Part shown: in pieces, positions 1 through 38,676 of the stretch
Layout: every line of letters starts with the position of its first letter
Numbering within the stretch: position 1 is the first letter of the stretch
NCBI GenBank assembly: GCA_016209525.1
Contig: JACQWK010000262.1
Location: 1 to 38,676 of the forward strand
Direction: 5' to 3'
DNA from: Verrucomicrobiota bacterium
GTDB taxonomy: Bacteria; Verrucomicrobiota; Verrucomicrobiia; Limisphaerales; SIBE01
Length of the DNA stretch: 38,676 nucleotides
Translations under genes and position numbers: made by a program
The notes under the pieces: model-generated
The model's input: only the letters and a program-made list of their open reading frames with translations
Databases searched by the model: none
Told to the model about the DNA's origin: nothing

Positions 1-35
1 CCTCTCCTCCCTCCGAAGGGAGGAGAGGGAGAAAT
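1..35. repeat. Palindromic repeat half at window edge
   Basis: Bases 1-28 form a perfect 12-bp inverted repeat (CCTCTCCTCCCT / AGGGAGGAGAGG) around a 4-base loop. It resembles one arm of the REPIN-like element found throughout the window and is probably the right part of a copy that starts before base 1. Confidence 0.6.
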
Positions 36-74
36 CCATGTGCGATGTTCGTTTTCATTCCTTTATTCAACAGC

Positions 75-211
75 AGTGCACCCCGGCCCTCTCCCCTGGG
101 GAGAGGGCGAATATTTCGCCGTAGTCCGACAAGTCGAGCGCGCTCAATTCGTCGATGCATGGATGAAAGGATTCCCTCTCCCTGACGGAGAGGGCCAGGG
201 TGAGGGGGAAG
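75..211. repeat. REPIN-like repeat, copy 1
   Basis: Two inverted arms, one at 79-109 (CCCCGGCCCTCTCCCCTGG...) and one at 172-210 (ending in GGGTGAGGGGGAAG), flank a 60-base centre that is not conserved. The same architecture and arm sequence recur at 20528, 30671, 32758 and 34262. The preceding TTCAACAGCAGTGC also precedes the variant copy at 26637. Confidence 0.8.
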
Positions 212-562
212 ACGACGCCCGATGACCAAGCGGCGTAATTTATCCCGTCGGCTTCTGTGCCTGTTCTCAAGCACCCGTGTCGAACGCGGATCAGTCACAA
301 GAAGCGAGCGGAACAAGAAACCTGCAACGGCAGTCGAGGAAGCACGCTCCACTGCAATCGTCGAACTTGTTCGCGCGTTGCGAACAAGTTTGATGGGGCA
401 AGACTCCCGTCGAGCCCTGACTTCTGTGTCCGAAAGAATGCCAAGGCTCGACAGGAGTCTCGCCCCACCCTGTTTGAGTGCGGCCGCGCCGCGCTGCGGC
501 GTTTGAAGCAGAGCCCGCTTCATGTCTGTTCTTTTCGGCTCTTTCGGCCATCCACTGAGTGT
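212..562. other. Gene-free stretch with two hairpins
   Basis: No convincing gene; open frames here lack family resemblance and run through repeats. A perfect 11-bp inverted repeat (364-374 with 380-390, AACTTGTTCGC) has a 5-base loop. Immediately after it a 22-bp near-perfect inverted repeat pairs 395-416 with 445-466 (GGGGC-A/G-AGACTCC...GTCGAGCC, two mismatches). Both look like dispersed intergenic repeats rather than operators, though the first could fold as a transcript hairpin. Confidence 0.5.
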
Positions 563-2224
563 TCACGGTTGGCTTGCACGGACGCCGTACTGAATCGGAG
601 GGGTGCCGCGCTGGTGGGCGCCGATGTCAGGGGCCTTGCCGGTGAAGCCGTCACTGAAGTTGGAAATGGGCTGGCCCTCGCCCGCTCCGGGACTGTCGGG
701 CGCCAAATGGAAGCGGCCCGTCTGGGTCCTCTGGTCGAAACCGGCGCCCTCGGCGTAGCTGGGTTCACCGCGAATGGCGTGAGTTTCCTGGCTCTGGGCG
801 ACGCGGCCGTTGCAGAGGTCGAAATCGAAATCGTTGCCGGTATTTTGCTTGTTGTCGCTCGCGCTCCAATTCTGCGGCGAGCGCACCTGGAGGATATTGT
901 TCCGGGACAGGGTGTGCTTGACGATGCGGTTGCCTCCGAGGCCGCCGGTTGGAAGCCATTCGTCTGATTTGAAAATCGTGTTGTGGAAAACATACATGTG
1001 GCCGGTCATCCAATCCTCACTGTTGGCGAAACCCATTTTCAGGAAATTGCCGCCGCCGGCGTTCGGCTGGGATTGGCTGTGCGCGACCACGTTCCGCCAG
1101 ATGTAAAGCGGCCCGATGGAGGCTGGCGCGTTGCCGATCATCATCATGCATTGGGTGAGGTAATTGTCCCACACGCGGACGTTGCGGCTGCCGCCTTCCA
1201 CTTCGATGCCGTCGTCCCAGCAGTGGCTGATGACGTTGCCATAGATGTCGGAGTCGGGACCGGGCGAGCCCTGGAAACTCCCGTTGCTCCCGCCGCCAAT
1301 GCCATCATTATACATGTGGTCCAAGTCGGACCAGCATTCGTTGTAACGGATGACATGATTGCCCGCGGTGTTGGACAAGGTAATGACCTGCGGCCCCATC
1401 GAGTGCGTGGGATACTTTGGTTCATACCAATTGCTGCCGTCGTAGCTCGGATGATGCAGCTTGCAGCGCTGCACGATGAGGCGTTTCAAGGCGCTGCTGC
1501 GCGAGTAGATGGCCGCGTCGTAGTCGAATCCGAAGCCGGTGGCGGGATTGAGCCGGCCCCAGTCGGAGATGTCACAACCTTCGATGACGATGTCGCGCCC
1601 TCCTTCGATGCGGATCGCACCGATGGTTCTGCGGGGAACGAGGTTGGTCGCGCCGGCACCCTTGAGGGCGAAACCACGCACGACGACGTTGGACGCGTTG
1701 ATGGTGATGCAGGAGTCGTGCTGGTGGCGGACGTCGATGGTGGTGCCGCGACCGTCATAGACGCGCCAAGCCTTGGGCGTGCCGGACTCCGTGATGGCCA
1801 GCGGCGTATTGCGGTCTGTCGCGCGGACAATTTTGCCCACGGGGAATTCTTCGCTCCAAGTTGTGGCGGTGAGATTCGCGGTCGTTTGCGTGCCGGCGAG
1901 GCTGAGTTGGACTTCGTAAGTGGTGCCAGGCGTCAGGTGGACAATGCTCCCTCGGTAGTCGGCAAGGTCTTCATCGGTTTTGGGAACGGGATTGTAGCGC
2001 ATTGGCAGCCCCTCTTTCCATTCCGGTGCGCCTTGTCGGCGATAGCGGATCAGAACTTGGCGTTCGGCAGCCCCGCCCAGCGGCGACCAGTAAAGTCCAA
2101 GGCAGTGGAAAGTAGGAATCGCGAATGGAGCTTCGGCAGCGCCCTGATCCTCCGCAGCAGACATATGGCCGCAAAGAGCGGAGGAAAGCGCCGAGAGGAT
2201 GAGTGCGGATCGTGGGGTCATCAT
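563..2224 (-). CDS. Secreted right-handed beta-helix protein (pectate-lyase-like fold)
   Basis: A 553-residue protein with an N-terminal signal peptide (MMTPRSALILSALSSALCG followed by an AEDQ-type cleavage region). A fibronectin-III-like segment follows at about residues 35-125 (RYRRQGAPEWKEG, LTPGTTYEVQL). From about residue 140 to the end there are short beta-helix rungs (NVVVRGFALKGAG, DIVIEGCDISDWG, HVIRYNECW, DIYGNVISHCWDDGIEVEGG, NVRVWDNYLTQC). This arrangement is typical of secreted parallel beta-helix proteins and polysaccharide lyases in Verrucomicrobiota and Planctomycetota. The substrate cannot be read from sequence. A second ATG three bases downstream could also be the start. It is monocistronic and separated from the restriction locus by repeats. 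With the PL10 lyase and the sulfatase-esterase it suggests growth on plant or algal polysaccharide. Confidence 0.85.
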   Translation of the reverse strand: MMTPRSALILSALSSALCGHMSAAEDQGAAEAPFAIPTFHCLGLYWSPLGGAAERQVLIRYRRQGAPEWKEGLPMRYNPVPKTDEDLADYRGSIVHLTPGTTYEVQLSLAGTQTTANLTATTWSEEFPVGKIVRATDRNTPLAITESGTPKAWRVYDGRGTTIDVRHQHDSCITINASNVVVRGFALKGAGATNLVPRRTIGAIRIEGGRDIVIEGCDISDWGRLNPATGFGFDYDAAIYSRSSALKRLIVQRCKLHHPSYDGSNWYEPKYPTHSMGPQVITLSNTAGNHVIRYNECWSDLDHMYNDGIGGGSNGSFQGSPGPDSDIYGNVISHCWDDGIEVEGGSRNVRVWDNYLTQCMMMIGNAPASIGPLYIWRNVVAHSQSQPNAGGGNFLKMGFANSEDWMTGHMYVFHNTIFKSDEWLPTGGLGGNRIVKHTLSRNNILQVRSPQNWSASDNKQNTGNDFDFDLCNGRVAQSQETHAIRGEPSYAEGAGFDQRTQTGRFHLAPDSPGAGEGQPISNFSDGFTGKAPDIGAHQRGTPPIQYGVRASQP

Positions 2225-2250
2225 AACTGGATTTGGAGCCTATCTCATCA

Positions 2251-2338
2251 CCGTAGCAGCCGACGTGAGGAGGCTCATTTCAACATCCGAAATCTGAAAT
2301 CCGGATCAGTCAGAGCCTCGTGACTTCGGCTGTTACGG
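2251..2338. repeat. Palindromic repeat family 2, copy a
   Basis: CCGTAGCAGCCGACGTGAGG at 2251 pairs with an inverted arm ending CGGCTGTTACGG at 2338; the centre carries ATTTC/GAAAT-type sequence. Another copy is at 12797-12879, and one arm occurs inside a coding region at 31376. It lies just upstream of the beta-helix gene and may overlap its leader. Confidence 0.7.
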
Positions 2339-2465
2339 ACAAGGTGGAATCGTATTCTCAGGGACTCGAGCACGAAGGTGCAGTTCACGGTCCGATTAAG
2401 AGTCACTACGCGCAGAGAGTCAATGAAGGAGGCGATATGAATCTGCAAATCTGCCCTTGAACCCA

Positions 2466-2550
2466 CCCACCCCCTTACCCCTCCCAGGAGGGGAGCCGCG
2501 CTGCGCGCCGCGATTGCCCGTTCCTCTCCTGGGAGCGGGTCAGGGGTGCT
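2466..2550. repeat. REPIN-like repeat, short variant
   Basis: Arms TACCCCTCCCAGGAGGGGAG and CCTCTCCTGGGAGCGGGTCAGGGGTG flank a 30-base centre. The same short variant occurs at 26637-26716 inside a coding sequence. The rest of the 2225-2784 gap holds only this, the family 2 copy and the hairpin at 2611-2660. Confidence 0.7.
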
Positions 2551-2610
2551 ATGCGCGCGCCTAATCGGGGAGTTCTCATTTTGGGGGCAGGCGCGGCTGG
2601 CGATCCGCTT

Positions 2611-2660
2611 GTAGTCCCGGCTTCAGCCGGTTTTCGCGCGCTGGCCTGAAGCCAGAACTC
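2611..2660. repeat. GTAGTCCCGGCTTCAGCCGG inverted repeat
   Basis: GTAGTCCCGGCTTCAGCC is followed 12 bases later by the inverted TGGCCTGAAGCCAGAACTC. It is a dispersed-repeat-like hairpin just upstream of the hsdR remnant and has no evident regulatory meaning. Confidence 0.5.
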
Positions 2661-2784
2661 CGGACGGGCCATATGGGGGACGGCTGGATTCGAATTGGGC
2701 CACTTGTCGGTCCAGGCGAAACAGTTTGAAGCCGGCAAGCAGGGTGCGGTAGTCTCGCCCGCGTTGGACGCGAAAGAAAACGAT

Positions 2785-5061
2785 GTGGCGGGCACACTGA
2801 ACACGTGGACTTCAGAAGGCCGCGCGCCTTACGGCGAGGCCGACACGCGCGCAAAGCTGATTGATCCAGCGCTCCACGAACGCGGCTGGACCGAGGAACA
2901 CATCCGGCGCGAACAAACCCCTGGCGGAATCCAAGTCGTGGATGGCGTCTGGCGCCGGCTCTCGCAAAAGCATATTGATTACGTGCTGCGCGTGAAAGTC
3001 GGCACCTCAACTCAGCCGGTGGCTGTGGGCTACGTCGAGGCGAAATCCGAGGACAAACCGCCGGAAGCCGGTCTGCAGCAGGTCAAGGACTATGCCACGA
3101 CCGCCGACCGCTTGCACGTGCCGTTCGTCTTCTCGACTAACGGGCATCTGTTCATCGAGTAGAACCACGCCACCCGTCAGACCACAGCACCGAGGGCGCT
3201 CACTGAATTTCCCACGCCTGCAGAACTCCGTTCTCGCTACGAAGCCGCGATAGGTTTCTCCCTCGAATCCGACGCCGCCAAGCCATTGCTCCAGCCCTAC
3301 GCCGGCGGTGAGGCGACGCGGCGCTATTACCAAGACGCTGCCATTCGCGCCTTGCTTGAAGCGATCGCTCGAAGCCGGACTCGCTTGCTGCTTTCGCTGG
3401 CGACCGGCGGGGGCAAGACCTTCATCGCCGCGCATCTGCTCAAGCGCATCGCCGACGCCGGCCAGCTCAAGCGTGGCCTCTTCGTGTGCGATCGCGACGA
3501 GCTCCGCACGCAAGCGCTTACGGCCCTCAGCAACATTTTCGGCTCCGACGCCGCCGAGGTGTTCGAGGACGCCGAAGGCCGCAACAACGCCCGCAACGCC
3601 CGCGTCCACATCGCGACCTACCAGACGCTCGACGTTGAAGGCGAAGATGCGCAGGCCACCTTCCTGCTGAAGCATTACCCTCCCGATCACTTCAGCCATA
3701 TCATCATTGACGAGTGCCACCGCTCGGCGTGGGGCAAGTGGTTCGAAATCCTCAAACGCAATCCCAAGGCCGTCCAGATTGGCCTCACTGCCACCCCGCG
3801 CCAACTCATCCTCTCGGCAAAAAAGCTAGAGGAGATTGATGAAAAGGACGAGGCCAAAACCGGCGGCCCTCTCGACCAAGACGAGAAAATCCTGGCCGAC
3901 AATATCCGTTACTTCGGCGAGCCGGTCTATGAGTACGACCTCAGCCAAGGCATCGAAGACGGCTACCTCGCGCCACCGGAGATTTTCACGTTCGACCTGT
4001 TCCACGACCAGAAGCAAACCCCGGAACGGACCACCCCGGTGCGCCGCGACGACCTCAAGGGCAGGAGAGTCACCGAAGTCACCAGCCACCGTGTCGTCAG
4101 CCCGGACGAACTCAAGGAGACTTTCGCCCAGAGCGAACTCGACGAGCAGCTTTTCCTCGTCGAGCGCACCGACGCCTTGGCGCGGCATCTCTTCTGGAAG
4201 CTCATCGAGCACGGCCAGACGCCGGAGCAAAAGACCATCGTCTTTTGCGCCAGCGATCTTCACGCCGACCGTCTGGCCAACGAGTTGAACACACTTTACC
4301 AGGACTGGTGCGCCACGCACGGCGAGCAGCCCAAGGCCTTTTTCGCCTTTAAGTGCACTGCCAAAGGCGGCGGCTCGAAGGAACTCATCGCAGACTTGCG
4401 CGGCTCCGCCTCCAGCCATTTCATTGCCTGCACAGTCGAACTGCTCAGCACCGGTGTGGACGTGCCCTGCGTGCGCAACCTCTGCTTCATGCAATACATC
4501 CGCTCGCCCATCGTCTTCTACCAGATGCTTGGACGCGGCACGCGCATCGATCCCGACACCGGCAAGCTCATGTTCCGCGTCTATGACTACACCGATGCCA
4601 CGAGCCTGTTTGGCGCCGATTTCCGCACCAAATACGCGCCCAAGGGCCCGGTCAAACCGAGGCCGCCCGGTCCGCCGCCACCACCTCCCAAACAAGTCGA
4701 AGGCTTCCAGATCCTCATCAAGCCGGAAGGGCGCTACCTCGCCGGCAATGTCGGCGGACGCGAATCCCGCGTCTCCGTCGAGGAGTACCGCCAGCGAATC
4801 GCCGCTCGGCTCCTGAGTGTGGCGCCGGAGCTCGGAGCTTTCCGTCACCAATGGGTGCGCCGCGCGGAGCGGCTCCAACTCATGGAACACATCGTGCGCG
4901 GCGGCGTCTCAGTCCGCGCGCTCCAGATGGCCGAGGAAATGGAGGCGTGCGACCTCTACGACGTGCTGGGCGAACTGGCCTACGGCCTGCACCGCCTCAC
5001 CCGCGCCGACCGGACTTATCGCAGCGCCCGGCTTCAGCGCCCACAACATTCGTGCCAATGA
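2785..5061 (+). pseudogene. hsdR: Type I restriction endonuclease HsdR, amber-interrupted and C-terminally truncated
   Basis: Read through one TAG, this frame encodes a type I R subunit. The N-terminal nuclease domain runs from GEADTRAKLIDPAL to DYVLRV...YVEAKSEDKPP (PD-(D/E)xK-type E-A-K). The helicase follows with Walker A ATGGGKT, motif II IIIDECH and motif VI QMLGRGTRIDP. TAG at 3160-3162 replaces the residue after NGHLFIE, where homologues have an aromatic residue (FVEY/F), and conserved sequence (TEFPTPAELRSRYE) resumes in the same frame. The C-terminus breaks off after GLHRLTRADRTY and runs into unrelated codons before TGA at 5061. The start is uncertain: GTG at 2785 or TTG at 2695, with no in-frame ATG. 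The result is probably inactive. A sequencing error at the TAG is possible, but the neighbouring hsd genes are also damaged. Confidence 0.85.
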
Positions 5062-5085
5062 GTGCCGTCAACGAGGAACGCGGCG

Positions 5086-5899
5086 AAGTAACGGCCGCCA
5101 CTTCGCCGGAGCCGTTGGCCAGCAACGCGTTCCGGAGAGCTTTCTGGCTGAGCTCAAACTACCCCTTCCCCCGCTCCTCGAGCAGCGTCGGATTTCGGCG
5201 CGGCTGAAGGAGCAGTTGGCCGCCGTGGCCGCCGCCCGCGCCGCTGCCCAGCCGCAACTCGGCGAAGTGGAGCGGCTTCTCGCTGCTCAGCTTCGCGACG
5301 TGTTTGACAGCGGTGAGGCGCACCGTTGGCCCAGACGGAGGCTCGGTGATGTGCTCACTCTAAGGAATGAGGTGATTCACCCGTATGATGAGCCCGTTGG
5401 CTCTGCTACCTTTGTGGGTCTAGAGCACGTTGAGTCAGGCACGGGGCGGCGACTTGGCTCGGTACCTCTCCTCATGCAGGACCTCAGCGGAAGGAAGCCC
5501 CGTTTTTACCAAGGCGACATCGTTTACGGCTACCTCCGGCTCTACTTGAACAAAGTCTGGATCGCGGAGTTCGATGGTTTGTGCTCCGTGGACCAATACA
5601 TTTACACAGTTGATGCGGTTCAGGCCGACGCCGAGTTCCTGGCCGCGTTTATGCACAGCCCGATTTTCCTTGAACGCGCTCCGATCGCCACTACTCCGGG
5701 TCAACTGCCAAGAATCCGAAAAGAAGAAGTTGCATCGGTTGAAGTGATCCTGCCCCCGTTGCAGAAGCAGCGCCGCCTCGCAAGCGAGCTGAGCCGGATG
5801 GAAGCAGAGACTTTGCGTCTCCGCTCCGCGCTTGCAGCACAACTCGCCGCCCTCGACGCCTTGTCCGCCGCCCTTTTGCGTGAGGCATTTGGCTGTTGA
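5086..5899 (+). pseudogene. hsdS: Type I restriction specificity subunit HsdS, 5' truncated
   Basis: The frame encodes the tail of the first target-recognition domain (GQQRVPESFLAELKLPLPPL, EQRRISARLKEQLAAV), the central conserved helix (AAQPQLGEVERLLAAQLRDVF), a complete second target-recognition domain (WPRRRLGDVLTLRNE...GQLPRIRKEEV) and the terminal helix (EQ-like KQRRLASELSRMEAETLRLRSAL). The first domain is nearly all missing, and no start codon lies in frame between the hsdR end and this point. The hsdR 3' end and the hsdS 5' end are therefore fused at about 5030-5090, apparently by deletion. A half-specificity protein is conceivable if it is translated, but with hsdM reduced to a remnant it is probably dead. 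Confidence 0.8.
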
Positions 5900-5902
5900 C
5901 GA

Positions 5903-6541
5903 TTTGGCTATCGGCTCATTGGCTATTGGCTGTCCGCAGCCTCTACGCTAACATTTTCCCCAGAAGCCCATTCCTCCCATGCCTAAATACCAGAAATTCG
6001 AAGATCTGCCTGTCTGGCAAGAAGCCGCGCGCCTTTACAATCGCGTGCTTGACCTGCTCGAACAGCCGGACGTGCCCCTCACTTCCGGCTTCCGCAACCA
6101 GCTCGACCGCGCCGCACTTTCGGTATCAAACAACATCGCCGAAGGCTTCGAGCGTGTCACCACCAACGAACTCACCTCCTTCCTCGCCATTGCCCGCGGT
6201 TCTACCGGCGAGGTGCGATCGATGATGGCCGTGGTGAAGAACCGGCAGCGGCTCCAGCGCTTTGTGCGCGACTTCCAGGAAATCCGCGCCTTGGCCGAGT
6301 CCTGCGCTCGTCAGCTCACCGCGTGGACCGGCTCCATCGAGGCTTCGCCGGTGCAGGGCAAACGCCACCTTACGCCCGAGATCAAAGAGCGCAGGACAGT
6401 CGCGGACAAGGCGGCGGCATTCCGACTGAATTTCCTGCGTGGCCTCAAGCCGGACCATCCCCTCTACAAGTCGCGAGAAGCCAGGGCTGCGCGAGGCGAG
6501 GCAGAGGGGGAATAGCCAATCGCCGACAGCCGATAGCCAAA
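5903..6541. mobile_element. Four-helix-bundle gene cassette bounded by inverted repeats
   Basis: TTTGGCTATCGGCT at 5903-5916 recurs inverted as AGCCGATAGCCAAA at 6528-6541 (14 bp perfect); looser GGCTATTGGC/GCCAATCGCC sequence continues inside each end. The only gene between them is the S23-type four-helix-bundle gene. No transposase is present. The arrangement suggests a small mobilised cassette inserted at the hsdS 3' end, but it could also be coincidental repeat placement. Confidence 0.45.
5979..6515 (+). CDS. Four-helix-bundle protein (S23 / 23S-rRNA-intervening-sequence type)
   Basis: A 178-residue protein whose first 115 residues match the S23/avd-like four-helix-bundle family: YQKFEDLPVWQEAARLYNRV, then FRNQLDRAALSVSNNIAEGF, then NELTSFLAIARGSTGEVRSM. 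The family is also known from intervening sequences in rRNA genes and as a neighbour of hsdS or diversity-generating elements; its biochemical role is poorly defined (nucleic-acid binding is suspected). The tail from about residue 120 (ASPVQGKRHLTPEIKERRTV...) is basic and unlike the family core. It may be chimeric, since many members end near residue 120. ATG at 5979 gives the canonical N-terminus. It lies 80 bases after the hsdS remnant and is bounded by inverted repeats. Confidence 0.85.
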   Translation: MPKYQKFEDLPVWQEAARLYNRVLDLLEQPDVPLTSGFRNQLDRAALSVSNNIAEGFERVTTNELTSFLAIARGSTGEVRSMMAVVKNRQRLQRFVRDFQEIRALAESCARQLTAWTGSIEASPVQGKRHLTPEIKERRTVADKAAAFRLNFLRGLKPDHPLYKSREARAARGEAEGE

Positions 6542-6657
6542 GCCGGCCGAAGCAGACCTGCGGCGCCCGCTTGTCCGAGGTGCTCCCAAGTGGACGGTAA
6601 TTTGAATTGGCTTTGCCAGGCGCAAGATTTACCTTCGTGGAGAATCAAGACGGCGTT

Positions 6658-7581
6658 ATGGCAAAGGTCCACCGACCACTGGTGACGCACACCTTCAAGG
6701 GAAAACGCTTCGAGGACCACGGAGTGGACCTTGATGCGTTGCCGGATTTGTATGCCTACAAGGAGCTGCTGGTGGCCACGGCCAAGGAACTGTGGAAGCG
6801 CCATCATCCCGACCGCCAGCGCTTGCCAAAGAACTTTGAGGACTCGCTTTGCCTGAAGTTCAACCAGGTCCAACCAGGGAGCGCGGCGGTGCCCATTTAT
6901 CGTGAAGTGGAGACGGACGGTCAGGGCGAATTCTGCCAAGCGAACGAGCCCGATGAACTGGATGAGGCTGTGCGGTTGGTCGCTGAGGCGATCCAAGCGG
7001 GTGAGGCCGATCAGCCGTTGCCAGACCAATTGCCCAAGATTGTCATCCCGTTGTTCGACAACTACGGCAAGACGCTGCGGGAAGACGAGTCGTTCGAGCA
7101 AAAGCCGGAGGGCTCTCCGACGGTCGCCTCGTACAGCCGCAAGTCGCGCGAGCGCCTCCTGCAATTTTGTGCGGAAGGCTACACAGACCGGGTTGACTTC
7201 ACGGGCGAAGTCCGCGTCGTGGATTTGGCGGGCCGGTTCGAACTGCGGTTGCAGGACGGAACGAAAGTGCCCGCGCGCTTTTCTCCCGAACAGGAAGCAA
7301 TGATCACGGAAGCTCTGCGGGAGCACAAGAGCCGCCGCCTCCGTGTGAAAGGCACGGCGGAATTCAGCCCTGATGGCAAGATAAAAGGCGTCACCGCGAT
7401 CTCGACTTTGACGATTCAGCCGGCTGGCGAAGAGCCGTTTGATCCCAATGCGCGGCCCATCTGGGAGATTATTAGCGAAATAGGCGCTTCTGTGCCCGAG
7501 GACGAGTGGGAGAAAGTGCCAACCGATGCCGCACGAAACCTTGACCACTACCTCTACGGCCACGCGAAAAGATCGTCATGA
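6658..7581 (+). CDS. Antitoxin-like protein preceding a PIN-type toxin start
   Basis: A 307-residue soluble protein starting MAKVHRPLVTHTFKGKRF. A TTG 51 bases upstream is possible, but ATG fits the conserved start. The N-terminus (DLDALPDLYAYKELLVATAKELW, RLPKNFEDSLCLKF) and the end (PIWEIISEIGASVPEDEWEKVPTDAARNLDHYLYG) resemble a family I recall as encoded directly upstream of PIN-domain toxins. This is memory of the family and has not been checked by search. The middle (RVVDLAGRFELRLQDGTKV, FSPEQEAMI) looks like a small beta-barrel. The stop overlaps the next start by ATGA, indicating translational coupling. The expected partner is broken after about 15 codons, so if this is an antitoxin it is now orphaned. 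Confidence 0.6.
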   Translation: MAKVHRPLVTHTFKGKRFEDHGVDLDALPDLYAYKELLVATAKELWKRHHPDRQRLPKNFEDSLCLKFNQVQPGSAAVPIYREVETDGQGEFCQANEPDELDEAVRLVAEAIQAGEADQPLPDQLPKIVIPLFDNYGKTLREDESFEQKPEGSPTVASYSRKSRERLLQFCAEGYTDRVDFTGEVRVVDLAGRFELRLQDGTKVPARFSPEQEAMITEALREHKSRRLRVKGTAEFSPDGKIKGVTAISTLTIQPAGEEPFDPNARPIWEIISEIGASVPEDEWEKVPTDAARNLDHYLYGHAKRSS

Positions 7582-8024
7582 GACAGGTCTTCGCGGATGC
7601 GGATTTCTTTGCTCTGCTGCCGGAGCGCCGGGATGGCGAGCGCAGTTGGACCTTGGACATCGCTGCGCGGCGCAAAGCCGCCGGCGAAGAGGCTGCCAGG
7701 ATTCGAGCAACAGCAAATGGCTGTCGTGTTGAACTCGGACAACTTGAAGCCGAGTTACGCGCCTTGAAGCGCAAGCCCGAATCCAAGTCCAAAAGCGATG
7801 CGCTTCGCCAAGCTATCCGCGATCAGGAGAAAGCAATTCGCGAGATCGAAGCACGCGGTCAGGAAGTCGAGGATGCGGTGTTCGATCTCAAGGCAGTCAA
7901 CCCGAATGCCAAATCGCCGGAAGACGCACGCAGCTCAATCGAAATTCTTTCTCTGGTCGAAAGCAAAGGTCGCGAGGTCCAGGAAGCGGTTGAGCGGCTG
8001 CGCGCGCTGCTGCGGCCCGTCTGA
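7578..8024 (+). pseudogene. Chimeric remnant: PIN-toxin start joined to HsdM-like C-terminus
   Basis: A 148-residue frame coupled by ATGA to the antitoxin-like gene. Residues 1-14 (MRQVFADADFFALL) look like the first strand of a PIN toxin with its catalytic Asp. From about residue 17 the sequence changes to RDGERSWTLDIAARRKAAGEEA, a Lys/Glu-rich coiled coil, and VEDAVFDLKAVNPNAKSPED...LLSLVESKGREVQEAVERL. I recognise this as the C-terminal tail of one class of type I methyltransferase (HsdM) subunits. The methylase core (GxG, NPPF) is absent. The most economical reading is a deletion joining a PIN gene to the 3' end of hsdM. Calling it a free-standing coiled-coil protein is the alternative. 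Confidence 0.55.
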
Positions 8025-8242
8025 CTGCGCCCGGCTTGTACCGCTGAATCTAAGAAAGGCAGTCTAATAAAAGGCAAATCAGCCGAAAGAAACGAAAGAA
8101 GCCAAAGAATTCGATAGCTTTGGGCAAAGCCGGTCGCGCGCTTGGCGGGTGAATGGTACCCGGCTCAATGATTCCTTTTTTTCGGCCATCCGACCGCCGG
8201 GTTGAGGCTGAATGACACCCGCAATTCGACCGGCGGGGCGCC

Positions 8243-8276
8243 GCTCGGGACACGCGATGGCGCGTGTGCTCCCCAG
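8243..8276. repeat. Hairpin between convergent genes
   Basis: ACACGCG-ATGG-CGCGTGT (8250-8267) is a perfect 7-bp stem inside GGGA...TCCCC-type flanks. It lies between the hsdM remnant and the 3' end of the PL10 gene and has no T-run. It could act as a bidirectional transcript end, but it resembles a dispersed repeat. Nothing else was seen in 8025-8290. Confidence 0.4.
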
Positions 8277-8290
8277 TCCTGATTGCATTT

Positions 8291-9802
8291 TCACTGCTCC
8301 CGTGTCGCGGCCAGATAGCGGCTGAGGATTTCCACGTTTCGGATGAAGGTCTCGCAGCGGATCACCCGGACGGTCGGGTCTTTCGGACGGTGATACCTCA
8401 GGCCACCTTCTTCGATCCAGCGCCCTCGATCGTCCAGAACGGACAACACTGTTTTGACCTCCGCCGGCATTGTTGGGCCGAATTTCGCGGGCGGCTTTTG
8501 TTTGACCGAAGCCATTTGAGCGGGAGCGAGCGCTTTCAGTCGTTCGTAGTCGCGCGCGATAGCTTCAGTGCCGTCGGCAGCTTTGAAAGCGTAGTGCGTC
8601 GGCATGTCCGAATCATCGTAGGTGAGCTGGTACTCTGTGGTGAAATAGAGCGGTTTGTTCGTACGCAGTTCATAGAAGCGGGCGAGGCGTCCGTCCGACA
8701 GGCGAGAGCGGCGCAGATAGTCGAGGGCGCGTGGAATCGGCTCAAGATATTTCTGCTGGCCCGTCTCGCGGTAGAGCTGGAGCAGTATCTTCATCGCGCC
8801 GTGTGACTCGCCGCCCGTGATGGCCGGCGGCTCGAACTTGCGCGCCCAAGCCGGGTGCATGTCGAAGTCATACTGCTGCGCCCAGGCAGGCTGCGGTTCG
8901 GGCATTTGGGCGAGGAGAAGGAACTCGCCGGCCTTCTCGGCGGCCGCGCGACAGCGGATGGCGAGGTTGGCTAAGTCGTTGCCGGGCGCAGGCGGGCCAT
9001 AGACGCGGCTCGCTTCGAACATCGTTTCGATGGTGGTGGCCAGCGCGTTATCGTTGAGCGTGTAACGCTGCCAGTACTGCTCGCTGCCAGGCCATGTTCG
9101 CGACCACGACTCGGGATAGGCCGCCCTTTTCACCGGAAACTTCTGTGGATCGGGAAATCGGTCGAACCCCTGCGGCCACGCGCCGTTCGGATATTGGGCT
9201 TTGAGCAAGCTTTCGAAGGCGTAACGGATGCACTCGTGGATCTTCGCGTCCTGGAAGGCGAGGGCCTGATCGGCGCGCATCAGAAACCGCACGGTGGCCT
9301 GGGTGGTGTCGTCGTCGAGCGTGGTGACGTTTCTGCCTGTGGACTTGCCACCGTCGCGATAGGCGAGCTTCTGGCGTTCGGCCGGATCGAAATCTATAAA
9401 ATAAGTCCATCCGCCGGACTGGAGTTGGCCGCTCACCAGAGCATGTGCTGTTTCGCACGCGGCTTCGAGATAGTAAGCATCGCCGGTCGCCTTATGGGCG
9501 CCCAGGAAAGCGCCTCCGATCGAAGGAGTCCCTGGAGGCTGTACCCAACCGCGCGTCGCGCTGGCCACGCCTTCGCCTTCGCGCTTGGAGAGATCTTCGC
9601 TGTATTGCCACAGGTAAGTTCCGTGGACTGCGACTTTCTTGCGAAAAAATTCAACCGCGTGGCGGAGGCCCTGGGTCGCCTGGTCGCGGAGAGTCGGTTC
9701 GGCACTGGGTGCGGCCGAGGAAGAAGAAAACATCACGACGATGGCGGCCAGCAGGACCTGCGGGCCCAGCATGCCGCTGCCTTTGGATTTCATGGGGCGC
9801 AT
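8291..9802 (-). CDS. pelA: Secreted pectate lyase, polysaccharide lyase family 10
   Basis: A 503-residue protein of the pectic acid lyase (PL10) family. The signal peptide (MLGPQVLLAAIVVMFSSSSAAPSAEP) follows a short basic start. Family landmarks in order: FFRKKVAVHGTYLWQYSEDL, GWVQPPGTPSIGGAFLGAH, SGGWTYFIDFDP, TLDDDTTQATVRFLMRAD, YPNGAWPQGFDRFPDP, RYTLNDNALATTIETM, MPEPQPAWAQQYDFDMHPAWARKFEPPAITGGES and LYFTTEYQLTYDDSDMPTHY. It should cleave polygalacturonate by beta-elimination outside the cytoplasm. ATG at 9802 was chosen over a TTG at 9835; a further ATG lies three codons in. It is divergent from the regulator at 9916, with a perfect palindrome between them, so it is a likely target of that regulator. 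Confidence 0.9.
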   Translation of the reverse strand: MRPMKSKGSGMLGPQVLLAAIVVMFSSSSAAPSAEPTLRDQATQGLRHAVEFFRKKVAVHGTYLWQYSEDLSKREGEGVASATRGWVQPPGTPSIGGAFLGAHKATGDAYYLEAACETAHALVSGQLQSGGWTYFIDFDPAERQKLAYRDGGKSTGRNVTTLDDDTTQATVRFLMRADQALAFQDAKIHECIRYAFESLLKAQYPNGAWPQGFDRFPDPQKFPVKRAAYPESWSRTWPGSEQYWQRYTLNDNALATTIETMFEASRVYGPPAPGNDLANLAIRCRAAAEKAGEFLLLAQMPEPQPAWAQQYDFDMHPAWARKFEPPAITGGESHGAMKILLQLYRETGQQKYLEPIPRALDYLRRSRLSDGRLARFYELRTNKPLYFTTEYQLTYDDSDMPTHYAFKAADGTEAIARDYERLKALAPAQMASVKQKPPAKFGPTMPAEVKTVLSVLDDRGRWIEEGGLRYHRPKDPTVRVIRCETFIRNVEILSRYLAATREQ

Positions 9803-9893
9803 GGTGACAGATCCGATCCTGGCTGGCGACTCCAAGTTAGTTTTCTTTGGACAAGAAAGAATTCCGACAGGAGAATCTTCTCGACGAATCTCT

Positions 9894-9911
9894 CACACTT
9901 TGCAAAGTGTG
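9894..9911. promoter_or_regulatory. Perfect 18-bp palindrome, candidate operator
   Basis: CACACTTTGCAAAGTGTG reads identically on both strands. It ends four bases before the ATG of the winged-helix regulator and about 90 bases upstream of the divergent pectate lyase start. A nearly identical, longer palindrome lies just after the regulator at 10489-10514. Size, symmetry and position fit an autoregulatory operator for an ArsR-type dimer. Confidence 0.65.
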
Positions 9912-9915
9912 GAAT

Positions 9916-10476
9916 ATGACAAGGGAGGCGGCACTCCAGCCCACGCTCTGGCGCACATGCCGCGTCCTCGCCAATCGGACCCGTCTGCGAGTCTTTGGTT
10001 GCCTCGTGCAGCGGTCGCCGCGGACAGTGTCCTCCGTCGCCTCGCGTCTGGGATTGTCAATCCCGGTTGCCAGTCAATCTTTGCGGGCTCTGGAAGCTCG
10101 CGGGCTGCTGAGCGCCCGTCGAGCGGGGCGGTACGTGGAATACCGTCTCAACGCTGCGACGACTGGAATCGTCCCCGTGCTCGTGCCGGCCTTGCGGTCG
10201 GCTTTCCGGCAGACCACATCTCCTGTGGACTCTGTTTTCAAACTGACCACTGCCTTTACCCACCCACGTCGCATCGAGATCTTTCGAACGCTGAAGAGAC
10301 AAGCCCGCACCCTTGGCGAGATGCGAACCGAATTCCGCATTTCGATGCCCGCATTGTGCCGGCATCTGGCAAAATTAAAACGGCGAGGTTTCATCGTGCA
10401 GGGATGCGGTCGGTACTTGGCGACGAATCCGTGCGACCAATTGGGACGCGCGTTGGCAAGACTGACGGATCAATAG
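9916..10476 (+). CDS. Tandem winged-helix (ArsR-type) transcriptional regulator
   Basis: A 186-residue protein with two winged-helix domains. The first (about residues 13-80) contains CRVLANRTRLRVFGCL, a recognition helix in LSIPVASQSLRALEARGLL, and the wing RAGRYVEYRLN. The second (about 110-170) contains FTHPRRIEIFRTL, ISMPALCRHLAKLKRRGFI and the wing GCGRYLATNP. A single chain would therefore mimic an ArsR dimer. No conserved metal-binding cysteine pair is evident, so metal sensing is unlikely. The frame is open upstream to 9847, but a start there would translate the palindrome; ATG at 9916 begins MTREAALQPTLWRT, typical of the family. It is divergent from the PL10 gene and convergent with the sulfatase-esterase gene. 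Confidence 0.85.
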   Translation: MTREAALQPTLWRTCRVLANRTRLRVFGCLVQRSPRTVSSVASRLGLSIPVASQSLRALEARGLLSARRAGRYVEYRLNAATTGIVPVLVPALRSAFRQTTSPVDSVFKLTTAFTHPRRIEIFRTLKRQARTLGEMRTEFRISMPALCRHLAKLKRRGFIVQGCGRYLATNPCDQLGRALARLTDQ

Positions 10477-10488
10477 CTCTGGGCGCGA

Positions 10489-10514
10489 CTCTCACACTTT
10501 GTAAAGTGTGAGAG
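10489..10514. promoter_or_regulatory. Second copy of the operator-like palindrome
   Basis: A 26-base palindrome whose core CACACTTTGTAAAGTGTG differs from the upstream site by one central base. Arms extend to CTCTCACACTTT / AAAGTGTGAGAG. It starts 13 bases after the regulator stop and sits between two convergent 3' ends, with no T-run after it. It may be a second regulator site (for example for looping), a terminator-like hairpin, or both. Confidence 0.6.
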
Positions 10515-10549
10515 CAACCACCAACGGATGGTGTCCGCAAAGCGATGTG

Positions 10550-12754
10550 TCATGGCTGTGGCGGCTCCAAGGCTGGCACACCGTTCAACCAGCCGAGCGA
10601 AGCAAGAAATCTGTCCGTGTCAATGAGCGTCAGGGTGAGCCATGCGCCCTGCGAGGTGTCGCGATTGAAGAAGCCGTGGCCAGCTCCGGGATAGACATGA
10701 GCGTCGCAGCGGACGCCAGCCTGCTTCATGCCTGCTTCGAAATCCCTGAGCACCGGTACGGGGATGAGCTTGTCATTGTCGCCGAGAAAAACCACCGTGG
10801 GCGGCGCATCTTTGGCAATGTTGTGCGCGGGTGAAAAGTCCCGGTAGCGGTCGCCGACACGTTCGTGTCCCCACTGGCCAGGCCCGTTGTTGAAGACGGG
10901 ATTGAAGAGCACCAGCGCGTTGGGCCTGCAGGATACCGCATGGTTGTCTTGCGGATCGTCCAAGCCGTTCACCAGCGCGGTGAAGGCCGCGAGGTGTCCG
11001 CCAGCCGAACCGCCTGCGGCCGCGATCCGTTGCGGATCAATTCCCAGCTCCGCCGCGTGCGTGCGCACATAGCGCAAGGCGGATTTCGCGTCCGCGCAAC
11101 ACATCGTGGGCGGTCCTTTGTCGCCCTTTGGAATCGTCCGATACTCGGCGCGGATACCCACCATACCCCGCGTAGCGAGATACTGGCTCTGTTTGACGAA
11201 TTGCGCCGGGCTACCCCCCACCCACCCGCCGCCGAAGAAAAAGACGATGGCCGGACGATTGTCCACGGGCTTCCAGTCGGCAGGCTTCTCGATGAAAAGT
11301 TTGAGTTCGCGGTCATCCGCGCGTTTGTATATCAGCGTCTCAGCGGCTGCTTCCGCTTTGGGACTGGCAAGCTCGGCCAGGACTGATTTGGATTGCGGTT
11401 TGGTGTCGGATTCCGCTCGATCGTTGGCAGGCGGTGTCCACCATGCGTCAAGTTGCCGGCGCAACAGCGACACGCGTTCGACTTCGCTCGCTTCGAGATC
11501 TGTCTTCTCCCATGGATCAGTTTGAAGATTGTAAAGCTCAGGCTTGCCACCAGGCACTGTGCGGTCTTCGGGAACAATTAACTTCCACCAACCATCAATG
11601 ATCCACCGGTGCTCTAAACTGCGAGTGGGTTTCTCCACGTCGGCAATGTTGTGAGCGTATTGCTCGCCGTACACAGTGGTTCGGCGGGCGACGGCCTCGC
11701 GGTCAGTGAGGTCAATTCCCGGCAGACTCTGCGGCAACGGCGTCTTCAGCAGCGAGGCCAGTGTCGGCCAGAGGTCCACGTTGCTCGCGAGCTTTTCCTT
11801 GTTCAGATGGGGCAGCACGCGGCCTGGCCATCGCACCATGATGGGCGTGCGCACGCCGCCTTCGTAAGGCGTAAGCTTGGAGCGCGGCGCGAACCGGTTG
11901 GTCCTCGCGGGATCTTGAATCCAGCCGTTATCGGTCGTGTAGATGACAATGGTGTTGGTGCTCTGTCCTCGCTTTTCCAGGTGATCGAGAAGGTCGCCGC
12001 AGGTCTGGTCGAACCATTCCACGGAGGCCCAGTAGCGCGCGACTGCTTCGGTGGGCGCGATCTTGAGATACTTTTGCAGCAAGGGGTCCGGCGGCGTGTG
12101 CGGCGCGTGCGGCAACATGGGGGCGTACCACACCAACCAAGGCTTGTCGCCGGCTTCGGCGATGAAACGGTAAATCGGCTCAAGACCCTTGCGCCCGATT
12201 TCAAGACCCGCGTCGCCATGGCGGCTGCCTTTGGTTTCGCCCTGAGTCATGGCGTGAGTGAAACCCGCCGTTATCACTGGATTGCCTTCCCACCACTTGC
12301 CCGTCTCGAGGGCGAGGTAGCCGCGCGAAACCAGGTCGCGCACGAAGTTCGGACGACGCTGGAAATTCTCGAGGATGGTGTTGTAGTAGCGCGCGTATTT
12401 CGGATTGCCGCGCGCGGCCATAGCGTTGACGCCCGGGTCGGGCAGGGTGGGGTCGTTGCCGGTGACGCCATGCTGATGCGGATACAATCCAGTGGCGAGG
12501 CTCGCCAGCGATGGCCGGCAAAGCGGCACCGGAGAATAGCCGCGCAGGAATGTGAGCGACTGCGCCGCGAGCCGGTCGAGGTTTGGTGTCCGAACGTGTG
12601 GATGCCCCATGAAGCCATAATCGGCCCAGCCGTGGTCGTCGGAAATGATCAACAGCACGTTGGGCTTGCGGTCGGCCGCGTCGGCCTTGAAAACGGCAGG
12701 CCACGCCACGGCAACCAGGAGGGCCAGCAGGCGAAAAGGAATTCGGCAGTTCAT
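10550..12754 (-). CDS. Secreted sulfatase fused to an alpha/beta-hydrolase esterase
   Basis: A 734-residue two-domain protein. The signal peptide (MNCRIPFRLLALLVAVAWPAV) precedes a sulfatase domain (about residues 28-460): metal ligands in NVLLIISDDHGW, the formylglycine site PLCRPSLASLATG with Cys79, YTTDNGW and YEGGVRTPIMVRWPG. The canonical C-x-P-x-R Arg is Leu here, a variant I recall from Planctomycetes/Verrucomicrobia sulfatases. The C-terminal domain (about 480-725) is a BD-FAE/acetyl-esterase-like hydrolase with an oxyanion FFFGGGWVGG (usual HGGG His replaced by Phe), nucleophile GGSAGGH (Ser near residue 583), acid LGDNDKLIP and GAGHGFF. Substrate is probably a sulfated, acetylated polysaccharide. 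ATG at 12754 was preferred over 12931 because it opens the signal peptide. Confidence 0.85.
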   Translation of the reverse strand: MNCRIPFRLLALLVAVAWPAVFKADAADRKPNVLLIISDDHGWADYGFMGHPHVRTPNLDRLAAQSLTFLRGYSPVPLCRPSLASLATGLYPHQHGVTGNDPTLPDPGVNAMAARGNPKYARYYNTILENFQRRPNFVRDLVSRGYLALETGKWWEGNPVITAGFTHAMTQGETKGSRHGDAGLEIGRKGLEPIYRFIAEAGDKPWLVWYAPMLPHAPHTPPDPLLQKYLKIAPTEAVARYWASVEWFDQTCGDLLDHLEKRGQSTNTIVIYTTDNGWIQDPARTNRFAPRSKLTPYEGGVRTPIMVRWPGRVLPHLNKEKLASNVDLWPTLASLLKTPLPQSLPGIDLTDREAVARRTTVYGEQYAHNIADVEKPTRSLEHRWIIDGWWKLIVPEDRTVPGGKPELYNLQTDPWEKTDLEASEVERVSLLRRQLDAWWTPPANDRAESDTKPQSKSVLAELASPKAEAAAETLIYKRADDRELKLFIEKPADWKPVDNRPAIVFFFGGGWVGGSPAQFVKQSQYLATRGMVGIRAEYRTIPKGDKGPPTMCCADAKSALRYVRTHAAELGIDPQRIAAAGGSAGGHLAAFTALVNGLDDPQDNHAVSCRPNALVLFNPVFNNGPGQWGHERVGDRYRDFSPAHNIAKDAPPTVVFLGDNDKLIPVPVLRDFEAGMKQAGVRCDAHVYPGAGHGFFNRDTSQGAWLTLTLIDTDRFLASLGWLNGVPALEPPQP

Positions 12755-12796
12755 AGCAAGTTCCCAAGCCGACCGGGCGTGCATGAGGACCATGAA

Positions 12797-12879
12797 CCGT
12801 AACCGCCGACGTGAGGAGGCGGATTTCGGTTTTCGGATTTCGCATTTGAAAATGTCCGCCTCGTCACCTCGGCGGCTAA
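12797..12879. repeat. Palindromic repeat family 2, copy b
   Basis: CCGTAACCGCCGACGTGAGG at 12797 pairs with the arm TCGTCACCTCGGCGGCTAA ending at 12879; the centre carries GGATTTCGG-type sequence. It is the same family as 2251-2338 and 31376-31405. Confidence 0.7.
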
Positions 12880-12989
12880 CAATCCACGGTTCATGGGAAG
12901 GATTTAATACCAGTCGGCGGGGCTTTTTCAATGATCCTTCACGTGCATCGACGAAACAGCCACGTTCAGCCAGTCGAAGCGGGATACGA

Positions 12990-13031
12990 TTCTCCCTCTC
13001 CCGGCGGGAGAGGGTCGGGGTGAGGGGGAAC
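12990..13031. repeat. REPIN-like repeat, right half only
   Basis: TCTCCCTCTCCCGGCGGGAG followed by AGGGTCGGGGTGAGGGGGAA is the right arm of the REPIN-like element; even the preceding GGGATACGA matches the element centre at 30770. No left arm is visible. The rest of 12755-13202 has two small hairpins (GAGGCAGGAATGCCTC, CCGACAGGAATGTCGG at about 13160-13200) and no gene. Confidence 0.7.
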
Positions 13032-13202
13032 GTGACATCCGAACACCGAACGCTGCGATCTATCCTCGCGACTTCGCAGCATACTCCACGCGGTCCAAAT
13101 TCAATTCTGGACTGCGGATGCGGGTGTCATCAAGCCATCTACTACTGGCTGAAGGTCCACGAGGCAGGAATGCCTCGCAACTTGCCGACAGGAATGTCGG
13201 AA

Positions 13203-13793
13203 TTACGTCACCGGCGATGGAATCGGTTTCAGAAAGCGCATGATAGAATCGCCGTGCTTGAGCATCTTCACTTCCTGCCAGACGGCAGGGAAGCTGAGCG
13301 TGTCCCTTCTGGCGTGACCGAGGATGAATAGACCACCAGGGGCGATGATTCGGGGAAGCTGCGGATCATCAAGAAGCTGCTGGGCAAACGAATCGGAACG
13401 GCGTCCGAGATTCTTCTCACCGTAGGGCGGATCGGCCAGGACTAAGTCAAATTGCCGGCTCTCGGCGGCAAGCTGGTTCAGAGCTGTGAAGGCGTCCTGA
13501 ATCCGGAGCTCGAAGCGGCTCGCCTCCAGACGAGTCGCGGCAAGGTTCTCTCGAATCAAACGCGCCTGGCGTCCGGCCAGTTCGACTGCGGTGAGTTCCT
13601 GCGCGCCGCGGCTGAGGCATTCCAGCCCGAGCGCGCCCGTGCCGGCAAAAAGTTCCAGAATCCGCGCATCCACCACGCGCACACCCAGGCTATTGAACAA
13701 CGCCTGTTTGACTAGGTCAGGTGTCGGACGGACCTCAAGGCCTTTCGGCGCTTTCAGCAACAAGCCCGCGGCAGTTCCACCTATAATGCGCAT
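13203..13793 (-). CDS. rsmD: 16S rRNA (guanine966-N2)-methyltransferase RsmD
   Basis: A 196-residue protein, the usual length for RsmD. It opens MRIIGGTAAGLLLKAPKGLEVRPT, the standard family start, and carries RPTPDLVKQALFNSLG, the SAM-binding LELFAGTGALGLECLSRGA, and the catalytic LADPPYG near residue 120. It methylates N2 of G966 in 16S rRNA in the cytoplasm. The stop is TAA. Its start is about 150 bases from the small gene at 13947 on the same strand, with a repeat in between. Confidence 0.95.
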   Translation of the reverse strand: MRIIGGTAAGLLLKAPKGLEVRPTPDLVKQALFNSLGVRVVDARILELFAGTGALGLECLSRGAQELTAVELAGRQARLIRENLAATRLEASRFELRIQDAFTALNQLAAESRQFDLVLADPPYGEKNLGRRSDSFAQQLLDDPQLPRIIAPGGLFILGHARRDTLSFPAVWQEVKMLKHGDSIMRFLKPIPSPVT

Positions 13794-13855
13794 TTCAATT
13801 TCTTTTCGAACAAGGAGCGAACCAAGGAATTAGTCGATTCTTCGCCCAAGCGTGA

Positions 13856-13911
13856 CTCCCCTCACCCTGGATCCCCTCATCAGATGAGGGGAGAGGGCAG
13901 GGAGAGGGGTG
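13856..13911. repeat. Short REPIN-like palindrome
   Basis: CCCCTCACCCTGGATCCCCTC is followed by inverted GAGGGGAGAGGGCAGGGAGAG around ATCAGATGA. It is a compact variant of the REPIN-like arms, placed between rsmD and the small gene, where it might also end transcription. Confidence 0.6.
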
Positions 13912-13946
13912 ATTCGAGTCGGGTTGATGACGAAGGGTTCAAAAAC

Positions 13947-14156
13947 TCACGTCTCGCGTTGAATCAAAGTCCAGATCTCCTCGAACGTCATCTTGATCAA
14001 AAGCGGTTCTCCGTTGACCATCTGAACGAACACGCCGCGCGCAGGACTTTGAAAATCCGGGTAGATGTGGCTGATGTGGGCGGTGTTCAGGATGAGGTCT
14101 TCTTCCCGTGCGGGATTCGCTTTGTCGTAAGACCGGGTAACTCGGATCAATGCCAT
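13947..14156 (-). CDS. Small FlbD-like protein
   Basis: A 69-residue protein starting MALIRVTRSYDKANPA, with AG-rich sequence (AAAGAGAAAG) upstream as a possible ribosome site. The pattern (VTR at the start, then LILNTAHISHIYPD, then VFVQMVNGEPLLIKMTFEEIW) resembles the small beta-rich FlbD family found beside flagellar genes. There are no flagellar genes here, so function is unknown. It follows gap on the same strand with a strong hairpin in between. Confidence 0.55.
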   Translation of the reverse strand: MALIRVTRSYDKANPAREEDLILNTAHISHIYPDFQSPARGVFVQMVNGEPLLIKMTFEEIWTLIQRET

Positions 14157-14181
14157 AATAAAACTTTCTCTTTTTCGCCGC

Positions 14182-14212
14182 GCGTGGCGCAGATTAGAGC
14201 TCTGCGCCACGC
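14182..14212 (-). terminator. Perfect 12-bp hairpin after gap
   Basis: GCGTGGCGCAGA (14182-14193) pairs perfectly with TCTGCGCCACGC (14201-14212) around a 7-base loop. It lies 44 bases beyond the gap stop. On the minus strand it is followed by GCGGCGAAAAAG rather than a U-run, so it may be a 3'-end stabiliser or attenuator between gap and the small gene rather than a classic terminator. Confidence 0.45.
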
Positions 14213-14255
14213 TAAACAGGCGCGCCTCTTCCTATTCGCCTGCGCCGCCGCTCTG

Positions 14256-15344
<1,089 letters not shown>

Positions 15345-15435
15345 CTAAATGAGCCGTGGATGTTATCGGCGAAGCCTGGACCGTCAACGATGAATTCCAC
15401 TTGCCTGAAGCAGGGTCTGGGGTGAGTCTCCTTCT

Positions 15436-16293
15436 ATGGCCAACTGCACCAAATTGAAGGGTTTGGCCGTTGCCGGTCTGCTGTGCGGAGGGATCTTTCT
15501 GTGGCGCACAGCCGACCCGCAAGTCTCGGATAAACAAAAGGCCTTCTCTCAAGCCGAGGTTTCCACGGTGGGAATGGACCTACTGACAGGTTCGCCGCTG
15601 GTTCTCCTGCGGGATTTGGAGTCCGGCCAGGTGGTGCCGATTTGGGTGGGATTCGCCGAAGCCCAAGCCATCGCCCGGTCGTTGCACGGCGTCCGGCTGC
15701 CTCGTCCTATGACGCACGATCTGATGGCCTCCCTGCTGCAAGAGTTGGAGGCGAAAGTGGAGGAGGTGCTGGTGCATGACGTGCGCGAAGGAACTTATTA
15801 CGGGGCGATTCGCTTGAGACGGCCCGGTGAGGAGCGAATCCGCGAAGTGGACAGCCGACCCAGCGACGCTTTGGCACTCGCTCTGCGGGTGGGCGCGCCG
15901 ATTCAGGTCGCCCGGGACATTTTGAAGAAGCTTCCGGACTACGATTTTCGCGCTCCCGACGAAGCGGAGCAGGTTGTTCGAGTGGTGGGTGTCACGGTCG
16001 TCGCCGCCACGGCAGCCTTGAGGAAAGAGTTCGATCTGGGAGATCGAGAAGGAGTCGTGGTCGCGGGCGTTTCCGAGGAGGCCGGAAAGAAGGGATTAAA
16101 GCGCGGCGATTTAATCGTCCGAGTAAATGATCGCGTGGCCAAGACGCCGATGGAGTTTCTCGACGCCGTGCGCGAAACTCCCGCCGGGAAAACCGTCCGT
16201 TTTCTTTTTTGGCGCGAGGGCAAGGAAAAGGAGATTGAATTGCCGTTGCGAACACCGCCTCGACCAACTCCGCGCGGCCAGTTCGAAGCCTGA
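15436..16293 (+). CDS. Membrane-anchored bifunctional-nuclease (BFN/DUF151) domain with PDZ domain
   Basis: A 285-residue protein. One N-terminal hydrophobic segment (LAVAGLLCGGIFLWR, about residues 9-23) should anchor or export it. Residues about 38-165 are a BFN/DUF151 domain (VSTVGMDLLTGSPLVLLRD, VPIWVGFAEAQAIARSLHG, RPMTHDLMASLLQEL, EVDSRPSDALALALRVGAPI). Residues about 180-275 form a PDZ-like domain (GVVVAGVSEEAGKKGLKRGD, LIVRVNDRVAKTPMEFLDAV, GKTVRFLFWREGKE). BFN domains have been reported to have nuclease activity in plants; the bacterial role is unclear. The PDZ fusion and the anchor suggest an envelope role. Confidence 0.85.
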   Translation: MANCTKLKGLAVAGLLCGGIFLWRTADPQVSDKQKAFSQAEVSTVGMDLLTGSPLVLLRDLESGQVVPIWVGFAEAQAIARSLHGVRLPRPMTHDLMASLLQELEAKVEEVLVHDVREGTYYGAIRLRRPGEERIREVDSRPSDALALALRVGAPIQVARDILKKLPDYDFRAPDEAEQVVRVVGVTVVAATAALRKEFDLGDREGVVVAGVSEEAGKKGLKRGDLIVRVNDRVAKTPMEFLDAVRETPAGKTVRFLFWREGKEKEIELPLRTPPRPTPRGQFEA

Positions 16294-16344
16294 TTCCAAT
16301 AAGTGCAAGAGATGAGACTGATTGTGTGAAGCGTCTATTGGAAA

Positions 16345-16434
16345 TCCCCCTCGCCCATCCTTCCGCCTTCGCCAAGCCTACGGCGGAGAAGTCGGACACC
16401 CTCTCCCCATCGGATGGGGATAGTGTGAGGGGTT
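16345..16434. repeat. REPIN-like repeat, variant
   Basis: Arms CCCCCTCGCCCATCCTTCCG and ACCCTCTCCCCATCGGATGG...GTGAGGGG flank a centre with GCCTTCGCC/GGCGGAG. It occupies the gap between the BFN gene and the pseudopilin. Confidence 0.55.
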
Positions 16435-16507
16435 TTCGTCGCATTTTGAAAGCGGATTGGAATAAGATATTCCCCGAAGCTGCGGGAAACTGGAAATTCA
16501 AGCGCAA

Positions 16508-17215
16508 ATGAGCTTCAAATTACGAGGTTTCACGTTGATCGAGTTGCTGGTTGTGATTGCGATCATCGCCATTTTGGCGGCTCTGCTCCTGCCGGCCATG
16601 AGCAAGGCCAAGGAATCGAGCAAACGAACCCTGTGCAAGAACAACGAGCGCCAAATCGTCCTCACCATGCTGATGTACTCGGGCGAGAACCAGGGGAGAT
16701 TCCCGAGCGGAGTTCGGGATAACCTGTTCGAACATTTCTCCTTCATTCACTCGGACGTGTACAAGTACCTCCAGCAAGTCGGCTCGATGCCCACCAATTC
16801 GATCACGTGTCCGAACAAGACTGATTGGTATCGCTTTGAATCGGGTGTTGGACACCGGTTGGGTTTCTACTTTCTGTTCGGCCACAGCACAGACCAGGAC
16901 AAGCGCGAGCGTGGCGCCGTGTCCCGCGAGCCGGCTCCTTGGGATTCCCCCATCAAGGACACCGACGATCCTCAGCGACCGATGATCGCCGATGTGATCG
17001 AGAAAGGGACGGTCAATCCGAACGTCACATCGGCCCCGCACGGTCCTACGGGTCCGGTTCGCAGCCGCGTTGGCCAGTTGCCGGAGCCTCAAGCCATCCG
17101 ATCACAGGGCGGCAACGTTGGCCTGTTGGATGGTTCGGTCACTTGGCAGCCACAAGCCAAGATGGCGGAACATTACGCCACCATTCCCCACGGACAAATT
17201 CGGGGCTATTGGTGA
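16508..17215 (+). CDS. Prepilin-type (type II pseudopilin-like) protein
   Basis: A 235-residue protein starting [20 protein letters not shown], the class III prepilin signal: cleavage after Gly7 with Phe8 at +1 and Glu12 at +5. A hydrophobic helix continues through [16 protein letters not shown]. The globular part holds [21 protein letters not shown] and, near the end, [13 protein letters not shown], the H-x9-DG-type signature of the large paralogous family in Verrucomicrobiota, Planctomycetota and Lentisphaerota. It is processed by a prepilin peptidase and inserted in the inner membrane. A role in secretion or surface assembly is assumed. No pilus assembly genes are near. Confidence 0.9.
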
Positions 17216-17352
17216 TTGGTTCTCCCACTCCACGGTCCTCTCCCGATTCATGCTTCGTGGGGAGAGGATTATGAGCTCGTGGCAACCATAATTAAACAAT
17301 AACAAACAATATAAAACATTGACAAATCTGCTAAAAACAGGACAGTAATTCC

Positions 17353-18135
17353 ATGAATTCTCCATCGAGTCCGTCTTCGGTCGGATTGGACCGCGGAGAT
17401 CGGGCCATCGCATCGGACGAACCGAAGGGGGTCTTCTCTTTGCTGGATCAGCTCCTTCGCCAACGCGAAGGCTTTTTTGACGCGATCTTTGCCGGTCGCG
17501 AGTTGGGTGCCCGATTACGCTCATTCCTCTTCATCATTGTGGTGCTTTCCGCTTTTTATGGAGTGACCATGGGGGCGGTTGGGTTGACCCAAAGTTTCTC
17601 TCGCGGCTGGATGCAAATGCTCAGCTCGGGGGTAAAAGTGCCGTTGCTGTTTCTGGCCAGCTTGGCGGTCTGCTATCCGGTGCTTTACATCGTGCTTGTC
17701 CTGATGGGGGTGCGGTTGGATTTCGCGCAAACCTTGAATCTGATCTTTCTGGCGCTGAGTTTGAATTCCTTGCTCCTGGCGAGTTGCGCGCCGATTACGC
17801 TGTTCTTTGCACTGACGGGGGCCAACTATCATTTCGTCAAATTGTTGCATGTCGTCACCTTCACGTTCAGCGGGTCTTGGGCGATGATGGCGCTCTGGAA
17901 GGGACTGCAAACCATGTGCGAGAAATCGGATTTGTATCCGCGCCAGGCGATCCGGATCCTTCAGGTCTGGATTCTGGTCTTCGGATTCGTCGGGACACAA
18001 ATGGCTTGGAGTTTGAGGCCGTTCGTAGGCCAGCCGGATTTGGAATTCCAGGTATTTCGGACCGGACAAAAGGGAAATTTTTACGAGGCGGTTTGGTCTT
18101 CGGTGCTGGCCTTGCGGAAGGGGACTCGAGACTGA
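17353..18135 (+). CDS. Polytopic membrane protein, Yip1-like
   Basis: A 260-residue protein with an N-terminal cytoplasmic segment (residues 1-55) and five or so hydrophobic segments: SFLFIIVVLSAFYGVTMGAV, VPLLFLASLAVCYPVLYIVL, LNLIFLALSLNSLLLASC, VVTFTFSGSWAMMALWKGL and ILQVWILVFGFVGTQMAW. The pattern resembles Yip1-domain-like bacterial membrane proteins; no catalytic residue is apparent. Upstream is an unusually A+T-rich leader (about 17285-17350) with a TTGACA at 17319, so a promoter probably sits there, though no good -10 at standard spacing was identified. The gene ends nine bases before the HTH gene, suggesting an operon. Confidence 0.75.
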   Translation: MNSPSSPSSVGLDRGDRAIASDEPKGVFSLLDQLLRQREGFFDAIFAGRELGARLRSFLFIIVVLSAFYGVTMGAVGLTQSFSRGWMQMLSSGVKVPLLFLASLAVCYPVLYIVLVLMGVRLDFAQTLNLIFLALSLNSLLLASCAPITLFFALTGANYHFVKLLHVVTFTFSGSWAMMALWKGLQTMCEKSDLYPRQAIRILQVWILVFGFVGTQMAWSLRPFVGQPDLEFQVFRTGQKGNFYEAVWSSVLALRKGTRD

Positions 18136-18144
18136 ATCAAAGTT

Positions 18145-18426
18145 ATGGATCACGACGAAATCATGACTTTGGAGGAGGTGGCAAAGTACCTGAAACTTAA
18201 GCCGCAGACGGTTTATAAATGGGCGCAAGAAAACCAAATTCCTGGGGCCAAGATCGGCAAAGAATGGCGATTTCGTAAGACGATCCTCGACCACTGGGTC
18301 GATAGCGCGATTGTGCTGTCCAAGGGAGGTTTTGACCTCGTCCAGCGTTCCAGCCAACTGGCGGTGCAACAGAAAGGGATCACTGAGCAAGCGCTGGAGG
18401 AGTTGATGCGAACCGCGGCTCAGTGA
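18145..18426 (+). CDS. Small excisionase/MerR-type helix-turn-helix protein
   Basis: A 93-residue DNA-binding protein. MTLEEVAKYLKLKPQTVYKW, then AQENQIPGAKIGKEWRF, is the helix-turn-helix-17 (excisionase/MerR-like) fold at about residues 7-55, followed by a C-terminal helical tail (TEQALEELMRTAAQ). No integrase or recombinase is nearby, so a transcription-factor role is more likely than phage excision. It is probably cotranscribed with the membrane protein 9 bp upstream. Confidence 0.8.
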   Translation: MDHDEIMTLEEVAKYLKLKPQTVYKWAQENQIPGAKIGKEWRFRKTILDHWVDSAIVLSKGGFDLVQRSSQLAVQQKGITEQALEELMRTAAQ

Positions 18427-18486
18427 GGAGTTAACTGCACCGGATGCCCGAGCCGCTTCACCGCGTCGCCTCAATCTTCATGTTGG

Positions 18487-18553
18487 CCGTAACGCGGAAA
18501 CTCTTGTCCGCAATCTCCTCAAGAATTTGCGGACAAATGTCTCCGCATTACGG
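18487..18553. repeat. GTAACGCGG/CCGCATTACGG inverted repeat
   Basis: CCGTAACGCGGAAACTCTTG pairs with the inverted arm AATGTCTCCGCATTACGG. The copy at 19016-19129 is the same family, and the two bracket the PIN-like gene. Confidence 0.65.
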
Positions 18554-18577
18554 ATACGAACCGCGTCCGTTGCCAAA

Positions 18578-18994
18578 ATGAGCACGGCTGACCGCATTGT
18601 GGTCTTGGCGCCGGATTTCTTCGCCGACGCGTTCATGCGTCCTGCCGGGCTCGCAGTTCTTCAGGCGTGGCGCGAGGGCCAAATCCGGCCCGTCGTGCAT
18701 CGCGAGCTGTTGATTCGGTACTTCAAAGTATTTCGACGACTCGGCTTGAGCGACCGGCTGATCCGGTGGTGGGGTTGGTGGCTGACATCGCCGGATAGGA
18801 CGCGCTCGATGGAGGATGAGCTTCCACCGGAACTTTCAGCGCGCCAACTGTGTGAAACGCTGGCCCAGTCCGCCGGAGCTCAGTGGGTGATCTGTTCTTC
18901 GTTCTCTGTGGCAAAGCCGGCGGAGAAGCCCTCCGCCCTCCAAATTGAATGGCTCACAGCCGAGGAGTTCGTCCGAATCGCCAATCCTCTCTGA
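18578..18994 (+). CDS. PIN-domain-like protein, possible toxin
   Basis: A 138-residue protein starting MSTADRIVVLAPDFFADAF. The first strand and following helix, then RPVVHRELLIRYFKVFRRLGLSDRLIRWWGWWLTSP, match the pattern of PIN-family putative toxins (VVS-x-ELL-x-EY). Acidic residues sit at the first strand (Asp in APDFF) and at EE near the end (LTAEEFVRI), but the second and third catalytic Asp of active PIN nucleases are not obvious, so it may be inactive. No antitoxin is adjacent. The frame is open upstream to 18527, but that part overlaps repeat sequence; ATG at 18578 was chosen. Confidence 0.5.
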   Translation: MSTADRIVVLAPDFFADAFMRPAGLAVLQAWREGQIRPVVHRELLIRYFKVFRRLGLSDRLIRWWGWWLTSPDRTRSMEDELPPELSARQLCETLAQSAGAQWVICSSFSVAKPAEKPSALQIEWLTAEEFVRIANPL

Positions 18995-19015
18995 GTCGAG
19001 GGGACCTCCGTGCGG

Positions 19016-19129
19016 CAATTCTCATTTTGCGACTGGCGCGATTCGAACTCGTAAGGCGGACACTCCTGTCCGCACATTCTCGGGCGCATTGCGGACAGGA
19101 GTGTCCGCGTTACGGCAAAATGAAAATTG
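19016..19129. repeat. Long inverted repeat, MITE-like
   Basis: Outer arms CAATTCTCATTTTGC / GCAAAATGAAAATTG (one mismatch) enclose inner arms CGTAAGGCGGACACTCCTGT / ACAGGAGTGTCCGCGTTACG. The whole can fold into one long hairpin of about 114 bases. It is related to 18487-18553. Nothing else is seen between 18995 and 19233. Confidence 0.7.
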
Positions 19130-19233
19130 CTGACCTCAGCGTTTGCGGCTTCGTTCGCGACAGGCGAGTATTCGGATAGACGAGCTTGCTGTAGGCTGTG
19201 CGCTGCTGCGGATGAAATTGTCGCGCAAGATTA

Positions 19234-19293
19234 AGTGGTCATGAACAGAAATCCCTGGCCGCGAACGTCGTCGTGTTTTTGTTCATGACCACT
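19234..19293 (+). promoter_or_regulatory. Inverted repeat that buries the yacG start codon
   Basis: AGTGGTCATGAACA (19234-19247) is perfectly complementary to TGTTCATGACCACT (19280-19293); one G-T pair and three A-T pairs extend the stem inward. The ATG at 19285 lies in the 3' arm. In mRNA this hairpin would hide the initiation region of yacG. It may be translational control or a relic of a repeat. Confidence 0.5.
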
Positions 19294-19503
19294 CAGTGTC
19301 CCACCTGCAAGAAAACCGGTGATTGGTTGTCCGGTCCGTTTGCTCCGTTTTGTTCCCGCCGCTGCAAACTGGTGGATTTGGGGAAGTGGCTGGGTGAAGA
19401 GCACCGCATATCTGAACCGTTGAATCCGGGACACTTTCAAGGCTACGAGGAACTTCCCCCGGGAGAACACTTGGACCGGCCAGAACCGCAAGACGATGGA
19501 TGA
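19285..19503 (+). CDS. yacG: DNA gyrase inhibitor / zinc-binding protein YacG
   Basis: A 72-residue YacG-family protein. The zinc site is C-P-T-C near the start and C-S-R-R-C at about 26-30 (QCPTCKKTGDW, FAPFCSRRCKLVDLGKWLG), matching the family CxxC...CxxxC pattern; the acidic tail is normal. In E. coli YacG binds GyrB and inhibits gyrase. No clear ribosome site precedes ATG 19285; GTG at 19273 is a possible earlier start. It is 49 bases upstream of polA on the same strand. Confidence 0.9.
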   Translation: MTTQCPTCKKTGDWLSGPFAPFCSRRCKLVDLGKWLGEEHRISEPLNPGHFQGYEELPPGEHLDRPEPQDDG

Positions 19504-19552
19504 AGGAAGATCGGGTTGGTATCCAGCAGGGAAATTAAGTTAACCTGCCTTT

Positions 19553-22500
19553 ATGCAGAAGCGACTTTTCCTGCTGGATGGCATGGCCCTGGTGTACCGG
19601 GCGCACTTCGCTCTGATCCGGCGTCCGATCTTCACCTCGAAAGGCGTCAACACTTCGGCGCTTTTCGGATTCACCCAAACCTTGCTCGACATCATTGCCA
19701 CCCAATCACCCACGCATCTCGTCGTGGCTTTCGACACCGATACGCCGACGCAGCGACATCGCGAGTACCCGGATTACAAAATCCAACGGGAAGCGATGCC
19801 GGAAGACCTGAGCCTGGCGCTGCCTCATGTCCGGCGTATGATTGAGGCCTTCCGCATCCCGGTCATCACGTGCGATGGTTTTGAGGCCGACGACATCATC
19901 GGAACACTCGTCCGCCGGGCGGAGCGCGAAGATTTTGTTTCGTACATGGTGACGCCGGACAAGGACTTCAGCCAGTTAGTCACTGAGAAGACGTTCTTGT
20001 ACAAACCATCGCGCATGGGTGAAGGCATCGAAATTCTCGGCCTGCCGGAAGTCCTCAGCAAATGGGGTATCAAGAATCCGAGTCAAGTCATCGATATCCT
20101 GGGTTTGTGGGGTGACGCCACGGACAACATCCCGGGAGTGCCTGGAATCGGTGAAAAAACGGCGGGCAAACTGATCGCGGAATACGGCAGCGTGGAAAAC
20201 CTGCTCGCTCATACCGCCGATCTCAAAGGAAAATTGAAAGAATCCGTCGAAGCCAACCGGGAGCGAGCGCTCCTTTCGAAGCGGTTGGCCACGATTATCT
20301 GTGACGCCCCGGTCTCGGTCGAGCTCGATGCGCTGAAGAAGCGGGTTTGGGACGAGCCGAATGTTCGCAGCCTCTGTGTCGAATTCGAGTTCAATTCCAT
20401 CGGCCGGCGATTATTCGGCGACGATTTCAAGGCTGGGCGTGGATTCGCCGGAGGAGCGGCGGATTCGAAGCTCGGGACTTCTGATCCTGTGAGTCGCGCT
20501 CAGGCTGGGAGCGATGTTGGCGAGCTCTTCCCCCTCACCCCGGTCCTCTCCCCAGGGGAGAAGGGGAAGCAGTTTACGCGGTCTGGACAACCTGTGGCTT
20601 CCCCGTCCTCCCCAGCGCAAGGGGATTCACTCCCTCTCCCGGCGGGAGAGGGCCGGGGTGAGGGGGAACGGCCTCGGCAAACCACCCCTGCGGCTCCAAC
20701 GGCTTCCGGCTCCCCCGCAACCGAAAGCCCGTTCCCCCACGCACCGAGTCTCAAAACCATCGCCGACGTTCCACACGAGTATCAGTTGGTCCAAACTCGT
20801 GAGCAACGAGCGAAACTGATTCAAATGCTCCGACGGCAGCCCTCGTTTTGTTTCGACACCGAGACCACAAGCCTGGATCCAAAAGATGCGAAGTTGGTCG
20901 GAATCGCTTTTTCCTTCAATCCGCAGACCGGCCATTTCGTCGCGGTTCCCCAGGAGGCCGGCCAAGCGCAGGCGATTCTTGGAGAATTTCGGCCCGTCTT
21001 TGAAAGCGAAACCATCGAAAAAGTGGGCCACAACCTGAAGTTCGATCTGAGCGTGCTCAAATGGCAGGGCCTCTCCGTGCGGGGGAAACTGTTCGACACG
21101 ATGCTGGCGCATAGTTTGATCGAACCCGACATGCGGCACACGATGGACTACTTGGCGGAAGCCTATCTCGGATACAGCCCGGTCCCCATTACCAAGCTCA
21201 TTGGAGAAAAGGGATCCGAGCAGCTCAATATGAGCCAGGTTCCGCTGGAAGAGTTGACGGAATATGCCGCTGAGGACGCGGATGTCACCTGGCAACTGCG
21301 CTCGGTGCTGGAGCCGCTATTGAAGGAGAAAGGCCAGGAAAGGGTATTCTATGAAATTGAGGCGCCACTCCTGCCGGTGCTGATGGAGATGGAACTTGAA
21401 GGCGTGCGCGTGGATGCCGCGGCGTTGTCGGAGTTTGCGGAACAATTGTCCAAACAGGTCGCGGCGTGTGAGCGCACCATTTATCAGCTCGCGCGAACGG
21501 AGTTCAATTTGAACTCCCCGAAACAGCTCGGCGAAGTCCTCTTTGAAGGCCTCAAGATTGCCGAGAATCCGAAGAAGACCCGGACGGGGCAATATGCGAC
21601 CGACGAGCAGACGCTGTTGGCGCTGGCGGGCGAACACGAAATCGTCCAGCGCATCCTGGAATACCGGGCGATGACGAAATTGAAATCAACCTACGCGGAT
21701 GCGCTGCCGGGGACTATTTTTTCAAAGACGGCCCGCATCCACACCACCTACAACCAGACGGTCACGGCAACGGGGAGGCTGCAATCTCAGAATCCAAATC
21801 TTCAAAACATCCCCATCCGCACGGAGCTCGGGCAAGAGATTCGGAAGGCGTTCATCCCTCGCAGCGAGGAATACATGCTGTTGTCGGCGGACTATTCACA
21901 GATCGAGCTGCGGATCATCGCCGCCATCAGCGGCGATGCCGCTCTGCGGGAGGCCTTCCGCAGCGGCCACGATATCCACACCGCCACGGCGGCGAAGGTC
22001 TATGCCGTTCCGCTCGATCAGGTGAATTCGGAAATGCGCCGCAAGGCGAAGATGGTGAACTTCGGCATTATTTACGGCATCTCTGCGTTCGGTCTTTCCC
22101 AGCGGTTGGGCATCCCGCGGAAGGAAGCCGGCGACATAATCGATCAATATTTCGATCAGTTCCCCGGCATCCGGAAATACATTTCAGACACGATCGAATT
22201 CGCGCGCGAGCATGGTTACGTGCAAACGGTGACCGGCCGCCGGCGGTATTTGCGCGACATTCGATCCTCCAACGCGACCGTACGTGGCGCGGCCGAACGC
22301 AACGCCATCAACGCTCCCATTCAAGGAAGCGCCGCGGACATGATCAAGATCGCGATGGCCAAAATCCATTGCGATTTGAGCCGGCGGAAGCTCAAGACGC
22401 GCATGCTTCTCCAGGTCCACGATGAACTGGTCTTCGACCTGTTCAAGCCCGAGGAGGCAGAGGCCCGCGCCCTGATTGAAGACGGAATGAAAACGGCGAT

Positions 22501-22564
22501 TCCGCTGGACGTGCCCATCGTCGTCGAAATGGGCGTGGGAAAGAATTGGCTCGAAGCGCATTAA
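19553..22564 (+). CDS. polA: DNA polymerase I with a repeat-derived linker insertion
   Basis: A 1003-residue family A polymerase, longer than the usual 880-930. The 5'-3' exonuclease (residues 1 to about 300) has DGFEADDIIGTL, TPDKDFSQLV and GDATDNIPGVPGIGEKTA. The proofreading 3'-5' exonuclease (about 415-610) keeps DTETTSLD, VGHNLKFD and YAAEDAD, so it should be active. The polymerase (about 620-1003) has motif A DYSQIELR near 780, motif B RRKAKMVNFGIIYG near 828 and motif C VHDELV near 955. Residues about 326-373, between the 5' nuclease and proofreading domains, are encoded by a REPIN-like repeat (FPLTPVLSPGEKG...SLPLPAGEGRGEGE). The frame stays open through both arms and the domains on each side are intact, so the enzyme is presumably functional with a longer Pro/Gly-rich linker. 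Confidence 0.97.
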   Translation: MQKRLFLLDGMALVYRAHFALIRRPIFTSKGVNTSALFGFTQTLLDIIATQSPTHLVVAFDTDTPTQRHREYPDYKIQREAMPEDLSLALPHVRRMIEAFRIPVITCDGFEADDIIGTLVRRAEREDFVSYMVTPDKDFSQLVTEKTFLYKPSRMGEGIEILGLPEVLSKWGIKNPSQVIDILGLWGDATDNIPGVPGIGEKTAGKLIAEYGSVENLLAHTADLKGKLKESVEANRERALLSKRLATIICDAPVSVELDALKKRVWDEPNVRSLCVEFEFNSIGRRLFGDDFKAGRGFAGGAADSKLGTSDPVSRAQAGSDVGELFPLTPVLSPGEKGKQFTRSGQPVASPSSPAQGDSLPLPAGEGRGEGERPRQTTPAAPTASGSPATESPFPHAPSLKTIADVPHEYQLVQTREQRAKLIQMLRRQPSFCFDTETTSLDPKDAKLVGIAFSFNPQTGHFVAVPQEAGQAQAILGEFRPVFESETIEKVGHNLKFDLSVLKWQGLSVRGKLFDTMLAHSLIEPDMRHTMDYLAEAYLGYSPVPITKLIGEKGSEQLNMSQVPLEELTEYAAEDADVTWQLRSVLEPLLKEKGQERVFYEIEAPLLPVLMEMELEGVRVDAAALSEFAEQLSKQVAACERTIYQLARTEFNLNSPKQLGEVLFEGLKIAENPKKTRTGQYATDEQTLLALAGEHEIVQRILEYRAMTKLKSTYADALPGTIFSKTARIHTTYNQTVTATGRLQSQNPNLQNIPIRTELGQEIRKAFIPRSEEYMLLSADYSQIELRIIAAISGDAALREAFRSGHDIHTATAAKVYAVPLDQVNSEMRRKAKMVNFGIIYGISAFGLSQRLGIPRKEAGDIIDQYFDQFPGIRKYISDTIEFAREHGYVQTVTGRRRYLRDIRSSNATVRGAAERNAINAPIQGSAADMIKIAMAKIHCDLSRRKLKTRMLLQVHDELVFDLFKPEEAEARALIEDGMKTAIPLDVPIVVEMGVGKNWLEAH
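20528..20669. repeat. REPIN-like repeat inside polA
   Basis: The left arm TTCCCCCTCACCCCGGTCC at 20528 and the right arm CTCCCTCTCCCGGCGGGAG...GGGTGAGGGGGAA ending at 20669 match the intergenic copies at 32758 and 30671 in arms, order and spacing. It is translated in frame as the polA interdomain linker. Confidence 0.85.
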
Positions 22565-22622
22565 TCAGGACCGAACGATTGAATTGAAGCCCGCCCGATC
22601 GCCTGTTAGAGTGTCTGCAAGC

Positions 22623-22835
22623 ATGGAAGCCAACTCTTCGATGAAAGTGCTTGGTAAGCGTCGGCCTTATTCCGGTGGCCTGGACAGGATGCAGGGTTTT
22701 TTTGAGATGGCGGTCAAGCTTCGCAGCGACCAGCCTTTCATCCCCCGTGGCGTATATCGCTTTAAGTCGCACGAAGAGCTCGACGAATGGACGCTGAAGA
22801 TGCTCACCCGGCCGAAAGCCGGCCCCCCACATTAG
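22623..22835 (+). CDS. Small protein paired with nucleotidyltransferase toxin gene
   Basis: A 70-residue protein (MEANSSMKVLGKRRPYSGGL, DQPFIPRGVYRFKSHEELDEWTLKMLTR). I recall closely similar small proteins directly upstream of AbiEii-like nucleotidyltransferase genes in Verrucomicrobiota, so it may be the antitoxin half of such a module. It has no recognisable DNA-binding motif. It ends at TAG 22833-22835, a few bases before the nucleotidyltransferase frame. The frame extends upstream to 22584, but ATG at 22623 gives the familiar start. Confidence 0.6.
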   Translation: MEANSSMKVLGKRRPYSGGLDRMQGFFEMAVKLRSDQPFIPRGVYRFKSHEELDEWTLKMLTRPKAGPPH

Positions 22836-22840
22836 CAGAC

Positions 22841-23281
22841 TTGCTGCTCATTTGCCGCAGCCTGAACGAACAGGGTGCGCGCTACCTCGTGGTCGGCGGC
22901 TTCGCCGTGAACCAGCATGGCTTCCCGCGGGCCACGGTGGACATCGATTTGCTCGTCTAGTCTTCGGTCGAAAACCAAGCCAGAATCAAAAAAGCTTTGG
23001 AGGTGCTGCCAGATAAAGCGGTCCGTGAATTAGGTGATGATGATCTGCGAAACTACCTGGTGGTGCGCGTGGCGGATGAGGTAGTGGTGAACCTGATGAT
23101 GTCGGCCTGCGGCATCGGCTACACTGAGGCCGAGCCGGAGATTGAAACGTTCACAGTTGACGGCGTTTCGATACCTTTCGCCTCCGCTCGACTTCTGCTT
23201 CGGACCAAGCGGACGTACCGGGAGAAAGACGTGGAAGACCGTTTGTTCCTGGAGCGCAAGATTGCGGGAAGCAGCCGGTGA
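22841..23281 (+). pseudogene. MNT/AbiEii-like nucleotidyltransferase with in-frame amber stop
   Basis: Read through one TAG, the frame gives ICRSLNEQGARYLVVGGFAV, then NQHGFPRATVDIDLLV, [TAG], SSVENQARIKKALEVLPDKA and VEDRLFLERKI. The GG...D-x-D nucleotidyltransferase core (GGFAV, TVDIDLL) lies before the stop and the conserved remainder after it in the same frame. TAG is at 22958-22960. The start is uncertain (TTG at 22841 used). Such proteins are toxins or abortive-infection factors; this copy should be inactive. A restart at 22997 (TTG) would lack the catalytic core. Confidence 0.75.
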
Positions 23282-23327
23282 AAGCGTGACTCAATGATGT
23301 CCAGATTCTCGGCGCTGTTGGCGCCGG

Positions 23328-24809
23328 CTACTTCTGCGGAAACCATGCGCGCAAAAACTCTTCGAGACTCCCTTCGTAAACCGCTTCAGCCAGATGTTCG
23401 ATGCCTTGCTGATTGCCCCAAGAATAGTGGATGACCAGCCGGCCTTGCCATTCGCAGAAGTCAATGTCCGAGTTGTTGATGTTTTTGGCCTCGGTAATAC
23501 GCTTCCGCTGCTCGGCTGTCAGTTTCGGGTTGGCGATGATCTTGTCTTCGGGAGAAGCGCGCAGCACGGGATTCAACGGGCTGGCTTCCCAATGGACCAA
23601 GTCGCGTGAGCGAACGACGCGCATTTCGTATCCGTCGTGCGCTTCGAGGTAGAAGTTGTAGAACCAGCCCTCCAGCCAGCGCAAACAGTGCGGCGCCGTG
23701 TAACGGTCCTTGGCGTAATTGCACTCCGGCGGCGTCAGTGTCCACGCGCGCAAGTCGCTCGATTTCGCGAACCGCGCGGTGAACGGCGCGCCCGCTTCTT
23801 CCTTCGGCTTGTCGATCTCAAACATGAGCACAAATCCATCGCCTGCCTTGCAGATCGAGGTGTTGAAAATGCCGTAGCGGCCATCGTGGATGACGGGCCA
23901 CGTCTCCCACGTTTTGAGGTCGCGCGAGGCGAACATGTTCACTCGGCTGCGGCCTTGAGTCCCCGTGACATAGACCGTCTCACCCTCGACGAACGCGCTG
24001 CCGAATTCGTGTCCGTCGGCAAACGGCGGCGCAAGTTCGCCGGTCGCCGGGTCGCGGAACCGAAAATAATTCGTCTGCCGCTGATTGTCCCAATACTGCT
24101 GGCCGATGCCCTGCCGCACCCATTCGAAGCGCCAGAGCCGGCCCTTGAGGACAATCGGGGTCGTTTCCACCAGATCGAGGTCGATCGTGCCCAATTTTCG
24201 GATGCGCGGGCGGCCGTCGGCAAGCGCGCGCATCTCCCCTCCCAATGCTTCGACCTCCGATTGTAATTCGGCCAGCGGTTTGCCTTTGTTCATGCCGGGC
24301 CGGACATGGCCGACGTGCGTCAGCCAAGCATCCTTGAGGAAGCGCTGGCGCCGTTGCACGAGCTTCAGGATTTTGGCGCCATTCGGGTGCGACTTCAGCA
24401 ACGCCTGCGGATTTTCAGAAGAGACGACCGCGACAGGCGCGCCGAGATGGCGAAGAATTTCGCGCGCAATCAGCCAATGGCCTTGCGTGTTCGCGTGAAC
24501 GCCGTCGGCCGCCAACCGGAAATTCGGATCGGCCCGCCGGCGTTCGGCAAGGAATTTGTTCATCGGACCGTGAACATCGACGATTTCCCAACCTTGCGCG
24601 CGCTGGCTGAGCAGCCAATCCGAGTACCGGTCGAGGACGTCGTTGTAGCCTTCGAAAGGCAAACGGTATTCACCTGCGTAGGTGATACTATCCCCAAGGA
24701 AAACGACGCGGCGGGACTCGCGCCAGAATTCCGGCGTGAGTGGCGGATTCTGCGCTAGCGCGGTTACTTGCACAAAGCAAGTGAGAAGCCAGATGAAAGG
24801 AGGTTTCAT
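23328..24809 (-). CDS. Secreted SGNH-hydrolase remnant fused to GH43-like beta-propeller
   Basis: A 493-residue protein with a signal peptide (MKPPFIWLLTCFVQVTALAQ). Residues 34-120 carry SGNH-esterase block I (VVFLGDSITYAGEY, Ser41) and block V (DGVHANTQGHW, Asp102/His105). The 54 residues between them lack block II Gly and block III GxND; the sequence jumps from AGEY directly to RLPFEGYNDVLDRYSDWLL, which belongs near the end of the domain in homologues. An in-frame deletion of roughly 100-130 codons is inferred. Residues about 200-490 are a glycosyl-hydrolase-43/32-like five-bladed propeller (NMFASRDLKTWETWPVIHDG, FAKSSDLRAWTLTPPE, RYTAPHCLRWLEGWFYNFYL, VRSRDLVHWEASPLNP). The start ATG overlaps the upstream stop as ATGA, so it is translationally coupled to the HdrC-tricorn gene. 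Confidence 0.8.
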   Translation of the reverse strand: MKPPFIWLLTCFVQVTALAQNPPLTPEFWRESRRVVFLGDSITYAGEYRLPFEGYNDVLDRYSDWLLSQRAQGWEIVDVHGPMNKFLAERRRADPNFRLAADGVHANTQGHWLIAREILRHLGAPVAVVSSENPQALLKSHPNGAKILKLVQRRQRFLKDAWLTHVGHVRPGMNKGKPLAELQSEVEALGGEMRALADGRPRIRKLGTIDLDLVETTPIVLKGRLWRFEWVRQGIGQQYWDNQRQTNYFRFRDPATGELAPPFADGHEFGSAFVEGETVYVTGTQGRSRVNMFASRDLKTWETWPVIHDGRYGIFNTSICKAGDGFVLMFEIDKPKEEAGAPFTARFAKSSDLRAWTLTPPECNYAKDRYTAPHCLRWLEGWFYNFYLEAHDGYEMRVVRSRDLVHWEASPLNPVLRASPEDKIIANPKLTAEQRKRITEAKNINNSDIDFCEWQGRLVIHYSWGNQQGIEHLAEAVYEGSLEEFLRAWFPQK

Positions 24810-27271
24810 CTTGGAAACGATTTGTCCGGGTATTTGGGCGCGGGCGGAACCGGGCGCGGGTCTTTGGCGATGAGTTCTTGAAGGTGTTTGACCGCCGCGT
24901 CGAGTTGGGCGTCGGCTCCCTTGAAGGTGGCATGCGGCAGATTGTCCACGACGATGTCGGGATCGACGCCGTGGCCTTCGATCAACCACGCGCCTTCCGG
25001 GCCATAAACTCCGAACTCTGCGGCCGTCGCCGCACCACTGTCCACGAGCCAGCGTTCGACGCGGAGCCAGATTTCGCCGCCCCACGTGCGAGTGCCGATC
25101 ACCTTGCCCAGGCCCAAGCGCTTAAAGCCTTCCGTAAACGCCTCGCCGTCGCTCGCCGTCCGTTCGTTGCACAGCACGACAAGATGGCCGCGGAAGGCGT
25201 ACTGCATGTTCCAGTAAGGGCTGCCCACGCGTGGTTGCCAATAAAACCACGCCTTGCGCAAAAGCTTCCCAAGAATCCAAGAGTCGATGTTTCCGCCCCG
25301 GTTGTTGCGGACATCGATGATCAGTCCTTGGCGTTTGAATACGGGATAGAATTCCCGCGCCCATTCCGCGATGTTGTCCGTGCCCATCGCGCGCAAATGG
25401 ACGTAGCCGATCTGGCCTTTGCCAAGCTCCTCGACGCGCAAACGGCGGGTGTACTCCCATTCATCGTAACGCAAGTTTGCTTCGGCGCCTGCAGTGATCG
25501 GCTTCACGATGACTTGGCGCGAGGCACCGTCCTTCGGCGGCCGCACATCCAACAGGACCTGCTTGCCCGCCTGATTGCGCAGCAAGATCTCCGGATGAGC
25601 CGCGTTCAGCGTGGAACGGCCATTGATGCGCAGGATCACATCGTCGTCCTGCACCTCGACGCCGGGCCGCGCCAGAGGAGAAAGCGCAGCGGGGTAATCC
25701 GGATCCGCGCGGAAAATGTGATCGACACGCCAGCCACCGGCGGATTCATCGCGAAGCAACCGCGCTCCCAGCGACGCCGTCCGAATCTGGTCCGGACCTT
25801 CGCGCTCGTCGCCAAAGAAGACATAAATGTGCAGCGCGGACAACTCGCCGGCCATTTCCGAGATCAAGTCGCTCAGTTCACTGCGATCGCTCACCCGATC
25901 CACGAGGGGCAGGTACTTCTTCAGAATGGCGAACCAATTCAGCCCGTGCAGTCCGCGATCATAGAAGAAGTCGCGAATCATGCGCCACGATTCGGTGAAG
26001 ATTTGGCGCCATTCCTCGCGCGGATCGAGCATAAAAGTCCAGCCGTCAAGATTCACACGCGTGTCGTCAAGTTTCGCGGGTGCGGCGGCGTCGGAAGCAA
26101 TGACATGAAAGTTGTCGCCTTTGCGGAGGAGGAGCTTCTTTCCGTCCGCGCTAAGCTCATAACTGGCGATGTCCTCCACGAGCGTCTTCGGTTTGGGATC
26201 CTTGTGGGTGATCTCGAGTTGTTTGAGATGGCGTTTGGCGTCGAAGCCTGTGTCGCGGGCAGTCCAAAGCAGATGTTTGGCCGTGACCGACAGGCGCCCA
26301 TAATTGCCGGCCGGCACAGGCACTTCATGAAGGCGAGACGCGAGCCCTTCGAGGTCGATCGTTACACTCGGAGGCTGGTTGGTCTTGGAGTCTTTAAGGC
26401 CGTTCTTGGCCGAAGTTGCTTCGGGTGCTCGGTTGGGTGATCCTTGCCCCTGCCCGTGAGTCCACCCACCCGCTACCCCCACGGCTGTTGAACTAAGGTC
26501 AACCGGCCGTTTCTTGCTCTTAAACGTGCTCTTACTCTTACTCCCGAACTCCCTGGAGAGATTAAGATTACGAGTACGAGTAAGAGCAAGACCTGCTCGG
26601 GATGGAATCGAATTCATTCTTAATTCAACAGCAGTGCTCCCTACCCCTCCCAGGAGGGGAGCTTCGTTGCTCGTCGCCATTGTTCGTTCCCCTCCTGGGA
26701 GGGGTGCAGGGGTGGGTTCAACAAGAGATTCTGCGGTCTGCGACACCTCGTCTGCCCCCTCGGCGACAGGCTCGAGCAATTTCTGGATTTCGGCGGCGTT
26801 CACCGGACGGATCGGAGGCAGGCCAAACTGTTCGCGCTGCCGGTCCACCGCGGAGCTGGCGGGCGTCGTTCGTCCCGTCGTCTCAACGGCCTTGATGATC
26901 TTGTCGATCCCTCCGGGGTAAATGCCCCGATCCGCCAGCATGTTTTTCAGCGAGATGATCACCTCGACCGGCTTAACCTGCTGGGGACAGCGTTCGTGGC
27001 AATTGTAGCAGTTGGTGCAGTGCCACAGGATGGAATCGGGCTTGAGCAATTCCGAGCCGAGGCCATAGAGCACTTTCAACATGATCTCGCGGGGATTGAA
27101 CTCGCGGCTGTAGGCCGCGGCCGGACAATCGCCCACGCAAGCGCCGCACTGATAGCAGAAGTTCGACAAGTTTCCTTCGACCTTGCGGGCCAACTCGCGC
27201 CGGAAGTCGAAATTCACGCGCACGAGTTCTTCCGGGTCGTCAACGGCAGCAGCAGATCGCGTCATAATCAT
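24806..27271 (-). CDS. HdrC-like ferredoxin fused through translated repeats to tricorn-type S41 protease core
   Basis: An 821-residue chimera. Residues 1 to about 170 are a complete HdrC-like protein with two [4Fe-4S] motifs (FCYQCGACVGDCP; HCTNCYNCHERCP) and the HdrC ending FGLPPIRPVNAAEIQKLLE. Residues about 185-270 are low-complexity and are encoded by two repeats (26637-26716 and 26511-26590). Residues about 290-821 are the C-terminal part of a tricorn/S41 peptidase: the end of a propeller (DLEGLASRLHEVPVPAGNYG), C1 domain, PDZ (DDVILRINGRSTL) and the core with nucleophile TASDGEAF (Ser near 706). The usual tricorn Ser-His pair appears as ALH (His kept, Ser lost). The N-terminal beta-propeller is missing. 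HdrC belongs to the upstream electron-transfer operon, and the tricorn part has no known link to it. A deletion or loss of the hdrC stop probably created the fusion. Confidence 0.8.
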   Translation of the reverse strand: MIMTRSAAAVDDPEELVRVNFDFRRELARKVEGNLSNFCYQCGACVGDCPAAAYSREFNPREIMLKVLYGLGSELLKPDSILWHCTNCYNCHERCPQQVKPVEVIISLKNMLADRGIYPGGIDKIIKAVETTGRTTPASSAVDRQREQFGLPPIRPVNAAEIQKLLEPVAEGADEVSQTAESLVEPTPAPLPGGERTMATSNEAPLLGGVGSTAVELRMNSIPSRAGLALTRTRNLNLSREFGSKSKSTFKSKKRPVDLSSTAVGVAGGWTHGQGQGSPNRAPEATSAKNGLKDSKTNQPPSVTIDLEGLASRLHEVPVPAGNYGRLSVTAKHLLWTARDTGFDAKRHLKQLEITHKDPKPKTLVEDIASYELSADGKKLLLRKGDNFHVIASDAAAPAKLDDTRVNLDGWTFMLDPREEWRQIFTESWRMIRDFFYDRGLHGLNWFAILKKYLPLVDRVSDRSELSDLISEMAGELSALHIYVFFGDEREGPDQIRTASLGARLLRDESAGGWRVDHIFRADPDYPAALSPLARPGVEVQDDDVILRINGRSTLNAAHPEILLRNQAGKQVLLDVRPPKDGASRQVIVKPITAGAEANLRYDEWEYTRRLRVEELGKGQIGYVHLRAMGTDNIAEWAREFYPVFKRQGLIIDVRNNRGGNIDSWILGKLLRKAWFYWQPRVGSPYWNMQYAFRGHLVVLCNERTASDGEAFTEGFKRLGLGKVIGTRTWGGEIWLRVERWLVDSGAATAAEFGVYGPEGAWLIEGHGVDPDIVVDNLPHATFKGADAQLDAAVKHLQELIAKDPRPVPPAPKYPDKSFPR
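26511..26590. repeat. AAGAGCAAG/CTTGCTCTT inverted repeat within the chimera
   Basis: TTCTTGCTCTTAAACGTGCT plus CTTACTCTTACTC (26511-26543) opposes GAGATTAAGATTACGAGTAC plus GAGTAAGAGCAAG (26558-26590). It is A+T-richer than its surroundings and is translated as a Ser/Lys-rich linker (SREFGSKSKSTFKSKK). Confidence 0.65.
26637..26716. repeat. REPIN-like short variant within the HdrC-tricorn linker
   Basis: CCCTACCCCTCCCAGGAGGG and CCCCTCCTGGGAGGGGTGCA flank a 30-base centre, matching the intergenic variant at 2466-2550. It is preceded by TTCAACAGCAGTGC, as is the copy at 75. Confidence 0.75.
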
Positions 27272-27393
27272 CAGAAAGAATGTGGAAAATCGTCAGTTGA
27301 CTCGCGGGGCTTCAGATTTCGCGCTTCGGACTTCTTTCGGATTTCGGATTTCGTCATTCGGATTTGGTCCTGCCAATAGGTCATCGAAATCAG

Positions 27394-27585
27394 CTAGGAA
27401 CCGCCCGATGACCGTATGGGTGGTTTTGCGCCGGGTTCTTTCCGCCGAATCTGCCGGATGCTGTTGGATCGGCATTTGGGGCAGGAACGTTCCTTGTCCT
27501 CGCCCTTTTCAACAGGCTCCTGAAACTCTGAGCCGCAGGCCATACATCGAAACGTTTCCAATGTGGATGCCATTGGGTCCCTCAT
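27394..27585 (-). CDS. Small zinc-ribbon protein
   Basis: A 63-residue protein with one zinc ribbon: FRCMACGSEF and SCPKCRSNSIRQI (CxxC x20 CxxC). The start overlaps the Dps stop as ATGA, so it is translationally coupled to dps. The tail is basic and Pro/Gly-rich. The function is unknown; similar short ribbons often bind RNA or serve as rubredoxin-like or regulatory proteins. The 120-base gap after it (27272-27393) contains TTTCGGATTTCGG-type repeat sequence and no gene. Confidence 0.65.
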   Translation of the reverse strand: MRDPMASTLETFRCMACGSEFQEPVEKGEDKERSCPKCRSNSIRQIRRKEPGAKPPIRSSGGS

Positions 27586-28067
27586 GATCGAGTGTGGGCC
27601 TCTAGAAACCAGAGTCCTTTGTCCAAGTCTTGCGAGACGCCGGTGAGCAAATCCGCAGTGCCCGCGTCGCCCAGCGCAGCGGTATCGTCAATGGCTTTGC
27701 GCACGGCGTTCGCAGCCAAGCCGAACCGGTCGATCATGGCGGTCACGTAAGCCAAGCCTTCCGATGGTCCGTGAGGAAATTCCGGGAGCGCCGAGAGCGC
27801 CGCCGCCTGACGAACCGTGCCGCTCGCGACCCCGCCTAGAGCCGTAATGCGCTCCGCCAGCGGGTCCAGGTGTCCCCCGATGCTCTCTGCCAGGTCGTCG
27901 AAGACTTTGTGCAGCGGATAGAAAAGGCTTCCACGCACATTCCAGTGCGCCTGTTTGCACTGCGAACAGAGATCGGACAAGTCGGCCAGCAACTGGTTGA
28001 GGATGCTGGTGACTTGAGCGCGGGTCTGCTCGGAGAGGTTAACCTTGGTGTCGGACAATGTTTTCAT
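27582..28067 (-). CDS. dps: Dps-family DNA-protection/ferritin-like protein
   Basis: A 161-residue Dps: MKTLSDTKVNLSEQTRAQVT, then CKQAHWNVRGSLFYPLHKVF (ferroxidase His and the WNVRG signature), then DDLAESIGGHLDPLAERITALGG (Asp/Glu ligands). It forms a 12-mer that oxidises and stores iron and guards DNA from peroxide. A cysteine pair, C-S-Q-C, just before HWNVRG is unusual. The frame is open upstream to 28223, but ATG at 28067 gives the canonical start. It lies between the HdrA-MvhD gene and hdrC on the same strand, so iron/oxygen protection may be coexpressed with the Fe-S-rich Hdr complex. Confidence 0.92.
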   Translation of the reverse strand: MKTLSDTKVNLSEQTRAQVTSILNQLLADLSDLCSQCKQAHWNVRGSLFYPLHKVFDDLAESIGGHLDPLAERITALGGVASGTVRQAAALSALPEFPHGPSEGLAYVTAMIDRFGLAANAVRKAIDDTAALGDAGTADLLTGVSQDLDKGLWFLEAHTRS

Positions 28068-28143
28068 GTGATGGCTAGGTCTATTCTTCGTTCGTTCCTG
28101 CATTCGGAGCCTCGAAACTGATCCCGACATGCAATGTTGCTCC

Positions 28144-30600
28144 TCATGCCACAGCTTCGGCGATTTTGGTTCCTTCTTCCTTCCCTTGTTTTTTCGGTTT
28201 CGGTTGAAGCGCCTTGCGCGCATGTTCGATTTCTTCCGAGGTCACCGTCTCTCTCAGCTCCTCCAGACGGTGCATCACCTTGGCGAACTTCTGGCCTTCC
28301 GCGGCGCTGATCCATTCGAGCTGAAGGCGCTCGGGCCGAATCCCCGCTCTTTCCAGCCGGTCCCAGAGCCGCTGGACGCGCTTGACCGTCTGGCGGTTGG
28401 CGTTGATGTAATGGCAGTCGGCATAGTGGCACCCGGAAACGAGCACGACCGGCGCGCCGCACCGGAACGCTTCCAGCACCATCTCTTCAGAGACACGCGC
28501 CGAGCACATCGTCCGCACGACGCGGTTGGTGGCTGGATATTGAAGTCGCGAGATGCCGGCCATGTCGGCGCCGGCGTAAGAGCACCAGTTGCAGGCGAAC
28601 GCGAGGATTTTGTCCTGCGGATCCTCGGCCAGGATCGCGCGCACTTGGGCGAATATCTGCTCATCGGTGAAATGGCGCATGGTGATGGCGGCAAAGGCGC
28701 ACGTCGCCGCACAGGCTCCGCAACCGGCACACATCGCCTCCGTCACGACAGCCACTTCGCCTTTCTTCCAGGTGATGGCGGCGAAGGGGCAGACCGCGGC
28801 GCACAAACCGCACTTCTTGCAGAGTTCAGCATCGATGTGGCTGGTCGTCGCTTCGATCTTGATCCGGCCCGCGTTGAGCAACGTTCCGGCGCGCGAAGCG
28901 GCGGCGCCGGCCTGGCAGACGGTGTCTTTGATATCCTTCGGAGCTTCGCAACCGCCCGCGAAAAAAACGCCGCGAGTGGGCGCATCCACCGGCTTCAACT
29001 TCGGATGGGATTCCAAAAAGAAGCCTTCGGAAGTTTTCGAAAGCGTCATCAGCCGTGAAATCTTGCCCAGATCTTTCGGCGGCTGAACTCCGACCGATAG
29101 CACGACCAGATCGAGCTCGTGCCGCTCGACCTTCCCGGCCGTCGTGTTTTCGACCGTCACGAAGAGGTTGCGCGTCTTCGGATCTTCTTCGATATCGCCC
29201 GGCAGGCCGCGAATGTAGCGCGTGCCGGCTTCCTTCGACCGCTGGAACATTTCCTCGAACGATTTTCCGAACGCGCGGATGTCTTGGTAAAAGACGAACG
29301 TTTCCACGTCCGGATAGTGATCGGCCAAGAGCAAGGTGTCCTTGACCGTGTTCATGCAGCAGATGTTCGAGCAGTAAGGACGGCCGATTTTCGCATTCCG
29401 GGAGCCGACACACTGGACGAAGCCGATGCGCTTGGGGTGCTGCCGATCGCTGGGCCGCACAAAATGACCGGCCGTGGGACCCGCCGCGCAGATCAGGCGC
29501 TCGAACTCCATCGACGTAATCACGTTGTCGAAACGGGCGTAGCCGTAGTCGTCCAACTCGGTTGGGTCGTAAACGTCAAAGCCGATTGCGACGACAACAG
29601 CGCCGACGCTTCTCGTGATGATTTCGTCGCGGTCATCGAAGTCGATCGCCTTTTTCTCGCAGACTTCGGCGCACTTTCCACAGGCGATCGGATTATTGCC
29701 GAGGCAATCGTCCATGCTGAGGATATAGGAGCTGGGCACGGCTTGCGGGAAGGGAATGTAGATCGCGCGCCGGGAGGAGAGTCCAATTTGGAACTCGTCG
29801 GGCTTGGCCACCGGACACACCTTAGCGCATTCCCCGCAGGCGTTGCACAAGGTTGGATCGACGTAACGGGCTTTCTTACGAATTTTCACGGTGAAGTTGC
29901 CGACGTACCCCGACACTTCCTCGACTTCACTCCACGTCAGGAGCTCGATGTTCGGATGCCGACCGGCATCCAGGGCCTTGGGCCCCAGAATTCATATCGA
30001 GCAATCCATCGTGGGATAGGTCTTGTCGAGCTGGGCCATGATCCCGCCGATGGACGGTTGTTTTTCAACCAGGACGACCTTATGACCCGCGTCGGCGAGC
30101 TGAAGCGCGGTTTCGATGCCGGCCACGCCGCCGCCGATCACCAACGCGGCCTTGGCCACGGGCACCGACGCTTCCTCCTGCGGCTGCAGGAACCGGGCTT
30201 TTGCCACCGCGCTGGCCACAAGGTCTTTGGCTTTCCGGGTCGCTCGTTCGCGATCGCGAGGATGCACCCACGAGCAATGCTCGCGAAGGTTGGCCATCTC
30301 CATTAGGTACGGGTTCAGACCCGCGGCGCGCGCGCACTGCCGGAAGGTGAGTTCATGCTGGCGCGGCGTGCAGGAAGCGACCACCACGCGGTTCAAGCGG
30401 TGCTGCTGGATGGCCGCCTTGATTTCGTTCTGGCCGGGCTCGGCGCAAGTGTACTTGTTCCGCATCGCGCAGACGACGTCCGGCAGCGTTTTGGCGTACT
30501 CGGTCACAGCGCCGCAATCAACCGTGCCGGCAATATTCAAACCGCAGTCGCAGACAAAGACGCCGATCCGCAACCCGTGATTTGTAGGCTCGTCGTTCAT
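28144..30600 (-). CDS. hdrA: Selenocysteine-containing HdrA fused to MvhD
   Basis: Read through one TGA (29992-29994), this is an 818-residue HdrA-MvhD fusion with Sec at residue 203. The N-terminal domain (RIGVFVCDCGLNIAGTVDC...SCTPRQHELTF) is the iron-sulfur entry domain of HdrA. The FAD domain begins ALVIGGGVAGIETALQLADAG. The active region is AQLDKTYPTMDCSI, Sec, ILGPKALDAGRHPNIE, where other HdrA proteins have Cys. [4Fe-4S] motifs follow: CNACGECAKVCP, CGKCAEVC, CKKCGLCAAVCP and CAGCGACAATC. From about residue 665 an MvhD domain follows (FACNWCSYAGADMAGI, SGCHYADCHY, RLEWISAAEG) with a Lys-rich tail. A purine-rich GAGAGG about 10 bases upstream of the ATG supports the start. Role: FAD-based electron bifurcation hub. 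Standard calling splits it at 29992. Confidence 0.88.
29954..29994 (-). promoter_or_regulatory. UGA(Sec) codon and bacterial SECIS hairpin of HdrA-MvhD
   Basis: On the minus strand TGA (29994-29992) is followed by 20 bases and then GGATGCC-GGTC-GGCATCC (29971-29954), a perfect 7-bp stem with GGUC loop. GGUC is also the apical loop of the E. coli fdhF SECIS bound by SelB, and the loop falls 27 bases after the UGA, within the spacing usual for bacterial SECIS elements. The sister gene has the identical hairpin at the identical spacing. Confidence 0.85.
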
Positions 30601-30670
30601 AACCTTGTTACCTCTCGGTTACTGAGTTGTCCTGGCAATGGCCTGCTGCGCCGGCGGAACGATTGTCGCG

Positions 30671-30809
30671 TTCCCCCTCATCCCGGCCCTCTCCCCCAGG
30701 GAGAGGGGGACTCCATCCCAGCGTTCAGACAAACAGGGCACGCAGGCATGGGCGACACGCGGCGATACGTTCTCCCTCTCCCTGAGGAGAGGGCTGGGGT
30801 GAGGGGGAA
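30671..30809. repeat. REPIN-like repeat between hdr genes
   Basis: The left arm TTCCCCCTCATCCCGGCCC at 30671 and the right arm CTCCCTCTCCCTGAGGAGAG...GGGTGAGGGGGAA ending at 30809 flank about 60 bases of centre. It fills the 287-base gap between the HdrD-like gene and the HdrA-MvhD gene; nothing else but an ATTCGTGTTCATTCG fragment at about 30880 was seen there. Confidence 0.85.
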
Positions 30810-30887
30810 GATGATGTAGCCGATCCCACGGCTCCTCTCTTGAAAAGCTACGGATTAACCTGCTCGCTGCAGTCGGTGGATTCGTGT

Positions 30888-32189
30888 TCATTCGCATGAT
30901 TCGCGGACTTGCTTCTCGAATGCTTGGGCGATCGCCTCGGCCACGACTTCGGACACGTCTTTCATTTCGATCTCGGTCTCTCCTCGGAGCCTCGGATCCT
31001 TCATCGCGCAGCGGAAGTGGATCTGGCATTTCGGGCACGCGGTCACGAGCACGCTTGCGCCGGTGGCTCGCGCTTCGCGCAGGCGTTCCACTTGGATTTG
31101 CTTGGCAAAGCGGTCGCAATTGGACCACGTTCCGCCGGCGCAACACAGCGCTGCGCCCGCCCGATTTCGCATCTCCGCCAGCTTGATCCCAGGCAGAACG
31201 GAGAGCACCTGGCGCGGCGGATCGTAAATGCCAAGGTGACGTCCCAAACGGCAGGGATCTTGGAAAGTGACGGAAGTTGGTGTCTTAGATTCCAGGGCGG
31301 AGCCTGTTCGAACTTGAGGTGAAGGTGCAGCCGTCGAGGTGAAAAGGTCTATGTTTCCGTCGGGGGTTGACGGAGAGTCCGCCTCCTCACGTCGGCGGCT
31401 ACGGGTTTCCAGCAGATTCTTCAGCTCCTGCAAATGTTCCGCCAGAAACTCGCTGATGTGGAGCATCCTTGGCGGCTTGCTGGAGAAGAACGGTTCGTAA
31501 TCGATTTTCCAGGTCCGAAGGCATTCGGCGCACGAGGTCACCAGCGTTTGTGCGCCGCTGGCCTCCAGGAGCTTGACGTTATGCTGTGCGAGCAATTCGA
31601 AATGTTTCCGGTCGCCGTTCCAGAGCAGATCGTGCCCGCAGCAGCGTTCGTCCGCCGACACCACCGGGACGACGCCGAGTTTGTTCATCAGGCCCACGGC
31701 CGCCTTCGTGCCTTTGAGCGTGGCCACCGGGAAATCGGAGAAGAACGCGTCATAGTAAACATTGCATCCGGTCCAATAGAAAACTTCGCCTTTCTCCGGG
31801 TCTGACTTCAGATCGGGACTCAGCCAACGGAGCCGATCCTGATGTGTTTCACCTTTGGCCATCATGCGCATGAGCGACTGCAAGGCGCCTCCGTGCGGGC
31901 ATTCCGGCTCGACGCCGCCGCGGAACGCAAGCGCTCGGAGCTTCTGAATGAGATCGGTGTAGGCCACAGTGGCCGGACAGCGCTGGTCGCACATACGGCA
32001 AGTGAGACAACTGAACAGAGTGCCGTTCTGAAGGATTTCCTTCTGCTGGCCGGAGTTCGCCTTCAGGACGTGGCGCCGGGGGCTCAAGCTTCCGCCGATG
32101 CGCGCGATGGGGCACGCGGCGGTGCACTTCCCGCAGTCGTAGCAGGCCCAAGCTCTGCTTTCTCTAACCGCTGTGAGGAGATCCTGCAT
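30888..32189 (-). CDS. hdrD: HdrD-like (HdrC+HdrB) iron-sulfur protein with two CCG domains
   Basis: A 433-residue protein starting MQDLLTAVRESRAWACYDCG; it overlaps the mvhD 3' end by 26 bases. The N-terminal part holds two [4Fe-4S] motifs (CYDCGKCTAACPIA; CLTCRMCDQRCP). Two CCG domains follow: first TGCNVYYDAFF, ERCCGHDLLW, SCAECLRTW; second DPCRLGRHLG, ALCCAGGTWSNC, TACPKCQIHF. These bind the non-cubane [4Fe-4S] clusters that reduce disulfides in HdrB/HdrD. Between the CCG domains is a 40-residue insert (SRRREEADSPSTPDGNIDLF...), part of it encoded by repeat family 2 (31376-31405). It is probably the substrate-reducing subunit of the complex, acting on an unknown disulfide or quinone-like acceptor. 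No membrane segment or heme protein is present, so it is likely soluble. Confidence 0.88.
   Translation of the reverse strand: MQDLLTAVRESRAWACYDCGKCTAACPIARIGGSLSPRRHVLKANSGQQKEILQNGTLFSCLTCRMCDQRCPATVAYTDLIQKLRALAFRGGVEPECPHGGALQSLMRMMAKGETHQDRLRWLSPDLKSDPEKGEVFYWTGCNVYYDAFFSDFPVATLKGTKAAVGLMNKLGVVPVVSADERCCGHDLLWNGDRKHFELLAQHNVKLLEASGAQTLVTSCAECLRTWKIDYEPFFSSKPPRMLHISEFLAEHLQELKNLLETRSRRREEADSPSTPDGNIDLFTSTAAPSPQVRTGSALESKTPTSVTFQDPCRLGRHLGIYDPPRQVLSVLPGIKLAEMRNRAGAALCCAGGTWSNCDRFAKQIQVERLREARATGASVLVTACPKCQIHFRCAMKDPRLRGETEIEMKDVSEVVAEAIAQAFEKQVRESCE
31376..31405. repeat. Repeat family 2 arm inside the HdrD-like gene
   Basis: AGTCCGCCTCCTCACGTCGG followed by CGGCTACGG is the inverse of the arm seen at 12797 and 2251 (CCGTAGCCGCCGACGTGAGG). 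It is translated as SRRREEADS in the linker between the two CCG domains. Confidence 0.7.
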
Positions 32190-32670
32190 AAGGATTGCGT
32201 TTGCCCGCCAACAGGCTCGGCCCCAATCTTCGGATCTGGTCCGTAAACTCATTGATGATCCGGGCAAATCGGGCGCCTTCGGCCGCGCTGATCCATTCCA
32301 AACGGAGCCGCTGCTCCTCGATGCCGAGCAACCGGAGCACGCGTTTGATCTTCTCGAATTGTTCGACGGCGCGGCGGTTGCCAAAGACGTAATGGCAATC
32401 GCCGAAATGACAACCCGACATCAGCACGCCGTCGGCCCCCTTCTCGAAAGCGCGAAGGACAAAGTCGGGCTGGATCCGTCCGGAGCACATGACGCGGATG
32501 ATCCGAAAGTACGGTTCGTACTGGATTCGCGACACGCCCGCGGTGTCGGCTCCGGCGTAGGAGCACCAGTTGCAGGCGAACACCACCAGCCGCAGATTCC
32601 ACGAAATGGACTCCCGTCTTTGCGCCTGCGCAACTTGGGCCGCTGGTGGCAAAGATTCAGTCGCAGTCAT
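32164..32670 (-). CDS. mvhD: MvhD-like [2Fe-2S] electron-transfer subunit
   Basis: A 168-residue MvhD/FlpD-family protein. Conserved cysteines lie in VVFACNWCSYAGADTAGVSR, VMCSGRIQPDFVLRAF and MSGCHFGDCHYVFGN; RLRLEWISAAEGARFARI ends the core. In methanogens MvhD carries electrons from the hydrogenase or formate dehydrogenase to HdrA FAD. No hydrogenase gene is here, so an alternative donor such as ferredoxin, NAD(P)H or a 2-oxoacid oxidoreductase is inferred. This is a free-standing copy in addition to the MvhD domain fused to HdrA at 28144. A Gln/Ala-rich N-terminal 25 residues are atypical. The 3' end overlaps the HdrD-like gene. Confidence 0.9.
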   Translation of the reverse strand: MTATESLPPAAQVAQAQRRESISWNLRLVVFACNWCSYAGADTAGVSRIQYEPYFRIIRVMCSGRIQPDFVLRAFEKGADGVLMSGCHFGDCHYVFGNRRAVEQFEKIKRVLRLLGIEEQRLRLEWISAAEGARFARIINEFTDQIRRLGPSLLAGKRNPYAGSPHSG

Positions 32671-32757
32671 GGTAGATGAAACCTAACGTTGCGATTAAAG
32701 AGTGAAACGATGATCGATTCGGAATATTCCCGTGGCCGTAGGCGAGTGGCCATGCCG

Positions 32758-32899
32758 TTCCCCCTCACCCTGGCCCTCTCCCTCAGGGAGAGGGAAGGAC
32801 GGACTACGTGCGCGAAGAATGCGGGCGGTTCCCAATAGGTCCAGGCGCGGCAAACGTTGCTCCCTCTCCCCTGGGGAGAGGGCCGGGGTGAGGGGGAAG
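32758..32899. repeat. REPIN-like repeat between mvhD and the tandem hdrA gene
   Basis: TTCCCCCTCACCCTGGCCCT at 32758 and CTCCCTCTCCCCTGGGGAG...GGGTGAGGGGGAA ending at 32899 flank a 60-base centre. It fills most of the 331-base gap 32671-33001, in which no gene is seen. Confidence 0.85.
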
Positions 32900-33001
32900 G
32901 CGAGGCTAGCCCAAGCCACCACCTCGCTACAGGACTCGAGGTCCAACAATCCACCAGACCCACACATTTTTTTAAGCCGTCCATTGCTTGATGCCTCAGG
33001 T

Positions 33002-36000
33002 TTAGTCCGAAATTGCTGGCGCCATCTCCTCTTCCGTGAAGACCGCGTCGATCATCGCGCGCACTTGGCGATCGGTGAAATGCCGGGCGGTGATCGCGCC
33101 GGAAGGACACCAGGCCGCGCAAGTTCCACAGCCCTTGCACAGCGAAGGATTGATGCGGGCCGCAAAAACGCCGGGGGTCACTTCGACGATTTGCGGGGCT
33201 TGGAACTGGCAAATCTCGACGCATTGACCGCACGCCCGGCATTTCACCTCATCCACAACCGCGACCGCCGGATGCAGTTTCACTTGATCGTGCGCCAATA
33301 GAACGGAAGCCTTCGCGGCGGCGGCGGACGCTTGAGCCACGCTGTCCACGATGTCCTTCGGGCCTTGCACGGTCCCGGCGACAAAGATTCCTTCCACCGA
33401 TGTTTCCACCGGGGCCAATTCAGGGTGCCGCTCCAAGAAAAAGCCATCCAGTCCAAGGCTGATCTTGAGCATCTCATGAAACTTCGCCGTCTCAGGTTGT
33501 CTCGGCCGCATGCCGACGCTCAACACCACGAGGTCGGCCGGGACTTCCAGGCGCCGCCCCAGCAACTCATCATAGCAGCGCACCGCCTCGGCGCGTCCGT
33601 TCCCGATGACTTCGGGTTTCTCGCCAGGCGGGATGCGCACGAAGAGCACTCCCATGCCCCGGGCCTGGCGATACATTTCTTCGGCGCCTGTCGAGATGGT
33701 GCGGATGTCTCGGTAGAAGATTGTCGTGTCGATGCCTTGCCGGCAAAGCTGGATGGCTTGCTTGATGGCGGTTGGGCAACAATAGCGCGAACATCCGGTG
33801 AAGCCCTTGGGATCGCGCGAGCCGACGCACAGGATGAATGCGGCGCTTCGGGGCCGTCGTCCGTCAATCGTGATCGCCCCGCCATTCTCTGCGGAACCAG
33901 TCCTAGGCCCTCGCACGCCTCGCGAATCTGTGGACCGCGGACCGTTTCGACCCGCAGCGGCACCGGCCACAACCTGCGTCTCGGAGTTATCTGCGGGCAC
34001 AGGCGGCAACGAGGCCGCTGCGGGCGCGGCCCGCCTGCCGTTCGCGGCGGCTTCGGCTCCGCGGCCTTCCGAAAAGAGGCGCTCGAGTTCCGCGCTGGTG
34101 AGCACGTTGGGAAAGGCGCCGTAACCGAACTCGTTTTGGGGTTCGTAGAGGGACGCTCCAGTTGCGAGGATGATCGCTCCGACAAATATTTTCTCTTCGC
34201 GCGGGCCGGTTGCTGTTGGGTCCATGGGAGCAGCCACATCGCCCGGTTGTTGGACGTCGAGTTCCCCCTCTCCCTGGCCTTCTCCCTCAGGGGGAGGGTA
34301 AAGTGCGGCTGGCACATCGGCCAGCCCGACTGGCTGGGCTTGTCGATGCGCGTCGGACTGTTCTCCCTCTCCCCTAGGGAGCGGGCCGGGGTGAGGGGGA
34401 CGCGACGGTAGTCTATCCCGCGACCGCTTCACTAAGGTCACCTCGAAGTTGCCGACGAAGCCCGCAATTTTTTCGACTTCTGTGTTCAGCAGAACTTTCG
34501 CGCCGCTGGCCTCCAACCGTTCCAGCTTCTGCTCCAGGACTTCGGCGGCGAGGCGCATGTTCGGATAGAGGTATTTCAGGTTTGGCTCCGCCAAGCGGCC
34601 GCCCAGCCGGCTTTCCTTCTCCACGAGCGTGACGGCAAATCCCTGCACGGCCAGATCAGTGGCCGCTTCGATGCCCGCGATTCCTCCGCCGATGACGAGC
34701 GCCGCGGGAGTCATCGGTGACTTGCCTTCCACCAGCGGCGCCAGGTAGTGGACTCGGGCGACTCCCATGCGGATGAGCGCGCGAGCCTTTGCTTGCGCCT
34801 CGCGCCGGCTTTTTGCGTGCACCCAGGAACATTGATCGCGAATATTAACCATCTCGAAGAGGTAAGGATTAAACCCAACCCGTGCCAAGGTTTCCTGGAA
34901 AATCGGTTCGTGTGTCCGCGGCGTGCAGGCGGCGACGACCACGCGGTTGAGCCCGTGCTCGCCGATGAGATCGATCAACTCTCCTTGCCCGGTCGCCGAA
35001 CACGAAAAGAGATGGGTCTTCGCCACCACCACGTTTGGAATGGTCGCGGCATACTTCGCCAACTCCTCAACGTCCAGAACTCCCGCGATGTTCACGCCGC
35101 AATGGCAGATCATCACGCCCACCCGAGGAGGGCCGGAGAGATCCAGAGGCTGCACGGCGGCTGATGGTTCCTTCACACGCTGCCCGCAGAGAAACAGCTC
35201 CGCTCGGGCCGCCGCCGCGGAAGCTTGAGCCACGCAGTCCGGGATGACCTGCGGGCCGACGGCGCTGCCGCAAACGAAGATTCCTTCTCGCGTTGTTTCC
35301 ACGGCTGAGATCGCGGGATCACGGCGGGCCACGAAACCGTAGGCATCCGTCTCAATGCCCAGGATGCGGGCGAGTTCCAGGGCCCCTTCGTTCGGCGCCG
35401 CGGCGATGGAAAGGACGACCAGATCGGCCGGGAGGCGGCGAGGTTGGTGTTCGAGCGTGTCCTCGACGAAGATCATCAGCGTATCGTCCTCCGGAATGCG
35501 CTCGATCTTCGCGGGACGGCCTCGGAGATAAATGGCGCTGTGTTCGTCGCGAGACCGCTGCACGAAATCGTCGAACCCTTTGCCAAAGGCTCTGAGATCG
35601 GTATAGAGGATCGTCACGGTTTCGACTTCGGGATCATGCTGCCGGATGAGCATTGAGTCTTTGACGGCGTTCATGCAGCAGAACCGGCTGCAGTAGGGTC
35701 TTCCTCCCTCCCCCCGCGCTCCCACGCACTGGACAAAAACGATCCGCTTGGGCGTCTTCATGTCCGAAGGGCGCACGACATGGCCCCGGGTCACGCCGGA
35801 GGCATTGAGCATCCGTTCCAATTCCAGGCTCGTCACCACGTTCTGGAACCGGCCATAGCCGTAATTGCCAAGCGCTCGCGCGTCGAACTCCTGGAAGCCG
35901 ACAGCGACGAGCACGGATCCGACCTCGCGAATGGTTTCTTCCGGCGGCATGTCGAAATCAATCGCGTCCACGTCGCACACCTTCGCGCAGTGCCCGCACA

Positions 36001-36568
36001 CCAGCATATTGGCCGGCCGTTCCGGTGGCGGCGGTTTCCGTTTCTTGAAATCCTGGACCTTCCGGAGCCTTTTGAGCTGCGGCTCGCTGAGAAATCCCAG
36101 AAAATTCATGCATGCGTTCCGATCGATCACGTAGGCCGACGGCACCGATTGCGGGAAGGGCCGGTAAATCGCCTTGCGGGCCTTAAGGCCGAGGTCGAAT
36201 TCATTTCCGCCGATCTGCGGGCAAGCCTCTGCGCATTGGCCGCAAGCCACGCAACGGTCCTCGCGCACGTAGCGCGGATTCTTGCGCAGCCGCGCCCGGA
36301 ATTCGCCGGCTTTCCCTTCCAGACCGACGAGCTCGGTATTGGTCATGACTTCGATGAGCGGATGCCGACCGGCATCCATGGCCTTGGGCCCGAGAATTCA
36401 GATGGCGCAATCCATGGTGGGAAACGTCTTGTCGAGCTGGGCCATGCGTCCGCCCAGCGCCGGTGACTTTTCCACCAGAGTGACTCGAATGCCCGCGTGG
36501 GCGAGGTCGAGCGCGGCTTGGATGCCCGCGATGCCGCCGCCGAGCACGAGCGCCCGCTTTTCGGTCAA
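33002..36568 (-). CDS. hdrA: Tandem HdrA-HdrA protein; first HdrA has selenocysteine
   Basis: Read through TGA at 36398-36400, this is a 1188-residue fusion of two HdrA units, with Sec at residue 57. Unit 1 (about 1-465) lacks the N-terminal iron-sulfur entry domain and starts at the FAD fold (ALVLGGGIAGIQAALDLAHAG). It continues AQLDKTFPTMDCAI, Sec, ILGPKAMDAGRHPLIE, CVACGQCAEACPQ, CGHCAKVCD and RPYCSRFCCMNAVKDS. Unit 2 (about 478-1188) starts VGVMICHCGVNIAGVLD, has ALVIGGGIAGIEAATDLAVQ, lacks the Cys/Sec motif (LKYLYPNMRLAAEV instead), and ends with two [4Fe-4S] motifs (CRACGQCVEICQ, CKGCGTCAAWCP). A REPIN-like insert (about residues 723-769) and an Ala/Pro/Gly-rich insert (about 828-908) interrupt unit 2. 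The start is uncertain: TTG 36568, preceded by GGGG, was chosen; GTG at 36649 lies inside a repeat. Confidence 0.85.
34262..34400. repeat. REPIN-like repeat inside the tandem HdrA gene
   Basis: TTCCCCCTCTCCCTGGCCTT at 34262 and CTCCCTCTCCCCTAGGGAG...GGGGTGAGGGGG ending at 34400 match the intergenic copies in arms and spacing. It is translated in frame (PHPGPLPRGEGE...YPPPEGEGQGEGE), between VTLVKRSRDRL and KIFVGAIILATG of unit 2. Confidence 0.85.
36360..36400 (-). promoter_or_regulatory. UGA(Sec) codon and bacterial SECIS hairpin of tandem HdrA
   Basis: On the minus strand TGA (36400-36398) is followed by 20 bases and then GGATGCC-GGTC-GGCATCC (36377-36360), a perfect 7-bp stem with GGUC loop. 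Loop sequence and distance match bacterial SECIS rules, and both equal the element at 29954-29994. Confidence 0.87.
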
Positions 36569-36632
36569 GGGTTCGTCCCCATCCAGTTTGTTATTCGGGA
36601 TCGTGTCCACAATTAGTAGCGATCGATGAGTT

Positions 36633-36982
36633 GAACCACGAATGGACACGAATAAACACGAATCAAGACGGCGGCGGAACGGACCTGGAATGGTTTTGTT
36701 GTTGTCACTAAAGAGTGGCCTCTACGAGGGACGAGGGCGGAGCTTAACACTGCCGCCCAATGGTAGGGACGCCGGGCTTCCGGCGATCCCGCCCGCGTGC
36801 CGCGGGCGGAACTTGAATCCCGCCGCCAACGGAGGCGTTCCGGTTGCGCCGCTGAACGCGGCGCGGACAGCGCAGGCGCGCTGTCCCTACCCATCACCGT
36901 GGCAGTGTCAAGATGCGCCCGGCCGACGGAGACCCCTGTCGAAACCCAATCCGATTCGCGTGCATTCGTGTTCATTCGTGGT
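36633..36982. repeat. Nested inverted repeats filling the hdrA-korC gap
   Basis: Outer arms: GAACCACGAATGGACACGAA at 36633 and, inverted, GTGTTCATTCGTGGTTTC at about 36966-36983. Inner element: TGGTAGGGACGCCGGGCTTC at 36761 and GCGCTGTCCCTACCCA ending at 36893, with GC-rich palindromic centre. Both are typical dispersed repeats. No gene is supported between 36650 and 37003, and a promoter for hdrA might be here but is not recognisable. Confidence 0.65.
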
Positions 36983-37003
36983 TTCCGACTGAATGCTTGC
37001 GGT

Positions 37004-37594
37004 TTAGCGAAGGGCTTCCGCCAAGCCCGGTTGGCCCGCTTTCCCGGCTGACGGACCATATTCCTTTTCGAAATAAGCCCAGCCCGCGTCAAAGGCCTTG
37101 AGGTTCAATTCTTCCGTTCCGGCCGGGACGGATGTTTTCACGGCGTTGCGGATCGCTTCGTGCGGCACGATCCGAGTCACGGCCGCGGTGAAGCCTACCA
37201 TCACGATGTTTTGTACCATGGTCCTTCCGAGCGATTCCGCGATTCGCGTGGAGGGAATTCCAAAGGCGTGATGTCCGTCATCAGAGTTCGGGTGAACCAG
37301 ATCCTTTTCGTGAATCAAGATGCCATCCGGCTTGAGTTCACCGTGATACTTTTCATAGCCCTCAGCCGACATGGCCACGAGGATGTCAGTCCGCTGAATG
37401 TACGGATACAGCACTTCGGCGTCGGAGACCGCCAAAGTGGCGCTGCAGGCCGAACCGCGCGCTTCCGGGCCGAAGCTCTGAATCATGGTCGCGTGTCTGC
37501 CCGCATGCACCGCGCAAGCGCACCCGATGATGTAGGCCGAGAGCACAACGCCCTGACCGCCGAAACCAGTCACTCGAATTTCCATTCTGTTCAT
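37004..37594 (-). CDS. korC: 2-oxoacid:ferredoxin oxidoreductase, gamma subunit
   Basis: A 196-residue protein starting MNRMEIRVTGFGGQGVVLSA; ATG at 37585 is a close alternative. Family features: GFGGQGVVLSAYIIG, the ARGSACSATLAVSDAEVLYP segment, DILVAMSAEGYEKY and the C-terminal GWAYFEKEYG. It is the gamma domain of pyruvate/2-oxoglutarate:ferredoxin oxidoreductases, in the cytoplasm. It follows korB by 25 bases on the same strand. The substrate (2-oxoglutarate, pyruvate or another 2-oxoacid) cannot be settled without the alpha subunit, which is outside the window. Confidence 0.9.
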   Translation of the reverse strand: MNRMEIRVTGFGGQGVVLSAYIIGCACAVHAGRHATMIQSFGPEARGSACSATLAVSDAEVLYPYIQRTDILVAMSAEGYEKYHGELKPDGILIHEKDLVHPNSDDGHHAFGIPSTRIAESLGRTMVQNIVMVGFTAAVTRIVPHEAIRNAVKTSVPAGTEELNLKAFDAGWAYFEKEYGPSAGKAGQPGLAEALR

Positions 37595-37619
37595 TTCGTG
37601 CGCTTCGCGCATTTTGTGG

Positions 37620-38624
37620 TTAAAGTCCCTTCTCCGCCTCCGGTTCGCGAAGGATTCCCCCTTCCGGAGGCATGGGCACATATTTCTCGCCGAGGATCTT
37701 CCGGTAGTGATCGTGCATCATTTCCAGGTAGGTGGGCCGCTCCTGGTCCACAAACTTGCCGCAAATGATCTTGCCCTGGAAATCGATCTCCAAGTCCCGC
37801 GTGTCTGCGCCGTGCCGGATTTCCACCTTCTCGTGATAGAAGTTCATCAGGTCGAGCCCGGTTCCGAGTTTGTTCAGGCGGGCATAGAGAGTGGGGCATG
37901 GAGTGATGACCTCGATGAGACGAAACCCTTTTCGCTTCAGGCCCTCGCCAAATGATTTCGCGAGGCGCCGGGTGTCCAGGCAGGTCCAGCGGGCCACGTA
38001 ACTGGCACCGCAACTCGCGGCGAGATGCGGCAGGTTGAAAGGCCGCTCGAAGTTCCCGAACGGCATCGTGGACGATTTCGCTCCCACCGGCGTGGTCGGC
38101 CCGCTCTGGCCGCCGGTCATTCCATAGATGAAATTGTTCACCAGAATCACCAGCAGATCCATGTTCCGCCGCGCCGCGTGGATCAAATGATTCCCGCCGA
38201 TGCCCGACAAATCCCCGTCTCCGGAAAACACCACGACCTGCAACTCCGGCCGGCTTAATTTCAGTCCGGTGGCGAAGGGGATGGCGCGGCCATGCGTGGT
38301 GTGAAATGCGTCCAACTTGAGGTAGCCCGCGGCCCGGCCGGTGCAGCCGATGCCCGAGACAATCGAAACCTTGTCCAGATTGATGGCGGATTCCTCAAGG
38401 GCGCTGGCCAGACACTTGACGACCGTGCCGAGTCCACAGCCGGGACACCAGATGTGTGGCATCCGGTCCATGCGAAGAAAGGAGGCGATGGGATGATCCT
38501 CGGGCCGGGTTTCGATCTCTTCCATCAGCGGAAGTTCGCCTTCTTTCGGCAAGTCCATGTCAGGAGCTTGATGATTGGCCGTCGGTTCAACAGCCGTAGC
38601 TGGGGTTGTCATATCCATCTCCAT
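37620..38624 (-). CDS. korB: 2-oxoacid:ferredoxin oxidoreductase, beta (ThDP-binding) subunit
   Basis: A 334-residue protein. An N-terminal extension of about 45 residues precedes the conserved core: HIWCPGCGLGTVVKCLASAL (CPGCG, cluster/ThDP region), SGIGCTGRAAGYLKLDAFHT, the ThDP/Mg motif FSGDGDLSGIGGNHLIHAAR...NNFIYGMTGGQ, and GASYVARWTCLD. It oxidatively decarboxylates a 2-oxoacid with CoA and passes electrons to ferredoxin together with korC and, presumably, korA/korD beyond the right edge. Three ATG codons occur within the first five codons; 38624 is the first. Its position suggests that it is the electron donor to the Hdr proteins downstream. Confidence 0.92.
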   Translation of the reverse strand: MEMDMTTPATAVEPTANHQAPDMDLPKEGELPLMEEIETRPEDHPIASFLRMDRMPHIWCPGCGLGTVVKCLASALEESAINLDKVSIVSGIGCTGRAAGYLKLDAFHTTHGRAIPFATGLKLSRPELQVVVFSGDGDLSGIGGNHLIHAARRNMDLLVILVNNFIYGMTGGQSGPTTPVGAKSSTMPFGNFERPFNLPHLAASCGASYVARWTCLDTRRLAKSFGEGLKRKGFRLIEVITPCPTLYARLNKLGTGLDLMNFYHEKVEIRHGADTRDLEIDFQGKIICGKFVDQERPTYLEMMHDHYRKILGEKYVPMPPEGGILREPEAEKGL

Positions 38625-38676
38625 TCAAGCTGAACCAAGTTGATCACTCCTTCTTAGGATTTGGAATCCCCTCACC

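Follow-up and report, generated by a model that had tools for sequence, protein, structure and literature searches.

The window, i.e., the whole stretch of 38,676 nucleotides analyzed here (Verrucomicrobiota bacterium, contig JACQWK010000262.1), carries on its minus strand at 27271-24806 a single, stop-free open reading frame (ORF) of 821 aa with an ATG start. Its first 183 residues (26722..27271, minus strand) form an HdrC-like ferredoxin, which is complete to the normal C-terminus, contains two CxxCxxCxxxCP 4Fe-4S motifs and has 4Fe-4S dicluster domains placed by Pfam at aa 38-99. A repeat-encoded stretch of about 92 aa (aa 184-275) follows, and the remainder (aa 276-821; 24809..26445, minus strand) is the C-half of a tricorn-type protease, comprising native linker (..KTNQPP), the last propeller strands, and the C1, PDZ, and S41 core. 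The Pfam domains Tricorn_C1 (aa 417-475; 25847..26023, minus strand), PDZ_Tricorn (aa 501-589), and Peptidase_S41 (aa 621-775) all scored above the gathering cut-offs. The order given by the first-pass annotation, HdrC followed by repeats and a C1/PDZ/S41 core in one open frame, was therefore recovered at exactly 24806-27271. Its further statement that the propeller is missing holds only in part: most of the propeller lies outside the ORF, but about 110 residues ahead of C1 (aa 303-415) are retained and the remainder is found on a second contig of this genome.

Residues 18-167 of the HdrC part match solved HdrC subunits (PDB 7bkb_C, 8rvv_C, and 5odc_C). Like these proteins and the family TIGR03290, it has two 4Fe-4S motifs, is of full length (about 185 aa), and adjoins HdrA-type genes. 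The match to TIGR03290 extends over positions 2-129 of 144 and reaches 99.7 bits, which is below the equivalog cut-off of 160. In contrast to known HdrC proteins, the copy in the window has no stop codon at its normal end, and its best relatives within the phylum are merely 36% identical. No close HdrC relative was found among 388 genomes of the phylum, which suggests that the gene may have been acquired laterally.

As expected for an hdrC gene, genes for HdrA- and HdrB-type subunits are found in the same operon, namely an HdrA-FlpD gene (28144-30600), a Fer4/CCG gene (30888-32384), and a second HdrA gene (33002-36379). The latter two belong to an Hdr/2-oxoacid oxidoreductase cluster on the minus strand (30888-38624), which encodes the Fer4-CCG protein, KorC- and KorB-like proteins and, at 33002-36379, a 1125-aa HdrA-HdrA fusion. 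The HdrA-FlpD gene, also on the minus strand, is interrupted by one in-frame UGA at 29992-29994 (MDCSI-UGA-ILGPKA), which in the alignment takes the position of a Cys in solved HdrA and is followed by a hairpin with a GGUC loop. SelB (318 bits) and tRNA-Sec-like matches (68.7 bits) were found in the same genome. It is very likely that the gene encodes a selenocysteine-containing HdrA, a known selenoprotein family (PMC1794560).

The protease part resembles tricorn protease (family S41; PDB 1k32 and 1n6d) in its C1, PDZ, and S41 core, with residues 362-803 aligning to residues 630-1061 of 1n6d. In the alignment to the Thermoplasma tricorn structures 1k32 and 1n6d, the residues equivalent to the catalytic H746, S965, D966, and E1023 are kept, whereas S745 is replaced by Leu, which is also the consensus of the aligned close homologs. 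A second difference is that the β-propellers, which in tricorn precede the core in the same protein, are both absent from the ORF except for the last strands. The gene following the tricorn C-half (23328..24770, minus strand) has an SGNH-like N-terminus, according to our own reading of its motifs, and a weak GH43-like stretch. A homolog of this gene adjoins tricorn in the related locus L127, so that this side of the junction is probably native.

Between the HdrC part and the protease part, two palindromic repeats had been proposed, and both inverted repeats were found, far above chance as judged from copy counts and a reversed 18-mer control. The outer one, referred to as type B, is oriented on the minus strand, with its left arm, loop, and most of its right arm at 26637..26721 (translated ..VEPTPAPLPGGERTMATSNEAPLLGGVG..) and an inverted repeat at 26643-26705 whose arms are complementary at 18/18 positions. 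The rest of its right arm is located at 26446..26479 (minus strand), beyond a nested element, and reads like the continuation (GGGTGGGT..GGGCAGGGG) seen in other type B copies. This nested element, referred to as type C (26480..26636, minus strand), is MITE-like, 157 bp long, and bounded by 18-bp terminal inverted repeats (CACTGCTGTTGAATTAAG) at 26480 and 26636, with an internal hairpin formed by an inverted repeat at 26512-26591. It is flanked by a probable 9-bp target duplication, the left copy of which (GGGGTAGGG; 26639..26647, minus strand) is identical in 8/9 positions to the right copy (GGGGTAGCG; 26471..26479, minus strand). The genome contains at least 38 further copies of type B (83-92% identity) and at least 38 of type C; repeat counts are lower bounds taken from genome searches and fetched stretches. 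The terminal 18-mer of type C yielded 143 matches in the genome (≤2 mismatches) vs 0 for the reversed control, and a search of the window against Rfam gave no match. A further repeat, type A (CCCTCACCCCGGCCCTCTCC...), is also frequent in the genome and occurs in several copies within the window on either side of the junction, which indicates that both sides originate from the same genome. At its 3′ end hdrC runs into the type B repeat, which begins no more than a few codons from the point where HdrC normally ends. A repeat that inserted in frame close to the hdrC 3′ terminus would explain this arrangement as well as the earlier notion of an intergenic spacer that was drawn into the coding frame when hdrC lost its stop codon.

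Type C shares with MITEs its length of 157 bp, which is too short for a transposase, its 18-bp terminal inverted repeats, the target duplication of about 9 bp, and its high copy number. It differs from MITEs in its location, as most of the aligned copies sit within another palindromic repeat, flanked by about nine duplicated bases, and the element looks like a MITE nested in palindromes.

The behavior of the repeats in other parts of the genome offers an explanation for the open frame. The frame homologous to that of the window is open in 25/26 type B and 29/34 type C copies. Frames that are open for at least 80 residues on each side of the repeat harbor 9/29 type B and 7/19 type A copies, and six of the nine type B copies inside genes use the same frame as the window (PTPAPLPGGE...APLLGG). 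Pfam domains flanking or split by a repeat include a sulfite reductase-like domain (L222), AMP-binding domains (L245 and L217), a condensation domain (L110), and an oxidoreductase domain (L097). Since stop codons are so rare in that frame of the repeats, open passage through them is no evidence of a selected fusion. Within the window, palindromic repeats are also located in frame in polA (DNA polymerase I; 19553-22564, plus strand), between the 5′-exonuclease and the 3′-exonuclease domains (aa ~320-385).

Palindromic elements of Rickettsia were reportedly described by Ogata in 2000. The protein-coding elements of this type from Rickettsia and Wolbachia (reviewed in PMC2229807) are likewise dispersed palindromes of about 100-150 bp with preferred open frames, which are found in frame within unrelated conserved genes. 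The repeats described here show this same behavior, and the likeness is one of behavior only: they occur in another phylum, their sequences are G+C-rich and different as far as seen, and they carry a further nested MITE-like element. A literature search retrieved no description of an RPE-like type A/B family for this group. The occurrence of RPE-like palindromes in another phylum is a new aspect, which belongs to the repeats and not to the fusion.

The N-half of the tricorn-type gene was located by searching the intact tricorn of a relative (L013) against the same genome. Residues 474-1017 of this protein matched the window, and residues 1-466 matched positions 28709-30082 of a second contig, C394, with 62% identity. 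The frame of the N-half on C394 remains open up to the contig end at 30240, its final part being formed by a type A palindrome that has inserted into the linker. In relatives, a variable, charged linker lies between the two tricorn halves (median gap 76 bases). The end of C394 carries the first piece of this native linker (..EEPEKSEKKSG) and the window the last one (..SKTNQPP, common to L115), so that native linker is present on both broken sides. This indicates that the tricorn gene was split at its linker and that nothing was lost.

A scan of the species-level genome collection yielded 80 tricorn loci with 53-78% identity to the C-half in the window. The N-half immediately precedes the C-half, on the same strand, at 79 of these loci, and a simple test places 76 of these pairs in one open frame; the other locus, L174, is cut by the end of its contig. 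HdrC was found near tricorn in 0/80 of these related loci, and the gene pair that the first-pass annotation had proposed to look for in other genomes thus has no counterpart there. Across 77 relatives, the identities of the N-half and the C-half are correlated with r = 0.92, compared to 0.89-0.93 for four intact control genes treated alike, and the mean identities (54.1% for the N-half and 61.6% for the C-half) are normal. Taken together, these values imply that neither half has begun to decay. Judged from these comparisons, the two halves behave as one ortholog, and the genome appears to hold one ordinary tricorn-type gene of this ortholog group. The gene upstream of the N-half on C394 also has a counterpart (72%) before tricorn in the closest relative, L113, whose tricorn gene is intact. 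Together with the neighbor homolog in L127, this makes both outer flanks look native and the inner joint odd.

On the basis of these observations we consider the 821-aa frame to be a junction at dispersed protein-coding palindromic repeats and not an evolved fusion, with a probability of roughly 0.9. The tricorn linker would once have carried type A and type B repeats, and the 3′ end of hdrC would have carried a copy of type B; the hdrC and tricorn loci would then have been joined in register via the repeat, either in the chromosome or in the assembly. Since most intragenic type B copies are read in a common frame, such a register-preserving join of two copies would stay in frame and generate an in-frame chimera automatically, without any selection. 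Some observations do not fit this explanation smoothly. The end of C394 is a type A repeat, but type B stands on the side of the window, so the intact linker would have to hold both. Moreover, the nested type C with its matching target duplication forms a coherent joint, although a register-preserving join would give that as well. The earlier suggestion of a recombination accident at the repeats is supported, or else its assembly equivalent, by a tricorn gene that is split at repeats into complementary and intact halves. The HdrC-S41 fusion probably does not exist as a biological entity.

Whether the join took place in the assembly or in the chromosome is where the evidence divides. In the first case, hdrC with a repeat and another downstream sequence, and the tricorn N-half with its repeats and the C-half, would be separate loci between which the assembler crossed via the shared repeat. 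The draft genome comprises 764 contigs. For 73 type C elements the length of the contig is known, and 32 of these are no more than 200 bp away from a contig end, compared to an expectation of 2.2 (~14-fold excess). This excess shows that the repeat breaks the assembly, and it favors a false join. The position of the tricorn N-half at a contig end, the absence of decay in either half, and exact matches of 50-59 bp between 26578-26636 and several other copies point in the same direction. On the other hand, the longest exact match between the joint and any fetched copy, all of them from the assembly, is 59 bp, and elsewhere the assembler did not merge contigs that overlap exactly by 69, 73, and 89 bp; both findings argue mildly against a simple false join. 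Read pairs can usually span repeats of about 275 bp, and the joint contains no Ns, which likewise speaks against an assembly error. All in all, we hold an assembly chimera to be plausible, with a chance somewhat short of even. The overlaps mentioned concern contig-end pairs that overlap exactly inside repeats (C70/C540, 73 bp; C682/C110, 89 bp; C211/C580, 69 bp) and are possibly unmerged neighbors. No uniform overlap length of contig ends from which the k-mer size of the assembler might be deduced was found.

In the second case, a palindrome at the 3′ end of hdrC would have recombined with a palindrome in the tricorn linker, and the S41 half would recently have moved behind hdrC. Such a chromosomal rearrangement is in accordance with the coherent type B joint and its nested type C with matching target duplication, with the short exact sharing with other copies, and with the fact that the two sides of the window have their host repeat families in common, which indicates one genome. 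However, neither tricorn half is decayed, none of the relatives shows the rearrangement, and a reciprocal product was not identified. Among the contig ends starting in a repeat, no partner was identified as the true downstream neighbor of hdrC; as close relatives of hdrC are lacking in the phylum, there is no gene order that would point to this neighbor. We consider a chromosomal origin about as likely as an assembly chimera, near to even odds without quite reaching them. A more far-reaching version, in which the chromosomal junction arose by recombination between two same-frame palindromes, such repeats serve as joints that reshuffle gene halves without loss of frame, and the cell indeed makes the HdrC-S41 protein, appears improbable.

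The proposal of a new redox-protease chimera, in which HdrC electron transfer is coupled to the S41 core and the fusion has been selected, found no support. The frame is open across 821 aa, and both the iron-sulfur motifs and the equivalents of H746, S965, D966, and E1023 are kept. Yet this contig is the only one with such an arrangement among 80 tricorn loci, the open frame follows from the repeats themselves and is thus expected, and the propeller is truncated within a domain. In addition, AlphaFold predicted the linker as low-confidence coil, in a model that is weak as a whole (mean pLDDT 54; HdrC poorly modelled, with two HdrC homologs in the alignment). A functional HdrC-protease would have to manage without the complete propeller and with a disordered linker some 100 residues long, and we regard it as very unlikely. 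A literature search found no paper linking tricorn with heterodisulfide reductase. Finally, the suggestion that the repeats mediated a deletion of the tricorn propeller beside hdrC is hardly tenable and was rejected, since, even though repeats do stand at the joint, the propeller half survives intact at the contig end (C394:28709-30082), matches the C-half without loss so that the two make up an entire gene divided at the linker, and hdrC adjoins tricorn in 0/80 relatives; this rejection holds unless C394 is a foreign contig that was binned wrongly.

The by-product of more use is the finding that a Verrucomicrobiota-type genome harbors RPE-like palindromes for which one reading frame is preferred. 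Dispersed stop-free repeats of this kind produce convincing false multi-domain genes in draft genomes. If it is true that joins between such repeats also occur in the chromosome, they would provide a simple route to in-frame gene chimeras.
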